Origin: an uncultured Bacteroidia bacterium
GTDB taxonomy: Bacteria; Bacteroidota; Bacteroidia; Bacteroidales; UBA932
Length of the DNA stretch: 64,000 nucleotides
Reading direction: 5' to 3'
Assembly (NCBI GenBank): GCA_902781705.1
Contig: CACZKE010000015.1
Span: 1-64,000 of the forward strand
Part shown: piece by piece, positions 1 through 64,000 of the stretch
How positions within the stretch are numbered: the first letter of the stretch is position 1
Layout: each line of letters starts with the position of its first letter
Notes under the pieces: generated by a model
Told to the model about the DNA's origin: nothing
The model's input: the letters and a program-made list of their open reading frames with translations, nothing else
Databases searched by the model: none
Made by a program: the position numbers and the translations under genes

Positions 1-172
1 TGCAGAACTGACAAGCGGGTGCAGGACAACAGCAACTTATTGAAGCCGTGAAAGAAAAAACAGACTCAAAACTGTAAACAAAAATCAGGACGGGTCAGGA
101 GACGTTGGGAGGGGCCGAAGTGGAGCGAAGCGGAACGGAGTCCCCCGGACACCCCGGAGACCTCCCTATAAA
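1..172. other. Window edge, no gene supported
   Basis: All three forward frames hit stops within the first 51 bases or so, and no start or family is recognisable, so I call no gene. The last part (about 111-168), just 3' of the rarA stop codon, is very GC-rich and has GGGAGG and CCTCCC at its ends. It contains CCCCCGGACACCCC (142-155), which recurs in the long inverted repeat at 46.9 kb. Confidence 0.4.
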
Positions 173-1474
173 TCAATGTTTTCCGTAGTATTTGGGCCAG
201 CAGGCTTCGAGGTAGGCGCGGAGGGTGTTTTCGTGCCGGTTGGGCTGGGGGTCGTAGAAGACCGTGCCCTTGATCTGTTCGGGGAGGAATTCCATGTCCA
301 CGAAGTGGCCCGGGAAATCATGGGCATACTTGTAGCCGTCGCTGTAATGGAGGTCCTTCATGAGTTGGGTAGGGGCGTTCCGGATGGGGAGGGGGACTGG
401 AAGGTTGCCGGTTTCTTTCACGAGGGCGAGGGCCTTTTCCAGGGCCATGTAGGAGCCGTTGCTCTTGGGGGAGGAGGCCAGATAGACCGTCGTTTCCGCG
501 AGGGGGATCCGTCCTTCGGGCATACCGATCTTGGAAACCACCTCGAAACAGGCATTCGCCAAAAGCAATGCATTCGGATTGGCGAGCCCCACGTCTTCCG
601 AAGCCGACAGGCACAGCCGCCGGGCGATGAACAGCGGGTCTTCGCCCGCGTCAATCATCCGGGCCAGGTAGTAGACGGCGGCGTTCGGATCGGAGCCACG
701 GATGCTCTTGATAAAGGCGGAAATGATGTCGTAGTGCATCTCCCCGTCCTTGTCATACATGGCCATGTTCTCCTGAATGCTCTCCGTAACCGCCTCATTA
801 TTAATGATAATCGGCTCTTTTCCGGCAAAGGCGTCCACGACGATCTCGAGGACGTTCAGCAGTTTCCGACCGTCGCCGCCGCTGAAGCGCATCAGGGCCT
901 CCGTCTCTTCCAGACGGATGTCCTTCGTCTTCAGCAAGACATCCTCCCGGAGGGCACGGTCCAGCAGCGTCTGCAGGTCATCCCGCTCCAGGGGTTTAAG
1001 GACAAAGACCTGGCAGCGGGAGAGCAGGGGAGAGATGACCTCGAACGAAGGGTTCTCCGTCGTGGCACCGATCAGGACGATGGTACCTGTCTCGACGGCC
1101 CCGAGCAGGGCATCCTGCTGCGCCTTGTTGAAGCGATGGATTTCGTCGATGAACAGGATCGGAGCGCCCCGCTGGCTGAACAGGCCGGCACCGCGGGCTT
1201 TCTCGAAGACTTCGCGGACATCCTTGACGCCGGCCGTGACAGCGGACAGGGTATAGAATTCCCGGCCCATCGTCTCAGCGATGATATGGGCCAGCGTCGT
1301 CTTTCCCACGCCCGGTGGACCCCAGAGGATGAAGGAAGAGAGATTTCCGCTCTCGATCATCTTGCGCAGCACGCAACCTTCCCCCACGAGATGCCGCTGG
1401 CCCACATAGCGGTCCAGGGAATCGGGACGCATCCGCTCCGGAAGGGGAGGGAGCAGGGTAGAGGTGGCGGACAT
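173..1474 (-). CDS. rarA: Replication-associated recombination protein A (AAA+ ATPase)
   Basis: RarA/MgsA is a clamp-loader-like AAA+ ATPase that acts at stalled replication forks. The 433-residue product has the family's usual length. Walker A (GPPGVGKTT) lies at about 52-60, Walker B (ILFIDE) at about 106-111 and a sensor-1 region (IGATTENPSF) near 135-144; the C-terminal part matches the tetramerisation region of the family. I chose the ATG at 1474: the frame is open further upstream, but that extension overlaps the preceding acetyltransferase gene and reads as an unrelated translation. The gene lies 25 nt downstream of that acetyltransferase on the same strand and is probably cotranscribed with it. 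Confidence 0.95.
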   Translation of the reverse strand: MSATSTLLPPLPERMRPDSLDRYVGQRHLVGEGCVLRKMIESGNLSSFILWGPPGVGKTTLAHIIAETMGREFYTLSAVTAGVKDVREVFEKARGAGLFSQRGAPILFIDEIHRFNKAQQDALLGAVETGTIVLIGATTENPSFEVISPLLSRCQVFVLKPLERDDLQTLLDRALREDVLLKTKDIRLEETEALMRFSGGDGRKLLNVLEIVVDAFAGKEPIIINNEAVTESIQENMAMYDKDGEMHYDIISAFIKSIRGSDPNAAVYYLARMIDAGEDPLFIARRLCLSASEDVGLANPNALLLANACFEVVSKIGMPEGRIPLAETTVYLASSPKSNGSYMALEKALALVKETGNLPVPLPIRNAPTQLMKDLHYSDGYKYAHDFPGHFVDMEFLPEQIKGTVFYDPQPNRHENTLRAYLEACWPKYYGKH

Positions 1475-1499
1475 GTTTAAGTGCCTTTCTATAAACTCG

Positions 1500-2633
1500 T
1501 TAAATCTCCTTGCTGAATACGCGGCGACGCCGCTTGAAATCCCTCCGATACAGGTTCCAGAGGTTCTGGACCGCATTGTTGGATTCCATCTCCGCATTGG
1601 ATTCTCCGTACTTGAAGCCGCCCTCGATGAGCTGCGGGATCAGTTCGTTGAAGATGATGGAATGAACACCGCGGTTGCGGTACTCCGTATCCACGGCAAT
1701 CATCAGCAGCTCCAGGGCCTCCTCATGCTTGATGTAGGTGGACTTGAGCAGGTGCCACCAGCCCAGCGGGAAGAGGTATCCGCCGCATTTCTGGGCCGCA
1801 TGGACAATGGACGGCATGGTCAGGGAAACGGCCACGAGACGGCCGTCCTTATCTTCCACCAACGTAATGTACCGAAGATCCACCAGGCCTAGATAAGTAT
1901 TTACATAACTGTCGATTACGTCGTCCGGAAGGACCGTAAAGTCGAACAGGTTGGCATAGGAACGGTTGATCAGGTCGAAGATCATCCGGCCGTAGTTTTC
2001 CTTTTTCACCTGACGCTTGGTGATCTTGCGGAGATGCAGTCCGTAGCGCTCCTGGACGATGGCGGCGGCGCGGGAAACCTTCTCCGGGACCTGATCGGGC
2101 ACGTAGATACGGTATTCCAGCCAGTCATTGACCTTCCCGAAGCCCAGGGCCTCGAAATGGTCCTGATAATACGGATAATTGTACTTGAGGTTGAAAGAAC
2201 TGATGTCGTCGAATCCTTCCACGACACAGCCTTCGTTGTCGAAGTCCGTGAATCCCAGCGGACCGGAAATCTGTTTCATCCCATGCTTGCGGCCGAACGC
2301 GATGACCGCCTCGATGAGTGCTTTGGAAACCTCCTTGTCGTCGATGAAATCCATCCAGCCGAAGCGGACCTCGGCATGGTCCCAGTCGCGGTTCGCGATA
2401 TCGTTGATGATAGCGGCCACACGGCCGACAATTTCGCCTTTCTCGTTATAGGCCAGATACTTCTCGCACTTGGCATATTTTCCCATGGGATTCTTGGACA
2501 TGTCCAGGGTGGACATTTCGTCCATGAAAAGGCTGGGCACGTAGTGCGGGCATCCCTTGTAGAGTTTCAGCGGAAACTTGACGAAAGCCTTGAGTTCGCT
2601 CCGGCTTTGAACGGTCTTGACGGTTACTGGCAT
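1500..2633 (-). CDS. GNAT-fold N-acyltransferase-like protein
   Basis: This 377-residue protein resembles the large GNAT-like acyltransferases of Bacteroidota. The C-terminal third carries an acetyl-CoA-binding-like stretch (AVDTEYRNRGVHSIIF, about residues 308-323) followed by NAEMESNNAVQNLW, a typical end of a GNAT domain; the N-terminal part has an accessory fold. The substrate is unknown. ATG 2633 is preferred because a longer frame would begin at a TTG inside the predicted promoter (2661-2668). It is the first gene of a probable two-gene unit with rarA. No signal peptide or membrane segment is visible, so it is probably cytoplasmic. Confidence 0.7.
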   Translation of the reverse strand: MPVTVKTVQSRSELKAFVKFPLKLYKGCPHYVPSLFMDEMSTLDMSKNPMGKYAKCEKYLAYNEKGEIVGRVAAIINDIANRDWDHAEVRFGWMDFIDDKEVSKALIEAVIAFGRKHGMKQISGPLGFTDFDNEGCVVEGFDDISSFNLKYNYPYYQDHFEALGFGKVNDWLEYRIYVPDQVPEKVSRAAAIVQERYGLHLRKITKRQVKKENYGRMIFDLINRSYANLFDFTVLPDDVIDSYVNTYLGLVDLRYITLVEDKDGRLVAVSLTMPSIVHAAQKCGGYLFPLGWWHLLKSTYIKHEEALELLMIAVDTEYRNRGVHSIIFNELIPQLIEGGFKYGESNAEMESNNAVQNLWNLYRRDFKRRRRVFSKEI

Positions 2634-2660
2634 AGGTTTGTTCACGTTTCTTTTATTACG

Positions 2661-2668
2661 CAAATATA
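2661..2668 (-). promoter_or_regulatory. Bacteroidota -7 element for the GNAT-rarA unit
   Basis: TATATTTG on the minus strand fits the TAnnTTTG consensus. It ends about 28 nt upstream of the chosen ATG at 2633 and rules out the upstream TTG as a start. Confidence 0.6.
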
Positions 2669-2799
2669 CATATAAAATTTAAAATGAGAGCGTTCCCGCT
2701 CCCCTTCTTAGATTTGTTACACAATTTATATTATGTTAACTAATAGAAAAGGAAAAGCTCCCCTGCATCCGCAGATTTCCAGAATGCGTGAAATTTGAG

Positions 2800-2807
2800 T
2801 ATATTTG
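2800..2807 (+). promoter_or_regulatory. Bacteroidota -7 element for rlmD
   Basis: TATATTTG lies 23 nt upstream of the rlmD ATG, in an AT-rich gap between divergent genes. Confidence 0.6.
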
Positions 2808-2830
2808 TAGGTTGAAAGAAAAAAAAACGA

Positions 2831-4246
2831 ATGAGCAAAAAGAAAGTCGACCTGAAACTGGAGAACGTCACCATCGAGGCCGTCGCCGCCGAGGGCAAGG
2901 CTTTGACCCACGTGGACGGGATGGTCGTCTTTGTCGATTTCGCCGTTCCCGGCGACATCGTCGATATCCGGGTCTATAAGAAAAAGAAGAATTACATGGA
3001 AGGTTTCGTCACCCGGATGGTGAAACCTTCGCCGGACCGCGAAGAGGCCTTCTGCGAGCATTTCGGCGTATGCGGCGGATGCCGGTGGCAGCCGCTCCCC
3101 TATACGATGCAACTGGAAGCCAAGCGGCAGCAGGTGTACGACCAACTCGTCAGGATCGGCCATTTGGATGTACCCGAGATCCGGCCTACGCTCCCCTCAC
3201 TCCGCACACGTTATTATCGCAACAAACTGGAATTCAGCGCATCGGCCCGCCGGTGGCTGCTTCGCGGCGAGGATCCGGACAGCATTCCGGAGAACGACCG
3301 CCCCGGCCTGGGATTCCACGTGGGCAAGTTCTTCGACAAGGTCCTGGACATCCGGCAGTGCCACCTGCAGCCGGAGCCGTCCAATGCCATCCGTCTGTTC
3401 ATCAAGCGCTTCTGCATTGAAAACGGCTACGAGTTCTACAATATCCGCGAGAACCACGGCTTCTTCCGCAACATGTTCGTCCGGACGACGGAAGCGGGTG
3501 AAGTCATGCTCATCGTCTGTTTCGCCCGGGAGGATGCTCCGAAACGGAAAGCCCTCCTGGATGCCATCGCAGCCGCCTTCCCGCAGATCACCTCCCTCTA
3601 TTACGTCGTCAACGAAAAGTTGAACGACTCCATTGCGGACCAGTCCCCCATCCTGTACAAAGGCAACGAAGCCATCTATGAACAGATGGAGGGACTGCGT
3701 TTCAAGATCGGTCCCAAATCCTTCTACCAGACCAATTCCCTGCAGGCGGAGCGCTTGTATGGCGTCGCCCGGAAATTCGCCGCCCTGACCGGAAACGAGG
3801 TCGTCTATGACCTGTATACCGGTACGGGGACCATCGCCCAGTTCGTCTCCCGCAAGGCCTCCAAAGTCATTGGTATCGAATATGTTCCGGAAGCCATCGA
3901 GGATGCGCGGGCCAATGCGGCCGCGAACGGGATCACCAACTGCGAATTCTTCGCCGGTGACATGAAGGACGTCCTGGTGGATTCCTTCATTGCGGAGCAT
4001 GGGCATCCGGATGTCATCATCCTGGACCCGCCGCGGGCAGGCATCCATCCCGACGTCGCCGAGGTCATCCTCCGGGCCGCCCCCGACCGGATGGTCTATG
4101 TCAGTTGCAATCCGGCCTCCCAGGCACGGGACCTGGCCATCCTGTGCCGTGATTATGAAATAACGGCGGTACAGCCCGTCGACATGTTCCCGCATACGAT
4201 GCATGTGGAGAATGTGTGCGCCCTGAAAAGAAAAAACCAACTATGA
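2831..4246 (+). CDS. rlmD: 23S rRNA (uracil-C5)-methyltransferase, RlmD/RumA family
   Basis: The protein makes 5-methyluridine in RNA (family TrmA/RlmC/RlmD); U1939 of 23S rRNA is the likely target. The 471 residues show an N-terminal TRAM-like beta domain (about 5-65), Fe-S cluster cysteines C75, C81 and C84 in CEHFGVCGGC, a SAM-binding DLYTGTGT loop in the C-terminal half, the DPPRAG motif, and the catalytic cysteine in YVSCNPAS. Bacteroidota carry several paralogues of this family, so the exact site is inferred. The stop overlaps the next start (ATGA at 4243-4246), indicating translational coupling to the ion exchanger. Confidence 0.9.
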   Translation: MSKKKVDLKLENVTIEAVAAEGKALTHVDGMVVFVDFAVPGDIVDIRVYKKKKNYMEGFVTRMVKPSPDREEAFCEHFGVCGGCRWQPLPYTMQLEAKRQQVYDQLVRIGHLDVPEIRPTLPSLRTRYYRNKLEFSASARRWLLRGEDPDSIPENDRPGLGFHVGKFFDKVLDIRQCHLQPEPSNAIRLFIKRFCIENGYEFYNIRENHGFFRNMFVRTTEAGEVMLIVCFAREDAPKRKALLDAIAAAFPQITSLYYVVNEKLNDSIADQSPILYKGNEAIYEQMEGLRFKIGPKSFYQTNSLQAERLYGVARKFAALTGNEVVYDLYTGTGTIAQFVSRKASKVIGIEYVPEAIEDARANAAANGITNCEFFAGDMKDVLVDSFIAEHGHPDVIILDPPRAGIHPDVAEVILRAAPDRMVYVSCNPASQARDLAILCRDYEITAVQPVDMFPHTMHVENVCALKRKNQL

Positions 4247-5196
4247 TCCTTACCATCGTCTTACTGCTTGCGGGCCTGGCCCTCATCGTCTTCGGTGCCG
4301 ATGCTCTCGTGGAGGGTGCCTCCTCCGTAGCCCGCCGTTTCGGCCTGAGCGAATTCGTCATCGGCCTCACGATCGTGGGCATGGGCACGTCCGCCCCGGA
4401 AATGGTCGTCAGTTTCATCGGCGCCTTCCAGGGCAATGCCGACATCGCCATCGGCAACGTGGTGGGCTCCAATATCTTCAATACGCTTCTGATCCTGGGA
4501 CTCACGGCCCTCATCCTTCCGATGGCCGTCACCCCGTCCAACAAGAAGCGGGATATTCCGGTGAATATCATCGTCACTGCCCTCCTGGTCGTCCTGGGCC
4601 TGGAAAAGACCTTCTTCGGTATCGGGAATGACGGATTGAGCCGGATCGACGGCGCCATCCTCATGGCCGTGTTCATCCTGTACATGGTCATGTCCTTCAA
4701 GGGAAACCATCCGGACGAGGAAGAGAATCCCGCCCCGATGAAAAGCATCTGGCTGTCCCTCCTGATGATCGTGGGCGGCCTCGCGGGCCTTATCATCGGC
4801 GGGAACCTATTCGTGGACAATGCGACGGCCATCGCCAAGGCGCTCGGCGTCAGCGACAAATTCATCGCCATCACGATCCTGGCCGGCGGTACCTCCATGC
4901 CGGAACTGGCCACCTGTGTCGTTGCTGCGGCCAAGAAGAAGGGCCAACTCGCCCTCGGAAACATCATCGGCTCGAACGTGTTCAACATCCTTCTGATCCT
5001 GGGAGGGTCGGCCCTTATCAACCCGCTTTCCTTCGTCGGAATGAACTTCGTGGACCTGGGCGTCCTGCTGCTGAGCGCCATCGTCCTGTTCACGGCGACT
5101 TTCGTCGGCAAGAAAGACAAGATCGACCGCCTGGACGGCAGTATCTTCCTCCTGATCTTTGCCGCCTACATGGCCTATCTGATCCATAACCTGTAA
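4243..5196 (+). CDS. Calcium/sodium antiporter, CaCA family (YrbG-like)
   Basis: A 317-residue inner-membrane protein with about ten hydrophobic helices arranged as two inverted repeats. Each repeat carries the exchanger signature: GMGTSAPEMVVS in the first and GGTSMPELATC in the second, both followed by GNVVGSN or GNIIGSN. These alpha repeats bind Na+/Ca2+ in the family. ATG 4243 overlaps the rlmD stop; upstream in-frame codons would lie inside rlmD. The next gene (mscS-like) begins 4 nt after this stop, so rlmD, the exchanger and the channel probably form one transcript. Ion specificity cannot be read from sequence. Confidence 0.9.
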   Translation: MILTIVLLLAGLALIVFGADALVEGASSVARRFGLSEFVIGLTIVGMGTSAPEMVVSFIGAFQGNADIAIGNVVGSNIFNTLLILGLTALILPMAVTPSNKKRDIPVNIIVTALLVVLGLEKTFFGIGNDGLSRIDGAILMAVFILYMVMSFKGNHPDEEENPAPMKSIWLSLLMIVGGLAGLIIGGNLFVDNATAIAKALGVSDKFIAITILAGGTSMPELATCVVAAAKKKGQLALGNIIGSNVFNILLILGGSALINPLSFVGMNFVDLGVLLLSAIVLFTATFVGKKDKIDRLDGSIFLLIFAAYMAYLIHNL

Positions 5197-5200
5197 CGGC

Positions 5201-6142
5201 ATGCTTATCCATCTTCTTCAGACCGTAACGCCGGAGGCCGAACAGATCGCCCAGAAGTTTTCGACGGATTCCCTGACCACCAAAGGGGCGGAAATCATGG
5301 AGATTCTCCGGAATACGCCGCCCCGGGAACTGGTGGAAGAGATGATCACCTCTTTCATCAAGTTCGGGATCAAGGTCCTGTTCGCCCTGGTCATCTATTT
5401 CATCGGCGCCTGGCTCATCCGCCGCTTCAAAAACGTCATTGCCAAAGCTTTCACCCGCCGCGGAGCCGATGCGACGCTCACCTCCTTCATCCAGAGCCTC
5501 GTAACGGCCATCCTGTGGATCATCCTCATCATGGTGATGATCGGCACCCTGGGCATCAATACGACCTCCCTCGCCGCCCTGCTGGCCGCGGGCGGCATGG
5601 CCATCGGCATGGCGATGAGCGGAACGGTCCAGAACTTTGCCGGCGGCATCATGCTGCTGGCTTTCAAGCCCTTCAAGGCCGGAGATTACATCGAAGCGCA
5701 AGGGTACGCCGGGACGGTGAAGGAGATCAACATCGTCAGCACGAAGATTACGACCTTTGACAACAAGCTCATCATCCTGCCCAACGGCGCCCTGTCCAAC
5801 GGGACCATCAACAATTACAGCGCGAATCCGGTCCGGCGCATCGACCTGCGCGTGGATGTCGCCTACGGTTGCGACGCCGCAGCCGTGAAGGAAAAGTTGA
5901 TGCGGATCATCGGGAGCCAGGAAAAAATCCTGGATGCGGAAACGCGTGGCGCCCAGGACCCGACGGTCGTGCTGAGCGCCATGAAAGAGAGTTCGGTGGA
6001 ATTCCTCATCCGGATCTGGGTGAAGGCCTCCGATTATTTCGAGGTGTCATTCTGGCTGAACGAAGCCGTCTATACGCAGCTGCCGGAAGAGGGAATCTCC
6101 TTCCCGTTCCCGCAGATGGATGTCCACATCAAGCAGGGTTGA
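5201..6142 (+). CDS. Small-conductance mechanosensitive channel, MscS family
   Basis: This 313-residue protein should open under membrane tension and release osmolytes. It has an N-terminal extension of about 45 residues, three hydrophobic segments (about 50-70, 90-112, 120-140), and a pore helix rich in Gly and Ala (AAGGMAIGMAMSGTVQNFAGG). The beta domain follows (FKAGDYIEAQGYAGTVKEI and LPNGALSNGTINNYS) and then the alpha/beta C-terminal domain. These are the MscS hallmarks. It ends in a 14-nt tail-to-tail overlap with the acyltransferase gene on the other strand. Confidence 0.93.
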   Translation: MLIHLLQTVTPEAEQIAQKFSTDSLTTKGAEIMEILRNTPPRELVEEMITSFIKFGIKVLFALVIYFIGAWLIRRFKNVIAKAFTRRGADATLTSFIQSLVTAILWIILIMVMIGTLGINTTSLAALLAAGGMAIGMAMSGTVQNFAGGIMLLAFKPFKAGDYIEAQGYAGTVKEINIVSTKITTFDNKLIILPNGALSNGTINNYSANPVRRIDLRVDVAYGCDAAAVKEKLMRIIGSQEKILDAETRGAQDPTVVLSAMKESSVEFLIRIWVKASDYFEVSFWLNEAVYTQLPEEGISFPFPQMDVHIKQG

Positions 6143-7286
6143 TCTCCATCTTCTCCTTCATCAGCACGGGATTGCCGTAGATACGGAGGAAGATGTCGCG
6201 GAGTTCGGCTCGGTCCAGCGTGGGTTCCACCTGGTCCAGTTGGTGCTCCGTATAGGCCTTGAAGGCTTCGACCTCCTCGGGCGTGTATTTCCCGGCATAC
6301 TTGAAGGACTGGTTCACCAGGTCGTAAGCGATGTAATTGGTGTTCCAGAGCCGGTAGCCGCCGATAATGCGCTTGTCCAGCGCCTGGCGGATGAGCTGAT
6401 AGCGGTCGTTCTTGTCACACAGGGAGGCGGCGCAGATTTCGTCGTCGCTCAGCGGCGTGCCGAAATTCAGGTGCACGTTCCCCTTCTGCTGCTTGATGCC
6501 GATCATGATGCTGTGCAGGTCTTCGTTTTCCGTCTTGACATACTTCTGCGTCCGGCTGATGAGGACTTCCCGCGCCTTCAGGATGTCGCAGGGTTCGTAT
6601 TCGTAGGAAATGGAGATCGGCACGATGTTGAGCTCCCGGAAGTTCTGGACGAAATCCCCGGTACCGCTCATGTCGAACATTTTCAGTAGCCCCTGTTCGG
6701 TTACATCAATGCCGTCCTTCGTGCGTCCCGCCCGCTGGGCGATCCAGACGGATCCTTTCCCGGTCGTAATGGTTTCCCGGATATACTTGGACAGGATCTG
6801 GGAGGACAGGTACAGTTCCCGGGCGGAAATGCCGCGGATGACCTTGATCATCCGGTTGGAACGGATCAGATACTCGATGGTCCGGCTTTTCAGGAGATTG
6901 TCCCCCACGCAGATTTCGGTGAGCGGCATCTCGTTCCGGTGCAGGATGATTTGCGTGAAAGCCGGGTCCAGGATGATGTCCCGGTGGTTGGACATGGCCA
7001 GATACCGGCCCTGGATGGCCTTGACCTTATCCAGCCCCTCGTAGGTGAACTCATTGACCGAGGTTTTGATCACCCATTCGATGGCGTAGGACATCACGGC
7101 CTTCTGGAATTCATCCACGGTATGGATGCGCTTCAGGATGTCCCGCAGGTAGGTTTCCGGCTGGTTGGAAAAGATGTATTTGGAAATCCAGGGTACGTTG
7201 GGATGGTTGGCCACTTTCGCCAGGGCGGCAGCCGCTTCTTCGTCGTTGTAGGGAGCAATGTCTTCGAAAGGGTTCGTCGTATCCAT
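6129..7286 (-). CDS. Glycerolipid acyltransferase (PlsB/PlsC-like)
   Basis: A 385-residue member of the glycerol-3-phosphate/lysophosphatidate acyltransferase superfamily. The active-site block is SNHRDIILDP (near residue 118), with the usual His and a downstream Asp. A second block near WIAQRAGRTKDG corresponds to the FPEGxR substrate-binding region but has diverged. There is no membrane-spanning helix. The length and divergent blocks resemble a Bacteroidota subgroup distinct from the ~250-residue PlsC. A TACCTTTG promoter lies 25 nt upstream of the ATG. The acyl acceptor is unknown. Confidence 0.75.
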   Translation of the reverse strand: MDTTNPFEDIAPYNDEEAAAALAKVANHPNVPWISKYIFSNQPETYLRDILKRIHTVDEFQKAVMSYAIEWVIKTSVNEFTYEGLDKVKAIQGRYLAMSNHRDIILDPAFTQIILHRNEMPLTEICVGDNLLKSRTIEYLIRSNRMIKVIRGISARELYLSSQILSKYIRETITTGKGSVWIAQRAGRTKDGIDVTEQGLLKMFDMSGTGDFVQNFRELNIVPISISYEYEPCDILKAREVLISRTQKYVKTENEDLHSIMIGIKQQKGNVHLNFGTPLSDDEICAASLCDKNDRYQLIRQALDKRIIGGYRLWNTNYIAYDLVNQSFKYAGKYTPEEVEAFKAYTEHQLDQVEPTLDRAELRDIFLRIYGNPVLMKEKMEINPA

Positions 7287-7310
7287 AGCAGGTCAGTTTC
7301 AGTACATTTG

Positions 7311-7318
7311 CAAAGGTA
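7311..7318 (-). promoter_or_regulatory. Bacteroidota -7 element for the acyltransferase gene
   Basis: TACCTTTG on the minus strand, in the short gap between queA and the acyltransferase gene. Confidence 0.55.
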
Positions 7319-7333
7319 GCGAAAAAAGAAGAT

Positions 7334-8551
7334 TCAGTCAAGCCTGGAACAGGCCGCACCTTTCAGGAGGGAACTGTCCCCATAACTGAGGAAACGGAAT
7401 CCGTGGGAAAGCGCATAGTCGTAGATGGTGCGCCAGTCCCCGCCCACGAAAGCGGACACCAGCAGGATTAGCGTGCTTTCCGGCTGATGGAAGTTCGTCA
7501 CCATCCGTTTCACGAGCCGGAACCGGAAACCGGGAACAATGATGATCCGGGTGCCGACTTTGAGTTCCGCCTTTCCTTTCCTTTCCAGATAGTCGATGAT
7601 GCCATCGAGGGCCTCCGCCGTCGTATAAGGATAGTCGCGCTCATAGGGAGCCCATTGGGGAACATCGGCGGGAGCACCGGTCTCCAGACAGGCTACACCC
7701 ACGTAATACAGCGATTCCAAAGTACGGACCGAAGTGGTTCCAACCGCGATCAACTCTCTGTTTGAATGTCTGATAAGTTTAAGCAACTCAAGTGACACTG
7801 TAAATGGCTCCCGGTGCATCGGATGCTCCGAGACCAGGGAACTCTTAACCGGGAGGAATGTGCCGGCTCCCACATGGAGGCAGACGGTCCTGCGCTCGAT
7901 TCCCTTTGCGTCGATCCGGCGGAGGACATCATCCGTAAAGTGAAGGCCGGCCGTAGGAGCGGCTACAGACCCTCTCGTACGGGCATAAAGCGTCTGGTAG
8001 CGCTCCAGGTCGATGGACTCGGACTCGCGGTTCAGATACGGCGGGATCGGGATGGTCCCGCAAACCTCCAGGACACGGGAGAAAGGGGATCCGTCCGACC
8101 AGGTGAATTCCACTTCCCCCGTCTGCCCATCACGGCTTAACAGTCTGGCTTCCAAACCCATATCAGGCGTTCCTTCCGTGCGGAACAGCGTCAGGACATC
8201 GTCTTTCCAACGCTTGGCATTACCAATGACGCACTTCCATACGCAACGATTCGTGGACGCAAAGGCGAGATTGTATTCGACCGGTGTCACCGGTTCCAGG
8301 CAGAAGATTTCGATATGGGCGCCGGTCGGGCGCTGGAAGTGCATCCTGGCCGGAACGACCTTCGTATCGTTGAAAACCATCAGGGCATTCTCCGGGAGAA
8401 GGTCGGGAAGTTCACGGAAGACATACTCATCCACTTGGCCGTCTTCGTAGCGTAGCAGTTTGGAGGAATCCCGTTCCGGAAGCGGATATTTGGCAATCCG
8501 TCCATCCGGAAGCGGATAGTTGTAATCCTCGATATGGATTTCAGGAATCAT
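7334..8551 (-). CDS. queA: S-adenosylmethionine:tRNA ribosyltransferase-isomerase
   Basis: QueA transfers and rearranges the ribosyl part of SAM onto 7-aminomethyl-7-deazaguanine in tRNA, making epoxyqueuosine at the wobble position. The 405 residues include the conserved N-terminal YPLPDGRIAKYPLPERDSSK, FNDTKVVPAR, RGSVAAPTAGLHF, HVGAGTFLPV and TNFHQPESTLILLVSAF, all QueA signatures. The protein is longer than the ~345-residue proteobacterial form, as is common in Bacteroidota. It is monocistronic; a weaker promoter-like TAACTTCG lies at 8573-8580 on the minus strand. Confidence 0.96.
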   Translation of the reverse strand: MIPEIHIEDYNYPLPDGRIAKYPLPERDSSKLLRYEDGQVDEYVFRELPDLLPENALMVFNDTKVVPARMHFQRPTGAHIEIFCLEPVTPVEYNLAFASTNRCVWKCVIGNAKRWKDDVLTLFRTEGTPDMGLEARLLSRDGQTGEVEFTWSDGSPFSRVLEVCGTIPIPPYLNRESESIDLERYQTLYARTRGSVAAPTAGLHFTDDVLRRIDAKGIERRTVCLHVGAGTFLPVKSSLVSEHPMHREPFTVSLELLKLIRHSNRELIAVGTTSVRTLESLYYVGVACLETGAPADVPQWAPYERDYPYTTAEALDGIIDYLERKGKAELKVGTRIIIVPGFRFRLVKRMVTNFHQPESTLILLVSAFVGGDWRTIYDYALSHGFRFLSYGDSSLLKGAACSRLD

Positions 8552-8662
8552 AGGCGTCTTTTCAATTCTGACGCGAAGTTACACAATTCCGCACGAATTC
8601 TGAAATCTCACGCACAGACGTTATCTCCTCCCGGAACATCCTGCATTTTATCCAATATGACA

Positions 8663-8678
8663 GTTTACAAATGTAAAC
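8663..8678. repeat. Inverted repeat GTTTACA-AA-TGTAAAC
   Basis: Perfect 7-bp arms separated by two bases, typical in size and symmetry for a dimeric regulator's operator. It lies between queA (left) and the Xre-type regulator gene (right), about 360 nt from the latter. Confidence 0.5.
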
Positions 8679-9009
8679 AATGCTATACTCGCCATCCTGT
8701 TATCCACAAACAGAACCGATAATGTCATAAGTATTTTTTATAGCAACAGTATTAAACACTTTATGCATTAATAGTCAGACAGTTATATTGATTAAACGAA
8801 AGTTATGCAATAGATAACTTATCAACACAATAGGCATTCGTGTCAAATCTTGATGTATATTTCTTGACAATAGACACATAAATTATTGATAATCAGATGA
8901 TAGATAATATTTATCTAATCTTTTAATTCAATAATGTCAACCGTGTATAGAGCATGCTTCACTCCCCTCTTCCAGTTGAATAGAATTTGGCGTTTCCAAA
9001 CACTTTGAT

Positions 9010-9017
9010 TACTTTTG
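9010..9017 (+). promoter_or_regulatory. Bacteroidota -7 element for the Xre-type regulator
   Basis: TACTTTTG, 20 nt upstream of the ATG at 9038. It excludes an earlier in-frame start that would precede the promoter. Confidence 0.55.
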
Positions 9018-9037
9018 TAAAAAGAATATTCATCACC

Positions 9038-9358
9038 ATGGACAAGCGTCTTCAACAGTTCCTGGATGCGGAAAACATCTCCCAGTCCCAACTCGCGGAC
9101 ACGCTCGGCGTTGCCCGGGCTGGAATATCCCATATCCTCTCCGGCCGGAACCGCCCGGGCTTCGATTTCCTGGAAGCCATGGCCCTGCATTATCCCCAAG
9201 TCAGCATGGACTGGCTGCTCACCGGGAAAGGACGCATGTACAAGGATACGGCTCCTGCAATCGCTGAGAATCCCGTATTTGCGCCGAAACAGCCGCCCCG
9301 GCGCGTTTCCAAGATTCTCGTCTTCTACGATGACAATACTTTCGAAGAGTTCCAATAA
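9038..9358 (+). CDS. Small Xre-family helix-turn-helix protein
   Basis: 106 residues with a lambda-repressor-like HTH at about 12-40 (ISQSQLADTLGVARAGISHI, then LSGRNRPGFDFL) followed by MDWLLTGKGRMY, a common end of Xre domains in Bacteroidota. The Pro-rich C-terminal tail ends in a short beta-like segment. It should bind DNA as a dimer; the target is unknown, although inverted repeats lie in the AT-rich region upstream. ATG 9038 is chosen because it follows the promoter and begins the conserved domain. Confidence 0.85.
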   Translation: MDKRLQQFLDAENISQSQLADTLGVARAGISHILSGRNRPGFDFLEAMALHYPQVSMDWLLTGKGRMYKDTAPAIAENPVFAPKQPPRRVSKILVFYDDNTFEEFQ

Positions 9359-9365
9359 GATTTGC

Positions 9366-9373
9366 TATCTTTG
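9366..9373 (+). promoter_or_regulatory. Bacteroidota -7 element for the DHODH-like gene
   Basis: TATCTTTG, 24 nt upstream of the ATG at 9398. Confidence 0.55.
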
Positions 9374-9397
9374 CATAGCGAGTTGTAGACACGATCG

Positions 9398-10204
9398 ATG
9401 AGTAATCTCCAGCAAGTTGCCAGAATGCTGGCATGGAAACGCCACCTTCCCGGATTAAAGGCCTGGAACCGCTTGTGTTTCAAGCGGGAACATCCTGCCC
9501 TGGCACGGACGGTCTTTGGCATAGACTTCCCGCATCCCGTCGGTGTCGCCCCTGTGCTGGAGCGGCAGGCGGACCTGCTGGACGAACTCCGGGACATCGG
9601 TTTCGCCTTCACGGGCATCATTCCCGGTGAAACACCCCTGCAGGTCATTGCAGAGCGTCTCCAGGCCCGGGAAACCGATATCAAGGCCGCGATCGAACTC
9701 CGGGCCGAAGGCGATGACGAACAACTGGCCCGGAAACGCATCATCCGTACCTATTCGCTCCTGTACGACTTCACGGACTGTTTTGTCGTGGACATCAACA
9801 AGGAGACCGGACTTTCGTCCCTGGACGACCTTTCTGACTGGGTGGACATCCTGGATGAATTGCTGAACCTCCGTCTCTGCTACGAGCGCTACATCCCCAT
9901 CCTCGTCCGTTTTTCACCCAGTCACGCGGGTGAGCAGATGGAACGGATCCTGGACTTTTGCCTGCTGTCCGGCATCGACGGGGTGATTGCACCGGGTATC
10001 CTGATGGTCAAACAGGCTGCGGAATACACCAAGGGCCGTCTTCCCGTCATCGGATCCGGCGCCGTCACGACTCCTGAGGCGGCCGTCGCCCTTTTGCAGT
10101 CCGGGGCTTGCCTGGTGGAAGTGGCCCAGGGCCTCGAAAAGAACACTTGCTCCACCGCAAAACGCCTCCTGGAGGCGATCGACAATCCTTTCCAATCCCT
10201 ATGA
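9398..10204 (+). CDS. Dihydroorotate-dehydrogenase-like TIM-barrel protein, degenerate
   Basis: 268 residues, well short of the ~340 of class 2 PyrD, but its order of motifs can be followed. HPVGVAPVLERQADLLDEL corresponds to the FMN-binding NPVGLAAGFDKNGE block, GFAFTGIIPGETP to GFGFVEVGTVTP, YIPILVRFSP to PVLVKIAP, and LPVIGSGAVTTPEAAVAL to the phosphate-binding IPIIGVGGI segment. The two conserved lysines are replaced and the catalytic N-S-S-P-N-T region is missing, so normal dihydroorotate oxidation is doubtful. It may be a flavin-binding or non-catalytic relative. Its stop overlaps the cinA start (ATGA). Confidence 0.7.
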   Translation: MSNLQQVARMLAWKRHLPGLKAWNRLCFKREHPALARTVFGIDFPHPVGVAPVLERQADLLDELRDIGFAFTGIIPGETPLQVIAERLQARETDIKAAIELRAEGDDEQLARKRIIRTYSLLYDFTDCFVVDINKETGLSSLDDLSDWVDILDELLNLRLCYERYIPILVRFSPSHAGEQMERILDFCLLSGIDGVIAPGILMVKQAAEYTKGRLPVIGSGAVTTPEAAVALLQSGACLVEVAQGLEKNTCSTAKRLLEAIDNPFQSL

Positions 10205-11466
10205 TCCATGCATCCATCTGCACGATCGGCAATGAGATTCTCATCGGCCAGATCGTGGACACCAATTCCTCCCGGCTGGCTGCGGCCCTGGAAGAGGCCG
10301 GCATCCGCGTCACCCGCATGCTTTCTATCGGAGACGACCGGGATGAAATCCTGAACAATCTGCGTAATGAACTCACGCAGAGCGATATCGTCATTACGAC
10401 CGGCGGTTTGGGCCCGACAAAGGACGATATCACGAAAGGGGTCCTGGCAGAACTTTCCGGAAGCACCGGTTTCGTGGAACATGCCGGCCAACTTGCCATC
10501 ATCCACGACATCCTGCACAGCCGCGGGCTGGATATGCTTGCGATCAATCGCGCGCAGGCTCTTGTACCCGACCGTTGCGAGGTCATCGAGAACCGGCTCG
10601 GAACAGCCCCCATCATGGTTTTCCGCTTTCCTGAGGACAGTTTCGGAGCCACGCTCTATGCCCTTCCCGGGGTTCCTTTTGAAGCGGTCGGAGCGATTCC
10701 GGACGTCATGCAGGACATCCGTGCGCACTACCCCCTGGAACCGATCCTGCACCATAGCCTGATGGTGTACGGCTTGGCAGAATCGGCTCTGTCTGAACTG
10801 ATTGCACCTTGGGAAGATGCCCTTCCCGCTGATATGCACCTGGCCTATCTGCCCCATCCGCTGACGGGAATCCGCCTCCGGCTTTCCATCTATGGCGGAA
10901 GCCGGGAAGACCAGGAAAAACGGGTGGAAGAGCAAATCCTTCGCTTGAAGGAAATCCTGGGGGACAAGGTTTATTCCGACCAGGACGACACGCTGGAAGC
11001 GACCGTAGGCCGCCTGCTCAAGGCAGCAGGTAAGACCCTGAGCGCGGCGGAATCCTGCACGGGGGGTGAAATCTCCCACCTGATCACCTCGGTACCGGGT
11101 TCATCCGCCTACTATCTGGGGTCCGTCACGTCCTATGCCGTATCCGTCAAGGAGCATGTACTTGGCGTACCGGCCGAGACCGTCGAAACGGCCGGCGTCG
11201 TGAGCAGCGAAGTCGCAGGTGCGATGGCGGAGGGTGTCCGGAAGATGACCGGCAGCGATTACGCCGTGTCCACGACCGGCCTGGCCGGACCGGACGGCGA
11301 CGCCTTCAATCCGGTGGGTACCGTATGGATCGGAGTCGCCGGACCAAAGGGTACGAAGACCCTGAAAAAACAGTTCCGGCACGACCGGAAGCGCAATATC
11401 CAGCGTTTTGCGGCTGAAGCCCTCAATTTTTTGAGGCTAACGATACTCGAAGATTTATCTATCTGA
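10201..11466 (+). CDS. cinA: CinA family nicotinamide-nucleotide amidase
   Basis: 421 residues with both CinA modules. The N-terminal MoCF-like domain (about 1-170) contains IGNEILIGQIVDTNS and TTGGLGPTKDDITK. The C-terminal PncC domain (about 260-415) contains AAESCTGGEISHLIT, GVVSSEVAGAMAEG and STTGLAGPDG. The family hydrolyses NMN to nicotinate mononucleotide, and the N-terminal domain of some members acts on ADP-ribose. ATG 10201 overlaps the DHODH-like stop, so the two genes are translationally coupled. Confidence 0.94.
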   Translation: MIHASICTIGNEILIGQIVDTNSSRLAAALEEAGIRVTRMLSIGDDRDEILNNLRNELTQSDIVITTGGLGPTKDDITKGVLAELSGSTGFVEHAGQLAIIHDILHSRGLDMLAINRAQALVPDRCEVIENRLGTAPIMVFRFPEDSFGATLYALPGVPFEAVGAIPDVMQDIRAHYPLEPILHHSLMVYGLAESALSELIAPWEDALPADMHLAYLPHPLTGIRLRLSIYGGSREDQEKRVEEQILRLKEILGDKVYSDQDDTLEATVGRLLKAAGKTLSAAESCTGGEISHLITSVPGSSAYYLGSVTSYAVSVKEHVLGVPAETVETAGVVSSEVAGAMAEGVRKMTGSDYAVSTTGLAGPDGDAFNPVGTVWIGVAGPKGTKTLKKQFRHDRKRNIQRFAAEALNFLRLTILEDLSI

Positions 11467-11480
11467 TAGACAGGTATTAG

Positions 11481-11513
11481 AACAAAAATGTTTATTGTTA
11501 TAACATTTTTGTT
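11481..11513. terminator. Bidirectional terminator between cinA and the dipeptidase gene
   Basis: Perfect 12-bp inverted repeat AACAAAAATGTT / AACATTTTTGTT with a 9-nt loop, between convergent genes. The arms contain A/T runs, so both strands end in a U-rich tail. The right arm touches the dipeptidase stop codon. Confidence 0.65.
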
Positions 11514-12586
11514 TACCCCTGAATCCGCCCCATAACAGCCATCAGATTCCCCCCGGCGACCTTGGAAATCTCCGATTCAGCGTAACCTCTGCGCCGCATC
11601 TCGTCGAAGACCTTTCCGATCATGGAAACATCTTCCAATCCCTCCGGAGGGACCAGGATTCCGTCGAAATCGGAACCGATTCCGACATGGTTGATCCCGG
11701 CGATTTCCACGGCGTGGTCGATATGGTCTACAATCTCCCGGACACCCGGACGCCACAAACTGCGGAGCCGGTCCTGCATCGCATTCCACGCACGGACCCG
11801 GACCGGGTCGGAAGGATCGGCGATGAAATCCGCTTCCACCCTTTCCCCCTCGTCGAACAAGGCGGCATCGGACGGGTCGGACAGGAAACGTTCGGACAGG
11901 AAGGCCGGATAGAAATTGATCCCCACATAGCCGTCCTTGTCGGCCAGGGCCTTGAGCATGTCGTCCGTCAAGTTGCGCCGGTGACCACAGAGAGCCCGGC
12001 AGCAGGAATGGGTCGCGATGACCGGAGCCTGGGAATACCGGATACAATCCCAGAAGGTTTCATCCGATGCATGGGACAGGTCCACCATCATGCCCAGGGC
12101 GTTCATCTCGGCAAGCGCCTTCTTTCCGAAAGGGCTGAGTCCGTGCCAATGGGTCCCCTCTGCCGCGCTGTCCGCCAGGGCATTGTCCCCGTTATGCGTC
12201 AAAGTGACATACCGGACACCCATCCGGAAGAAAGTCCGCAGCAGCGGAAGGGATTCCTGGATGGGAGCCCCGTTCTCCATTCCCAGGAAAATGGACACGC
12301 GGTCCTCACGGCTGTTCCGGACCGCATCTTCCGGCGAGAAGGCCATCGCAGCCAAATCGGGATAGCGTTCCACACTGTCATAGACGGCGGAAAGCATTTC
12401 CAGGGCATACCGCGTCGCTGCATCCGGCACCATTTCGGCCGGTGTATAGAGGGCAAAAAAGGAGCCGCCGACTCCCCCGCGCCGGAGTTTGGGAAAATCG
12501 ACGTGCCCGTATTCATTGTCAAGTCCCGGATCCCGAAGCCGGATCAGTTGGGACGGGGTATCGACATGGCTGTCAAAGAATTGCAT
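11513..12586 (-). CDS. Membrane-dipeptidase-like peptidase, family M19
   Basis: 357 residues of the renal-dipeptidase-like amidohydrolase fold, a zinc-dependent enzyme acting on dipeptides, often those with a D-residue. Metal-site motifs are visible: HVDTP at 7-11, the Glu-containing GMENG near 100, MVDLSHAS, and the histidine in IATHSCCRALCGHRRN. GIGSDFDG near the C-terminus is also conserved. No signal peptide is seen, so it is probably cytoplasmic. It is the last gene of the leftward run from valS; its start overlaps the upstream stop (TAATG). Confidence 0.9.
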   Translation of the reverse strand: MQFFDSHVDTPSQLIRLRDPGLDNEYGHVDFPKLRRGGVGGSFFALYTPAEMVPDAATRYALEMLSAVYDSVERYPDLAAMAFSPEDAVRNSREDRVSIFLGMENGAPIQESLPLLRTFFRMGVRYVTLTHNGDNALADSAAEGTHWHGLSPFGKKALAEMNALGMMVDLSHASDETFWDCIRYSQAPVIATHSCCRALCGHRRNLTDDMLKALADKDGYVGINFYPAFLSERFLSDPSDAALFDEGERVEADFIADPSDPVRVRAWNAMQDRLRSLWRPGVREIVDHIDHAVEIAGINHVGIGSDFDGILVPPEGLEDVSMIGKVFDEMRRRGYAESEISKVAGGNLMAVMGRIQG

Positions 12587-13599
12587 TACTTCGTCCCGTA
12601 AGGAGCCAGCGTGGACTTCACGATCTTGTCGATCTGGAAGGTCGGAGTTCCGCTGTAGTACAGGGAAGCGCCGCTCACCAGCGTAACCTTCACTTCCTTG
12701 TCCACATTGACAGTCGCCGTAGCGCCGGACAGGTTGGCATCGACCGTCTTGACGGGCATCGAATAGGCGTCGACGGAAGAGGAACGAGTTCCCTTGACCG
12801 TCATGGAGTCGCCCTTACCGGTGAGAACGACCTTGGAACTGCCTTCCGTAGTCAGGTCCACCTTGGCCGCATCGGCCGTAATGCTCACTTGGGCGGAGCC
12901 GGAAGAAAAAACGTTCATCATGGAGCAGGGATCGCCGCTTGCAACCAGGACCGAGGAACCTTCCGCATTGACGGCCAGTTCCTCGCCCGTGAAAGTAAGT
13001 TTCAGGTTCGCATTGTTGTCCGTATTCACTTCCACGCCGCGTTCGCTCTTGACGGAAACCACGGCCTGGGCATTCTTCTTCAGGATGATCTTGGCGGAGG
13101 AGGCGGTTACGGCAAGGTTCTTCACCTGGGCCTTTCCGATGGCCGTCAGTTCGAACTTCGACGCAAGGAATTCTTCCACCCCGATGAAAGTAGCATTATC
13201 CGCCAGGGAAATCGACTGGATTTCCGGCGTATAGGCGGTGACCCGGAATACCGGAGTCAGCCCGTTGCGCCCCTTGTAGAGTTTCCGGAGTTCTTTCGGA
13301 ACAGATTTCTCGTCATAGGAGAGATAAAGCGTCTTGGCTTTCACATACACTTCCACATAGGGGGCCAGTTCCTCGTCGACGGTCAGCCGGACGCCATAGG
13401 CGCCCCGGGCCAGCGTAACCTCGAAGTCGTCGGAGACATTGAGACTGTTGAATTCAGAGACGGGAATCTGCTTGTCCGTCAGTTTCGGAGAGAAGGACTG
13501 AGCCCGCAGGGACTGCGGCGCCAGCAGGGCCAAAGCAGCGAAAGCAATCATTCCGATAACCGCTTTCAAGAATTTGTCAGTCAAACGTTTCATATCCAT
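12586..13599 (-). CDS. Exported head-GIN domain protein (DUF2807)
   Basis: 337 residues. A signal peptide is clear (KAVIGMIAFAALALLAPQSL, then RAQS cleavage near 34). The rest is a Ser/Thr/Val-rich repetitive beta structure typical of DUF2807: the opening block (SEFNSLNVSDDFEVTLARGA) and later turns such as KNLAVTASSAKIIL and AKVDLTTEGSSKVVLTGKGD are diagnostic. Members are periplasmic or surface proteins of unknown biochemical role in Bacteroidota. It lies 6 nt from the ABC-F gene upstream and overlaps the dipeptidase start downstream. Confidence 0.85.
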   Translation of the reverse strand: MDMKRLTDKFLKAVIGMIAFAALALLAPQSLRAQSFSPKLTDKQIPVSEFNSLNVSDDFEVTLARGAYGVRLTVDEELAPYVEVYVKAKTLYLSYDEKSVPKELRKLYKGRNGLTPVFRVTAYTPEIQSISLADNATFIGVEEFLASKFELTAIGKAQVKNLAVTASSAKIILKKNAQAVVSVKSERGVEVNTDNNANLKLTFTGEELAVNAEGSSVLVASGDPCSMMNVFSSGSAQVSITADAAKVDLTTEGSSKVVLTGKGDSMTVKGTRSSSVDAYSMPVKTVDANLSGATATVNVDKEVKVTLVSGASLYYSGTPTFQIDKIVKSTLAPYGTK

Positions 13600-13605
13600 A
13601 GTGCT

Positions 13606-15534
13606 TTAGTTTTCCAATTTTTCCATCTGGCTGCTCCACTCTTCCGTGAAGGCATCCAGGCTTCGCTTGTTTTCCAGGTACTCGCGGGTGAGTTCCATCA
13701 CATCGTCGTCCTTTCCGGGGGCGGAAAGGATCTTCTCGATGGCGTGCTGCCGCTTTTCCAGTTTCCCGATTTCCTTCTCCAGGTAATCCACCCGATTCTG
13801 GATCTTCCGGATTTCCTTGGAAACGGTCTTCCGCGCCTGGAAGTCTTCCTGGCCCTGGGATTTCCGCTCTTCCACCGGCGCCTTCTCAACCGGGGCGAAC
13901 TTCCTCTCGAGTTCCCGGAGGCTTTCCAGTTTCCGCTTTTCCAGGAACTCCGACACGCCTCCCAAGTGCTCTCTCACCTTCCCGTCCCGGAACTCATAGA
14001 GTTTGTCCACGAGCCCGTCCAGGAAATCCCGGTCATGGGACACTACAATGAGCGTGCCGTCAAAGGCCTGCAGGGCCTGCTTCAACCGGTCCTTGGAGCG
14101 GATGTCCATGTGGTTCGTGGGTTCGTCCAGAGCCAGCACATTATACGGGGAGAGCATCAGTTTCGCCATTCCCAGCCGGGAACGCTCCCCACCGCTGAGG
14201 ACGGAGACTTTCTTGTCGATGTCCTCGCCCTTGAACAGGAAAGCGCCCAGCAGATCCCGCAGCCGCGTACGGATCTCCCCTACGGCTATCCGGTCCAACG
14301 TACCGAAGACCGTCTCGTTCTTGTCCAGGACATCCTCCTGATTCTGAGCGTAATAGCCGATGTGGACGTTGTGTCCCACCTTCGCCTCGCCGGAAATCGG
14401 GTCCAGTTCACCCATGATGACCCGCATCAGCGTGGTCTTTCCCTCGCCGTTCCGGCCAATCAGGGCGACTTTTTCGCCGCGCTTGATTTCGATCTCCGCA
14501 TCGCGGAATACGATTTTCTGCGGATAACCCACGGTCAAGTCCGTTCCCTTGAAGACGACGTCGCCGGAACGCTGCGCCGGCGGAAAGCGGAGATTCAGTT
14601 TCGCATCGTCCGTCTCGTCGATTTCGATCCGGTCCAGTTTTTCGAGCGCCTTGATGCGGGACTGGACCTGGTTGGACTTCGTGGGCTTGTAACGGAACTT
14701 GTTGATGAAGTCCTCCGTCTTCTCGATCATCCGCTGCTGGTTCTCATAGGCGGCCGTCTGTTGGGCGATCCGCTCGGCCCGAAGCGTAACGTACTGACTG
14801 TAGGGTACTTTATAATCGTGGATATGCCCCAACAGGATTTCCACGGTCCGGCTCGTGACATTGTCCAGGAACTTCCGGTCATGGGAAACCAGCAGGACGG
14901 CGCCCCGGAAGGATTTCAGGTAATCCTCGAACCATTCGATGGATTCGATGTCCAGGTGGTTGGTGGGTTCGTCCAGGAGCAGGATGTCCGGACGGGAAAG
15001 GAGGACCTTCGCCAGTTCGATGCGCATGTTCCATCCCTGGCTGAAGGTTTCCGTCTTCCGGTCCAGTTCTTCCTCCTTGAAGCCCAGGCCGAAAAGGGTC
15101 TTCTCCGCCTGCACCCGCGGGGACTCCCCCGATTCGAGCGCCAGGCGGTCATTGATTTCATTCAACCGGTCAATTAACCGCGCATAATCCGCTGATTCAT
15201 AATCCGTCCGCTCGGCAAGCTGCGTATTGATCCGCTCCAGTTCCCGCTCCATTTCGTGGAGATGGTCGAAGACGGTCATCACCTCGTCGATGACACTCCG
15301 TCCCCGGTGATGCTCCATGATCTGGGGCAGATAGCCGATCTCGAGGTCCGAGGGCATCTCGATGTGGCCCGAAGTCGGAGACTGCTCCCCGATGATCAGC
15401 TTCATCAGCGTGGACTTGCCGGCACCGTTCTTCCCCACGAGACCTACCTTGTCGGTCTCGCTGATGTGGAAATCGATGTTGTCCAGCAGGGTGAACCCGC
15501 CGTAGGACACGGTGACGTTATTGACTGATATCAT
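13606..15534 (-). CDS. ABC-F family ATPase (Uup-like)
   Basis: 642 residues with two ABC domains and no membrane segment, as in ABC-F translation factors. First domain: Walker A GKNGAGKST (about 35), signature region FSQGWNMRIELAKVLL, Walker B LLLDEPTNHLD. Second domain: Walker A GRNGEGKTT, signature LSGGERSRLGMAKLML, Walker B ALDEPTNHMD. A charged linker separates them, and the C-terminal ~100 residues form a coiled coil (ISKEIRKIQ-like, YLEKEIGKLEKRQ) as in Uup. It overlaps the tatC 3' end by 17 nt. The role is probably ribosome-associated; I see nothing showing antibiotic resistance. Confidence 0.92.
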   Translation of the reverse strand: MISVNNVTVSYGGFTLLDNIDFHISETDKVGLVGKNGAGKSTLMKLIIGEQSPTSGHIEMPSDLEIGYLPQIMEHHRGRSVIDEVMTVFDHLHEMERELERINTQLAERTDYESADYARLIDRLNEINDRLALESGESPRVQAEKTLFGLGFKEEELDRKTETFSQGWNMRIELAKVLLSRPDILLLDEPTNHLDIESIEWFEDYLKSFRGAVLLVSHDRKFLDNVTSRTVEILLGHIHDYKVPYSQYVTLRAERIAQQTAAYENQQRMIEKTEDFINKFRYKPTKSNQVQSRIKALEKLDRIEIDETDDAKLNLRFPPAQRSGDVVFKGTDLTVGYPQKIVFRDAEIEIKRGEKVALIGRNGEGKTTLMRVIMGELDPISGEAKVGHNVHIGYYAQNQEDVLDKNETVFGTLDRIAVGEIRTRLRDLLGAFLFKGEDIDKKVSVLSGGERSRLGMAKLMLSPYNVLALDEPTNHMDIRSKDRLKQALQAFDGTLIVVSHDRDFLDGLVDKLYEFRDGKVREHLGGVSEFLEKRKLESLRELERKFAPVEKAPVEERKSQGQEDFQARKTVSKEIRKIQNRVDYLEKEIGKLEKRQHAIEKILSAPGKDDDVMELTREYLENKRSLDAFTEEWSSQMEKLEN

Positions 15535-16288
15535 CGGTTTCGGCTTCGGTTTCAGGTTTGCAGACCAGGATGGAGAATTCGTACAGTCCGTACAGCGGAA
15601 TCGCCAGCACGAACATAGAGAAGGGGTCGCTCGGGGTGATGAGGGCCGCCAGGATGAGGATGACGATGAATGCCTGCTTCCGGAATCCCTTCAGGTGACT
15701 CCGGGTCAGGATGCCCATGTTCGAGAGGACCAGCACGACGGTCGGGAATTCGAAGAGCAGGCCGATCAGGAACACCATCGAGGTGAACAGGGAAATGTAG
15801 GAACCCAGGGAAATCGTATTCTGGACCGCATCGCTCACCTGGTAGTTCATAAAAAACATCAGGCACACCGGGAGAACAACGAAGTAGCCGACGGCGACTC
15901 CCAGGTAAAAAAGGAAGGACGACATCCCGAAAGCCTTCCGGACCGCTTTCTTCTCATTGTCATACAAGGCAGGCGCAATGAACTTCCATATCTCGTATAC
16001 AATATAAGGGAAAGCGACCACGATGGCCATGAGGACGGACATTTTCAAGTGGACGAAGAACTGCGCGGATACGTCGATGTTGATCAGTTCCATCGAGAAA
16101 TCGAGTCCGAGCCACCGGTACAGGATAAAATCCTTCGTCGTGGGCCAGAGAACGGCTTTGAAGAGTTGCTTCGGGATGGCCAGGAATACGACGGCGACCA
16201 GGGCAATGGCAAGCACTGAGCGGAACAGCGTTCCCCTCAGTACGTCCAAATGGTCCCAGAAGGACATTTCACCTTCCTGGACTGCCAC
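15518..16288 (-). CDS. tatC: Sec-independent protein translocase TatC
   Basis: 256-residue inner-membrane protein with six predicted helices, the receptor for twin-arginine signal peptides. The N-terminal MSFWDHLDVLRGTLFRS matches the conserved cytoplasmic entry (normally F-x-H-L-x-E-L-R; here D-V-L-R), and the P-Y-I-V-Y-E-I-W-x-F-I-x-P-A-L block is diagnostic. The last helix is followed by a short acidic tail. Its ATG abuts the tatA stop at 16288. Confidence 0.93.
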   Translation of the reverse strand: MAVQEGEMSFWDHLDVLRGTLFRSVLAIALVAVVFLAIPKQLFKAVLWPTTKDFILYRWLGLDFSMELINIDVSAQFFVHLKMSVLMAIVVAFPYIVYEIWKFIAPALYDNEKKAVRKAFGMSSFLFYLGVAVGYFVVLPVCLMFFMNYQVSDAVQNTISLGSYISLFTSMVFLIGLLFEFPTVVLVLSNMGILTRSHLKGFRKQAFIVILILAALITPSDPFSMFVLAIPLYGLYEFSILVCKPETEAETDDISQ

Positions 16289-16488
16289 TACTTCTTCTCC
16301 TCGATGTCCTTGTCGATGTCCTTGATCTCCTTCTCCACCTCGTTCATGCCCTGCTTGAAACTCTTGACGCCCTGTCCGAGGCCCTTCATGAGTTCAGGAA
16401 TCTTCTTGCCGCCGAAAAGGAGGAGGATTACCGCGACGATGGCGACAATCTCCCAGGCGCCCAGTGCCAGAGGATAAAACATGATCAT
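16288..16488 (-). CDS. tatA: Twin-arginine translocase subunit TatA/TatE
   Basis: 66 residues: a single N-terminal membrane helix ([20 protein letters not shown]), the [16 protein letters not shown] hinge and amphipathic helix, and a highly charged C-terminus rich in Lys, Asp and Glu. This is the standard TatA layout. No tatB-like gene is adjacent, so the system looks like a minimal TatA-TatC pair as in many Bacteroidota. Either of two ATGs (16488 or 16482) could start it. Confidence 0.92.
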
Positions 16489-16489
16489 A

Positions 16490-16906
16490 TCACTTGTCGT
16501 TTAAATGGTTTTCTATGATAGATGTAAGGATTTCCGGACAACGGACCGGATGGAAAGTCTTGGAATCGATGAAGCCCAGGATGACCGATCCCTCGGCGCA
16601 CACTTCCCCATTCTGGTTGTAAACCGCCTGCCGGACGACGAGTTTCGCCAGGGGGACCTTGTCGATCTCCGCGACAGCCGTCAGGACATCCCCCATCCGG
16701 GCCGGATGCTTGAAACGGCACTCGACCGACACGATGGGAATCATCACGCCATACTCTTTTTCGCACCGTTCGATGGGGAATCCCCACTCCACCATCATCC
16801 GGTTCCGGGCGATCTCGAAATAACGGATGTAATTGGAGTGATGGACCACCGCCATCTGGTCGGTTTCGTAGTAGCGGACGGGGAAAGATTCCTCAAAATG
16901 CGTCAT
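16490..16906 (-). CDS. Acyl-CoA thioesterase, YbgC/FadM (4HBT) family
   Basis: 138 residues forming a single hotdog domain. The N-terminal active-site block ([20 protein letters not shown]) contains the Asp of the Y-x-E-T-D-x-x-x-V-V-H-x-x-x-Y motif, and [13 protein letters not shown] follows as in YbgC. It hydrolyses acyl-CoA esters; the chain length is unknown. It sits 36 nt after valS and directly before tatA in the leftward run. Confidence 0.88.
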
Positions 16907-16942
16907 AACAAAAATGTTAACTACTTAAACAAATTTGTTTTA

Positions 16943-19597
16943 TTAACTATTCCTAAGCGCTTTAAGTTGAGATTCCAAACTTTCGATCTTGGAGAGGGAA
17001 TCCGACTCCTTTTTACGCTCGTTCTCGATGACGGCAGCCGGGGCATGGGCGACGAAGCGTTCGTTGGAGAGTTTTCCGCGCACGCCGGCAAGGAATTTCT
17101 GCTGGTAGGCAAGGTCCTTTTCGAGTTTCGCGATCTCCTCTTCCACATTCACCAGACCGTTCAGGGCGACGAACATTTCATAGGTGCGGACCATGAATCC
17201 GACTCCCTGCTTCTCGCTGAAATCAGCCACCTTCTCCACGGTGACATTGCCCATTTTCTCGATCACGGGAATCACCTCCGTCGGGAAATCACCCTTGACC
17301 TTGAGTTCGAGCGTCTCCTTCGGAGCAATGTTCTTCTGGTTCCGGATGCCGCGGGCTCCGTTGACGGCCTCTTCGGCCAGTTCGAAGTTCACGAGGACCT
17401 GCGGGTCGAAGGGTTTTGCAGCGGGGGTGCGGGCATACATGATGGTCTCCCCTTCCTTCCTTTCCTCCATGTTCTGCCAAAGTTCCTCGGTAATGAACGG
17501 CATCACCGGGTGGATGAGTTTGAGGAGGGCTTCAAAGTAACCGAGGGTCGCGTCATAAGTGGCCTTGTCCACGGGCTGGCCGAAGGCCGGCTTGATCGCT
17601 TCGAGGTACCAGGCGCAGTAATCGTCCCAGAAGAGTTTGTAGATGGCCATCAGGGCATCGGAGATGCGGAATTTGCGGTAGTGGTCCTCCACCTGGGCGA
17701 CCGTGTCGCTGAGTTTGGCGTCGAACCAGCGGATCGCCGCAGCCGCTGCAGGCGTCTGGGCGACTGTTTCGTCCACCGTAAAGCCCTTCACGAGCCGGTA
17801 GGAGTTCCAGATCTTGTTGCAGAACGCGGCGCCCTGCTTGATCTGTGCCTCGTCATAGAAAATGTCGTTGCCGGCGGAAGAGCACAGGAGCATGCCGATG
17901 CGGACAGCGTCGGCCCCGTAAGTCTCGATGAGATCCAGCGGGTTCGGCGAGTTGCCGAGGGTCTTGCTCATCTTCCGGCCGATCTTGTCGCGCACGATAC
18001 CGGTGAAATACACGTTGGAGAAGGGTTCGCGGCCCATGAACTCCTCGCCGGCCATGATCATGCGGGCCACCCAGAAGAAGATGATGTCCGGACCGGTCAC
18101 GAGGTCGCTCGTGGGATAGTAGTAAGCGAGGTCCTTGTTGGGCTGGTGGTCCGGATGGCCGGGCAGTTCGGGATCGAACACGGAGATCGGCCAGAGCCAG
18201 GAACTGAACCAGGTGTCCAGCACATCCTCATCCTGACGGAGATCTTCCTTCTTGATATCCGGGCAGATAGCCTTTGCGGCCTCAAGCGCCGCTTCCGGTG
18301 TTGCCTCTACCACGTAACGGCCGTCCGGCAGGTAATAGGCCGGGATCCGCTGTCCCCACCAGAGTTGGCGGGAGATGCACCAGTCGCGGGCGTTCTCCAT
18401 CCAGTGACGGTAGGTGTTGACATACTTCTCGGGAATGAACTTCGTGCGACCGCTCTCCACGGTCTCGAGCGCCATCTTGGCCAGGGTGTCCATCTTGAGG
18501 AACCATTGGGCGGAAAGGCGCGGCTCGATCACCGCATTGGTCCGTTCGGAGTAGCCCACCGGCGAGGTGTATTCCTCCACTTTCTCCAGGTTGCCGGCTT
18601 CCTCGAGCATCTTGACGATCTTCTTCCGGGCCACGAAACGGTCCTCGCCCACGAGGATGCGGGCCTTTTCGTTGAGTTTACCGTGCTCGTCGATGATGTC
18701 CAGGACCTCCAAGTTGTGCCGGAGACCGATCTCGTAGTCGTGCACATCGTGCGCCGGGGTCACCTTCAGGCAGCCCGTACCGAAGTCCATCTCCACGTAA
18801 TCGTCCTCGATCACCGGGATTTCCCGGTTGATGAGCGGAATGAGGACCTTCTTGCCGCGCAGCCAGTGGTGACGCTCGTCATTCGGGTTCACGCAGATGG
18901 CGGCATCGGCCATGATGGTCTCCGGACGGGTGGTCGCGATCACGAGATACTTGTCGGTCGGATTCCCCTGTCCGTCGGAAATATAGTAGCGGAGATGATA
19001 GAAATGGCTCTTGGTATCCTTGTGGATGACCTCGTCGTCACTAACGGCAGTAAGCGCCTCGGGGTCCCAGTTGACCATCCGGACACCCTTATAGATCCAT
19101 CCCTTCTTGTAGAAATAGACAAAGGTATTGATAACCGCCTCGGACAGAGCCGGTTCCATGGTGAAACGGGTACGGTCCCAGTCGCAGGAGGCACCGAGTT
19201 TCCGAAGTTGTTTGAGGATGATGCCGCCGTGCTCCTCCTTCCATTCCCAGGCATACTTCAGGAATTCCTCGCGGGTGAGGTCGTCCTTGGAAATGCCCAT
19301 CGCCTTGAGTTTCGCCACCACCTTGGATTCAGTGGCGATGGAGGCGTGGTCCGTGCCCGGCACCCAGCAGGCATTCTTGCCATGCATGCGGGCGTTGCGG
19401 ATCAGGACGTCGTTCAGGGTGTTGTTGAGCACGTGGCCCATATGGAGGATACCCGTCACGTTGGGCGGCGGGATCACGATCGTGTAGGGTTCCCTTTCAT
19501 CGGGTTCGGAGTGGAAGAACTTGTGCTTGAGCCAATAGGCGTACCATTTGTCCTCCACTTCCGCGGCATTGTACTTCGCTGCTAATTCCATAATCAT
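16943..19597 (-). CDS. valS: Valyl-tRNA synthetase
   Basis: 884 residues, class I synthetase of normal bacterial length. The HIGH motif appears as PPNVTGILHMGHVLNN (about 45-60), the editing domain as CWVPGTDHASIATES and following, and KMSKS as GRKMSKTLGNSPNPLDLIE. The anticodon-binding domain and a C-terminal coiled coil (EEIAKLEKDLAYQQKFLAGV) complete it. ATG 19597 (or 19591) fits the promoter at 19611-19618; longer frames would run through the divergent promoter region. It heads a seven-gene leftward run ending at 11513. Confidence 0.96.
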   Translation of the reverse strand: MIMELAAKYNAAEVEDKWYAYWLKHKFFHSEPDEREPYTIVIPPPNVTGILHMGHVLNNTLNDVLIRNARMHGKNACWVPGTDHASIATESKVVAKLKAMGISKDDLTREEFLKYAWEWKEEHGGIILKQLRKLGASCDWDRTRFTMEPALSEAVINTFVYFYKKGWIYKGVRMVNWDPEALTAVSDDEVIHKDTKSHFYHLRYYISDGQGNPTDKYLVIATTRPETIMADAAICVNPNDERHHWLRGKKVLIPLINREIPVIEDDYVEMDFGTGCLKVTPAHDVHDYEIGLRHNLEVLDIIDEHGKLNEKARILVGEDRFVARKKIVKMLEEAGNLEKVEEYTSPVGYSERTNAVIEPRLSAQWFLKMDTLAKMALETVESGRTKFIPEKYVNTYRHWMENARDWCISRQLWWGQRIPAYYLPDGRYVVEATPEAALEAAKAICPDIKKEDLRQDEDVLDTWFSSWLWPISVFDPELPGHPDHQPNKDLAYYYPTSDLVTGPDIIFFWVARMIMAGEEFMGREPFSNVYFTGIVRDKIGRKMSKTLGNSPNPLDLIETYGADAVRIGMLLCSSAGNDIFYDEAQIKQGAAFCNKIWNSYRLVKGFTVDETVAQTPAAAAAIRWFDAKLSDTVAQVEDHYRKFRISDALMAIYKLFWDDYCAWYLEAIKPAFGQPVDKATYDATLGYFEALLKLIHPVMPFITEELWQNMEERKEGETIMYARTPAAKPFDPQVLVNFELAEEAVNGARGIRNQKNIAPKETLELKVKGDFPTEVIPVIEKMGNVTVEKVADFSEKQGVGFMVRTYEMFVALNGLVNVEEEIAKLEKDLAYQQKFLAGVRGKLSNERFVAHAPAAVIENERKKESDSLSKIESLESQLKALRNS

Positions 19598-19610
19598 GTC
19601 GTTTATCTTA

Positions 19611-19618
19611 CAAAAGTA
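19611..19618 (-). promoter_or_regulatory. Bacteroidota -7 element for valS
   Basis: TACTTTTG on the minus strand, 13 nt upstream of the valS start. Confidence 0.6.
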
Positions 19619-19630
19619 CGGATTTTTTAT

Positions 19631-19638
19631 TAATTTTG
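19631..19638 (+). promoter_or_regulatory. Bacteroidota -7 element for the DUF3467 gene
   Basis: TAATTTTG on the plus strand, 31 nt upstream of the ATG at 19670, back to back with the valS promoter. Confidence 0.6.
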
Positions 19639-19669
19639 CGTAACAGAAAACGCTTAATGGACCTATATT

Positions 19670-20014
19670 ATGGATAACAATAACGCCAAGCCCCAGCAGA
19701 ACCAGTTGAGCATCGAACTCAACCCGCAGACCACGAATGTTTCCTACTCGAACCTCGCCATCATCTCCCACTCCCGGAGCGAGTTCGTCCTGGATTTCGC
19801 CGCCACCCTTCCCGGCCTTCCCAAGGCCCTGGTCGGCGACCGCATCATCATGACCCCGGAGCACGCCAAGCGCCTGATGAACGCCCTCTTCGACAACATT
19901 TCCAAGTACGAGGCCCAGTTCGGCGTCATCGACCTCAGCGGAAACGGCGGCACCCCCAAGCCGGGCAGCACCTTCGACCTCGGTTCCTTCGGTCCCACCG
20001 GCAACAAGTCCTGA
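19670..20014 (+). CDS. DUF3467 family protein
   Basis: 114-residue soluble protein. The conserved DUF3467 core is visible: LSIELNPQTTNVSYSNLAI, then RSEFVLDFAATLPG, then RIIMTPEHAKRLMNAL (about residues 14-80), followed by a Gly-rich tail. The family is widespread and of unknown function. It lies divergently from valS and 30 nt upstream of maf, the gap being filled by a palindromic repeat (20018-20044). Confidence 0.85.
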   Translation: MDNNNAKPQQNQLSIELNPQTTNVSYSNLAIISHSRSEFVLDFAATLPGLPKALVGDRIIMTPEHAKRLMNALFDNISKYEAQFGVIDLSGNGGTPKPGSTFDLGSFGPTGNKS

Positions 20015-20017
20015 CCT

Positions 20018-20044
20018 GTCATTTCGAGCTTGTCGAGAAATCTC
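20018..20044. repeat. REP-like palindromic element overlapping the maf leader
   Basis: The 27-nt element starts GTCATTTCGAGC, continues through TTGTCGAGAAATCTC, and ends at the maf ATG. ATTTC and GAAAT flank TCGA...TCGA, so it folds into an imperfect hairpin. From general knowledge, sequences of the form TCATTTCGAGC-n-GTCGAGAAAT are scattered repeats in Bacteroidota. I see one copy in this window. Confidence 0.45.
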
Positions 20045-20641
20045 ATGGATCTCAAGGGCAAACGCATCATCCTCGGAAGCAACTCCCCCAGACGGCGAGA
20101 GTTGCTTTCCGGTTTAAACATTGATTTCGAGGTCGATACAAGGAACGACTTCGAGGAGCATTTCAACCCGGATACACCCTATGACGAGGTCCCGCGCCTC
20201 ATGTCCATAGGCAAGTCCCACGGCTTCCACCGGCCGCTGGAGAAGGATGAGATCCTCATAACCGCCGACACGATGGTGATCCTTCCACCCTCCGGAAACC
20301 GCCCCGGCGAGATTCTCGGGAAACCCCACGGCCGGGAGGACGCGATCCGGATGCTGCACGACCTCTCCGGCCGGGAGCATCATGTCACCACCGCCGTCAC
20401 CCTCCGGACCGCGGAACGCGAAGAGACGTTCTCCACTACGACCGAAGTCTGGTTCAAGCGTCTCAGCGACGAGGAAATCACCTATTACGTGGATACCTTC
20501 AAACCGTTCGACAAGGCGGGGGCCTATGCCATCCAGGAATGGATCGGCTATGCCGGGATCACCCGTATCGAAGGTTCCTATTTCAACGTGGTGGGTTTCC
20601 CGGTCCAAAGGGTTTACGAGGCATTGCAGCGGTTCCTGTAG
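20045..20641 (+). CDS. maf: Maf-like nucleotide pyrophosphatase
   Basis: 198 residues of the Maf/HAM1 fold, a house-cleaning pyrophosphatase for non-canonical NTPs (dTTP/UTP-type in the YhdE subgroup). Motifs: ILGSNSPRRRELL near the N-terminus (S-x-S-P-R-R), ADTMVI (D-T motif), GKPHGREDAIRML, and the C-terminal DKAGAYAIQEWIG and IEGSYFNVVGFPV. ATG 20045 follows the palindromic repeat; an upstream TTG lies inside that repeat and is less likely. Confidence 0.94.
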   Translation: MDLKGKRIILGSNSPRRRELLSGLNIDFEVDTRNDFEEHFNPDTPYDEVPRLMSIGKSHGFHRPLEKDEILITADTMVILPPSGNRPGEILGKPHGREDAIRMLHDLSGREHHVTTAVTLRTAEREETFSTTTEVWFKRLSDEEITYYVDTFKPFDKAGAYAIQEWIGYAGITRIEGSYFNVVGFPVQRVYEALQRFL

Positions 20642-20716
20642 TCCTCCGGAAACATCCGTACCCCTTTCCTGCGACAAAACAGTCCGTCAGTATTGGCATA
20701 ACTGACGGATTTTCGG

Positions 20717-20724
20717 TATATTTG
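20717..20724 (+). promoter_or_regulatory. Bacteroidota -7 element for the histidine phosphatase gene
   Basis: TATATTTG. Its last base is the G of an in-frame GTG (20724), so that codon cannot be the start; ATG 20748 is used. Confidence 0.6.
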
Positions 20725-20747
20725 TGAAAACGAATAACACCCCGTTT

Positions 20748-22010
20748 ATGAAAAGAATCCTGACATCCGCCCTGCTCTTGTCATGGGCCCTGGTCGCCCT
20801 GGCCCAACAGGTTCCCGCCCTGGAACAACTCAAGACCGATCCGAAGAAAGCCTATGGGACCGATTACCCCTACCTGTACCAGGACACGCAACTTACGGCC
20901 GCTCCACGCGGGTACAAGCCCTTCTACATCAGCCACTATGCACGGCACGGCTCCCGCTATTACTGGAACGACCGCCTGTACAAGGAACTGGACACGCTCC
21001 TGGCCGCAGCCAGCAGCAAAAACCTGCTGACCGAGGAAGGACGGCAGTTCTACGGCAAGTTCCTGGATGCCAAGGACGAACTGATGACCGGTATCAGCGA
21101 ACTCACCGACTTGGGCTGGGAGCAGCACCAGCGGATCGCCCGGACCATGTACGAACGTTTTCCGGAGGTGTTCTGGAAGGGCGGCAACGTCCTCGCGATA
21201 TCCTCCCTTTCCGGCCGCTGCGTCATGAGCATGTCGGCCTTCTGCCAGGAACTGGTCCAGTGCAATCCGAAGATCGAGATCCGGGAGCAGTCCTCCCGCT
21301 TCATGCTGGACGGTGTCGTTCCGGGCGACAGGCAGAATCCCGCCTACCGCGAATGGCCCAAGGCCAAACCCCGGTACGAGCAGAACCGCGATGCCTTCGA
21401 GCGCGATACGACCCTGCACCACAAGGTCATCTCCCGCGTGTTCAAATCCACGGAAGGCCTTCCGGGCAACATGCGGCATATCGCCGACAACCTCGTGAGC
21501 CTGTACACTTCCCTACCCAACATCGACCATGAAGGGATGATGGGTGACATCCTCACCGATGACGATATCGTGAAGAACTGGGAAACCGCCAACCTGGGCT
21601 CCTATTCCTGGGTTTTCGGCGACCAGTACCGGACGATTCCGATCCTGCGCGACATCCTGAAGAAAGCCGATGCCGTCCTGGACGGTACCAGTGACCGGAT
21701 TGCCGATTTCCGCTTCGGCCACGACTCCTACATCGGCCCGCTCACCGTCCTGATGGGCATCAACGGGGCCGATCTGGATCCGGAAGATCCGTATGCCGTA
21801 AAAGATGTCTATCAGAACTGGGAGACATGCAAGGCCAGCAACATCCAACTCATCTTCTACCGGAGCCGCAGGGACCGGGAGGACATCCTCGTAAAATGCC
21901 TGATGAACGGAATGGAGGCCACCCTCCCCGTGGAAACGGACAACTTCCCGTATTACAAATGGTCCGACGTGCGTAACTTCTACATCGCACGCTGCAACTC
22001 CGTCGAGTAA
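20748..22010 (+). CDS. Exported histidine-type (acid) phosphatase, MINPP/phytase-like
   Basis: 420 residues with a signal peptide (MKRILTSALLLSWALVALA, then QQ). The catalytic RHG block is SHYARHGSRYYW (about 60-71), as in histidine acid phosphatases and multiple inositol-polyphosphate phosphatases. A C-terminal FGHDSYIGPL supplies the HD or HAE proton-donor motif. A periplasmic or surface enzyme releasing phosphate from organic esters is likely; inositol phosphates are possible but not shown. Monocistronic. Confidence 0.85.
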   Translation: MKRILTSALLLSWALVALAQQVPALEQLKTDPKKAYGTDYPYLYQDTQLTAAPRGYKPFYISHYARHGSRYYWNDRLYKELDTLLAAASSKNLLTEEGRQFYGKFLDAKDELMTGISELTDLGWEQHQRIARTMYERFPEVFWKGGNVLAISSLSGRCVMSMSAFCQELVQCNPKIEIREQSSRFMLDGVVPGDRQNPAYREWPKAKPRYEQNRDAFERDTTLHHKVISRVFKSTEGLPGNMRHIADNLVSLYTSLPNIDHEGMMGDILTDDDIVKNWETANLGSYSWVFGDQYRTIPILRDILKKADAVLDGTSDRIADFRFGHDSYIGPLTVLMGINGADLDPEDPYAVKDVYQNWETCKASNIQLIFYRSRRDREDILVKCLMNGMEATLPVETDNFPYYKWSDVRNFYIARCNSVE

Positions 22011-22067
22011 TCATACGGACGCCCGAAAACGAAGGCGCCGGCTCAGGGATGGGCCGGCGTCATGCGT

Positions 22068-22187
22068 ATAAAAAAAAAGAGAGTCGGCCTGTCACAGGCG
22101 GACGCTCTCACTAACCACATAATTAATAACACTAAAACTAATAACCAATAGAATGATTCCGTCAAGAGAACCTTGCTTCCTCATTCC
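22068..22187 (-). ncRNA. Candidate small RNA with its own promoter and terminator
   Basis: About 115-120 nt on the minus strand in a gene-free gap. The promoter at 22193-22223 is an exact TTTG-N19-TACCTTTG. The start should be near 22187. The 5' part can fold as GAATGA...TCATTC enclosing CAAG...CTTG, a linker rich in A and T follows, and the 3' end is an intrinsic terminator: GAGAG and CTCTC enclosing GCCTGT-G-ACAGGC, then a run of U (22068-22078). No protein-like frame fits between. The layout recalls Bacteroidales intergenic RNAs such as the Bacteroidales-1 motif; I cannot assign a family. Confidence 0.6.
22079..22109 (-). terminator. Intrinsic terminator of the candidate small RNA
   Basis: Stem GAGAG/CTCTC with inner perfect GCCTGT/ACAGGC, followed on the minus strand by about 10 U. 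Confidence 0.75.
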
Positions 22188-22192
22188 GGATA

Positions 22193-22223
22193 CAAAGGTA
22201 CGGCATTTTTTTGAATTCGCAAA
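22193..22223 (-). promoter_or_regulatory. Perfect Bacteroidota promoter for the small RNA
   Basis: Minus strand TTTG (22220-22223), 19 nt, then TACCTTTG (22193-22200). It matches the -33/-7 consensus exactly and points away from tdh, toward no protein gene on its strand. Confidence 0.7.
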
Positions 22224-22337
22224 TTTTTTCAAAACTTTTTTTTGAAATTTTTTTACAAATATTGTAACGCGCTGATTTTCAACATACATTCAAAAAAACA
22301 CATTTTCACCCTCACAAAAAGATAATTAGTTAAAATA

Positions 22338-22368
22338 ACGGGGAGAGACTTCTTTGGCCCCTCCCCGT
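22338..22368 (-). terminator. Terminator downstream of tdh
   Basis: Perfect 8-bp stem ACGGGGAG/CTCCCCGT, then TTATTTTAA on the minus strand, about 40 nt beyond the tdh stop codon. Confidence 0.6.
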
Positions 22369-22405
22369 GTCCGTTCACGGAAAAATCCGGTTACAAATTG
22401 CAACG

Positions 22406-23359
22406 CTACAGCAACTTTTTGCGCAGGCAGGCAATCATGTCCACCGTCATGGAATCCAGGTCGAATGTGGGCTTCCAATCCCACTCGGCACGGGCGCAAC
22501 TGTCATCCATGCTGTCGGGCCAGGAGTTCGCGATGGCCTGGCGGACGGGGTCCACCTCGTAGCGCACCTTCAGGCCGGGGATATACTCGCGGATCTTGGC
22601 GAAGAGTTGCTCCGGCTCGAAACTCATGGAAGCGATGTTGAAGGAATTGCGGTGCACCAGGCGGGAAGGGTCGGCCTCCATCAGATGGACGGCGGCGCCC
22701 AGGGCGTCCGGCATGTACATCATGTCCATATAGGTCCCCGGAGCGATCGGACAGACGAACTCCTCCCCCTTCACGGCGGAATAATAGACTTCCACGGCAT
22801 AGTCGGTGGTTCCGCCTCCAGGGAGCGTCACATTGGAGATCAGGCCCGGGAAACGGACGGAACGGGTGTCCACGCCGTATTTGTGGAAATAATAGTCGGA
22901 GAGGAGTTCCGTGGCCACCTTCGTGACGCCATACATGGAACGGGGACGCTGGATCGTATCCTGCGGAGTCCCGACGTGCGGGGTTTCCGGACCGAAGGAT
23001 CCGATGGAACTCGGCGTGAAAACGGCGCATTTCTTCTCGCGTGCCACCTCCAGGATATTCAGGAGGCCGTTCATCTGGATATCCCAGGCCAGCAGGGGCT
23101 TCTTCTCCGCCACGGCTGACAGCAGGGCTGCAAGATTGTAGATGGTATCGATCTGGTACTTGTCCACGATTTCGGCAAGTTGGGCGGCGTTCCGGACATC
23201 GGCCAGTTCGGCCGGACCGCTCTCCAGGAGGATGCCTTTGGGTTCAGCGCCGGGGATGTATCCGGCGACAACGGTGCTGCCGGGAATTTCCCGGCGGATT
23301 TTCATGGTAAGTTCGGAGCCGATCTGGCCGGTGGAACCTATGACAAGGACATTTTTCAT
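22406..23359 (-). CDS. tdh: L-threonine 3-dehydrogenase, SDR (epimerase-like) type
   Basis: 317 residues of the extended SDR fold. The Rossmann motif is GSTGQIGSEL at 8-17, and the catalytic Tyr/Lys lies in PRSMYGVTKVATELL. GTTDYAVEVYYSAV and the C-terminal SWPDSMDDSCARAEWDWKP are characteristic of SDR-type threonine dehydrogenases, not UDP-sugar epimerases. It oxidises L-threonine to 2-amino-3-ketobutyrate with NAD+. The divergent neighbour kbl takes that product to glycine and acetyl-CoA, which supports the assignment. Confidence 0.9.
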   Translation of the reverse strand: MKNVLVIGSTGQIGSELTMKIRREIPGSTVVAGYIPGAEPKGILLESGPAELADVRNAAQLAEIVDKYQIDTIYNLAALLSAVAEKKPLLAWDIQMNGLLNILEVAREKKCAVFTPSSIGSFGPETPHVGTPQDTIQRPRSMYGVTKVATELLSDYYFHKYGVDTRSVRFPGLISNVTLPGGGTTDYAVEVYYSAVKGEEFVCPIAPGTYMDMMYMPDALGAAVHLMEADPSRLVHRNSFNIASMSFEPEQLFAKIREYIPGLKVRYEVDPVRQAIANSWPDSMDDSCARAEWDWKPTFDLDSMTVDMIACLRKKLL

Positions 23360-23378
23360 GACTTCGGTTTTAGCAGTA

Positions 23379-23386
23379 CAAATTTA
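23379..23386 (-). promoter_or_regulatory. Bacteroidota -7 element for tdh
   Basis: TAAATTTG on the minus strand, 19 nt upstream of the tdh ATG, paired with the divergent kbl promoter. Confidence 0.6.
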
Positions 23387-23429
23387 TGAGTTTTTCGTAA
23401 AATATGGTACGATTTCCGGAGAAAATCCA

Positions 23430-23437
23430 TAAATTTG
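23430..23437 (+). promoter_or_regulatory. Bacteroidota -7 element for kbl
   Basis: TAAATTTG, 30 nt upstream of the kbl ATG at 23468. Confidence 0.6.
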
Positions 23438-23467
23438 AAATCAGAAACACAAATACACCTTTATATT

Positions 23468-24658
23468 ATGTACGGTACATTCCAAAAACACCTCCAGGAC
23501 GAGCTCAAGGCCATCGAGGAGGCCGGTCTTTACAAGAGAGAACGTAACATCGCATCGGCCCAGAGCGCCGAAATCACCCTCCAGGACGGCAGCAAGGCGC
23601 TGAACTTCTGCGCCAACAACTACCTGGGCCTCGCCGACAGTCCCCGGCTGGTCGCGGCGGCGGAAAAGGCGATGAAAGAGCGCGGCTACGGAATGTCCTC
23701 CGTCCGCTTCATCTGCGGCACCCAGGATATCCACAAGGAGCTGGAAAAAGCCATCGCAGACTACTTCCACACCGACGACACCATCCTCTACGCCGCCTGC
23801 TTCGACGCGAACGGCGGTGTCTTCGAGCCCCTGCTGACCGCGGAGGACGCCATTATTTCCGATTCGCTGAACCACGCCTCCATCATCGACGGCGTCCGCC
23901 TGTGCAAGGCCCAGCGCTTCCGCTACGCCAACGCCGACATGGCCGACCTCGAAGAGAAACTGAAAGAGGCGCAGGCCTGCCGATTCCGTATCATCGTCAC
24001 CGACGGCGTGTTCTCCATGGACGGCAATGTCGCCCCGATGGACAAGATCTGCGACCTCGCGGAGAAATACGACGCCCTGGTGATGGTCGACGAGAGCCAT
24101 TCCGCCGGCGTCGTGGGTCCGACCGGACATGGCGTGGCCGAACAGTTCGGCTGCTACGGCCGGATCGACATCTTCACGGGAACCCTGGGCAAGGCCTTCG
24201 GCGGCGCCGTGGGCGGCTTCACCACTGGCCGGCAGGAGATCATCGACATGCTCCGCCAGCGTTCCCGTCCGTACCTGTTCTCGAACTCCATCCCGCCGAT
24301 GATTGCAGGAGCCGGCCTGGAAACCTTCAAGATCCTGAAGGAATCCAACGAACTGCACGACCGTCTCGTGGAGAACGTGAACTACTTCCGCGACAGGATG
24401 ATGGCCGCCGGCTTCGACATCAAGCCCACGCAGTCCGCCATCTGTGCCGTGATGCTCTACGACGCACCGCTGTCCCAGAAATTCGCCGCAAAGATGGCGG
24501 AGGAAGGCATCTTCGTCACCGGTTTCTATTATCCGGTCGTTCCGAAGGGCCAGGCCCGCATCCGCGTCCAACTCTCGGCGGCCCACAGGAAAGAGCACCT
24601 GGACAAGGCCATCGCGGCCTTCATCAAGGTAGGCAAGGAACTCGGAGTGCTGAAATAA
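23468..24658 (+). CDS. kbl: Glycine C-acetyltransferase (2-amino-3-ketobutyrate CoA ligase)
   Basis: 396-residue PLP enzyme of the alpha-oxoamine synthase family. NFCANNYLGLADSPRL and GMSSVRFICGTQDIHKELE are near-diagnostic for KBL. VDESHSAGVVGPTGHG holds the PLP-contacting Asp and His, and the Schiff-base Lys lies in TGTLGKAFGGAVGG. It cleaves 2-amino-3-ketobutyrate with CoA to glycine plus acetyl-CoA. Divergent tdh makes the substrate, so the pair forms the threonine-to-glycine route. Confidence 0.95.
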   Translation: MYGTFQKHLQDELKAIEEAGLYKRERNIASAQSAEITLQDGSKALNFCANNYLGLADSPRLVAAAEKAMKERGYGMSSVRFICGTQDIHKELEKAIADYFHTDDTILYAACFDANGGVFEPLLTAEDAIISDSLNHASIIDGVRLCKAQRFRYANADMADLEEKLKEAQACRFRIIVTDGVFSMDGNVAPMDKICDLAEKYDALVMVDESHSAGVVGPTGHGVAEQFGCYGRIDIFTGTLGKAFGGAVGGFTTGRQEIIDMLRQRSRPYLFSNSIPPMIAGAGLETFKILKESNELHDRLVENVNYFRDRMMAAGFDIKPTQSAICAVMLYDAPLSQKFAAKMAEEGIFVTGFYYPVVPKGQARIRVQLSAAHRKEHLDKAIAAFIKVGKELGVLK

Positions 24659-24667
24659 ACGCTTCAG

Positions 24668-24693
24668 GCGGCGGTCCGGAAACGGTCCGCCGC
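24668..24693 (+). terminator. Terminator downstream of kbl
   Basis: GCGGCGG/CCGCCGC stem extended by neighbouring bases, followed by a T-rich stretch; 9 nt beyond the kbl stop. Confidence 0.6.
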
Positions 24694-24695
24694 TT

Positions 24696-25169
24696 TCATT
24701 TCTTCACTTTCCGGAAGATCACGAACTCGTTCACGAAGAAATTGATCAGGCCGGAGACGCACAGGGCCAGCATGTTGCACAGGACCGGTTCGAAGGATGC
24801 GTCCTGGAACCAGTCCAGATAGACGAAGGCAAAGTGCAGTCCCTGCATAACGGCCAGTTTGACGAAGAAAACGCCGGTGTTGGTCGCATTGTAGGCGGCA
24901 TAGTGGCGGAAGAAGGATCGCGTCCCGCGCCGGGATATGCGCTCCCTCCAGACATAATTGTAGGCAATCAGGAAATTGACGAGGACCGCCACTTCGAAGG
25001 AAATGAACGGGGATATCCAAAGTCCCCACCAGTAACTGTCCGGAAAGAACCGGGCGGACAGGAGCCAGTGAAGCCCCAGGTCCACGAGCGTACCTGCGCC
25101 GCTGGTGACCGAGAAGACGACGAATCTCGTCAGGATGTCCACGTAACGGTTCCTGTATTCCTTGAGCAT
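24696..25169 (-). CDS. GtrA-family membrane protein
   Basis: 157 residues with four predicted membrane helices. The GtrA pattern is clear: FVVFSVTSGAGTLVDLGLHW, then the second helix with EVAVLVNFLIAYNYVWRER, then a fourth helix ending in NFFVNEFVIFRKVKK. GtrA-type proteins are thought to move polyprenyl-linked sugars across the inner membrane or support cell-wall glycan assembly. No glycosyltransferase is adjacent. ATG 25169 follows the promoter; an upstream in-frame start overlaps it. Confidence 0.88.
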   Translation of the reverse strand: MLKEYRNRYVDILTRFVVFSVTSGAGTLVDLGLHWLLSARFFPDSYWWGLWISPFISFEVAVLVNFLIAYNYVWRERISRRGTRSFFRHYAAYNATNTGVFFVKLAVMQGLHFAFVYLDWFQDASFEPVLCNMLALCVSGLINFFVNEFVIFRKVKK

Positions 25170-25173
25170 AGTG

Positions 25174-25181
25174 CAAATATA
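25174..25181 (-). promoter_or_regulatory. Bacteroidota -7 element for the GtrA gene
   Basis: TATATTTG on the minus strand, 4 nt upstream of the ATG, implying a very short or absent leader. Confidence 0.55.
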
Positions 25182-25266
25182 CGAACTAATTGCCCCCAAA
25201 GGCAAGTATTTGCCCGAAAAATTGCGAAAGTCACCGGAATGATTTAATTTTACTCTTTGAAAACCT

Positions 25267-26079
25267 ATGGAACATCCCAGCCCTTACACGATCGACATCG
25301 CCCGGGTCATCCGCGGAAAGTTCGGGGAGAAAACCCCGCGCTGGATCATCCGTCTGGCGCGGAAACTGCTCCACGAGGATTTCCTCAACGAGTTTTTCCG
25401 CCGGGGATATACCGGCGTGGAATTCTGCGAAAAGGCCCTGGAGTACATGGACATCACCCTGCAGGTGGAAGGGTTGGAAAAAGTCCCGGACGAGGGACTT
25501 ATTACCGTTGCGTCCAACCACCCCCTCGGCGGCCACGATGCCCTGGCCCTCGTTTCCCTTTTCGGGAGGAAATTCGACGGGAACGTCCGCATCCTCGTGA
25601 ACGACTTCCTGATGGTCCTGAAGCAGCTCAACGGGATTTTCGTGCCGGTGAACAAAGTCGGCAGCGCACAGGCCCGCGGCCTGTCCGCCCAGACGGACGG
25701 CATCTTCCATTCCGACGCGCAGATCCTCTTCTTCCCCGCCGGCAAGTGCGCCCGCCGCATCGACGGGAAGATCCAGGACCCGGCCTGGAAGAAGACCTTC
25801 ATCACCAAGAGCGTGGAGACCCACCGGGACATCGTGCCCATGCATTTCTACGGCAGGAACTCCTGGCGGTTCTACTTCGTGGACTGGATCGGCAAGGTGA
25901 CGGGGATCAACAGGAGATTCCCGCTCGCGATGATCCTGCTCGTGGACGAGATGTACCGGGCGCGGGGCCGCACGTACAGGATCGTCATCGGGGACCCGGT
26001 CCCCTGGGAGACCTTTGACGCGTCCCGGCGTCCGGCCGAATGGGCCGCCTGGATGAAAGAGAAAGTGGAAAAGCTTTGA
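25267..26079 (+). CDS. glsA: Lyso-glycine-lipid O-acyltransferase (PlsC-like), GlsA type
   Basis: 270 residues of the PlsC superfamily with ASNHPLGGHDALALV (about 81-95) as the His/Asp active-site block and ILFFPAGKCARR as the FPxGxxxR block. The NHPLGGxD form is seen in OlsA-like enzymes that O-acylate lyso-aminolipids, not in standard PlsC. The next gene is an OlsB/GlsB-type N-acyltransferase, the same pair that makes glycine lipids in Bacteroides thetaiotaomicron. The product would be a diacylated glycine lipid from N-acyl-3-hydroxy-acyl glycine. The function comes from family and gene pairing. Confidence 0.75.
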   Translation: MEHPSPYTIDIARVIRGKFGEKTPRWIIRLARKLLHEDFLNEFFRRGYTGVEFCEKALEYMDITLQVEGLEKVPDEGLITVASNHPLGGHDALALVSLFGRKFDGNVRILVNDFLMVLKQLNGIFVPVNKVGSAQARGLSAQTDGIFHSDAQILFFPAGKCARRIDGKIQDPAWKKTFITKSVETHRDIVPMHFYGRNSWRFYFVDWIGKVTGINRRFPLAMILLVDEMYRARGRTYRIVIGDPVPWETFDASRRPAEWAAWMKEKVEKL

Positions 26080-26112
26080 GCGACAGACCTTTGTACTAAA
26101 ACCGAACCAGAT

Positions 26113-27090
26113 ATGAAAAAAATCATCAACCCTGTGGACAAAGAGCTCCTGAAGGCGGAGCTCAATGAGGAGCACCACCTGCGCCAGACCAACCGCGCCG
26201 GCAACGAGTTGTATGTCGTCGGCCCGGAGAGTACGAACGTGCTGCGGGAAATCGGACGGCTGCGGGAAATCGCCTTCCGGAACGACGGGGGCGGTACCGG
26301 CGAACCGCTGGACATCGACAAGTTCGACATTGATCCCGCGTATGGTTACCGCCAACTCGTCCTGTGGGACCCCGAGGCCGAAGAGATTATCGGCGGATAC
26401 CGGTTCTGCCTGTGCGACGAATGTGTCTATGACCGCTTCGGCCAGCCGATCCTGACTTCCTCCCACATGTTCGAATTCAGCAGGAAATTCCTCAGGGACT
26501 ATCTCCCCTACACCCTGGAACTCGGCCGTTCCTTCGTCTCCGTGGAATACCAGAGTTCCAAGTCCGGGTCCAAGAGCCTGTACGCCCTGGACAACCTGTT
26601 CGACGGGATCGCGGCTCTGGGGGTGCTGTACAAGGACCGGATCAAGTACTTTTTCGGGAAAATGACCATTTATCCCACCTACGAAAAGAACGCGAGGGAC
26701 CTGATCATGTATTTCCTCAAGAAGTATTTCGGGGAGAAAGCGGACCTCATCAAGATCCGCAAGCAGGTCAAGGTCGAGAACCCGCGCCGTTTCCATAAGG
26801 TCTTTACCGGCCTCGATTATAAGGAGAACTACAAGATTCTCAAGGCCGAAGTAAGCAAACTGGGCGTAAGCATCCCTCCGCTGGTGAACACGTACATGAA
26901 CATGTCCCCGACCATGATCTATTTCGGGACGGGCATCAACGACGAATTTGCCGACGTCCTGGACTCCGGCATCCTTATCACGTTCGAGGATCTGTATCCC
27001 GAGAAAATCGACCGCCACACCAACACGTTCTCCAAGATTGGCTGGCGGGCGATCAAAAGCATCCTAAAGCGCTTCCAGCGCCGCGGCTAA
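26113..27090 (+). CDS. glsB: Glycine N-acyltransferase-like GNAT protein, GlsB type
   Basis: 325 residues of the OlsB/hemolysin-like GNAT family. Landmarks are LREIGRLREIAFR near 52-64, LWDPEAEEIIGGYRFC, and LELGRSFVSVEYQ (about 139-151), the core of the acyltransferase domain. Bacteroides GlsB N-acylates glycine with a 3-hydroxyacyl-ACP to give commendamide-type lyso-glycine lipid. It follows glsA by 33 nt. The 3' end overlaps the convergent thioredoxin-like gene by 27 nt. Ornithine as the acceptor is possible in other phyla. Confidence 0.78.
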   Translation: MKKIINPVDKELLKAELNEEHHLRQTNRAGNELYVVGPESTNVLREIGRLREIAFRNDGGGTGEPLDIDKFDIDPAYGYRQLVLWDPEAEEIIGGYRFCLCDECVYDRFGQPILTSSHMFEFSRKFLRDYLPYTLELGRSFVSVEYQSSKSGSKSLYALDNLFDGIAALGVLYKDRIKYFFGKMTIYPTYEKNARDLIMYFLKKYFGEKADLIKIRKQVKVENPRRFHKVFTGLDYKENYKILKAEVSKLGVSIPPLVNTYMNMSPTMIYFGTGINDEFADVLDSGILITFEDLYPEKIDRHTNTFSKIGWRAIKSILKRFQRRG

Positions 27091-27570
27091 CTTACTGACC
27101 ATCACGGTTCCGAGCATTACTTTGCCCTCCGGATCCACCAAATACATCGAAGGAATCCACTTGATGCGGAACGCATCGCCGACAGCGGATTCCTTTTTTG
27201 CGACAAAATCGCTGAGTTGCATCCAGCCGATGCCGTTCTCGGCCACGTAGGCGTCCAGTTTCTCCGGTTCCGTATCGAAGGAAATGCCTACGAAGACGGC
27301 CTTGTCCCCGTATTTCGCATACAGGTCCTTCATCGCCGGAAGGTCCGCCCGGCAGTCGGGACACCAGGTCGCCCAGAAATCATAGACGACATACTTACCT
27401 GCGAAATCGGCCTGGGAGTGCAGGACGCCCGTCCGGTCTTTCAAAGAGAAGGCAGGGATGGCTTCCCCTTTCTTGAGCATGTCCACGGCATATTCGCTGT
27501 CGGCATCTTTGGGCCCCTTGCAGGCCACAAGCGCGGCCAGAGCGGCGCAAACAAGAAGGAACTTTTTCAT
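27064..27570 (-). CDS. TlpA/ResA-like thioredoxin-fold lipoprotein
   Basis: 168 residues. A lipobox (LAALVAC, cysteine at 17) marks an envelope lipoprotein. The AhpC/TSA-TlpA fold follows: IPAFSLKDRTGVLHSQADFAGKY, the redox motif FWATWCPDCRADLP (CPDC), VFVGISFDTEPEKLDAYV and WIPSMYLVDPEGKV with the cis-Pro. The protein probably reduces disulfides in the envelope; the partner is unknown. Its ATG overlaps the stop of the DUF5715 gene upstream (ATGA). Confidence 0.88.
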   Translation of the reverse strand: MKKFLLVCAALAALVACKGPKDADSEYAVDMLKKGEAIPAFSLKDRTGVLHSQADFAGKYVVYDFWATWCPDCRADLPAMKDLYAKYGDKAVFVGISFDTEPEKLDAYVAENGIGWMQLSDFVAKKESAVGDAFRIKWIPSMYLVDPEGKVMLGTVMVSKLAAALEAL

Positions 27571-28274
27571 TTTCTGACGGTTATATGGAAACAGGTTTGT
27601 TTTTTCTCGTATTTGACGTAGCAGACACCTTCATCGTGCAGGTCTTTGAGAACCTGCGAGAGCGTAGCGCGCAGATACTCGGGCGGAACGTCCGCATAGG
27701 GCCTGCCCCGGAGTTCCGGAACCTTGACATAATGCCAATAGGACAGGTCGAACGTGGTTCCGTACCGGTGGGTGGAATTCTCCGATGCGTTGAGATTCCC
27801 CTGCCTCAGTTTCCGAACGTCCTCTTCCGTCCTGAGGACGGAGGTGACGAAAAGTTTGTTGGGATTCAGGCCCTTGGAGGTCAGGGAGTCCTGGAAATTC
27901 CGGCCGATCCGCTCCAGCAGGTCCGCCGCGGAAGGGATCAGGAAGGGTATGGAATGCGTGAGTTCGTCCACACTGTACAGGTCGCTGTCCGTGATCTCCA
28001 CCAGTTTTCCTTTCAGATGCTCAGCGGCCTCGCGGTCTTTCACCGGCGGGACGCCGATGGACTGTGCAGTCGCCAGTTGTACTTCATTCAGATCATTGAA
28101 CTCTTTTGCGAACTGGACATCGTAGATCCGGACGGGATGGTTCTCGATGGGTCCGGCATGATGCCAGCGCCAGTTCTTCACGGACCGTACGATCCATGAG
28201 ACCAGCAACACCAGGAGCAGGGTGGCGATGGCCGATACGATCATCCAGAATTTTGTCTTCTTGCGCAGTTTCAT
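27567..28274 (-). CDS. DUF5715 protein with an M15/LAS-like metallopeptidase motif
   Basis: 235 residues with an N-terminal signal-anchor helix (about 9-29, IVSAIATLLLVLLVSWIV). The conserved core has STHRYGTTFDLSYWHY, which fits the S-x-H-x-x-G-x-x-x-D zinc motif of LAS/M15 peptidoglycan peptidases, and CFHITV near the C-terminus offers the third His ligand. Peptide cross-link or D-Ala-type hydrolysis in the periplasm is plausible but unproven. ATG 28274 is chosen: further upstream the frame enters the divergent promoter region. It is coupled to the thioredoxin-like lipoprotein gene. Confidence 0.78.
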   Translation of the reverse strand: MKLRKKTKFWMIVSAIATLLLVLLVSWIVRSVKNWRWHHAGPIENHPVRIYDVQFAKEFNDLNEVQLATAQSIGVPPVKDREAAEHLKGKLVEITDSDLYSVDELTHSIPFLIPSAADLLERIGRNFQDSLTSKGLNPNKLFVTSVLRTEEDVRKLRQGNLNASENSTHRYGTTFDLSYWHYVKVPELRGRPYADVPPEYLRATLSQVLKDLHDEGVCYVKYEKKQTCFHITVRK

Positions 28275-28358
28275 CGCATAAAGATAGAAATAAATGTCCG
28301 GAATGACTCCATTTCCGATCAAAAAAGGGCATATTTGTAGAATCCGGATTTTTATTGC

Positions 28359-28366
28359 TATTTTTG
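28359..28366 (+). promoter_or_regulatory. Bacteroidota -7 element for the CDP-alcohol phosphotransferase gene
   Basis: TATTTTTG, 19 nt upstream of the ATG at 28386. Confidence 0.55.
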
Positions 28367-28385
28367 CGTGCAAAAAAATTTTAAA

Positions 28386-29090
28386 ATGGAAGAACAGCAA
28401 CAAGCGAACCGGATACAGACATCCATTCTCAACGATATCGAAAGAAAAGCCCTCGTCTGGATGGCGGAGCGGATGCCCGCCTGGGTCACATCGGACCACC
28501 TGACCTTCGTCGGCTTCATCGGGGCCTGCGTCGTAGCGACCGGCTATGCTCTCTCCAACCTGAACCTGAACTGGTTATGGCTGTCCTGCCTGGGATTCGT
28601 CATCAACTGGTTCGGCGACTCCCTGGACGGAAGCATCGCCCGTGTCCGGGGGACGCAGCGCAAGACCTACGGCTTTTTCATCGACCATAATGTAGATGTC
28701 ATCAACGAAACCATCATGTTCGTGGGCGTGGGCACCTCTCCCCTCGTGAACATGACCTTCATGATGGGTGTCCTCGTCGCCTACCTGATGCTCAGCGTGT
28801 ACGTCTATATCGACTGCCACCTCAAGGGCGAGATGCGCCTCACTTACGGCGGCCTCGGTCCCACCGAGTTCCGCATCCTGGCGATCCTGGTGAACCTGAT
28901 GTTCATCTACATCCCGGCCCTGTCCACCTGGAAGACCCATATTGTCCTGTTCCACAACGAATTCGACTTCGGTGTCCTGGACGCCATCGCCATCCTGGTC
29001 GCCATCATCCTCTTCTGCTTCTATCTGATCGGGTTCTTCAAGGACATCAAGTACTTCTCCCGGATTGACCCTCCCAAGAAACAGGACTGA
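28386..29090 (+). CDS. CDP-alcohol phosphatidyltransferase family protein
   Basis: 234-residue membrane protein. The family signature D-x2-D-G-x2-A-R-x8-G-x3-D-x3-D is intact in GDSLDGSIARVRGTQRKTYG and the following FFIDHNVD (about residues 78-105). Hydrophobic helices surround it. Such enzymes move a phospho-alcohol from a CDP-alcohol to an acceptor (phosphatidylglycerol-phosphate, PI or related lipids). Substrates cannot be read from sequence; the downstream acyltransferase overlaps it (TGATG), so both probably act in one lipid pathway. Confidence 0.85.
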   Translation: MEEQQQANRIQTSILNDIERKALVWMAERMPAWVTSDHLTFVGFIGACVVATGYALSNLNLNWLWLSCLGFVINWFGDSLDGSIARVRGTQRKTYGFFIDHNVDVINETIMFVGVGTSPLVNMTFMMGVLVAYLMLSVYVYIDCHLKGEMRLTYGGLGPTEFRILAILVNLMFIYIPALSTWKTHIVLFHNEFDFGVLDAIAILVAIILFCFYLIGFFKDIKYFSRIDPPKKQD

Positions 29091-29959
29091 TGCCTGTCAT
29101 CACCGCACAGGAGGCCGCCGAGCGGATTTCACCCGTTTTCGATGGGAAATGGGGCGGGATCCTGTTCAAACTGGCCCTCTGGGCGACAGGTATCGGTAAG
29201 GTCAATGAAACCCACGACCGGGTGGAAGCGGCCGGCATCCCTTATGGACCGGACTTCGCCAAAGGAATCCTGGACGACGTGGGCGTGGATTTCCGCATCG
29301 GCAACCCGGAGCGGCTGGAAAACCTGCCTGACGGGCCTTTCATCACGGTCTCCAACCATATTTACGGACACCTGGACGGCATCTGCCTGATAGACATCCT
29401 CGGACACAAACGGCCGGACATGAAGGTGATGGTCAATGAGATGCTGCTCTGGATCCGGGGACTCGCCCCGAATTTCATCGCCGTGAATCCGAAGACCGCC
29501 ATCAGCGGCACCACATCCTCCACCAGCATCAACGGCATCAAGCAGTGCCTCGTCCAACTCAAGGACGGCCATCCGCTCAGTCTCTTCCCTTCCGGCGCCG
29601 TGGCCGACATCAAGCCCCGCGAGCACTGGGCCCTCCGGGAAAGGGAATGGCAGAACGCCGCCGTCCGGCTCATCAAGAAAGCCCGCGTTCCGGTCATTCC
29701 CATCCGGTTCTTCGACCGGAACACCCTTTTTTATTACGGACTGGAACTCATTGATTACAGGGTCCGTTTCATCCGTCTTTTCCACGAACTCTTCAACAAG
29801 CGCGGTACCTTCCCGCGGGTCGGAATCGGTCAGGTCATCTCCGTGGAGGAGCAGGACCGGTTTCCGGACCTCAAAGCGTATCGGGACTTTCTCCGTGCCA
29901 GCGTGGACGGAATGGCGGAACCAACCACCTATATCAAACGCTCCGAACTATGGAAGTAA
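29090..29959 (+). CDS. 1-acylglycerol-3-phosphate O-acyltransferase-like protein
   Basis: 289 residues of the PlsC superfamily. SNHIYGHLDGICLID (about 86-100) is the His/Asp block and LFPSGAVADIKPREH the FPxGxxxx block. No transmembrane helix is obvious, so it is probably membrane-associated. It sits between the CDP-alcohol phosphotransferase and an SDR gene with overlapping ends, suggesting one three-gene operon for a membrane lipid. It is distinct from the two other PlsC-like proteins of this window. Confidence 0.8.
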   Translation: MPVITAQEAAERISPVFDGKWGGILFKLALWATGIGKVNETHDRVEAAGIPYGPDFAKGILDDVGVDFRIGNPERLENLPDGPFITVSNHIYGHLDGICLIDILGHKRPDMKVMVNEMLLWIRGLAPNFIAVNPKTAISGTTSSTSINGIKQCLVQLKDGHPLSLFPSGAVADIKPREHWALREREWQNAAVRLIKKARVPVIPIRFFDRNTLFYYGLELIDYRVRFIRLFHELFNKRGTFPRVGIGQVISVEEQDRFPDLKAYRDFLRASVDGMAEPTTYIKRSELWK

Positions 29960-30759
29960 AAGTCGTCCTCCTGACCGGCGGCAGCAGCGGCATCGGCGCC
30001 GCCACGGCCCGCCTCCTGGCCGAATCCGGCATCACCGTCTATGCCGGTTCCCGTCGCGGAACCGTCGAAAGGCCGGCGCCTCGGATCATTCCTATCCGAC
30101 TGGATGTGAACCAGGATGGTTCGCCCGAAGCGGCTGTCCAGCAGATCCTTTCCGAACAGGGACACCTCGACGCTGTCATCTGCAACGCCGGCAACGGTAT
30201 TTACGGTCCGGTGGAAGGGTCCACCGACGCGGAAGCGCGCTACCAGTTCGAAACCTGCTACTTCGGCTCCCTCAGGACCATCCAGGCCTGCCTGCCCGTC
30301 TTCCGCCGCCAGGGATTCGGACGCATCATCACCGTGACTTCCGTCATGGCTATCCTCCAACTGCCGTTCCAGGGTTTCTATTCCGCAGCGAAAGCCGCCC
30401 TGCTTTCCGTGAGCGAGTCCCTGTCGATGGAACTGAAAGGCACCGGCATCGAATGCTGCAGCGTCCTGCCTGGAGACGTTGCGACGGGGTTCACCGCCGC
30501 GCGCACTTTCACCGCCGCCGCCCAGGATCCCGGTTCGCCCTACCGCGCAAGGATGGACCGGAACCTCCGGAAAATCGAGAAGGACGAACTCGGAGGCATG
30601 CAGCCTGAAGTCATCGGCCGGGCCATCCTCCGGCAACTCCGGCGCAGGCACATGTGCGTCCGCGTGATTCCCAGGATCGATTACGGGGCTGTGGGCTTTC
30701 TGGTCCGGATCCTTCCGGAGAAAGCGAAATTAGCCCTGCTGGACCTTCTGTACAGTTAG
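29950..30759 (+). CDS. Short-chain dehydrogenase/reductase
   Basis: 269 residues of the classical SDR family: TGGSSGIGAAT at 9-19, ICNAGNGIYG (NAG motif), a Ser in TVTSVMA, and the catalytic YSAAK (Y near 141). The C-terminus is longer than the basic fold and ends in a hydrophobic segment (VGFLVRILPEKAKLALLDLL). It may reduce a lipid keto intermediate, because it overlaps the acyltransferase gene by 10 nt and such C-terminal extensions occur in keto-sphinganine reductase-like SDRs. That role is inference only. Confidence 0.82.
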   Translation: MEVKVVLLTGGSSGIGAATARLLAESGITVYAGSRRGTVERPAPRIIPIRLDVNQDGSPEAAVQQILSEQGHLDAVICNAGNGIYGPVEGSTDAEARYQFETCYFGSLRTIQACLPVFRRQGFGRIITVTSVMAILQLPFQGFYSAAKAALLSVSESLSMELKGTGIECCSVLPGDVATGFTAARTFTAAAQDPGSPYRARMDRNLRKIEKDELGGMQPEVIGRAILRQLRRRHMCVRVIPRIDYGAVGFLVRILPEKAKLALLDLLYS

Positions 30760-30786
30760 GTTTTTGCTCTTTTGAATAAAAAAGCG

Positions 30787-30794
30787 TACATTTG
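30787..30794 (+). promoter_or_regulatory. Bacteroidota promoter for the DUF5686 pair
   Basis: TACATTTG with TTTG about 20 nt upstream (30763-30766); the ATG at 30802 follows after only 7 nt. Confidence 0.6.
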
Positions 30795-30801
30795 ACGGAT
30801 T

Positions 30802-33288
30802 ATGCCGCGAATCCGTCATATCGCCCTGGCCTTTTTGCTGCTGCTCGTCTCTACTTGGGTTTCCGCCCAGGTGACCCGGGTGCAGGGCAAAGTGACGGAT
30901 GCGGTCACCGGCGAACCGCTCCCCTACGCGACCGTCTATTTTGCGGGAACCCTGACCGGAACATCTGCCGACGCGGCCGGCCTTTACAATCTGGAAGTTT
31001 CCGAGGCCGAAGTCCGCGCCATCACGGCGGAAATCGGGGGCTATATCCCCCGTACCCTTCCCATCGTTCCCGGGAAAGACCAGACCGTGGACTTCCAGTT
31101 GATTCCCGACGGCAGCATCGACCAGGCGACCCTCAGGGACAGCCGCTATGTCCGTTCCATCCTGTACAACCTGGGAAGGAACCGCGCCCGGCACGATCCG
31201 GAGGGGATTCAGGCCTGGGAAGCGCGCCTGTACAGCAAAGTGGAACTGGCCGTGGCCGATGCGGACAATTTCGCCGGCAGGGCCCTTTTCCGCAAACGGA
31301 ACGACCTGGTCCCGGAAATGCAGGACACGACCTTCAACGGTTACATCCCCGTCCTCTTTTCGGAGGCCGTCCTGCGACGCTATCACGCCGCGGACCCTCC
31401 CGTGGACAAGGAAATCTTCGAAGCCAGCCGGATCTCCGGCCTGGAGCAGCAGAATGTCCTGAGACAGTTCACCGGATCCTCCACGCTCCGGATGAACTTC
31501 TACAAGGACATCATCCCGGTCTTCAACCTGAGCGTTCCCTCCCCTGCCAGTTCCGTGGGACACTTGTTTTACCATTACACCTTGGTGGACAGCCTCTCCA
31601 TAGGTGGACGCAAGTGCTATTCCATCAGCTTCGTACCCAAGAAAATGATCACCTCCCCCACGATGGAGGGACGGTTCGAAGTCGATGCGGAGGACTACGC
31701 CATCCGGAGCGTGTACGCCCGGCTGTCCCCGAGCGCCAACATCAACTGGATCCGCCAGCTGTACGTGGACAGCGAGAACGTCCGCCGGGAGGACGGGACC
31801 TGGTTCCTGGACCGGGAGAACCTGTTCCTGGACGCGTCCGTGCACTTGAACGACCGGATGACGGTCATCGCCCTGCAGATGAAGCGGAACATCAATTACA
31901 CGGATGTCGCCTTCGGTCCTTTCGAAGGCATGGACACCCTGACCGGCGGAGACAAGGTTGCGGTGGACGAGAATCCCGAAAAGGACCCGGCCTGGTGGGA
32001 AACGGCCCGCCCCGAGCCCCTTACGGCCCGGGAGCAGTCCATCTTCACGACGGCGGAACGCTTCAAGGAACGGCCTTCCTTCAAATGGATCTCGGCCATC
32101 AGCAACATGTTCGTCACCGGCTTCCTGGAGAATACGAAGGTCGGTATCGGCTACGGCCCGTGGGACCGCACCGTCACCTTCAACGGCACCGAAGGCGTCC
32201 GGATCCAGGGCGGCCTCAGGACGACGAAGGAATTCAGTACGAAGGTCCGTCTCGGCGCCTCGCTGGGCTACGGCTTCAAGGACAAGGAAATCAAGTGGAG
32301 CGCCTCGTCCGAGTTCATGCTGGGCGACAACAAGGTCCGCACGAACAAGCTTACCCTGGCCGCCAACCGCGATTACCAGAACCTGGGACGCGGCTCCGGC
32401 GTCGTCACGGAACGCAACATCGTCAATTCCCTCCTGGCCCCCGGCGGATTCGACAAGCAGGGGATGATGTTCCAGGCCCATCTGCGGCACGACTACGAAT
32501 TCAGTCCGTCCTTCAATTCGTCGCTGGTCCTCCAGCACATGCGGATCTACGGGAACCACGACATACCGCTGATCCGTCCGGACGGAACCGAGGCCCCGAG
32601 TTTCTCCGTGAACCAGGTCCATTGGACCGGAAGGTTCTCCTGGGACGAACGGGTGAACCGCGGCGTTTTCGACAAGTCCTATATCTTCACCCGGTATCCC
32701 ATCCTGTCGGTGGACCTGCTGGGCGGCGTGAAGGGCATCACCTCCGACGACTGCTCTTTCCTGCGCGGAGAACTTACGCTGGACTGGCGGATCCCGGCCG
32801 GCATCCTGGGATTCGGGCGCATCCACCTGAACGGCGGCGCCATCCTCGGAAGTGTCCCCTATCCCCTGCTGAAACTCCACGAAGGGAACCAGAGCCAACT
32901 CTTCGGAAGTCCCATCGTCGGACTGCTGGACAAGTCGGCCTTCGCCCTGATGAATTTCTACGAGTTCGGCTCCGACCGCTGGGTGACCGGCTTCTATGAA
33001 CACAACTTCAACGGGCTCCTGCTCGGAATCGTCCCGCTGGTGAAGCGGCTCGACCTTCGGGAAGTCGTCACCGTCCGGGGCGCCTGGGGTACCCTTTCCG
33101 ACCAGAACCGGGTCCAGGCACCCTTCCTCCTCATGGATGGCCTCCAATCCCTGGAGACGCCCTATGTGGAGGCCGGCGTCGGCATCGCCAACATCTTCCA
33201 CCTCCTCCGGGTGGACTGCTTCTGGAAGTTGACGCACCGGAACGGCCGCGATTTCGCCGTGAACGTCGGCCTGGACATCGACTTTTAA
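30802..33288 (+). CDS. DUF5686 outer-membrane protein with carboxypeptidase-D-like domain (first copy)
   Basis: 828 residues. Signal peptide (IALAFLLLLVSTWVSA, then Q at about 23), then a carboxypeptidase regulatory-like domain (VQGKVTDAVTGEPLPYATVYFAG, about 27-110), and the DUF5686 body with long beta stretches resembling an outer-membrane barrel, ending NVGLDIDF as outer-membrane proteins do. The same domain order occurs in many Bacteroidota surface proteins of unknown function. The next gene is a paralogue in tandem (start 3 nt after this stop). Insertion in the outer membrane is likely; the ligand is unknown. Confidence 0.85.
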   Translation: MPRIRHIALAFLLLLVSTWVSAQVTRVQGKVTDAVTGEPLPYATVYFAGTLTGTSADAAGLYNLEVSEAEVRAITAEIGGYIPRTLPIVPGKDQTVDFQLIPDGSIDQATLRDSRYVRSILYNLGRNRARHDPEGIQAWEARLYSKVELAVADADNFAGRALFRKRNDLVPEMQDTTFNGYIPVLFSEAVLRRYHAADPPVDKEIFEASRISGLEQQNVLRQFTGSSTLRMNFYKDIIPVFNLSVPSPASSVGHLFYHYTLVDSLSIGGRKCYSISFVPKKMITSPTMEGRFEVDAEDYAIRSVYARLSPSANINWIRQLYVDSENVRREDGTWFLDRENLFLDASVHLNDRMTVIALQMKRNINYTDVAFGPFEGMDTLTGGDKVAVDENPEKDPAWWETARPEPLTAREQSIFTTAERFKERPSFKWISAISNMFVTGFLENTKVGIGYGPWDRTVTFNGTEGVRIQGGLRTTKEFSTKVRLGASLGYGFKDKEIKWSASSEFMLGDNKVRTNKLTLAANRDYQNLGRGSGVVTERNIVNSLLAPGGFDKQGMMFQAHLRHDYEFSPSFNSSLVLQHMRIYGNHDIPLIRPDGTEAPSFSVNQVHWTGRFSWDERVNRGVFDKSYIFTRYPILSVDLLGGVKGITSDDCSFLRGELTLDWRIPAGILGFGRIHLNGGAILGSVPYPLLKLHEGNQSQLFGSPIVGLLDKSAFALMNFYEFGSDRWVTGFYEHNFNGLLLGIVPLVKRLDLREVVTVRGAWGTLSDQNRVQAPFLLMDGLQSLETPYVEAGVGIANIFHLLRVDCFWKLTHRNGRDFAVNVGLDIDF

Positions 33289-33290
33289 CT

Positions 33291-35753
33291 GTGAAAAGAT
33301 ACTTCCTCCTCCTTTCCCTCTTCCTGACCCTCGCCGCCGCGGCCCAGACCACCAAGGTCAAAGGTTCCGTCCGGGACGCCGAAACGGGAGAGCCCATTCC
33401 CTTCGCCAGCGTCTATTTCGACGGGACCGTCATCGGCATCTCGTCGGACCTGGACGGCAACTTCTCCCTCGAAACCCGTTCCAGGGACATTTCGACCCTG
33501 ACGGCGCACCTGATCGGATACGAATCCCAGACGGTGACGGTTTCCAGGGGTTCCTTTTCCGAGGTCAACTTCCTATTGAACAAAGATCTGCGTCAACTTC
33601 AGGCAGCCCTCGTCAAGCCCGACGACCGCTACCTGCGGTCCATCCTGGACCGGATCGACCGCGCCCGGGCGAAGCACGATCCCGAACTGGCGGAGGCCTG
33701 GCAGACCCGCCTGTACAGCAAGATCGAACTGGACGCCACCCACGCCGAAGACCTGATCGACAAGACTTTCCTCAAGAATACGCTGGGATTCGTACTCGAT
33801 TACCGGGACACGTCGGCCGTCACCGGCACATCCTATATCCCGATCATGATCTCGGAGACGATGGCCCGGAAATACCATGCGCTGGAGCCCGCCGTGGACA
33901 AGGAAATCATCGAAGGAAGCCGGATCTCCGGCTTGGAACAGGACAACATCCTCCGGCAGTTCTCCGGCTCCTACCTCCTGAAAACCAACTTCTACCGGAA
34001 TCAGATCAGCGTCTTCAACCTGGACCTCCCCTCACCCGCCAGCGCGGCTGGACACCCGTTCTACAACTACTTTCTGGTGGATTCCCTGCAGGTGGACGGG
34101 CGGAAGACCTACACGCTCCGCTTCCATCCCAAACGGCTCGTGACCTCCCCGGTCCTGGACGGTGAAATGAACATCGACGCCGAGGATTTCGCCATCCGGT
34201 CCGTCCATGCCAGCCTCGCCTCCAAGTCCAACGTGAACTGGATCAGGCACATCAATGTGGACATCGAGAACCAGCGGCTGGAAGACGGGAAATGGTTCGG
34301 CAAGGAGGAACGCCTTTTTATCGACTTCTCCATTTCGGTCAGCGACAAATCCAAGGTCGTATCCTTCCTCGGGAACCGTACCATCGTCTATTCCGACAGT
34401 TCTTTCGGGCCCTTTCCCGATATGGAGGGCCTCTCCACCGGAGACAGGGTCCAGGTGGCCGAGGCCCCGGAAAAGGACGCCGCCTACTGGGAGGCCGCAC
34501 GCCCCTATGAACTGACGGACCGCGAGCAGGGCATCTTCCGGATGACCGACGAACTGAAAGGGACACCGGCCTTCAAATGGACCTACGGCATCTCCAACAT
34601 GCTCATCACCGGATTCGCCGAGAGCAAGAAACTCGGAATCGGATACGGTCCATGGGCGCGGACCGTCACGTTCAATGACGTGGAGGGGTTACGGCTGCAG
34701 GCAGGCCTCCGCACCACGAAGGAGTTCAGCGAGAAAGTGCGCCTGCGGGGATCGTTGGGCTACGGTTTCAAGGACCGGGAATTCAAGGGAGACGCCTCCG
34801 TGGAAGTCATGTTCAACCGGGCGAAAACGCGGAAACTGACCGTCTATGCCTTCAAGGGATTCGAACAGCTCGGACGCGGCTCCGGGGTCCTGACCGAGCA
34901 GAACATCTTCAATTCCCTGCTCGCCAAGGGCGGATTCAACAAGCAGAGCATGATGTTCAAGGCATCGGCCCTGTACCAGCACGAGTTCTCCCCGAACTTC
35001 AACGCCACCCTGGAAGCGCAGCATCTGCGGCTGTACGGAAACGACATCGTTCCGCTCATCCGGCCGGACGGCACCGCCGCCGACAGTTTCTCTGTCAACC
35101 AGATCCACTGGACCGGCCGTTTCTCCTGGGAGGAGCGCGTGAACCGCGGTTTCTTCGACAAGGTGTATATTTTCACGCGCTTTCCGGTCATCACCGTGGA
35201 TCTCGTGGCCGGCCTGAAAGGGATCACGCCCGAGGACTGTTCCTTCTACCGGGGCGAACTCACGCTGGACTGGCGCGTTCCGGCGGGGGCCGTCGGCTTC
35301 GGCAGGCTGCATCTGAACGGCGGCGCCATCCTGGGCAGCGTTCCCTATCCCCTGCTGAAACTCCATGAGGGCAACCAGACTTATTTCATGGACCGGTCGG
35401 CCTTCTCCTGCATGAACTACTACGAATTCGCTTCCGACCGCTGGGTGACGGGTTTCTACGAACACAACCTGAACGGTTTCCTCCTCGGGAAGATTCCCCT
35501 CGTCCGCCGGCTGGACCTGCGGGAAGTCTTCACGGTCCGGGCGGCCTGGGGTACCATCTCCGACCAGAACCGCCTGAACGCCCCCTACCGCCTCCTGGAC
35601 GGGATGGGCTCGCTGGACAGGCCCTATGTGGAGGCCGGCGTCGGTATCGCCAACATTTTCAGGATCTTCCGCATCGACGGCTTCTGGCGCTTGACACATT
35701 TGGAGAATAATCGTAACTTTGTAATCAACGTGTCACTGGACCTTGATTTCTAA
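33291..35753 (+). CDS. DUF5686 outer-membrane protein (second copy, GTG start)
   Basis: 820 residues, collinear with the gene before it: signal peptide (YFLLLSLFLTLAAAAAQ-like), regulatory domain (VKGSVRDAETGEPIPFASVYFDG), then the DUF5686 body. Long blocks are nearly identical between the copies, for example KVRL-x-SLGYGFKD and NGGAILGSVPYPLLKLHEGN, showing tandem duplication. The start is GTG at 33291. The two proteins probably differ in surface loops or ligand. It continues into the DUF3857 pair with 4 nt spacing. Confidence 0.85.
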   Translation: MKRYFLLLSLFLTLAAAAQTTKVKGSVRDAETGEPIPFASVYFDGTVIGISSDLDGNFSLETRSRDISTLTAHLIGYESQTVTVSRGSFSEVNFLLNKDLRQLQAALVKPDDRYLRSILDRIDRARAKHDPELAEAWQTRLYSKIELDATHAEDLIDKTFLKNTLGFVLDYRDTSAVTGTSYIPIMISETMARKYHALEPAVDKEIIEGSRISGLEQDNILRQFSGSYLLKTNFYRNQISVFNLDLPSPASAAGHPFYNYFLVDSLQVDGRKTYTLRFHPKRLVTSPVLDGEMNIDAEDFAIRSVHASLASKSNVNWIRHINVDIENQRLEDGKWFGKEERLFIDFSISVSDKSKVVSFLGNRTIVYSDSSFGPFPDMEGLSTGDRVQVAEAPEKDAAYWEAARPYELTDREQGIFRMTDELKGTPAFKWTYGISNMLITGFAESKKLGIGYGPWARTVTFNDVEGLRLQAGLRTTKEFSEKVRLRGSLGYGFKDREFKGDASVEVMFNRAKTRKLTVYAFKGFEQLGRGSGVLTEQNIFNSLLAKGGFNKQSMMFKASALYQHEFSPNFNATLEAQHLRLYGNDIVPLIRPDGTAADSFSVNQIHWTGRFSWEERVNRGFFDKVYIFTRFPVITVDLVAGLKGITPEDCSFYRGELTLDWRVPAGAVGFGRLHLNGGAILGSVPYPLLKLHEGNQTYFMDRSAFSCMNYYEFASDRWVTGFYEHNLNGFLLGKIPLVRRLDLREVFTVRAAWGTISDQNRLNAPYRLLDGMGSLDRPYVEAGVGIANIFRIFRIDGFWRLTHLENNRNFVINVSLDLDF

Positions 35754-35757
35754 CGTT

Positions 35758-37728
35758 ATGAGAAAGTTTGTCCTTATCCTCGTAGCCGCACTGTCCCTGG
35801 CCATCGCAGCCGGCGCACAGACCATCCCTGTCAACCACAAATTCGGTTCCGTCTCGGACCGGGAAATCGACATGACCGTCTATGAACCGGACACATCGGC
35901 CGTTGCCGTCGTCCTGTACCGGGATTATAATCTGGACCTTGTCTTTGACCCCAAACTGGAGATTGTCCAGATCATCCAGGTCCACGAACGCATCAAGATC
36001 CTCAAGGAAGCCGGCAAGGAGTACGCCGACTACAGTTTCCTTTATACCCATACCAACGACTTGCGGGAATCCTTTTCCAAGGTCAAGGTAGAGACGTATA
36101 ACCGCGAGGACGGAAAGATCGTCAAGACAAAGATGAACAGGAAGTACCTGTTCGACGAAAAGTTTTCCGACTCCGCCCGCCGCCTGTCCTTCACGGCCGA
36201 GAACGTGAAAGTGGGTTCGGTCATCGAAGTCTCCTACGAGTTCACTTCCCCGCAGTTCTGGAATATCGACAACATCGAGTATCAGCAGGAAATCCCGATC
36301 AACGAAATGGATATCGACGTGGGTTATGCCGAGTATTTCCGGATGAACCGCACGCAGCGGGGTGGCGTCCGGACGGTCAACAGCCAGGACAACTCCCAGA
36401 ATTCGATCCACCTCGGAGGCGGGGACGCGGTGACCTATCAGGTGCACCGGGACCTATACAAGGCCGTCGATGTTCCGGCTCTCCGGGAAGAGTCCTACAG
36501 TTTCTGTCCGGAACAGTACCGGGGCCAGGTCCTGTATGACATGTCCGGTGTGTCGATTCCCGGTGCCGTTTACCGGGATTTCAACACGACCTGGCAGGAT
36601 GTGGACAAGGCGATTGCCGAATCCGACATTCTCCGGGAATGCAAGGCCCGGTTCCGGAAAAACGAGGAATTGACCGCGGTCCTGGAAGGGAAGGATGATG
36701 AGGAAGCCCGCATCACGGCCGTCCGCAACTGGGTGGCGGAAAAAGTGAAATGGGACAAGAACAGCCGTCTGGTCCCTGACTCCGCCAAGGATGTGCTCAA
36801 GAAGGGATCCGGTTCCAACGCAGACATCAATGCGCTGACAGCCAGCATTCTGAATTCTCTGGGGTATGTCGCGGAACCCGTCCTGGTCCGGAGCCGGGGA
36901 AACGGCATCCTCCTCGATTTCCACATTACGATGAATGCTTTCAATACGTTCATCCTCCGCATCCGCAATGCCGACGGCAGCAAGTCCTGGTTCCTGGACG
37001 CCGCCCGGGAAGAAGGCGGGCTGAATATCCTGAATCCCCTGTACCTGGTCGAGGAGGCACGCCTCATCCACCTGGACGGCAAAGGCGAATGGGTGGACCT
37101 TTCCCAACTGACCCGCGGCCGGATCGGCCAGATCGTGTCGGTCCGATTGACGGAAGACGGGACGCTGGAGGGGACTTCCAAAGTCCAGGCGCTCGGAGAA
37201 GACGCCTATGCCTTGAAAGCCCGTTACAACCGGTTCGATACGGAAGAGGCTTACATCGAAGACATCGAAAATGACGAGGAAATCCAAATTGAAAGCCTCG
37301 AATTCAATAAGGGCTTCGGCCCGACGGCGGAGCTGTCTTACACCTTCACAAAAGACCAGAGCGTCGGAGAGATGCTCTACATCCATCCTTTCCTGGAAAA
37401 GTTCCACGGAAGCGGTGCCTTCCGGAAAGAAAGCAGGGAAATCCCGGTGGAGTTCCCCTATCCCGTCAATATCTCCTACACCTTCCTGATGAACATTCCC
37501 GAAGGATACGCTGTCGAAGAACTGCCCGAGAGCCAGTCCCTGTCCTGTCCGCCCGTGAACGGGAACATCCTGTTCCAGTGCAAAGTGATCGGAGAAAGAA
37601 TCTCCCTCAACTACCGCTTTATCCTGGACAGGTACCTTGTCCTCCCTGCAGAGTATCCGGACCTTCGCGCTTTCTGGGAAGTGGCCGTTGGCATCGAAAA
37701 CTGCACCATCGTCCTGAAAAAGCAATGA
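35758..37728 (+). CDS. Exported DUF3857 protein with degenerate transglutaminase-like domain
   Basis: 656 residues with a signal peptide (FVLILVAALSLAIAAGA, then Q). The N-terminal DUF3857 region (about 60-240) is followed by a transglutaminase-core-like segment. There KKGSGSNADINALTASIL replaces the G-D-C-K-G block, so the nucleophilic Cys is Asn, and FNTFILRI lacks the catalytic His. The domain is therefore probably non-catalytic, perhaps for binding. ATG 35758 is preferred over an upstream in-frame TTG inside the previous gene. The stop overlaps the next ATG (ATGA). Confidence 0.82.
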   Translation: MRKFVLILVAALSLAIAAGAQTIPVNHKFGSVSDREIDMTVYEPDTSAVAVVLYRDYNLDLVFDPKLEIVQIIQVHERIKILKEAGKEYADYSFLYTHTNDLRESFSKVKVETYNREDGKIVKTKMNRKYLFDEKFSDSARRLSFTAENVKVGSVIEVSYEFTSPQFWNIDNIEYQQEIPINEMDIDVGYAEYFRMNRTQRGGVRTVNSQDNSQNSIHLGGGDAVTYQVHRDLYKAVDVPALREESYSFCPEQYRGQVLYDMSGVSIPGAVYRDFNTTWQDVDKAIAESDILRECKARFRKNEELTAVLEGKDDEEARITAVRNWVAEKVKWDKNSRLVPDSAKDVLKKGSGSNADINALTASILNSLGYVAEPVLVRSRGNGILLDFHITMNAFNTFILRIRNADGSKSWFLDAAREEGGLNILNPLYLVEEARLIHLDGKGEWVDLSQLTRGRIGQIVSVRLTEDGTLEGTSKVQALGEDAYALKARYNRFDTEEAYIEDIENDEEIQIESLEFNKGFGPTAELSYTFTKDQSVGEMLYIHPFLEKFHGSGAFRKESREIPVEFPYPVNISYTFLMNIPEGYAVEELPESQSLSCPPVNGNILFQCKVIGERISLNYRFILDRYLVLPAEYPDLRAFWEVAVGIENCTIVLKKQ

Positions 37729-39587
37729 GATACCGTCTGATCCTTCCGCTTCTCCTCACGGGATCCGTCCTATGCGCTCAGGAGAAATACCATGCCGTCA
37801 TCCTGGAGGATGCCGAGACCTTCACGATGGACTCTCCCGCCTCGGGATCCTTTACGGTCCGGCGGAGTGTCCTGGTGAACGACAAGGCGGGCGAACAGGA
37901 AGCCGTATTCCATGAATATACGGACCAGTTCCGCAGCATCTCCGCATTCAAGGGGACCGTCGAGCGGTCCGGAGCCAAGCCGCTCAAGGTGAAGAAGGAC
38001 GACCTGCAGATGGTTTCCATCGCCTCCGGGCTCGCGGAAGATGGTTTTATCGTCGGATATGTTCCCTCCGCCGCCTATCCTTATACCGTCACTTACGAAT
38101 ATACCATGACGTTCCGGAAGGGAATCGCCTCCTTCCCGTCCTTTGTTCCCGTGACCGGTGAAAAAGTCAGACTGGAAAAGGCGTCCTACCGGCTGACCGT
38201 ACCTGCAGGGACCGCCATCTCCCATTTTGCACAGAAAGTTGGTGAGGTTCGCAAGGAAGAAACCGGAAAGACCGACGTCTATCTTTGGGAAGTTCCTGTA
38301 TTCGAAGGTTTTACAGAAGAAGCGATGATGCCCTCCTGGCGGACGGTCGTGCCGAACCTGTCGGTATCTCCCGTCGATTTCACCTATGCCGGCGTCAAGG
38401 GCAGCCAGGGCAACTGGGAGGACGTAGGCCGATGGTGTTACGGCCTCAAGGAAGGGACCGGGATACTTCCCGACGATGTCGTCTCCGAAGTCCGCCAGAT
38501 GACCGCATCGGCCGGAACAGATCTCGAAAGGGTGCGGATTCTGTATGATTTCCTCCGCGACCACACCCGCTATGTGAGCATCCAACTGGGCATCGGCGGT
38601 TACAAGCCGTTCCCGGCCGCCCAGGTCCACAAAAGCGGATTCGGCGACTGCAAGGGACTCAGCAACTATCTGCAGGCCTTGCTGGAGGCCGTCGGCATCC
38701 AGGCCGACTACACGCTGGTCAATACGGACCGGGCCCGGTTCCTGAAGGATTACTCCGGCATCGGACAGATGAACCATGTCATGCTCTGCGTTCCTCTACC
38801 CGAGAAACAGGATACCCTCTGGGTGGAGTGTACAAACCCTTCCGTCCCGCTGGGTTACAGGCACGAGGACGTGGCCGGTCATGATGTCGTCCTGGTCAAG
38901 CCGGAAGGCGGCACTCCCGTCCAGGTTCCCGCCTATCCCGATTCCCTGAGCCGGAGAATACACCATATCGACATCGACCTCCATGAAGACGGATCGGCCC
39001 ATATAGACATCCGGAAGGAACTGTACCTGGACTATACGGAAGGTTGGCTTGACTTCCGGGAGTGGTCATCCGAAGAGCGCCTCTCCGGGTTGACGCAGGG
39101 CATGAAAATCCAGCCGCAGGACCTGAAAGTCACCGACGTACGCGACAACTTCCGCGATTATGACGGTCCCCGTTTCTGCCCCCGGATGGAAATCGACTAT
39201 TCGTTTGAGACCCGCCAGTATGCCACGACCGGGAAAGACCGCCTCTTCCTGCCCGCGACGCCCTTCAACAATGCGCTGACCGTTCAGAGAGGGAAGAGAC
39301 AGAACGAAATCGTCAACGGATCGGTCTGTACCCTGCGGGATGAAATCCATTTCCGCCTGCCGGAAGGCTATTCCCTGGAATCCCTTCCCGCGCCGGTCGA
39401 GACGGAATCCGAGTGGGGAGCCTTCAAAGCATCCGTCACCCAGAACGAAAGGGACGTCACCCTCATTCATGAATTCCGCCTCAAGCGCTTCCACGAACCG
39501 GCGGAACAATACGAGAGTTACCGCACATTCGTGCGGGCCGTCAACAAAGCTTACGGTAAAGGGCTGGTACTGGTGAAAAAACCGTGA
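37725..39587 (+). CDS. Exported DUF3857/transglutaminase-like protein, catalytic triad kept
   Basis: 620 residues with signal peptide (RYRLILPLLLTGSVLCA). DUF3857 precedes a transglutaminase-like core with the expected residues: Cys in GFGDCKGLSNYLQALL (about 305), His in GQMNHVMLCV and an acidic residue in LWVECTNPS. A DUF3858-like C-terminal domain follows. It may be a periplasmic peptidase or acyltransferase-like enzyme; the substrate is unknown. It overlaps the preceding paralogue-like gene, so a catalytic and a non-catalytic partner may work as a pair. Confidence 0.85.
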   Translation: MRYRLILPLLLTGSVLCAQEKYHAVILEDAETFTMDSPASGSFTVRRSVLVNDKAGEQEAVFHEYTDQFRSISAFKGTVERSGAKPLKVKKDDLQMVSIASGLAEDGFIVGYVPSAAYPYTVTYEYTMTFRKGIASFPSFVPVTGEKVRLEKASYRLTVPAGTAISHFAQKVGEVRKEETGKTDVYLWEVPVFEGFTEEAMMPSWRTVVPNLSVSPVDFTYAGVKGSQGNWEDVGRWCYGLKEGTGILPDDVVSEVRQMTASAGTDLERVRILYDFLRDHTRYVSIQLGIGGYKPFPAAQVHKSGFGDCKGLSNYLQALLEAVGIQADYTLVNTDRARFLKDYSGIGQMNHVMLCVPLPEKQDTLWVECTNPSVPLGYRHEDVAGHDVVLVKPEGGTPVQVPAYPDSLSRRIHHIDIDLHEDGSAHIDIRKELYLDYTEGWLDFREWSSEERLSGLTQGMKIQPQDLKVTDVRDNFRDYDGPRFCPRMEIDYSFETRQYATTGKDRLFLPATPFNNALTVQRGKRQNEIVNGSVCTLRDEIHFRLPEGYSLESLPAPVETESEWGAFKASVTQNERDVTLIHEFRLKRFHEPAEQYESYRTFVRAVNKAYGKGLVLVKKP

Positions 39588-39591
39588 GTAC

Positions 39592-40323
39592 CTACTGCTC
39601 GTCGATCCCGCCTCCGGTGGTATAGTCGGAGGAGTCGGCGATGAGGTGCCTCTTCATGCTCAGGCGCGCCCACCGGACCATCTGGAAGCAGAAAAGCAGG
39701 ATGGCGACCGTAATGGCACCGCTGAGTTGCGGGCTGACCTCGGCCATCATGGCGACGGTGTCATAGATGCCGTGGGCCAGGACGGGATAGAGCCACATCT
39801 TCACGGCGGCACTCGGGGCGCGATAGCGGTCGAAGTGATTCAGGGAGAAGAAGTAACCCATGATCACGGCAAAGCCGAAATGGCCCGGGATAGCGGTGAG
39901 GGAACGGCCGATACCGGTCGTCACCCAGTCCGTACCGGCGGCGAACAGGTATTCGATGTTCTCGAACGCGGCGAAGCCCATACCGATGCAGACGGCATAC
40001 ACGATTCCGTCCATCCGTTCGTCGAAATACGGGTTCTTCCTCAGGAACATCCACAGGCAGAAGAGTTTGGCCGTTTCCTCCGGGATGGCCGCCCCGAAGA
40101 AGGCCGTCCGGAAAGCATCCCAGAAGGAATGGATCTCCGTGGGGAAAAGCCCCAGGTTCATGGACGGAACGGAGATGAAAAAGGAACAGAAGACCGAAAG
40201 GCAGCCCCAGAGGAAGCCTTTGCCGATCATCTTGAAGGGTTCCCGCTGCATCTTGTCCTGCTGATAGGTATAGAAAAGCAGGATCAGTGCCGGCAGCACG
40301 GCCAGGGCGATCACATTAATCAT
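39592..40323 (-). CDS. PrsW-family intramembrane protease
   Basis: 243-residue membrane protein of the PrsW/CAAX-like glutamic protease family. Motifs: AIPEETAKLFCLW (E-E-x-x-K), GFAAFENIEYL (F-E-x-x-E-Y), IPGHFGFAVIMGYF and LAHGIYDT. These give the two Glu and two His of the active site. About eight helices are visible. In Bacillus, PrsW cleaves an anti-sigma factor; the target here is unknown. The N-terminal end overlaps the trmO 3' end by 8 nt on the same strand. Confidence 0.9.
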   Translation of the reverse strand: MINVIALAVLPALILLFYTYQQDKMQREPFKMIGKGFLWGCLSVFCSFFISVPSMNLGLFPTEIHSFWDAFRTAFFGAAIPEETAKLFCLWMFLRKNPYFDERMDGIVYAVCIGMGFAAFENIEYLFAAGTDWVTTGIGRSLTAIPGHFGFAVIMGYFFSLNHFDRYRAPSAAVKMWLYPVLAHGIYDTVAMMAEVSPQLSGAITVAILLFCFQMVRWARLSMKRHLIADSSDYTTGGGIDEQ

Positions 40324-40972
40324 AATCGATTACGGTTAAGATATGGTCTTCTACCCGGAAATGCACTTCCCTGCCCCCGAAGGGCATTCCGTACACCCTT
40401 CCGGGCTCGTTCTGATAGGCAGGCCGGGGATCCAGGGACAGGAGACCGGACAGGGTCTCCCGCGTCCGGGGATCCATATCGATGGAATCCGGGATATGGA
40501 CTTCCAGCACGCTTTCCGGAGCCGATGCGGCAAAGCCGGACCGGGCCCCGGGAAAACTGTCGGCATAGACGACATAGGGCTTGATGTCGTAGATGGGCGT
40601 ACCGTCCATCAGATCCGCCCCACGCACGACAAGTTCCATTCCGTCAATGGATTCCAGTTCCACACAGGAAAGCCCCAGCGGATTGGGCCGATAGGGCGAA
40701 CGCGTTGCCCAGACACCCAGGGCCGTATTACCGCCCAGGCGCGGCGGCCGTACCGTAGGCTGCCACTCCCCTTTGGCGGGTTTGTTCGCGGAAAAGCCCC
40801 AGATAAGCCAGATCCGGTCAAATCCTTCGAGGCCGCGGAGGGCGTCCCGGTTCCGATAGGCCGGTTCGAAGACGATACGGCCCCGCAGGGACGGAACGAG
40901 ACCGCTCTGGCGCGGGATTCCGAACTTGGAGCCGAGGGCTCCCCGGTACTTGGCGATGGGTTCCAGCGTCAT
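40316..40972 (-). CDS. trmO: tRNA (t6A37)-N6-methyltransferase TrmO/TsaA-like
   Basis: 218 residues of the TrmO (YaeB/VirR) fold, which uses SAM to methylate N6-threonylcarbamoyladenosine 37 of some tRNAs. Motifs: the N-terminal SKFGIPRQSGLVPSLRGRI, LEGFDRIWLIWGFS, GVWATRSPYRPNPLGLS (the R-S-P-x-R-P-N-P-x-G signature) and GTPIYDIKPYVVYADS. It is coupled (ATGA) to the lipoprotein gene upstream and overlaps prsW downstream. Confidence 0.93.
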   Translation of the reverse strand: MTLEPIAKYRGALGSKFGIPRQSGLVPSLRGRIVFEPAYRNRDALRGLEGFDRIWLIWGFSANKPAKGEWQPTVRPPRLGGNTALGVWATRSPYRPNPLGLSCVELESIDGMELVVRGADLMDGTPIYDIKPYVVYADSFPGARSGFAASAPESVLEVHIPDSIDMDPRTRETLSGLLSLDPRPAYQNEPGRVYGMPFGGREVHFRVEDHILTVIDYD

Positions 40973-41829
40973 TTCACCGTCAGTTTGCGTTTCGCCGCAA
41001 AGGAGGCAAAGACGATGAAGGTGTCATCCCCGGGAACGGTGTCGAAGGTGACCCGGGTCCAGTGCTTCTTGATCCGGTAGGAAACGGGGCGGATCTCCCC
41101 CGTATCGGGGTTCCACTGCAGGGGCTCCCGGCCGCTTACCCGGAAACGCACTTTCACGGGACCGCAGTGCGTGCCTGCATTGCAGATCCGGTAGATCTCC
41201 ACGTCCGGAAGGTGGCGGTGCTGATAAGCCAGGCTATCCGCCTTGGTCCGGACATCGGGTTTCACGCCCGCGGCCTTGAGGATGGACTTGAGCGTCTTTC
41301 CGGACATGACGTTGCCGGAAAGCCAGACCTTCTCCACCGTCCGCTGGAAGACCGTCTCGTCCGCAGGATTCAGGCTGGCAGCGGGTTTCACCCCGCCGAT
41401 GAAAGCCCCGCCCGCAGCCAGGTCCGCAATCCGGTTCAGGACTGCAAGGGACATCCGTCCGTCCTGCAGATACAGCACGCGGCCGTTCAGTCCCCCGTCG
41501 GAATACAGACGGCTCCGTTTCACGTGCAGGCTGTCCATCAGGAGTTTCGTTCCGATAACCTCGTAGGCGTACCCGTAAGGGACCGCCGGGACATCGAACA
41601 GGGAATCCCCCGTCTCGCCGGCGAAAACCAGGACATCCGCCACGGGAACCCCCTGGGAAAGAAGAAGTTGCGCCCGGCCGTCCGGCAGACTGTCGGGTAC
41701 GGCCGCGAAACTGGCCTTCAACTGTGCCAGGGCTATTTCCGAAGCGGCCACGTCGATATGGCCGAAACGGTTCCGCCCGCAGCCGGCGGCCGCGAGTACG
41801 ACAAGGACGATATACAGGACCCTTTTCAT
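40969..41829 (-). CDS. Lipoprotein resembling only the C-terminal part of GH106-type glycosidases
   Basis: 286 residues with a lipobox (LAAAGC). The body resembles the end of large GH106/alpha-L-rhamnosidase-like proteins: [68 protein letters not shown]. The catalytic N-terminal part, hundreds of residues in such proteins, is absent. It is either a shortened derivative or a free-standing domain. ATG 41829 opens the signal sequence. A surface or periplasmic carbohydrate-related role is inferred only. Confidence 0.6.
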
Positions 41830-41882
41830 GGATACGTTCCACAAATTTAAGGATTATTCCCCGTTTTTTCCGGGATTTTATG

Positions 41883-41890
41883 TAATTTTG
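41883..41890 (+). promoter_or_regulatory. Bacteroidota -7 element for gpmA
   Basis: TAATTTTG, 30 nt upstream of the gpmA ATG. Confidence 0.6.
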
Positions 41891-41920
41891 CACATTAAAT
41901 CGATCAAAAACAACCTGTCA

Positions 41921-42670
41921 ATGAAAAGAATCGTATTAGTTCGCCACGGCGAAAGCGTCTGGAACATGGAGAACCGTTTCACCGGATGGACGGATGTGGA
42001 CCTGAGCCCCAAGGGCGTGAACGAAGCCATCGAGGCCGGCAAACTCCTCAAGGCCGAGGGCTTCACCTTCGGAAAGGCATACACCTCCTACCTGAAGCGT
42101 GCCGTCAAGACCCTGAACAACATCCTCGACAACATGGACCTGGACTGGATCCCCGTGGAGAAGAGCTGGAGACTGAATGAAAAGCACTACGGCAACCTCC
42201 AGGGCCTGAACAAGGCCGAGACCGCCGAGAAATACGGAGACGCCCAGGTGAAGATCTGGCGCCGCAGTTACGACATCGCCCCGCTCCCCCTCTCCGAGGA
42301 TGACGAGCGCAACCCGAAATACGATCCGCGCTACGCCGGTGTCGCCGACAGCGACCTCCCGCGCACCGAGTCCCTGAAGGACGCCATCGCCCGTGCCGTT
42401 CCGTACTGGAAGGAAGTCATCTTCCCGAACCTCCAGACCGAGGACAGCCTCATCGTGGTCGCCCACGGCAACTCCCTCCGCGGCATCATCAAGTACCTGA
42501 AGAACATCTCCGACGAGGACATCGTCTCCCTGAACCTCCCGACCGCCGTCCCGTACGTGTTCGAGTTCGACGAGGAAGGCAAACTCGTCAAGGACTACTT
42601 CCTCGGTGACCAGGAGGCCATCGCCGCCAAGATGAACGCCGTCGCCAACCAGGGCAAGGCCCAGAAATAA
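41921..42670 (+). CDS. gpmA: 2,3-bisphosphoglycerate-dependent phosphoglycerate mutase
   Basis: 249 residues, standard length. The phosphohistidine motif is [10 protein letters not shown] at 6-15, followed by [36 protein letters not shown], and the second His in [15 protein letters not shown]. It interconverts 3- and 2-phosphoglycerate in glycolysis. ATG 41921 opens the conserved start; earlier frames would run through the promoter. Codon use is strongly biased to C-ending codons, consistent with high expression. Confidence 0.97.
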
Positions 42671-42677
42671 CCCCTCC

Positions 42678-43328
42678 GTGAACCAGTTTCTGGAGAAGGT
42701 AGGCGTCGCCATCGCCTCCCGCATCGGAATCACGGCCGCAATCGCCACGGTTGCGGCCGCGCTTCTGGGTGGGGGTTACTGGTACGTCACCTCCCGGAAT
42801 CCCCGGGAGACGGTGAAAGCCAAGGAAACCGGCGCCAAAGTGGATGTCGAGGAACTGGCTTTCTACGGATCCGGTGACAGCCGGGTGTCCGGCAAGGTGT
42901 ATCGTCCCGTGGATATGCTGGATGAGAAACGCCCGGTCGTCATCTACTGCCAGGACACCGCCTATGGCGATTCCTGGTGCCGTTCCCTCGCCGGCATGGG
43001 CCTTGTCGCCTATTGCTTCGATTTCCAGGGGGACGGAGAAAAAGCCCGCACGAAGGAACTGGAGACTGTCCTGAAGGGAATCCGGAACCTCCGTCACGCG
43101 GACCGGGATGCGGTCTATCTCCTCGGCGAAGCGAACGGCTGCCTGACCGCCGCCACCGTAGCTTTCAGCAACCCCGCGAAGATCAAGGGGCTCGTCCTCG
43201 TCTCCCCCGGTTTCAACCCGCTGGAAATCAGTCGCAAGGCAAAACGCTACAAAGGCACCGTCCTCATCGTGGACGACGCCCTCGGCCGCAAGGCCAACCT
43301 TCAGGAAATCAAGGATTTCGTCTATTGA
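42678..43328 (+). CDS. Membrane-anchored alpha/beta-hydrolase-like protein lacking the nucleophile
   Basis: 216 residues with a GTG start, 7 nt after gpmA. A single helix (ITAAIATVAAALLGGGYWYV, about 18-37) is followed by an alpha/beta-hydrolase-like domain: PVVIYCQDTAYGDSW, LVAYCFDFQGDGE and the nucleophile-elbow position YLLGEANG, where the expected Ser of G-x-S-x-G is Ala. The C-terminus stops before a catalytic His. It is probably not a hydrolase. It overlaps the convergent hydrolase gene by 7 nt. Confidence 0.6.
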   Translation: MNQFLEKVGVAIASRIGITAAIATVAAALLGGGYWYVTSRNPRETVKAKETGAKVDVEELAFYGSGDSRVSGKVYRPVDMLDEKRPVVIYCQDTAYGDSWCRSLAGMGLVAYCFDFQGDGEKARTKELETVLKGIRNLRHADRDAVYLLGEANGCLTAATVAFSNPAKIKGLVLVSPGFNPLEISRKAKRYKGTVLIVDDALGRKANLQEIKDFVY

Positions 43329-44311
43329 CCGCCCAGACGGTCGAAAAAGGTCTGGACATCCGCCCAGGTCCGGAGAGGATCTTCGCCGAACTGGAGGACC
43401 GTTCCCAGGAAGTCGTCACATCCTTCCCGCGTCAGCAGATAGTCCCCCATCAGGAGATTCAGGTGATTGCCCACGAGGACGCGGTTCCAGGCCGGGACGC
43501 CGATGTGGGCCTCCGCCCACCGCAGATTCTCCCCCCATAAATCCGGCTTGTTCGGATCCTCCCGGCAAACGATGTATGTATCATATACTTCCGACAGCCG
43601 ATGGAATACTTTGAAGGCCTCCCCGATGGGGAGGTCGTTCCGGTTATCCCGGAGGACACCGTCCATTTCCACCAGGAGCGTCCGTTTCGTGCGTCCTTCC
43701 TGCCGGTCGTCGATCCACTGCATCACCGGAAGCAGCGTCCAGAGGAAAGTATGGTCGTTCAGTTGGTGTTCGCCGTCGAAGTGGAGGGACAGCGGATAAT
43801 GCTCCGCGAACTCGTCGAAGCAGTTCACCATCGTGTCTTTCGTTCCGAAAAGTCCGTACACCCGGTCGGGCTCCACGGCGGAGAACCGCTGCTCGCTCAC
43901 GGCCCGGTAACCTTCCAGCAGGGTCTTGGTAACCATGAAAGAGGTCTGTCCGTCCTGCCGCTTGTTGTGTAACTCCTGCTTTCCCAACCCATTGTTTTTC
44001 AGGATAGTATCGGCCAGGTGCAGGGCCGGGTTGACACAGATCCGGTCGAAGCCGGAAAGCTGCTCGGCGAGCATCCCGCCCATCGACGTCCCCACGATGA
44101 GGTCCGGATTCTCGCGGGCACAGAGGTCCTTAAGCATTCGGATGGCTTCCTGCGCATCCACCGGAAGGTCCGGCGCGACTACTGTCGCCTGCGGAAGCAG
44201 AAGGCGTATCCGTCCCACCGTTCCGCTCGCTCCGGAGGAGGCGAAACCATGGACATAGAGGATCTTCTTGCCGGCGAAAAGCCCCGGCCGGGCATATTCA
44301 TAGAGTTCCAT
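43322..44311 (-). CDS. YqiA-like esterase fused to a HAD/5'-nucleotidase-like domain
   Basis: 329 residues with two parts. Residues ~15-195 match small YqiA/YcfP-like hydrolases: ILYVHGFASSGASGTVGR, the nucleophile elbow GTSMGGMLAEQ and a late His (EHQLNDH). Residues ~208-329 resemble NT5C-type HAD proteins: LLVEMDGVLRDN aligns with the D-M-D-G-V-L motif but has Glu for the nucleophilic Asp, and GDYLLTREGCDDFLG aligns with the acidic D-D-R block, which is also changed. The esterase half looks active and the HAD half probably not. Confidence 0.75.
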   Translation of the reverse strand: MELYEYARPGLFAGKKILYVHGFASSGASGTVGRIRLLLPQATVVAPDLPVDAQEAIRMLKDLCARENPDLIVGTSMGGMLAEQLSGFDRICVNPALHLADTILKNNGLGKQELHNKRQDGQTSFMVTKTLLEGYRAVSEQRFSAVEPDRVYGLFGTKDTMVNCFDEFAEHYPLSLHFDGEHQLNDHTFLWTLLPVMQWIDDRQEGRTKRTLLVEMDGVLRDNRNDLPIGEAFKVFHRLSEVYDTYIVCREDPNKPDLWGENLRWAEAHIGVPAWNRVLVGNHLNLLMGDYLLTREGCDDFLGTVLQFGEDPLRTWADVQTFFDRLGGQ

Positions 44312-44335
44312 ACCGCGAAGGTAGGAATTATTTCT

Positions 44336-44343
44336 TAACTTTG
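44336..44343 (+). promoter_or_regulatory. Bacteroidota -7 element for the NigD-like/ECF unit
   Basis: TAACTTTG, 48 nt upstream of the ATG at 44392. Confidence 0.5.
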
Positions 44344-44391
44344 TTCAGCGCATCATGCAAGATGATGCCCCGCCGTGGATTTAAGGCACGT

Positions 44392-45084
44392 ATGATTCGA
44401 AAACTTGCATATCTGATCGGACTACTGCTCCTGCTGGTGCCGCTTTCCTGTTCGAAAGACAGCAGCATGCCCTGGGGTTCATTTGACTCATCTTCGTATC
44501 AGGGCCCGATGAACGGAAAGGGAACCTGGCAGGCCGTAGCGACCCTCCGTTCCCGGGACGGCATCCGGTACCTCGTCCTGGACGAGGCCTCCATCGGCCT
44601 CATAGTCAATCCAGAATCGGTGCAGGACATTCCGGACGGAACGCGTGTTTACACGCAATACCAGCCGGTATCCGCGACGCTTCCCGATTTCTGCACGGAG
44701 GCCGTCCGGCTCGAATGGGCCGCATCCGTGGACGTAGGAGACATTTCCTTTCTTACGGACGCCCCGGAAGGAGACCCGGTGGACATCGTCACCGACTGGA
44801 TGACTTCCCTGGAAGACGGTTTCCTGACGCTCCATTACAAGATCCGCGCATCCGGTAAGGTGGCACATTCATTCGAACTGCGCCCCGATTCGGAAGGACA
44901 CTTCCGCCTGCTGCATGACGCCCATGGGGATACGGGCGAAGAAGTGACGGAAGGTCTGGTCTGCTTCCCGGTCGCCGACCTTCTGCCCGACACCCAGGGA
45001 GAGACTGTCACGCTGAGTTTACATTTCATAAACCTGAATAAGCAAGCATCGACGCTTACCGTTGACTATAGGAGTCCGAAATAG
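44392..45084 (+). CDS. NigD-like lipoprotein
   Basis: 230 residues. Lipobox LVPLSC (cysteine about 20). An N-terminal OB-like region (GTWQAVATLRSRDGIRYLVLDEA) and a C-terminal beta-sandwich (FLTLHYKIRASGKVAHSFEL, VTLSLHFINLNKQASTLTVD) follow the two-domain NigD1/NigD2 pattern. Members are often next to bacteriocin or sigma-factor genes in Bacteroidota but have no firm function. The 3' end overlaps the ECF sigma gene by 23 nt. ATG 44392 begins the signal sequence. Confidence 0.75.
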   Translation: MIRKLAYLIGLLLLLVPLSCSKDSSMPWGSFDSSSYQGPMNGKGTWQAVATLRSRDGIRYLVLDEASIGLIVNPESVQDIPDGTRVYTQYQPVSATLPDFCTEAVRLEWAASVDVGDISFLTDAPEGDPVDIVTDWMTSLEDGFLTLHYKIRASGKVAHSFELRPDSEGHFRLLHDAHGDTGEEVTEGLVCFPVADLLPDTQGETVTLSLHFINLNKQASTLTVDYRSPK

Positions 45085-45628
45085 CGGATCGGAGGAAGAC
45101 CTGGTCCGCCGGGTCGTCAGGCAGGATTCCGCGGCGATGAAGGCGCTCTACGGCCGTTACGTGGGGTACCTGACAGCCGTATGCGCCCGCTATATCGCCG
45201 ATGACGACGAGGTCAAGGACATCCTCCAGGATTCCTTCATCAAGATCTTCCAGTCCATGGACCGCTTCACCTACCGGGGAGAAGGCTCGCTGAAGGCCTG
45301 GATGACCCGGATCGTCGTGAACGATGCGCTCAAGGCCCTGCGGCGGAAAAAGCCGCTGCCGCTTTCCCCGGTCCTCGCCGACATCCCGGAGGACGAAGAT
45401 CCGGCGTTCGACCGGGTGCCGCTCGATGTCCTCCAGGGGATGATCCGGAGGCTTCCCGAGGGATACCGGACGGTGTTCAACCTCTTCGTCTTCGAAGAAA
45501 AGTCCCACAAGGAGATCGCTTCCCTGCTGGGCATCAAGGAAAACAGTTCCGCCAGCCAGTTGCACCACGCGAAAGCCCAGCTGGCCCGGTGGATCAAGGA
45601 TTACATCAAACGCAGTGACAATGGATAA
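45062..45628 (+). CDS. ECF RNA polymerase sigma factor
   Basis: 188 residues with sigma region 2 (LYGRYVGYLTAVCARYIADDDEVKDILQDSFIK, given here as landmarks YGRYVG and DILQDSFIKIF) and region 4 (RLPEGYRTVFNLFVFEEKSH, then KEIASLLGI). The only start compatible with the domain is a TTG at 45062, inside the NigD-like gene; the next ATG is inside region 2. It should direct RNA polymerase to a small regulon. Its likely antagonist is the adjacent membrane protein, which overlaps it by 8 nt. Confidence 0.88.
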   Translation: MTIGVRNSGSEEDLVRRVVRQDSAAMKALYGRYVGYLTAVCARYIADDDEVKDILQDSFIKIFQSMDRFTYRGEGSLKAWMTRIVVNDALKALRRKKPLPLSPVLADIPEDEDPAFDRVPLDVLQGMIRRLPEGYRTVFNLFVFEEKSHKEIASLLGIKENSSASQLHHAKAQLARWIKDYIKRSDNG

Positions 45629-46868
45629 CGCTTGGAAAGACAAACTGCGGGAACGCTTCTCGGACTATTCCGTCCCGGAGCCGGAAGGGCTCTGGGAGGG
45701 AATCGAGCAGGGACTGTCCGGGAAGAAACGCAGCAGGTTCGTCCCTGTTTGGTGGACCGCTTCCGGCCTTGCGGCCGCGGCGGCCGTAGCCCTCGCCGTA
45801 TTCCTCCACCAGGAGAAAGAGATGACGGCTCCCCTGTCACTACCTGAATCGGAGCTGACCGCTTCGGTCGTCCCTGCCGATACGGCCTCTTCACCGGCAT
45901 CCGTACTGCTCGCAGATGCCGGGGCCGAAACCAAAACCTTTACTGCCGATAAAAAGCCGCAAATAACTAAACAAGAAATTATTGCAGTTTCAAAGAATCA
46001 AGGACCGGAGGAGTTTGTTCCGACGGCTGTTCCTGTGATTGGGCCGGAAATCCAACCGCAGGAAGAGCCCGGGACCGATCCGACGGAAGAGATCGTCGTC
46101 ACGACGGCCGTCGAACCGGATCCGGACTGGCCTGTCACCGTCCAGGAAGAGACGCCTGACCCGGGCGACCGCCGCAGCGCCGTATCCATCGGCATCTACG
46201 GAGAAGGCGGTCAGACTTCCGGAGCGAATTCACAAGGCATCGGCATGAACGGCATGGACGCCTATATGACCCGGTCGGCCGAAGTCAACGGATCATCGGA
46301 CGCGGGTAACATCATGCGGATGCTGGCCTCCAACCGGGCATCCACCTTCGAAGCACACCACGCCGCACCGCTCCGGACGGGAATCACGGTCGGGTACGGT
46401 CTCACGGACCACCTGAGCCTCGTGAGCGGCTTGACCTGGACCTATCTCAACAGCGACTTTACCGAAAAGGCTGGTCCTATCGGCAATGTAACCACCCAGG
46501 ATCTTGGTTATCTGGGGGTTCCGCTTCGGCTGGAAGCCGGGACGAACCTCTGGAAAGGTATCTGGCTCCATGCGGGAATCGGCGGCATGGTGGAGAAAGG
46601 ACTGATGGCTTCCTCCCGGACCAGAACCCTGCTGGAAGGACAGCAACTGGAATGGAAGGACAATCCGGATCCCGACATGGGCGGCCTCCTCTGGTCCGTC
46701 GGGGCCTCCGCCGGTGCCGAATTCCGCTTAGGCCCGGTATTCGGCCTGTATGTCTCCCCCGGCATCGAGTACCACTTCGACAACGGCTCCTCCGTCCGCT
46801 CCGCCTACACGGAAAAACCCCTCCACTGGACCGTAAACATCGGCCTCCGCTTCCATATCGGAAAATAG
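45621..46868 (+). CDS. Anti-sigma-like N-terminus fused to an outer-membrane beta-barrel-like domain
   Basis: 415 residues. The first ~35 residues (DNAWKDKLRERFSDYSVPEP) match the cytoplasmic start of Bacteroidota anti-sigma-type proteins. One membrane helix follows (about 42-63), then a long linker rich in Pro, Glu, Thr and Val (65-195), and a C-terminal OMP_b-brl-like region (about 230-415) with alternating beta strands such as ITVGYGLTDHLSLVSGLTWT and EFRLGPVFGLYVSPGIEYHF. How one chain uses both a helix and a barrel-like domain is unclear. It overlaps the sigma gene and probably controls it. Confidence 0.75.
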   Translation: MDNAWKDKLRERFSDYSVPEPEGLWEGIEQGLSGKKRSRFVPVWWTASGLAAAAAVALAVFLHQEKEMTAPLSLPESELTASVVPADTASSPASVLLADAGAETKTFTADKKPQITKQEIIAVSKNQGPEEFVPTAVPVIGPEIQPQEEPGTDPTEEIVVTTAVEPDPDWPVTVQEETPDPGDRRSAVSIGIYGEGGQTSGANSQGIGMNGMDAYMTRSAEVNGSSDAGNIMRMLASNRASTFEAHHAAPLRTGITVGYGLTDHLSLVSGLTWTYLNSDFTEKAGPIGNVTTQDLGYLGVPLRLEAGTNLWKGIWLHAGIGGMVEKGLMASSRTRTLLEGQQLEWKDNPDPDMGGLLWSVGASAGAEFRLGPVFGLYVSPGIEYHFDNGSSVRSAYTEKPLHWTVNIGLRFHIGK

Positions 46869-46887
46869 ATTTGTCCTGTCTTATTCA

Positions 46888-46945
46888 GGTCCGGGTATGG
46901 GGTGTCCGGGGGTTTGTCCACCCCCGGACACCCCATACCCGGACC
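46888..46945. repeat. Perfect 26-bp inverted repeat with 6-nt loop
   Basis: Left arm 46888-46913 and right arm 46920-46945 are exact reverse complements; the loop is TTGTCC. The arms are GC-rich, with GGGTATGGGGTGTCCGGGGG at the core. It begins 19 nt after the beta-barrel gene stop, with no U-run after it, so it is not a simple intrinsic terminator. Part of the right arm (CCCCCGGACACCCC) recurs at 142-155. Confidence 0.8.
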
Positions 46946-46960
46946 CATAAACATAAAAAA

Positions 46961-46984
46961 AGGCTGCCTCTTTCGAGGCAGCCT
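46961..46984 (-). terminator. Terminator downstream of gcvPB
   Basis: Perfect 10-bp stem AGGCTGCCTC/GAGGCAGCCT with loop TTTC, then seven U on the minus strand, 21 nt beyond the gcvPB stop. Confidence 0.8.
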
Positions 46985-47005
46985 AATTTCAACGGGTAGC
47001 GGAAA

Positions 47006-48412
47006 CTACTGCGCGTCCTTGAACTTGAGGATCGGATTGCGGGCAGCGGCGGTTTCGTCGGGCCGCTTGATCGGCGCGTTATGCGGGGCATCCTGCAGGA
47101 TCCGGGGATCCTCGGCCGCTTCCTCGGCGATCTTGTGCATCACGTCGATGAAAGCATCGATCGTCTCCTTGGATTCGGTTTCGGTAGGCTCGATCATCAG
47201 CGCCTGGTGGAACAGGAGCGGGAAGTAGATGGTCGGGGCATGGAAGCCGAAGTCCAGCAGGCGCTTCGCCACATCCAGGGTGGTGGCGCCATGGACATCG
47301 TCGTGGGCGCCGTCGTTGATGAGGCCGTCAAAGACGAACTCATGCTTGCACACACCCTCGATCGGGAGCTTGTAAGCATCCTTCAGGCACTCCTTGATGT
47401 AATTGGCGCTAAGGACCGAATACTGACCCACTTTCTTCAGGTTCTGCTTACCCAGCATGAGGATGTAGGCATAGGCCCGCAGGATCACGCCGAAATTGCC
47501 GTGGAAACCGCTCACGCGGATGTCCGGCAGGCAGTCCACCAGATGGGCCGCAACGCCCACGGGACCGGAACCGGGACCGCCGCCGCCGTGCGGCGTGGAG
47601 AAGGTCTTGTGCAGGTTCAGGTGCATGATGTCGAAGCCCATGTCGCCGGGACGGACGACACCCATGAGCGGGTTCATGTTCGCCCCGTCGTAGTACATCA
47701 GGCCGCCGATTCCATGGACCAGTTCCGTGATCTCCTTGATCTGCGTCTCGAAAAGGCCCAGCGTGTTCGGGTTCGTCATCATCATGCCGGCAATGGTTTC
47801 GTCGAGCAGGGGCTTGAGCGCCTCCACGTCCACGCGACCGTTCTCCAGTGACTTCACTTCCACGATTTCCAGGCCGCAGACGGCCGCGGAAGCCGGGTTC
47901 GTGCCATGGGCGCTGTCCGGAACGATGACCTTCGTACGCTTCAGGTCACCCCGCATCATGTGGTACTGCCGCATGATCATCAGGCCGGTGAGCTCACCGT
48001 GCGCACCTGCGCAAGGGTCGAAGGTGAAGGCTTCCATGCCGGTGATGGCGGCCAAGGCCTTGTTCATCTCCTGGTACACCTTCAGGGCACCCTTGGTGAG
48101 GCCGGCGTGCATCAGCGGATGCAGTCCGGTGAAACCGGGCAGGGCGGCGACTTCCTCATTGACCTTGGGATTGTACTTCATCGTGCAGGATCCGAGCGGA
48201 TAAAAGCCCGTATCCACGCCGAAGTTCATCTGGGAGAGATTCGTATAGTGGCGGACCACATCCACTTCGCTGACCTCGGGGAGGTCCAGCGAGGCCTCGC
48301 GACGGAGTGAAACCGGAAGTTCCGGTGCCGCCGGGAAACGATTGGCAGGCAAGGAGTAACCAGTGCGTCCTTTCTTGGAAAGTTCGAAGATGAGTTTATC
48401 GTAGTACTTCAT
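47006..48412 (-). CDS. gcvPB: Glycine dehydrogenase (decarboxylating) subunit 2
   Basis: 468-residue PLP-binding half of the split P-protein. Landmarks: GFYPLGSCTMKYNPK, FDPCAGAHGELTGLMIMR, VPDSAHGTNPASA and the PLP-lysine block LNLHKTFSTPHGGGGPGSGP. With subunit 1 it decarboxylates glycine and passes the aminomethyl group to GcvH. Last gene of the gcvT-gcvH-gcvPA-gcvPB order, 3 nt after gcvPA; a strong terminator follows. Confidence 0.97.
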   Translation of the reverse strand: MKYYDKLIFELSKKGRTGYSLPANRFPAAPELPVSLRREASLDLPEVSEVDVVRHYTNLSQMNFGVDTGFYPLGSCTMKYNPKVNEEVAALPGFTGLHPLMHAGLTKGALKVYQEMNKALAAITGMEAFTFDPCAGAHGELTGLMIMRQYHMMRGDLKRTKVIVPDSAHGTNPASAAVCGLEIVEVKSLENGRVDVEALKPLLDETIAGMMMTNPNTLGLFETQIKEITELVHGIGGLMYYDGANMNPLMGVVRPGDMGFDIMHLNLHKTFSTPHGGGGPGSGPVGVAAHLVDCLPDIRVSGFHGNFGVILRAYAYILMLGKQNLKKVGQYSVLSANYIKECLKDAYKLPIEGVCKHEFVFDGLINDGAHDDVHGATTLDVAKRLLDFGFHAPTIYFPLLFHQALMIEPTETESKETIDAFIDVMHKIAEEAAEDPRILQDAPHNAPIKRPDETAAARNPILKFKDAQ

Positions 48413-48415
48413 AGC

Positions 48416-49744
48416 CTAGCCCTCCTTCACGATTTTGACGAGTCCGTCGATTTCTTCCTGGGTGCGCTGTTCGGTCACGCAGAAGGAGACATATCCTTCC
48501 TCCGTGTCCAGGGCGGCGAAATACCCCGCCTCCTCCAGGCGCTTCTGCATCATACCCGGGAACTTCTTGGGCTTCAGGACGAATTCCTTCAGGAACGGCT
48601 TGCCCGGGAAAGGATCCTCGAACTGGCCCGTAGCCATGAGGGCATCCTTCAGGTAATGGGCGCCGTCGCAACTGATCCGGTTCACCTCCCGGAGGCCTTC
48701 CGGACCCATCAGGGACAGGTACACCGTCACCCAGAGGGCCATCAGGGACTCGTTGGAACAGATGTTGGAGGTCGCCTTCTCACGCTTGATATGCTGCTCG
48801 CGGGCCTGGAGCGTAAGGACATAGGCGCGCTTGCCATCCTTGTCCGTGGTCTGGCCCACGATACGGCCCGGCATCTTGCGCATGTATTCCTTCTTCACGC
48901 CCATGAAGCCCACATAGGGGCCGCCGAAGCAGAGCGGAATGCCCAGGGACTGACCGTCGCCCACGGCGATGTCCGCTCCCCACTCCGCCGGACTCTTGAT
49001 GACGGCGAGGGTGGAAGGGTCACAGTATTCGACAAGAAGCGCCTTGGCGGCATGGAGCGCATCGGCAAAGCCGGTGTGGTCCTCCACGATACCGTAGCGG
49101 TTGATTTCCGGAGCGATCAGTCCGGCGACATCGCCCTTGGCGAGTTCCGCCTTCAGGCAGTTCGGGCAGGTCTGGCCGTCCATCACCGGGACATAGCCGA
49201 TTCCCACGCCATGGAACTTCGCGTAGGTCTCCACCACCTTGATGACATGGGGCAGGAGGCCCTGGGAAAGCAGTACGCGCGTCTTTTTCTTGGTGCAGGC
49301 GACCGTCATCTTCATCGCCTCCGCGGCGGCCGTGGGGCCGTCATAGAGGGAAGCGTTGGAAATGTCCATGCCGGTGAGTTCGCACACCATGCTCTGGTAC
49401 TCGAAGATGTAGCGGAGCGTACCCTGGGAAATCTCACACTGGTACGGCGTATAGGCCGTCAGGAATTCGGAACGAGAGGTGATGTAGGGAATCACCGACG
49501 GGGTGTAATGGTCATAGGCCCCGGCGCCGACGAACACTTTCAGCCGAGCGTTCATCCCGGCGAGACCGTTCATCCAGGCACGGACTTCCGGCTCGGACAT
49601 CGCATCGGGAAGGGCGTAGGCGCCCTTCTTGACGAATTCCTTCGGAACGTCCGCATAGAGGTCCTCGACCTTCTTGACGCCGATGCGGTCCAGCATGGAC
49701 TGCACATCGGCCTCCGTATGCGGGAAATAAGGGAATCCGGCCAT
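48416..49744 (-). CDS. gcvPA: Glycine dehydrogenase (decarboxylating) subunit 1
   Basis: 442 residues, the non-PLP half of the split P-protein. Landmarks: the start FPYFPHTEADVQSMLDRIGV, FVGAGAYDHYTPSVIPYI, TPYQCEISQGTLRYIFEYQS and FGGPYVGFMGVKKEYMRKMPGRIVG. It partners with GcvPB. The gene is bounded by 3-nt gaps to gcvH and gcvPB, typical of a translationally coupled operon. Confidence 0.97.
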   Translation of the reverse strand: MAGFPYFPHTEADVQSMLDRIGVKKVEDLYADVPKEFVKKGAYALPDAMSEPEVRAWMNGLAGMNARLKVFVGAGAYDHYTPSVIPYITSRSEFLTAYTPYQCEISQGTLRYIFEYQSMVCELTGMDISNASLYDGPTAAAEAMKMTVACTKKKTRVLLSQGLLPHVIKVVETYAKFHGVGIGYVPVMDGQTCPNCLKAELAKGDVAGLIAPEINRYGIVEDHTGFADALHAAKALLVEYCDPSTLAVIKSPAEWGADIAVGDGQSLGIPLCFGGPYVGFMGVKKEYMRKMPGRIVGQTTDKDGKRAYVLTLQAREQHIKREKATSNICSNESLMALWVTVYLSLMGPEGLREVNRISCDGAHYLKDALMATGQFEDPFPGKPFLKEFVLKPKKFPGMMQKRLEEAGYFAALDTEEGYVSFCVTEQRTQEEIDGLVKIVKEG

Positions 49745-49747
49745 CGC

Positions 49748-50128
49748 CTACTCTCCGATCTGGGCCTTGTATGCGGCGGCGTCCATCAGCGCGTCCAGTT
49801 CGGACGGATCGGACATCTCCACCTTGATGATCCAGTTCTCGAACGCATCCTCGTTCACCTTCTCGGGGGCGTCGTCCAGTTCCTCATTGACGGCGACGAC
49901 CTTGCCGGAAACCGGGGAATACAGGTCGCTCGCGGCCTTCACGCTCTCCAGGGCGCCGAACTCCTCGCCGGCGGTGACTTCGTCGTCCACGTCGGGCATG
50001 TCGACATAGGTGATGTCACCCATCTCGGCCTGGGCATAGTCCGTGACGCCGATGATGGCGACGCTGCCTTCGACCTTCACCCACTCGTGGGATTCGGAAT
50101 ACTTGAGTCCTTCGATAATCTTGCTCAT
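49748..50128 (-). CDS. gcvH: Glycine cleavage system H protein
   Basis: 126 residues. The lipoyl attachment Lys is in [18 protein letters not shown] (about 60-75), preceded by GEEF, and the rest is the lipoyl-domain beta barrel. It shuttles the aminomethyl group between the P, T and L proteins. No lpd gene is in the window, so the L protein must come from elsewhere. Confidence 0.97.
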
Positions 50129-50152
50129 AATGTTTTGTGTTTGAAAAGGTTA

Positions 50153-51268
50153 TTATTTCTTGTAATGGGTCTGGTAGAAGCGCTTTTTCACCACCTTGCC
50201 CGGGAACACTTTCTTGCGGATGCGGATGGAAAGCGGGGTGTCCAGGGCCGCATAGGCCTTGTCCACGAGGGCGAAGCAGATACTCTTGTCCAGGGAGATG
50301 GAGTGGTAGCCCGTCGTGACGACGCCCACTTCCTCCCCTTCCGGAGTCTCCACCGGATAACCGGCACGCGGAATGGCCTTGTCCTCGATTTCGATTCCGA
50401 CGAGCTTGCGGACGATCTCACCGCCCTTCTGCGCGAGCAGCGCATCCTTGCCGATGAAATCCTTGTCGTACTTGCAGAACATGCCCAGTCCGGCCATCAC
50501 CGGGCTGATTTCCGGGCTCAGTTCGTCGCCGTACAGCGGAAGGCCGGCCTCGAAACGGAGGGTATCCCGGCAGCCCAGGCCGCAAGGCTGGACACCGGCC
50601 TCGATGAGACGGTCCCACAGTTCGACGGTCCCTTCCACGGAGGTATAGAGTTCGAAGCCGTCCTCTCCGGTGTACCCGGTGCGGCTCACGATCAGGCGCT
50701 TGCCCTTGTACTCCGTGTCATAGAACGTATAGAAGCCCAGGCCGGCGGCTTCCTTGTAGCCGAGGACCTCGGTGACGATCTTCTCGGCTTCCGGGCCCTG
50801 GACGGCGATCTGCCCCCACACCGGGGACTCGTTCCGGACCGTGCAGTCAAAGCCCTTGGCGTGTTCCTCGATCCAGGCAAAGTCCTTGTCGATATTGGCG
50901 GCATTCACCACCAGCAGGAAATGTTCCGGCGTGAATTCCCGATAGACCAGCAGGTCGTCCACGACGCCGCCGTCCGGGTAGCACATCATCCCGTAGAGGA
51001 CCTTTCCGGGTTCGAAACCGCGGATTTCATTGGTGAAGATCCAGTTCACGAACTTCTCCGCCTCGGGACCCTCGACGAAGATCTCGCCCATGTGGGAGAC
51101 ATCGAACATGCCCACCTTTTCACGGACGGCAAGGTGTTCCACGGTGATCGTGTTGTACTGGATAGGCATCATGAAGCCCGCAAAGGGGCTCATCTTGGCC
51201 TGGAGCGCCACATGCCTGTCATAGAGGCAGGTTTTCTGGAGCTCGGCGTTGGTAAGGGTTTCAGACAT
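50153..51268 (-). CDS. gcvT: Glycine cleavage system T protein (aminomethyltransferase)
   Basis: 371 residues. Landmarks: FAGFMMPIQYNTITVEHLAVREKVGMFDVSHMGEI (landmarks FAGFMMP and MFDVSHMGEI), GYTGEDGFELY, GLGCRDTLRFEAGLPLYG, and the C-terminal domain ending KRFYQTHYKK. It transfers the methylene unit to tetrahydrofolate and releases ammonia. It starts 30 nt after the FGE-like gene, so the whole 53.5-47.0 kb block may be one transcript. No glycine-riboswitch-like sequence precedes it. Confidence 0.97.
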   Translation of the reverse strand: MSETLTNAELQKTCLYDRHVALQAKMSPFAGFMMPIQYNTITVEHLAVREKVGMFDVSHMGEIFVEGPEAEKFVNWIFTNEIRGFEPGKVLYGMMCYPDGGVVDDLLVYREFTPEHFLLVVNAANIDKDFAWIEEHAKGFDCTVRNESPVWGQIAVQGPEAEKIVTEVLGYKEAAGLGFYTFYDTEYKGKRLIVSRTGYTGEDGFELYTSVEGTVELWDRLIEAGVQPCGLGCRDTLRFEAGLPLYGDELSPEISPVMAGLGMFCKYDKDFIGKDALLAQKGGEIVRKLVGIEIEDKAIPRAGYPVETPEGEEVGVVTTGYHSISLDKSICFALVDKAYAALDTPLSIRIRKKVFPGKVVKKRFYQTHYKK

Positions 51269-51298
51269 AAATGTATCGTTAGGTTATCAGTGTTTTCG

Positions 51299-52750
51299 CT
51301 ACAAGGCCAGCCGGAAACCGATGGTCGTCCGGAACAGACTGGCGTGAAATTCGTTCCGGTTGCTCACACCGCACTTGTCCCAGGCGGTAGCGGCGCTTCC
51401 GCCCCGCATGATCCGGTAGTCGCCGAGGGCCGACGTCACCGGTCCCTGCGGGTCCTGCTCCGCTGTGGAGCCATACTTTCCCGGACGGTCCTGGACCCAC
51501 TCCCATGCATTCCCGCTCATATCATACAGGCCCAGTTCGTTGGGTTGGAGGAGGCGGACTTTGCGGGTACGCATGTCGTCATAACCGTATTGGGCCACAT
51601 CCTGCGGATAACGGGAACCGGCGAAAGCGGTGCCGCGGCTGCGCAGGCCGCCCCGGGCGGCGAACTCCCACTCGGCCTCCGTCGGGAGGCGGAACTCTCT
51701 TCCGGTCAGCGCATTCAGTTCGCGGATAAACGCCTGTACATCATACCAGGAAACATTGCCTACAGGATAATCCGGGCCCTGGTTTCCGTAAGGGACTGCT
51801 CCCATCACCGCCTCCCAAAGGGCCTGGGTGACTTCCAGTTTCCCGATCTTGAACGGGGAAACCGTCACCTGATGCTGCGGGAGTTCGTCCTCCTTGGGCT
51901 TGGGAGAAGCCGATTCGTCGCCACCCATCAGGAAGGTCCCGCCTTCCACGCCGACCATGTCGAACTTCACGCCTTTCACCTCCACGGTTTCGGATTCCAC
52001 CGCGGCGGTTTCGTACAGGGCACGCTCTATGCGGTTATCCACCAGCACGTCCTTGATGACCTGCGGGCAGGGTGCATCCACGGAAACGGCCACGCGAAGT
52101 CCTACGTCGCCGGCTTTCGTATAAGGAGCCATTCCCTTCCGGGTAATCGGCTTGTTGTTCTTTTCGAGGTCGCTTCCGCCCCGAAGGGCGCGCCCATCCC
52201 CCGTTTCCGGGCCTTGCGGATTGACAGTCAGATTGATACCCAGGTCATCGGTCCAATAGTCGGAGCACCATTCCCAGGCTCCGCCCGCCATGTCGGCGCG
52301 CTGCCGGGCGGCATATTCCCACTCGGCCTCCGTGGGAAGCCGGAACGGAATACCGGTCTCCTTGGAAAGTTTCTTCAGGAATTTCTGCGCATCGTCATAG
52401 GTTACACCGCTTACCGGTGCCTGCGGGACGTCCTTCGGGTTGGGATTCGACCCCATTACGGCCTTCCACAGCGCCTGGGACACCTCCGTGGTGCCGATGG
52501 CGAAACCGTCCAGGATCACCTGATGGATGGCGGGGGTCCGGTAGCGGCCCTGGTCCAGGGTTTCACCCATGGAGAAGGTTCCTCCGGGAAGGGCGGCCAA
52601 CTGCAGGGTTTCCCCTTTCACCGTCAACGTATAAAGCCCCTCACCGCTCTGGAAGGGAGACAGGTCGGCAGGGCCCTCGGAAACAGTCCCCTTCCCGCCG
52701 CAGGCGACGAGGAGAAGGAGCAGGGATGCCCAGACAAATACTTTTTTCAT
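51299..52750 (-). CDS. Lipoprotein with two formylglycine-generating-enzyme-like (SUMF1/EgtB) domains
   Basis: 483 residues. Lipobox LLVACG (Cys about 13). Two FGE-sulfatase-like domains follow in tandem: residues ~50-240 (LPGGTFSMGETLDQG; TEVSQALWKAVMG; RLPTEAEWEYAARQ; RALRGGS) and ~265-483 (VEGGTFLMGGDES; LEVTQALWEAVMG; RLPTEAEWEFAARGG; MSGNAWEWVQDR; RIMRGGS). The first is shortened in its middle. In Bacteroidota such lipoproteins are often envelope, not sulfatase-maturing, proteins. It overlaps the ureohydrolase-like gene (TGATG). Confidence 0.85.
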   Translation of the reverse strand: MKKVFVWASLLLLLVACGGKGTVSEGPADLSPFQSGEGLYTLTVKGETLQLAALPGGTFSMGETLDQGRYRTPAIHQVILDGFAIGTTEVSQALWKAVMGSNPNPKDVPQAPVSGVTYDDAQKFLKKLSKETGIPFRLPTEAEWEYAARQRADMAGGAWEWCSDYWTDDLGINLTVNPQGPETGDGRALRGGSDLEKNNKPITRKGMAPYTKAGDVGLRVAVSVDAPCPQVIKDVLVDNRIERALYETAAVESETVEVKGVKFDMVGVEGGTFLMGGDESASPKPKEDELPQHQVTVSPFKIGKLEVTQALWEAVMGAVPYGNQGPDYPVGNVSWYDVQAFIRELNALTGREFRLPTEAEWEFAARGGLRSRGTAFAGSRYPQDVAQYGYDDMRTRKVRLLQPNELGLYDMSGNAWEWVQDRPGKYGSTAEQDPQGPVTSALGDYRIMRGGSAATAWDKCGVSNRNEFHASLFRTTIGFRLAL

Positions 52751-53484
52751 CAGTTCAGACAAGACAGGATAAACTCCTGTAAATCAATGTTTGTATTCAA
52801 ATTAATCCGCAGGTCTTCCGGGGTGGCGCCTTTCGCGGGGGAAAGTTCCCCGCACAGATCGACCGCCACGATTTCCTGCCCTTTCAGCAACGGCTCCAGC
52901 CAGCCTTTGATCTGACGGAGCGAATAGTTCCCCTGCGACCAGTCGGTCCGGGATTCCTCCCACCGGAGGACATCCTTGTCCACCGACAGATAGACCCGAT
53001 GCCCTTTCAGGGCGGCCACGAGGTCCTCGATCCCCTCCTCCAGTTCCCGGTCCACCGTGCCGGAAGCGTTCCGGATCCGACGGTCCGGCCCCAGCGTCCA
53101 GACTTCCTCCAGGAAGGGATTCCCTTCCCGCATCGCCTTCACCCAACTCCCGCAACTGAGGACGTCTCCACCGAAGGCCGGCTCCTGGTCGTCCGGGTGG
53201 TTGTCGATCAGCACCAGCACGAACGGTTCCTCCTGGAACTCCGCAAGGATCTTCGTCACGTAGTGGTAGTCCCCGCTGTCAATCCACCGGATCCGCACCG
53301 CTCGGAAAGGTTCCAGGCGACGACGGATTTCCGACTCCGCCTCCGGGTCGCAGTAGCATCCCGTACCCTCGACATCCTCCATCCCGACCCGGCGGAAAGG
53401 AAGGCCTTTTCCATCCAGGCAGGACAGGAATCCCTGCGCCTCCAGCGTTCCCGAAAAATCGGCGATCACGATGTCCGGTTTCAT
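52750..53484 (-). CDS. Ureohydrolase (arginase/agmatinase-like) family protein
   Basis: 244 residues with an arginase-like order of metal motifs: LIDNHPDDQEP (D-x-H-x-D position), VYLSVDKDVL (S-x-D-x-D position) and a C-terminal VDLCGELSP. Short length and changed motifs set it apart from true arginases, so the substrate is unknown. ATG 53484 is only 4 nt from the TATCTTTG promoter, implying a leaderless mRNA, unless a later start is used. It overlaps the FGE-like gene and may head the transcript running to gcvPB. Confidence 0.65.
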   Translation of the reverse strand: MKPDIVIADFSGTLEAQGFLSCLDGKGLPFRRVGMEDVEGTGCYCDPEAESEIRRRLEPFRAVRIRWIDSGDYHYVTKILAEFQEEPFVLVLIDNHPDDQEPAFGGDVLSCGSWVKAMREGNPFLEEVWTLGPDRRIRNASGTVDRELEEGIEDLVAALKGHRVYLSVDKDVLRWEESRTDWSQGNYSLRQIKGWLEPLLKGQEIVAVDLCGELSPAKGATPEDLRINLNTNIDLQEFILSCLN

Positions 53485-53488
53485 CTTT

Positions 53489-53496
53489 CAAAGATA
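53489..53496 (-). promoter_or_regulatory. Bacteroidota -7 element for the ureohydrolase-FGE-gcv block
   Basis: TATCTTTG on the minus strand, 4 nt upstream of the ATG at 53484. Confidence 0.55.
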
Positions 53497-53693
53497 ACTA
53501 TTTTCCGCGAATTTCCTTTCATTTCCTTTCCGATTCGTCCGATTCTGCGCATTTCTTTTACTATTTTCAGTTATTGCTTTATATCAATAAATAGAACAAA
53601 TAAGTTATAGATGGGAATATTTTTGTTAATATCGCGTAACGATAAATCAAACACCCTCTCAAAACAAATATTTTAAAAAGGTTTACCCGAACG

Positions 53694-53724
53694 TTTGCAC
53701 GCTCAGGATAAATTGCTACCTTTG
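53694..53724 (+). promoter_or_regulatory. Perfect promoter for the his leader
   Basis: TTTG (53694-53697), 19 nt, TACCTTTG (53717-53724): exact -33/-7 consensus. The leader-peptide ATG follows 7 nt later. The ~195 nt upstream (53497-53693) are AT-rich and show no gene. Confidence 0.75.
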
Positions 53725-53731
53725 CAAAAGT

Positions 53732-53779
53732 ATGAGACAGAACGCGAACATCCTCCATCATCATCACCGTATCTCCTAG
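53732..53779 (+). CDS. Histidine leader peptide (attenuator)
   Basis: A 15-residue frame, MRQNANILHHHHRIS, with four consecutive His codons and a stop at 53777-53779. It lies just after a perfect promoter and before a terminator hairpin (53835-53858) and hisG. Stalling at His codons when charged tRNA-His is low should favour an antiterminator. The ATG has almost no 5' leader, so initiation is probably leaderless or uses a very short leader. Confidence 0.85.
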   Translation: MRQNANILHHHHRIS

Positions 53780-53834
53780 ATAGGGCGGTTTCGTTGTTGT
53801 CGCAATTCTGCAGTACATATCCGAATGAAGACCT

Positions 53835-53858
53835 GCCCACCCCGAGGCGGGCTTTTTT
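53835..53858 (+). terminator. Attenuator terminator before hisG
   Basis: GC-rich stem GCCC-A-CC / GG-C-GGGC around CCGA, followed by TTTTTTG, 37 nt before the hisG ATG and 55 nt after the leader-peptide stop. Confidence 0.75.
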
Positions 53859-53895
53859 GTTTTAAAATGAAACGAACGACAAATAGAATCAACCC

Positions 53896-54660
53896 ATGCT
53901 ACGGATCGCCATCCAATCCAAGGGCCGGCTCAACGAAGAGAGCCTGACCCTCCTCCAGGACATCGGCATCGAAGTCGATGCACCCAAGCGGAAACTCCTT
54001 TCCCGTTCCCAGACCTTCCCCATCGAGGCCCTCTATCTCCGGGACGACGACATTCCCGGAGTCGTCGCCGGCGGTACAGCCGCCCTCGGCATCGTGGGAC
54101 TCAATGAAGTGGAAGAAAAAGGGGCGCAAGTGGATGTCCTTTGCCGGCTGGGCTTCGGCGGCTGCCGCCTGAGTCTCGCCATTCCCAAGGGGGAGACTTA
54201 TGAAGGACCGGAGTGGTTCTCCGGCCGCCGCATCGCCACCTCCTATCCGAACATCCTCCGGAAGTTCCTCAAGAACACGAAGATCGACGCCATCATCGAG
54301 GAAATCACCGGATCGGTGGAAATCGCCCCGGCCGTGGGGATCGCCGATGCCATCTTCGACATCGTCTCTTCCGGCAGCACCCTCATCGCCAACGGCCTCA
54401 AGGAAGTGGAGACCGTCTTCGAGTCCGAAGCCGTCCTCATCGCCCGCCCGGGCCTTTCCGAAGACGAACAGGCCCTGGTCGATGACCTTCTGTTCCGGAT
54501 CGAGTCCGAGAACGTCAGCCGCGGCAAGAAATACCTCCTGATGAACCTGCCCAAGGCCTCCCTGGACGAGGCCATCCGGATCCTTCCCGCCATGCGGAGT
54601 CCGACCGTGATGCCGCTGGCCTCCGGGGACTGGTGTTCCCTGCACCACTTAACGCGCTGA
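53896..54660 (+). CDS. hisG: ATP phosphoribosyltransferase, long form, 3'-truncated
   Basis: HisG starts histidine synthesis by joining ATP and PRPP. The 254 residues contain a normal catalytic part (LRIAIQSKGRLNEES; VDVLCRLGFGGCRLSLAIP; RIATSYPNILRKFL; ITGSVEIAPAVGIADAIFDIVSSGSTL) and the start of the C-terminal ACT-like regulatory domain (RSPTVMPLASGDWCSLHHL), then TR and a stop. Long-form HisG is about 283 residues, so ~30 C-terminal residues are missing. The break coincides with a change to non-homologous DNA. Activity may remain, but feedback control by histidine is probably altered. hisD and the rest of the his operon are not in the window. Confidence 0.88.
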   Translation: MLRIAIQSKGRLNEESLTLLQDIGIEVDAPKRKLLSRSQTFPIEALYLRDDDIPGVVAGGTAALGIVGLNEVEEKGAQVDVLCRLGFGGCRLSLAIPKGETYEGPEWFSGRRIATSYPNILRKFLKNTKIDAIIEEITGSVEIAPAVGIADAIFDIVSSGSTLIANGLKEVETVFESEAVLIARPGLSEDEQALVDDLLFRIESENVSRGKKYLLMNLPKASLDEAIRILPAMRSPTVMPLASGDWCSLHHLTR

Positions 54661-54671
54661 AAATCAGCAAG

Positions 54672-54723
54672 TTACGCAACTTACGCACAACTTTACGCAT
54701 AAAAGACGCAAGGTTGTGCGTAA
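54672..54723. repeat. TTACGCA repeats at the element's left end
   Basis: Three direct copies of TTACGCA (54672-54678, 54681-54687, 54693-54699) and one inverted (54717-54723). Within it TTACGCACAAC and GTTGTGCGTAA (54681-54691 and 54713-54723) form a perfect 11-bp inverted repeat. This resembles recombinase arm sites, 12 nt after the hisG stop. Confidence 0.55.
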
Positions 54724-54754
54724 TTTCTTTAGATGAACACCCCTATACCCTAAT

Positions 54755-54787
54755 GGCTCGTAAGGGGGTGTCAACCCGGAACGAGCC
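54755..54787. repeat. GGCTCGT/ACGAGCC inverted repeat
   Basis: Perfect 7-bp arms (54755-54761 and 54781-54787) flanking GC-rich sequence near the left end of the element; possible protein site or RNA hairpin. Confidence 0.4.
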
Positions 54788-54840
54788 ACGAACTTTCCAC
54801 GCCATACGTCGCGTTTTTTAGAGTATACAACACAAAAAAT

Positions 54841-54864
54841 CCTGCCCCCCGAAAGGAAGGCAGG
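54841..54864 (-). terminator. Terminator of the leftward element operon
   Basis: CCTGCC/GGCAGG stem, then ATTTTTTG on the minus strand, 45 nt beyond the stop of the last gene. Confidence 0.7.
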
Positions 54865-54908
54865 AAACTTTTTTCAGCATCGGCCCGAGGGCCTGACAGT
54901 CACCCGGA

Positions 54909-55601
54909 CTACTCACCCGCGACCCACTTGGTCTCGGCAAGCATGGTGCCGGACTTCTCGCCGGTGCTGGAGTTAACGTAGTAGTAGCGGAAGAAGATCT
55001 TCGGCGCAGCTGCGTTCGGAGTTCCGTTCTTGGCCACGTAATCGGCACGGATGTCGATGGCGACCGCGGTGGGCTCTTCCACCATCTTGATGGCAACGGC
55101 CTTGCTGTGGGCGCGGCTTACGCCATTGGACTGACCTTCGGTGGCTTCGATGACCAGGAAGATGCCGCCGTTATCAGCGAGAGCCTGGTCCAGCTTGAAG
55201 GTAAAGGTATTGCCCTGGCACACGATGGTGGCGCTGGACGGGTTCTCCACGCCCAGGAGCGTGGGAGGGGTCACCTCGGGCTGGCCGCCGCAAGCGACGA
55301 TCCAGTAATTGAGGCGGGTGAAGAGGTTGGAGCCGGAGATCTTGGCACCGGTTCCCAGGACAGAACGGCCCTGCTGGCTGAGGGCAAGCTTGTTCCACGC
55401 GAGGATCTGCTCGTTGGTGAGCGTTTTCCACATCGTGGTCAGGCGCTTGAAAATGCCCTTGACCTTGGCCTGGTCGGAAGTGCGGACGCTGCCGCCGTAT
55501 CCGCGGTTGCGGATGTACTTCCGGTTCTTCATTTTAGCGGCAGTCACGCCCTTGGCGGATCCGCTCATCTCCTCGAAGGCGATGGAAGGAATGTACTTCA
55601 T
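54909..55601 (-). CDS. DUF6266-like element protein (paralogue 2)
   Basis: 230 residues. The N-terminal ~110 residues share the pattern of the 350-residue protein at 57.1-58.1 kb: IPSIAFEEMSGSAKGVTA, a basic R-rich stretch, and LTNEQILAWNKLA followed by NLFTRLNYW. This pattern resembles DUF6266-type proteins and 'W-x-x-L-T-x-x-Q' proteins of phages. The rest is a beta-rich domain with a C-terminal FRYYYVNSSTGEKSGTM. No enzyme motif is seen. A virion or surface-associated role is possible; last gene of the leftward operon. Confidence 0.6.
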   Translation of the reverse strand: MKYIPSIAFEEMSGSAKGVTAAKMKNRKYIRNRGYGGSVRTSDQAKVKGIFKRLTTMWKTLTNEQILAWNKLALSQQGRSVLGTGAKISGSNLFTRLNYWIVACGGQPEVTPPTLLGVENPSSATIVCQGNTFTFKLDQALADNGGIFLVIEATEGQSNGVSRAHSKAVAIKMVEEPTAVAIDIRADYVAKNGTPNAAAPKIFFRYYYVNSSTGEKSGTMLAETKWVAGE

Positions 55602-55603
55602 AG

Positions 55604-56077
55604 TCAGAAGAGTTTAAGGTTAATAATTTGAGTAATAAGGAAATAAAGTCCAATCAAAATCACGGCAAAGAAACAGAAGCCCCCTACCCTCAGCTTCGCC
55701 TGCTGCCAGCCGGTCAGTTTGCGCTTCACTTCAACCGTCACGGTCTGCACGCGGTCACGGAATACAATCGAATCCCGATACACAATCTCTTTGTCAACAA
55801 CCGCCGGCATCTTCACCGGCTTCGTCTCCAGCGAATGCTTAAGCACTCCGCCGGAAATCCGGGCATCCGAAAGAGCAAACTCGTTCTCCAGATGTGAAGT
55901 AGTATCCAGGACTGCCACCCGCTCCACAACACGCGGCAGCTCGACAAAGACGGTATCCTTCTCGATGACCGTCTCCGTCCGCACTTCCACCTTGGTACTG
56001 TCCGTCGTCGGAAGCGGGCGGACAGTACTGCAGGCAGAAGCGAGCGCGAGGAAAAGCAGTGGCAGATAGTATTTCAT
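55604..56077 (-). CDS. Spanin-like lipoprotein with C-terminal membrane helix
   Basis: 157 residues. Lipobox LALASAC at the N-terminus (Cys about 16), a charged middle with repeated VEKDTVFVELP- and VYRDSIVFRDRV-like segments, and a C-terminal transmembrane helix (VGGFCFFAVILIGLYFLI). An outer-membrane lipoprotein that also has an inner-membrane anchor is the layout of a unimolecular spanin, which joins the two membranes in phage lysis. It resembles small lipoproteins found beside holins in Bacteroides phages. Gap to the next gene: 2 nt. Confidence 0.65.
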   Translation of the reverse strand: MKYYLPLLFLALASACSTVRPLPTTDSTKVEVRTETVIEKDTVFVELPRVVERVAVLDTTSHLENEFALSDARISGGVLKHSLETKPVKMPAVVDKEIVYRDSIVFRDRVQTVTVEVKRKLTGWQQAKLRVGGFCFFAVILIGLYFLITQIINLKLF

Positions 56078-56082
56078 AGGTG

Positions 56083-56340
56083 TTATTCGTTCTTGTCAAG
56101 TTTCTGATGGAGTTCAGCCTCCATCTTGTTCAGTTTTGCATCAAAGCTGGCCTTTACCCCGAGAATTGCCCCGCACAGGACCAGCAGCTCGCTCACGATG
56201 CTGATGGCGGAATTCGTGATCTCGCCCGGAGGCGGAACGAAGAACAAGCAAACAGCGGCGATGGCAACACCAGCGGAGAAGCTGGCTATGGCTATGCCAC
56301 CCTGGAGCTTGGTCAGTTCTATGCGTTTCTTCTCGTTCAT
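56083..56340 (-). CDS. Holin-like small membrane protein
   Basis: 85 residues with two hydrophobic helices (GIAIASFSAGVAIAAVCLFF and AISIVSELLVLCGAILGV), a charged N-terminus and a charged Lys/Glu-rich C-terminus. Size, two helices and position beside a spanin-like gene fit a phage holin. Sequence alone does not prove the function. Gaps of 5-6 nt on each side show tight operon packing. Confidence 0.6.
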   Translation of the reverse strand: MNEKKRIELTKLQGGIAIASFSAGVAIAAVCLFFVPPPGEITNSAISIVSELLVLCGAILGVKASFDAKLNKMEAELHQKLDKNE

Positions 56341-56346
56341 AAGGCA

Positions 56347-57090
56347 TTAATTATCACGGACAAGGAAAGCAAAGATGAAAGGATCGTGACCGGTGTCATC
56401 AAAACCTGCGGTTCTGGTCTGGCAAGTGAGAACACCATTCTCGATGTGGGCTTCGCTCATGCCGTCCACAGAAGGATTGTACTGGTTGCCGCCGCCGCAG
56501 AAAGGAACATCAGCAGTAATGCCGGAGGGCAGGTTGTCCAGACTGCATTCCCATGCAGAATCACGGTAAGCATAAGTGCAACCGGAATACATCATGTGGA
56601 GGAACACCCAGTGTTCAAACTCCACGAAGAACGAGTCATAACCCCAGCGAAGGTAATTGTTCTCGGAAGTGGTTTGCAGACGTGTCTGCGTACCCTTGAT
56701 GGGATTGCCACCCCGGGCCAGCATAGTGTACAGGGCAAGAACGTAGATGGTAATCTCACCCTTCTCATCGAAGTTGGTGAGCTTCTCGATGCACAGCGTG
56801 TTCTTGTCCTTCACCCAGCTCTTGAGGACTGTACCGCCGCTGTTGTCCCAGGTATAGCCATAGCTGTCGCGCACATCACGGAAGCGCAGGAACACACCCG
56901 CGATAGCACTGCGGTCTATGCTGAGGTCCGGGACATAGATTTCCAGGACATCAGCAGCCTGGTACTCCGGAGACTCAGGATTGTAGGTAAACTTCGCATT
57001 GAGGACTACGAAATTCTCCTCCTGATGGGACTTAAAGGCTATCTGGCCAGCCCCGAAATTGTTACCTGTAGAGTTGAAATTCATAGCCAT
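56347..57090 (-). CDS. Element protein of unknown function
   Basis: 247 residues, soluble, beta-rich, no signal peptide. The start FNSTGNNFGAGQIAFKSHQE and aromatic-rich middle (YSGCTYAYRDSAWECS) are not recognised. It is placed in the leftward operon between the 350-residue protein and the holin-like gene, a place where tail or receptor-binding proteins often lie. Homology searches would be needed to assign it. Confidence 0.55.
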   Translation of the reverse strand: MAMNFNSTGNNFGAGQIAFKSHQEENFVVLNAKFTYNPESPEYQAADVLEIYVPDLSIDRSAIAGVFLRFRDVRDSYGYTWDNSGGTVLKSWVKDKNTLCIEKLTNFDEKGEITIYVLALYTMLARGGNPIKGTQTRLQTTSENNYLRWGYDSFFVEFEHWVFLHMMYSGCTYAYRDSAWECSLDNLPSGITADVPFCGGGNQYNPSVDGMSEAHIENGVLTCQTRTAGFDDTGHDPFIFAFLVRDN

Positions 57091-57091
57091 A

Positions 57092-58144
57092 TTAGTAGAT
57101 TATACCAGGCCCGAAGACCTCGGTAGGTTTGACATAGTAGCCGCCACGATGAGCGAAAGTGATGTATGCCGGATCGCCATAGCGGGCGCCATACAGCCAC
57201 ATTACATAAGACTGGGCCACCAGCTTGCCATCCTCGCCATTTCCACGGCCAAGCGCCCAGGAAGTGCCCTGCAGTTCAGCGGGCAGGTCATCCACAAGGT
57301 AGGCCTCGGAGCTGGCCACGTTGCTGTGACCCTCACACATCACGTCGAACTGGATAACCGGCGCTCCGGAAGAAAAGTCCACGTCAATGGAGGAAACGTG
57401 CTGCTCATGATCCGGCAGCAGACGATCCATTGTGACCCTCTTACGCGGCGTGTAAGAGGATTCGCCGGTCACGATGACAGAATCTTTATACACCTGCCCG
57501 GCAAAGCCGGTCGAAGTGTCCAGCCAGTAGGCTTCAATAAACACCTTCTGGCCCGGCGTAGGCTCCACGCCAATCGTCTTCAGATACAACCGGGTGACAT
57601 CCGCCTCTCCCCAGTCATCCTCGACTTCAGAAGAGATAATCACCGTCTTATTCCAGCCGTTGGAAATACCGGAACTCTGGGAGCCCGACATCTTCACAAC
57701 CATCTTATAAGGCGCAGATTCATGCTTGATGCCACCGAACACAACCAGCTGCGGCGTCACCGCCACGGAGCCATACACCACATTCGGCACAGCCACCTGC
57801 GCCGCCGGAGCATCGGCCATCACCGCCTCCCCGGCCATCACGCGGTTCGCGTTCAGGCGCACATACAGATTCATGCCGGAGAGCTCGGCCTTCTGGCCGA
57901 AAACAGAAGCCCCACTGGCGTGCTCCGCCAGCCGGTCCCATTCGGACCGCTGCTCGTTCGACAAAGCAACCCAGCTCTTGGAAATCTTCTTCAGCGAAGC
58001 CCGACGGGCCAGCTGGGCTCCGGTCGCAACCCCGGTCGGGTAACACTTCAGCGAAAGGATGCTACGGCCGCCCACCTGGCGAGCCGTAACACCCTTGGCC
58101 GAACCGGAGAAACCCCCGAAAGCAATGGAAGGAAGCGCTATCAT
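57092..58144 (-). CDS. DUF6266-like element protein (paralogue 1)
   Basis: 350 residues. N-terminal module like that of the gene at 54.9 kb: LPSIAFGGFSGSAKGVTARQ, then LSNEQRSEWDRLAEH and MNLYVRLNANR (about 1-100). The rest (100-350) is beta-rich, with KVFIEAYWLDTSTGFAG and a Gly-rich end (YGDPAYITFAHRGGYYV). It is the first gene of the leftward operon, behind the promoter at 58177-58184. The repeated module in two proteins of one operon suggests a shared partner or packaging signal. Confidence 0.6.
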   Translation of the reverse strand: MIALPSIAFGGFSGSAKGVTARQVGGRSILSLKCYPTGVATGAQLARRASLKKISKSWVALSNEQRSEWDRLAEHASGASVFGQKAELSGMNLYVRLNANRVMAGEAVMADAPAAQVAVPNVVYGSVAVTPQLVVFGGIKHESAPYKMVVKMSGSQSSGISNGWNKTVIISSEVEDDWGEADVTRLYLKTIGVEPTPGQKVFIEAYWLDTSTGFAGQVYKDSVIVTGESSYTPRKRVTMDRLLPDHEQHVSSIDVDFSSGAPVIQFDVMCEGHSNVASSEAYLVDDLPAELQGTSWALGRGNGEDGKLVAQSYVMWLYGARYGDPAYITFAHRGGYYVKPTEVFGPGIIY

Positions 58145-58176
58145 AGTTTAAGTAAATTTTCCGTAACTCTTTGATT

Positions 58177-58184
58177 CAAATTTA
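58177..58184 (-). promoter_or_regulatory. Bacteroidota -7 element for the leftward element operon
   Basis: TAAATTTG on the minus strand, 32 nt upstream of the 58144 start. Confidence 0.55.
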
Positions 58185-58438
58185 CTTATAATCCGCAAAT
58201 GAATCAATCCCCTTAACTACGCCCTTGACAACTATTTGACACTTCCACCCACCCATATTACCAAACCATACTAAACTATACCCAAATCACACACCCACTT
58301 TACAAAATCCCCGAAATATGTCAAATCGAGCTCCATTTTAAAGCGCTTTGAATATACTTGGCGGTATTGAAGTTTACTCTAATTAAATACCTGTAAACCG
58401 CACTATATCAACATATTGCGCACAACGAAAAAGCAATA

Positions 58439-58446
58439 TACCTTTG
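58439..58446 (+). promoter_or_regulatory. Bacteroidota -7 element for the replication operon
   Basis: TACCTTTG, with ATTG about 20 nt upstream (58415-58418), 66 nt before the DUF3853 ATG at 58513. Confidence 0.6.
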
Positions 58447-58470
58447 TTCCAGCGCTAGCAGAAATACCTG

Positions 58471-58484
58471 CACAACCGGTTGTG
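58471..58484. promoter_or_regulatory. Palindromic operator candidate CACAACCGGTTGTG
   Basis: Perfect 14-bp palindrome about 20 nt downstream of the predicted start site of the replication operon; a repressor bound here would block transcription. A half-site CACAAC also lies at about 58421. Confidence 0.5.
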
Positions 58485-58512
58485 TTTTGTTAAACTTCAA
58501 ATCAAGACGATT

Positions 58513-58815
58513 ATGATCTTTGATGAAACCACCCCCATCGCCGCCCTCACCGTCGGCGACCTCAAAGAACTCCTCCGCGAGCTCAAGCTGGACCGCTCCA
58601 GCGCATCCGTCAAGCCCAACCAGGGCAACGGAAAACGTTACGTCTATGGCCTCAAAGGAATCCAGTCCCTGTTCAACTGCTCCCACCTCACGGCGCAGCG
58701 CTACAAGGACACCTTCCTGGCCCCCGCCGTCATGCAGCAGGGCCGCAAGATCGTCATCGACGTAGAACAGGCCGTTGAACTCTTCAAGACCCACAAAGAT
58801 GGAAACAACGGATAG
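58513..58815 (+). CDS. DUF3853 family helix-turn-helix protein
   Basis: 100 residues. The family core is GLKGIQSLFNCSHLTAQRYK with AVMQQGRKIVIDVEQAVELF, an HTH with a beta wing common in mobile elements of Bacteroidota. It is probably a DNA-binding accessory or regulator for replication or excision. ATG 58513 is chosen because the earlier in-frame start has no support. It overlaps the next gene by 17 nt. Confidence 0.8.
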   Translation: MIFDETTPIAALTVGDLKELLRELKLDRSSASVKPNQGNGKRYVYGLKGIQSLFNCSHLTAQRYKDTFLAPAVMQQGRKIVIDVEQAVELFKTHKDGNNG

Positions 58816-59878
58816 CCTGAACCCCATTGAAGCCATCACCGCTGCAGTGGAAGGAAACGCACACACCAGCACCGTCGGCATGCTTGCCATCAAGAAAGTC
58901 AACGACTCACTCTCTGATGCCTCCAAGATGCCCAACCCGGTGCCCCTCTTCCTCGAACTCTGGTACCAGGGCGAAGTCTCCTGCCTCTTCTCGGACTCCA
59001 ACCTCGGGAAATCCATCTACGCCGTGCAGATTGCCGAAGAAATCGCCAAGCGGCACAGCATCCTCTACCTCGACTGCGAGCTCTCCGAAAAACAGTTCCA
59101 GCTCCGCTACACCGACGACGCCACCGGCACCCTGCACCCCTTCCCCGAGCGCATGTACCGGGCCGAGATCGACAACATGCACCTGGACCTCAAGGACTAC
59201 GAAGACCGCATCCTCCATAACATCGAAGCCGCAGCACTTGAGCTGCACTGCAACATCATCGTCATCGACAACCTCACCTACCTCTGCAACAGTTCAGACA
59301 AAGGCGTCGATGCCGGCCTCTTCATGATGAAACTCATGCAACTCAAGAAAAAGCACGGCTGGTCCATCCTCATTATCGCCCACACGCCCAAGCGCAGCCT
59401 TTCCAGCCCCATCACCCAGAACGACCTCGCCGGCTCCAAGAAGCTCTACAACTTCTTTGACAGCGTCTTCGCCATCGGCAAATCCGCAAAGGACGAGCGC
59501 CTCCGCTACGTCAAGCAACTGAAAGTCCGCGCCGGAGCCTTCCGCTACGACTCCGACAACGTCATCGTCTACGAGATTGAGAAGACAGATGGCTTCACCC
59601 ACTTCGAATTCAAGGAGTACTCCACCGAGCGCGAGCACCTCCGCGAGCAGAAGGAGACTGAGACCCTGAACCGCGTAGAGAACATCATCCAGCTCTTCCA
59701 GCAAGGCAAATCCTACCGGGAAATCGCCCAGGAAGTCGGCCTCAGCAAGTCCATGGTCGCCAAGATCATCAAGCAGGCCGAAGCGTCCACCGCGCAGACA
59801 GGGGTAAACGCAGTGGACACGGTGGACAAGGTGGACACCGGTGGACAAGACCTGTTTGACCAGAAAGAGGAGGAATAG
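58799..59878 (+). CDS. RecA-like AAA ATPase of the element's replication module (RepA/DnaB-like)
   Basis: 359 residues. An atypical Walker A (LFSDSNLGKSIYA), DCELSEKQFQLRY, Walker B (NIIVIDNLTYL) and IIAHTPKRS place it with RepA/KaiC-like hexameric ATPases of phages and plasmids, likely a helicase. A C-terminal HTH (KSYREIAQEVGLSKSMVAKII) suggests DNA binding. The end of the gene contains four GTGGACA repeats (59813-59847), which explain the VDTVDKVDT tail. Confidence 0.8.
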   Translation: METTDSLNPIEAITAAVEGNAHTSTVGMLAIKKVNDSLSDASKMPNPVPLFLELWYQGEVSCLFSDSNLGKSIYAVQIAEEIAKRHSILYLDCELSEKQFQLRYTDDATGTLHPFPERMYRAEIDNMHLDLKDYEDRILHNIEAAALELHCNIIVIDNLTYLCNSSDKGVDAGLFMMKLMQLKKKHGWSILIIAHTPKRSLSSPITQNDLAGSKKLYNFFDSVFAIGKSAKDERLRYVKQLKVRAGAFRYDSDNVIVYEIEKTDGFTHFEFKEYSTEREHLREQKETETLNRVENIIQLFQQGKSYREIAQEVGLSKSMVAKIIKQAEASTAQTGVNAVDTVDKVDTGGQDLFDQKEEE

Positions 59879-60186
59879 TATGGACTATGAATACCGCCTT
59901 CAGAAATACGCCGGCACAGCCTCCCGCCACACCTGCCCCAACTGTGGCGGCAAGCGCTGCTTCACGCTCTACGTAGACGCCAACAACGAGCCCCTAAACG
60001 ACGCTGTAGGCCGATGCGACCACGAATCCGGCTGCGGCTACCACTACACCCCCAGCCAGTACTTCAAGGATCACCCGGACGCCAAACCAAACGCCGAAGA
60101 CTGGCGCAAGGCCCCCGACTGGCTCGATAAATCCGTCCACCGTTGTCCACCCTGTCCACCCGTCCACCCAGTGGACAAAGTGGACA
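59813..60186. repeat. GTGGAC/GTCCAC repeat clusters in two adjacent genes
   Basis: First cluster: GTGGACA at 59813, 59822, 59831 and 59841, with one GTCCAC at 59785. Second: GTCCAC at 60135, 60145, 60154 and 60162, then GTGGAC at 60171 and 60180. Spacing within clusters is 8-10 nt. The second cluster is read in more than one frame (VH, CP), so DNA, not protein, seems to be conserved. They look like iteron sites. Confidence 0.65.
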
Positions 60187-60995
60187 CACTCCCGGAAGAC
60201 ATCGTGGCCAAGACCCTGAGACCCGACCGCCCGTCGGACTTCACCCAGTTCCTCGCCACCATCTTCGACCCCATCATCCTGGAAGGCCTCATCGACGAGT
60301 ACCGCATCGGAGTCACCCGCGACCGTGCCGTCATCTTCTACCAGATTGACATCCAGGGCCGCGTACGCACCGGCAAGGTGATGAAATACGACCCCGAGAC
60401 CGGCCACCGCATCAAAGACGAGAACACCAAAGGCCGCATCACCTGGGTACACTCCCTGATGAAATACTCCGGCCAGCTTCCCCAGGAATGGCAGCTCAGC
60501 CAGTGCCTCTTCGGCGAACACCTCCTGCCCCTCTTCCCCGAGAAGCCCGTGGCCCTCGTCGAATCTGAGAAGACGGCCGTCATTTGCGCCGGACTCATCC
60601 CCAAGTTCCTCTGGCTCGCCACCGGCGGCAAGTCCCAGCTCAATGCCCGGCTGAACGTCCTAAAGGGCCGTTCCATCACCGCCTTCCCGGACATTGACGG
60701 CTACGAGACCTGGTGCCAGAAAGCCGCGGAATTCCCGGAGCTGGGCATCAAGGTGGCCGACCTCCTCCAGAAGCACGGCACCGAGCAGGACCGGATCGAC
60801 CACATCGACATAGCCGACTGGCTCATCCGCTGGCACCGGACGCCCAATCCCAGGGCCGATGCAACCTTCGCCGCCGTGGCGCAGTACTTCTCTCCAGAGG
60901 TCCACGAGGAGATCCGGGCGCTCATCCACGACCTGGATCTTGAGTTCGTGGGTGTCGATAAGATTGAGGAAGGGCCGGAAGAAAAAACACCTTAG
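59880..60995 (+). CDS. Zinc-finger/toprim-like primase-related protein (DUF6371-like)
   Basis: 371 residues. N-terminal zinc ribbon CPNCGGKRCF with a second CDHESGCGYHYTP. The C-terminal part resembles DUF6371/toprim-like proteins with VALVESEKTAVICAG, LATGGKSQLN and ITAFPDIDGYETW (acidic D-x-D). Such proteins are found beside RepA-like ATPases in Bacteroidota elements and are primase candidates. It is followed by a terminator at 61044-61070. A Cys/Pro/His-rich stretch (about 85-102) comes from the GTCCAC repeats. Confidence 0.75.
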   Translation: MDYEYRLQKYAGTASRHTCPNCGGKRCFTLYVDANNEPLNDAVGRCDHESGCGYHYTPSQYFKDHPDAKPNAEDWRKAPDWLDKSVHRCPPCPPVHPVDKVDTLPEDIVAKTLRPDRPSDFTQFLATIFDPIILEGLIDEYRIGVTRDRAVIFYQIDIQGRVRTGKVMKYDPETGHRIKDENTKGRITWVHSLMKYSGQLPQEWQLSQCLFGEHLLPLFPEKPVALVESEKTAVICAGLIPKFLWLATGGKSQLNARLNVLKGRSITAFPDIDGYETWCQKAAEFPELGIKVADLLQKHGTEQDRIDHIDIADWLIRWHRTPNPRADATFAAVAQYFSPEVHEEIRALIHDLDLEFVGVDKIEEGPEEKTP

Positions 60996-61043
60996 ACTCC
61001 AATTGGACTCCAAGTCGAACGATTTGCGAATTACTACCTTGGT

Positions 61044-61070
61044 ACCAGATTTCCACTACGGAGATCTGGT
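61044..61070 (+). terminator. Terminator of the replication operon
   Basis: Stem of 11 positions (ACCAGATTTCC / GGAGATCTGGT, one mismatch) with loop ACTAC, then TTTCTTTTTC; about 48 nt after the stop. Confidence 0.7.
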
Positions 61071-61127
61071 TTCTTTTTCTGTGGCCACAAAATAAGAAGC
61101 CATTGTAAAACTTAACAAAGCAAAGCA

Positions 61128-61421
61128 ATGGATTCAACAGAAAAACGAATCAGCTATGACAACCTGCCAGAAGCGGTTGCCACATTACTATCGGAAGTCC
61201 GGGAACTACGTTCCCTGATGGAAACGCAAACGTCCTTCGGTGGCTTTTCGCCCTGGATGGATATAGCCGAGTTATGCGAATATCTGCCCGGGCATCCAGC
61301 AAAATGCACAGTGTACGAATGGATTCACAACAACACCATTCCTTTCCACAGATGCGGCAAAGTCTATGGTTTCTTCCGCCCCGAGGTTGATAAATGGATT
61401 ATGAAAGGAGGTCAACAATGA
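61128..61421 (+). CDS. Excisionase-like helix-turn-helix protein
   Basis: 97 residues: an N-terminal coiled segment (VATLLSEVRELRSLMETQ) followed by a MerR/excisionase-type winged HTH (WMDIAELCEYLPGHPAKCTVYEWIHNNTIPF... RPEVDKWI). Such proteins assist recombination or regulate excision. The stop overlaps the next ATG (ATGA). Confidence 0.75.
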   Translation: MDSTEKRISYDNLPEAVATLLSEVRELRSLMETQTSFGGFSPWMDIAELCEYLPGHPAKCTVYEWIHNNTIPFHRCGKVYGFFRPEVDKWIMKGGQQ

Positions 61422-61576
61422 AGGAACCCAGAAGCATCAAAGATATTCTCCTTGATATTGCCGAAAAGCCTGAAGATGATTTCGGCAAGGTATTGAGGCA
61501 GTGTCCAACCATACGGAAAGGCCTTGAAGAGAGGCGTAGGAAAGGAGAAAGTAGAAAAAAGAAAGCTACAGATTAG
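61418..61576 (+). CDS. Small hypothetical protein, coupled to the HTH gene
   Basis: 52 residues, highly charged (many Lys/Arg/Glu), no recognisable domain. ATGA overlap with the HTH gene and an ordinary start support expression. It is followed by a terminator hairpin. Confidence 0.55.
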   Translation: MKEPRSIKDILLDIAEKPEDDFGKVLRQCPTIRKGLEERRRKGESRKKKATD

Positions 61577-61587
61577 CACGTTTAACG

Positions 61588-61614
61588 GCCTCGTTATCCG
61601 ACAGATAACGGGGC
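61588..61614 (+). terminator. Terminator after the small HTH operon
   Basis: Stem GCCTCGTTATC / GATAACGGGGC (one wobble pair) with a 5-nt loop, followed by TATTTATT. Confidence 0.6.
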
Positions 61615-61664
61615 TATTTATTACTGAAACAAACTAAATATTATTAAAATCAACGGAAAAAAGT

Positions 61665-61672
61665 TAAATTTG
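61665..61672 (+). promoter_or_regulatory. Bacteroidota -7 element for the methyltransferase gene
   Basis: TAAATTTG, which places the transcript start near 61679 and leaves a ~130-nt leader. Confidence 0.55.
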
Positions 61673-61678
61673 TAGTCA

Positions 61679-61807
61679 ATATACAAGCACAACATACAAT
61701 GTATTCCAATTGCGAACTCTCCCTTTGTAGGGAGGATTCGATACGTGAGAGGGCATAATGTGCCCTATACGTGCATGTTGTGGGCTGTATGAATAACACA
61801 GTGTACG
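61679..61807 (+). ncRNA. Structured 5' leader of the methyltransferase gene
   Basis: A closing stem CACAACAT (61688-61695) / ATGTTGTG (61775-61782) surrounds two perfect hairpins: CTCCCT-TTGT-AGGGAG (61719-61734) and AGGGCA-TAATG-TGCCCT (61750-61766). The second hairpin is flanked by direct repeats ATACGTG (61741-61747 and 61767-61773). A three-way-junction fold is thus possible just upstream of the start codon. Confidence 0.5.
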
Positions 61808-63163
61808 ATGGCTAAGACCAAGAAAACATACAATTTCATTGACTTATTTGCCGGACTTGGCGGCATTCGCCTGGGATTTCAACAGGCACTTGCGGAACGT
61901 GGCCTACAAGGCCGCTGCGTGTTCACTTCTGAAATCAAAGCAGCGGCAATAACAGCTCTCAACCATAACTTCCCCGGCGAGGACATCAAACCTACTGACA
62001 TCACTGCCGTCAAGAGCGAAGACATTCCGAGTTTCAAAGTTCTTCTTGGAGGTTTCCCCTGTCAGGCATTTAGCTCAGCCGGTGCCAGGAAAGGTTTTGC
62101 TGACACCCGGGGCACTCTCTTCTTCGAAGTAGAAAGAATCTTGACTGACAAGCTCCGCGGAGTGGACGGTTTTCTCCTTGAAAATGTGGAAGGCCTCGTC
62201 CTGCACGACAGGGCCTCAACACAGGACAAAGAGGGCCGCACCATCAAGATAATTATGAAAGTCTTGAGGGACAAACTGAAATTCAATGCGGAGTATGTAG
62301 TACTCGACGCCGCTGATTTTGGTGTTCCCCAAAGACGCAAACGTGTTTACATTGTTGGTTGCAAGAAGCGTTTCGGTAAAATAGATCTCAACTTTACTCC
62401 GCAGCCCCGTGTGATGGTTGGAGAAATCCTCGAGCACGGTAAACCCACCCTTGATAGCGAGTTCTCAAGAAAGCTCCTTTCCGTCTACGCTGCCCAGGAC
62501 ATGGTTGGCAAATCACTAAACGACAAGCGCGGTGGTGCCAGAAACTTCCACAGTTGGGATATTGACGCTCGTGGGGCTGCTACCCCGGAGGAGAGGGATT
62601 TACTTAATGCAATCCTCCGCGAGCGTCGCAAAAAAGCATGGGCTGACATTATTGGAATTGTTTGGAAAGATGGTATGCCCTTGACTACGGAACAGATTCG
62701 GACTTTCCATGATGTCCCCAATCTCCAAGAAATGCTGGATGATCTCTGCGCAAAGAAATATCTTCGCCTGGAATACCCAAAGAACTTGGTTGTCCACCAT
62801 GAGGAGGACGGAACAACATGGACAGAACGTAAAGCTGTTGAGTCCTTGCCAATGGGATACAATATCATTACGGGCAAGCTGTCCTTTGAGTTCAGCGCTT
62901 TCTTGGACACCAACCGGATTTCCCATACCCTCGTCGCAACCGACATGACTTCCATTGGCGTAGTAGATGGCAATGGCATTAGACATCTCACCTTGAGGGA
63001 GGGATTACGATTGTTCGGTTATCCTGAGTCTTATTCCCTGGCACCATTTGAGGATGGCCCTAAGGCCACAGAATTGGGTTATGACTTAATCGGAAACTCT
63101 GTTTGTGTCCCTGTGATTAAGGCCGTGGCTGGTCGTTTATTGGATGTAATCGATGTAAAGTAA
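61808..63163 (+). CDS. DNA (cytosine-5)-methyltransferase
   Basis: 451 residues with the ordered C5-methyltransferase motifs: I (IDLFAGLGGIRLGF), IV with the catalytic Cys (GGFPCQAFSSAG), VI (LLENVEGL), VIII (VPQRRKRVYIVG) and X (LIGNSVCVPV). It methylates a cytosine in a short DNA motif that cannot be read here. Base use is less GC-rich than in the flanking element genes, suggesting separate acquisition. The gene downstream is probably the matching nuclease. Confidence 0.93.
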   Translation: MAKTKKTYNFIDLFAGLGGIRLGFQQALAERGLQGRCVFTSEIKAAAITALNHNFPGEDIKPTDITAVKSEDIPSFKVLLGGFPCQAFSSAGARKGFADTRGTLFFEVERILTDKLRGVDGFLLENVEGLVLHDRASTQDKEGRTIKIIMKVLRDKLKFNAEYVVLDAADFGVPQRRKRVYIVGCKKRFGKIDLNFTPQPRVMVGEILEHGKPTLDSEFSRKLLSVYAAQDMVGKSLNDKRGGARNFHSWDIDARGAATPEERDLLNAILRERRKKAWADIIGIVWKDGMPLTTEQIRTFHDVPNLQEMLDDLCAKKYLRLEYPKNLVVHHEEDGTTWTERKAVESLPMGYNIITGKLSFEFSAFLDTNRISHTLVATDMTSIGVVDGNGIRHLTLREGLRLFGYPESYSLAPFEDGPKATELGYDLIGNSVCVPVIKAVAGRLLDVIDVK

Positions 63164-63169
63164 AAGCAT

Positions 63170-64000
63170 ATGAGTACCGGTAAGCTTAGTAAGGACGATG
63201 CGCTGAAAGCCATCACAATGTTCCTCATCGACGAAAAAACAGAGAACAAGTATAAGAAGAAAGTTTCTTCCGAGCTTGCCTCCTACCAGAATTCAATGCT
63301 TGGTATCTCCACCAAAGAAGGTCTGGAGAAATACATCCGTTCGGATGAGAATGCCATCGAGCGCCTGACTACAATCCTGGGCCTTTCTGGTGAGCGCTTT
63401 AAAAGGGTGATTTCACTTATTCGTTTTAACAAGGGGTATGTATTTACCACAGAATGGTCAGACACTGCGCTCCGCAAGCTTTTGATTGAGAATCAGCCTT
63501 TGATGGATGAGTTTTGTGAATTGCTCCTGAATGGAAGAAGCCTTCCTAAGTATCAGGCAATTATTCCGGCTTTCATCCTTAATTATTTCCACATTGATTC
63601 TGAAGTTATTGCCCGTATTTGTAGCGATGATGTCCTCGGACGCCAAATCAAATCTACTTGTTCGACTAAGTACAACAAGGAAATCACTCAAGCATACGCT
63701 AACCGTGTTAATGACAAGATACGCTCCATAACGGACAAATATCACCTCCATTATGAGAAACGGCAGATTCCCGGTGGCAATAAAGAGCTGTTTGATTTGA
63801 TTCATGATACCGAAAAATACATCGTCGTCAATTACCAGTACAGTGTGACAACAGGAAAAGGCCAGTCAGACCATGCCGACAAAATCACCGAAATCCGCAG
63901 AATGGTCCAAGGCAACGACAATATAAAAATGCTTTCGCTCCTTGATGGTGCCGGATGGCTGGTGAGAGGCGCAGATTGGGATCGTGTCTATGGTTGCAGT
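63170..64000 (+). CDS. Probable type II restriction endonuclease, cut by the window end
   Basis: The reading frame starts at ATG 63170, 6 nt after the methyltransferase stop, and stays open for 277 codons to the window edge. Its visible C-terminal part (about 225-277) has IVVNYQYSVTTGKGQSDHA, then LSLLDGAGWLVRGADW, a pattern like the PD-(D/E)xK-type core of DpnII-like enzymes. The first ~200 residues are helical and not recognised. The gene order methyltransferase-nuclease and lower GC support a restriction-modification pair. Confidence 0.6.
   Translation, partial: MSTGKLSKDDALKAITMFLIDEKTENKYKKKVSSELASYQNSMLGISTKEGLEKYIRSDENAIERLTTILGLSGERFKRVISLIRFNKGYVFTTEWSDTALRKLLIENQPLMDEFCELLLNGRSLPKYQAIIPAFILNYFHIDSEVIARICSDDVLGRQIKSTCSTKYNKEITQAYANRVNDKIRSITDKYHLHYEKRQIPGGNKELFDLIHDTEKYIVVNYQYSVTTGKGQSDHADKITEIRRMVQGNDNIKMLSLLDGAGWLVRGADWDRVYGCS

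Follow-up and report, generated by a model that had tools for sequence, protein, structure and literature searches.

The hisG gene of this uncultured Bacteroidia bacterium is interrupted by what is most probably an integrative element, here termed E1, that entered the gene at a secondary site while its primary site, the tRNA-Phe gene, was occupied; we assign this reading, which is drawn from sequence comparison, a probability of about 0.9. Most of the states involved can be read directly: the empty hisG, the tRNA-Phe gene filled beforehand, the element at its usual site in relatives and the detour. The window, i.e. the whole 64,000-nucleotide stretch analysed, covers positions 1-64000 of the 72572-base contig C15; the genome (G000) spans 3.07 Mb in 43 contigs, and the other end of the element lies on contig C37.

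Truncation of hisG

The features surrounding hisG in the window are the following:

53694..53724 (+): predicted his promoter of the Bacteroidetes type (TTTG-N19-TACCTTTG), an exact consensus match
53732..53779 (+): his leader peptide MRQNANILHHHHRIS, ending in a stop, with four His
53830..53859 (+): terminator-like hairpin of the leader (GACCTGCCC...GGCGGGC and a T run), recognized in the sequence and paired in the fold
53896-54660 (+): truncated hisG, 254 aa
54631..54648 (+): attL, TGGTGTTCCCTGCAC/CAC, with the chromosomal core at 54636-54645 and the element from about 54646, as placed by comparison with the empty site of genome G217 and attR on C37

The truncated gene consists of 250 native codons followed by HLTR and a stop (protein end DWCSLHHLTR). 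Compared with G217, which among the matches listed from 400 genomes of the genus is the closest relative (HisG 96% identical, 283 aa, uninterrupted), these four residues replace the last 33, in agreement with the preliminary description, which noted a frame break where HisG normally continues for about 30 residues. The Pfam profile HisG matches residues 49-203 of the truncated protein (profile 1-157 of 158), and HisG_C is matched over profile positions 2-44 of 73 only. By these matches, the catalytic region is intact and the histidine-binding domain has lost about 40% (33 of 283 residues and 29 of the 73 HisG_C positions are cut), less than the loss of most of the regulatory domain that was first proposed.

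In a survey of 101 same-genus genomes, this one included, 48 gave a HisG match, and the frame is open over at least 284 aa in 45 of these. The three short open frames are those of the present genome (257), G004 (253) and G077 (137), where the G004 match stops 5 bases short of a contig end and the G077 match is partial. Among the 48 matches, no relative has a 254-residue HisG unless a contig end adjoins, and relatives with an uninterrupted hisG do exist, the empty site lying on single contigs in G069, G064 and G217. A short form of HisG was ruled out, since relatives have long HisG and the missing tail is present elsewhere in the genome; judged by these comparisons, the cause of the truncation is an integrative element.

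Junctions and att core

The only HisD match obtained for the genome by profile search lies on C37, and the missing 33 hisG codons (HSVIDAADLWTKVRQLKAIGAEGILVMDVDKIIL) are found directly upstream of this hisD, overlapping its start:

C37 8093-9370 (-): hisD
C37 9367-9483 (-): hisG tail with the att core, overlapping hisD, the integrase being on its other side
C37 from 9484: right end of E1, adjoining the hisG tail
C37 9626-10954 (+): tyrosine integrase of 442 aa, pointing into the element and adjoining attR, with Phage_integrase, SAM-like and arm-binding domains

The interruption of hisG by an integrative element and the form of its right end (the hisG 3' part, then hisD, with a short duplicated core) had both been anticipated, and both are confirmed by the tail and hisD found beside an integrase. 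A hisD without a hisG tail, the converse case, was not seen, the sole hisD found being preceded by the tail. With a slash at the point of joining, attL reads TGGTGTTCCCTGCAC/CACTTAACGCGC and attR TGGACTTCCCAGCAC/TCGGTCATC, the empty site of G217 being TGGTGCTCCCTGCACTCGGTCATC; the core common to both junctions is TTCCC[T/A]GCAC. Against the core carried by attR (TTCCCAGCAC), the hisG core (TTCCCTGCAC) agrees at 9/10 bases and that of G217 hisG (CTCCCTGCAC) at 8/10. A C-to-T difference at the core start is silent (Cys), and either predates the insertion or stems from repair of the recombination joint. Alignment of attL with attR gave nothing informative. In G004, one contig breaks off no more than about 10 bases from this hisG core (G004:C13:1-20, L012), possibly owing to a mixed population or to chance.

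Extent and content of E1

The element is split over C15 and C37, as is its counterpart in G023. Its left part comprises:

54646..64000 (+): E1 left part, which reaches at least about 69892 on C15 (contig end 72572), collinear with the G023 element
54681..54723 (+): left-end hairpin with repeated TTACGCA motifs (arm-type-like), terminator-like, -20.5 kcal/mol, z -6.1
54909..58144 (-): five ORFs (230, 157, 85, 247 and 350 aa; ORF list) of no assigned family
58480..58815 (+): DUF3853 protein (Pfam)
58775..59878 (+): AAA_25 ATPase, primase/helicase-like (Pfam, PHROGs)
59841..60995 (+): protein with DUF6371 and a zinc ribbon (Pfam; no PHROGs hit), possibly primase-like
61128..61421 (+): HTH_17 protein, excisionase-like (Pfam, PHROGs)
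61808..63163 (+): C5 cytosine DNA methyltransferase (family search)
63170..64000 (+): DpnII-like endonuclease (weak, below the Pfam cut-off), the gene ending past the window

None of the five left ORFs gave a PHROGs hit and four gave no Pfam hit, the 85-aa ORF lying outside the Pfam scan. Beyond the DpnII-like gene, C15 encodes a 434-aa unknown protein, a helicase (SNF2, ZorD/DpdE-like), a NO VEIN-domain protein, a Vsr nickase and an endolysin-like amidase. The run of genes from the methyltransferase to Vsr (61808-64000 in the window and on to about 69270 on C15) is a candidate defence cassette. On C37, the right part encodes the integrase along with two unknown ORFs and a protein whose HTH match is sub-threshold; it also includes a long structured non-coding stretch. 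No relaxase or type IV secretion gene was named by Pfam, PHROGs or PADLOC among the proteins scanned from the assembled parts, in scans that did not set each ORF against each library and with the middle of E1 outside the assembly. Likewise, no capsid, portal or terminase gene was named in assembled E1, the only families of note being the endolysin-like amidase, the excisionase-like protein and the integrase. With its middle unassembled and neither transfer nor virion genes named, E1 is called an integrative element and no more.

The non-coding stretch (C37 12460-13660, L002) is 1.2 kb long, strongly structured and common to six elements (L002, L151, L150, L036, L047 and L040). RNAalifold gives -467 kcal/mol for it against -270 to -293 kcal/mol in eight column shuffles, and 53 pairs changed on both sides against 11-28, in a control that keeps neither dinucleotides nor relatedness. 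No Rfam family matched at the gathering score, and the hits below it are at chance level only.

The tRNA-Phe gene as the usual target

The integrase core (TTCCCAGCACCAC) is identical to the 3' terminus of tRNA-Phe. In G023, the tRNA-Phe gene is followed by 15.3 kb collinear with the window from 54636, extending to about 69892 and 86.7% identical, and the matching right end lies on a separate contig (C26) with an integrase 89% identical. In G288, an E1-type left end stands directly after tRNA-Phe (94.8% over 481 bp) with the same hairpin sequence, and another contig carries 183 bases of the same right end, beyond which the sequence gave no integrase match. Across 300 genomes of the genus, 20 related integrase genes were retained in 19 genomes (E 1e-150 or better) and their upstream junctions compared by eye: one joins hisG (this genome), five carry the 3' end of tRNA-Phe, ten resemble tRNA-Ala 3' ends and one (G156) joins the core to sequence upstream of asnA, the remaining three being unassigned. 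The tRNA-Phe-type junctions read TGGACTTCCC[A/G]GCACCAC followed by a hairpin, and the integrase protein at one of them (G293) is identical to that of E1. By this comparison, tRNA-Phe is the usual site of E1 and hisG a secondary one.

A complementary survey matched tRNA-Phe in 27 of 30 genomes, and the downstream sequence was read in 26: an E1 left end follows in two (G288 and G023) and an E2-type left end in two (the present genome and G162). Counting against the simple picture, three genomes (G293, G270 and G167) carry the tRNA-Phe core at their right ends, yet other DNA follows their tRNA-Phe; there the element may sit in tandem behind another element, or elsewhere. Behind several tRNA-Phe 3' ends in the genus lie a hairpin and short direct repeats resembling the ends of other element families, and the gene looks like a crowded hotspot. 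The related element upstream of asnA, also seen in L037 (4850-4870, the same junction as in G156, L057), has an att core followed by non-tRNA sequence and an integrase 92% identical over residues 127-441 (83% in the best segment), and is likely a second secondary-site insertion.

These surveys bear on the reading that hisG is the normal target, or a regulated, reversible on-off switch for histidine synthesis. Such a role would suit a precise insertion with both hisG halves in place, from which excision could in principle restore the gene, but it is very improbable, as the hisG junction occurs in this genome only (1/20) and no hisG, hisG tail or hisD match was found in 17 related element loci. 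Against a switch, in addition, stand the hisG core, one base off the usual one, and the poor excision from secondary sites described for ICEBs1 (PMC3715440). An assembly chimera, with an intact hisG in the cell and element DNA misjoined to it, is slightly less credible still: the assembly is fragmented and each junction is on a contig of its own, but these are independent junctions with one core, the element ends are of the kind seen at tRNA-Phe in G023 and G288, and the genome has one HisG match and one HisD match.

Probable prior occupancy of tRNA-Phe

In G069 and G064, a single contig carries, in an unbroken row, hisG, hisD, C, B, H, A, F, IE, an aldolase-like gene and tRNA-Phe (hisD was named by Pfam and the other downstream genes from their translations). 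In the present genome, tRNA-Phe (C37 1252-1325) has the same orientation as hisG and stands past the his operon, 8 kb downstream from the break; next comes an E1-like left end and then a Bro-N gene. It looks as if the tRNA-Phe gene already carried the left end of another element, here termed E2. The same E2 DNA is found at tRNA-Phe in G217 together with an intact hisG, and C37 and G217 align at 91.5% along a stretch of 9385 bases that starts in the hisG tail, passes tRNA-Phe and ends in E2. Most simply, E2 would have come first, with E1 entering hisG once the G217 lineage had split off. A search for the right end of E2 did not locate it: three places in the genome carry the exact core pattern, none being that end, and a candidate contig, which matches DNA downstream of the G069 tRNA-Phe, stops about 110 bases before the match.

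The tRNA-Phe on C37 is the only one found (one DNA match; one Phe among the 30 of 41 tRNA loci that were typed). The hisG and tRNA-Phe cores are direct repeats 8 kb apart. Tandem elements at tRNA-Phe followed by recombination between hisG and a copy of the core would produce the same junctions with C37 as an extrachromosomal circle bearing the his operon and tRNA-Phe, but this takes more steps than one insertion, and cells losing a circle with the only tRNA-Phe found should die, so that it is hardly to be expected.

Proposed course of events

The sequence of events preferred here is a single insertion. The tyrosine integrase of E1 would ordinarily target the 3' end of tRNA-Phe; in this lineage, that gene would already have held E2 (known by its left end alone), and E1 would have integrated instead into hisG, where the core matches at 9/10 bases. 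The insertion would thereby swap the last 33 HisG residues for HLTR, place the element's hairpin behind the stop and cut the his promoter and attenuator off from hisD onward. Documented at the sequence level are the two junctions, the uninterrupted hisG site, the element at its usual site in two relatives, and E2 DNA beside tRNA-Phe both here and in G217; the occupancy of tRNA-Phe probably caused the detour. A two-step recombination that moved the 8-kb his segment across E1 would lead to the same end state; a single insertion is one step. By our own estimate, the agreement of the hisG site with the core is equalled at many places in the genome. In addition, occupancy need not force a detour, as occupied sites can take tandem insertions, by analogy with those reported for SGI1 (PMC2297512). 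The event is of a known kind, namely ordinary site-specific recombination at an unusual place. In the titles and abstract openings of the literature found, no element inserted in hisG is described, and no literature was found on Bacteroidales integrative elements at tRNA-Phe.

Consequences for histidine synthesis

The promoter assignment relies on a Bacteroidetes consensus that we take to be TTTG-N19-21-TAnnTTTG. A leader ORF with 3-5 consecutive His lies upstream of hisG in 8 of the 10 genus genomes scanned, this one included; the scan required HHH and returned none for G027 and G098. The whole leader fold is unexceptional (z -0.8; 40/200 shuffles fold as well). As the preliminary description held, the his attenuator is cut off from the downstream his genes: promoter and leader stay with hisG, and hisD onward lies on C37. 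The element-borne hairpin sits behind the truncated hisG stop. At attR, an outward promoter was not detected, with no TAnnTTTG in the 270 bases from the integrase start to hisD and, for the two-part consensus with at most 2 mismatches, 0 hits against 0.30 expected. Expression of hisD and the genes after it would be expected to fall.

No internal stops occur in hisD or the genes that follow, and on the G000 branch dN/dS is 0.18 for hisG and 0.08-0.22 for the eight downstream genes, hence the insertion is either recent on the dN/dS scale or tolerated. The G000 branch exceeds the G069 branch in 8/9 genes, the whole stretch being slightly raised. Relaxed selection on hisG was considered and rejected, since its value falls inside the range of the other eight genes, with no hisG-specific decay.

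Domain III of HisG binds histidine, and residues there are reported to act in feedback inhibition (PMC3896937). The truncated enzyme may have lost histidine feedback. A bolder view is that HisG is active and feedback-deregulated and hisD onward freed from the attenuator, with histidine synthesis rewired, not killed, and that the paired hisG and tRNA-Phe cores could let the integrase move the whole his segment; this we regard as unlikely, if less so than the alternatives above. More generally, the case illustrates how a biosynthetic operon can be hit when elements crowd at a tRNA gene next to it. A HisG profile search of 400 genus genomes gave a match in 175 and none in 225, and among the 150 genomes with completeness of 90% or more and contamination of 5% or less, 72 gave no match. 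Loss of histidine synthesis may be frequent in the genus and, given the 225 genomes with no HisG match, element insertions in hisG may be one route to histidine auxotrophy.

Comparison with known systems

Among Bacteroidetes elements, those of the CTnDOT/NBU type have a tyrosine integrase and short cores that tolerate mismatches. E1 is likened to them by these features, and differs in that it targets tRNA-Phe and in that no relaxase or transfer gene was named in its scans. The truncated HisG resembles the group of PDB 5ub9 (a 226 aa HisG core), presumably an engineered, active catalytic core, in keeping the catalytic region; in that group the whole C-terminal domain is absent, whereas about 60% of it remains here, perhaps misfolded. 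ICEBs1 of Bacillus subtilis has an integrase and a host phylum that differ from those of E1, and no transfer genes were seen in assembled E1. Like E1, ICEBs1 is a tRNA-gene-targeting element found in secondary sites, whose use is documented above all where the primary site is absent (PMC3715440). The recipient described in that study lacks attB (PMC3715440), whereas in the host of E1 the primary site is present and naturally occupied. Salmonella genomic island 1 (SGI1), an integrative element too, likewise has a secondary site besides its primary one, and use of both sites and tandem arrays are reported for it (PMC2297512). The primary site of SGI1 is the 3' end of thdF and its secondary site is intergenic (PMC2297512), whereas E1 cuts a biosynthetic gene.
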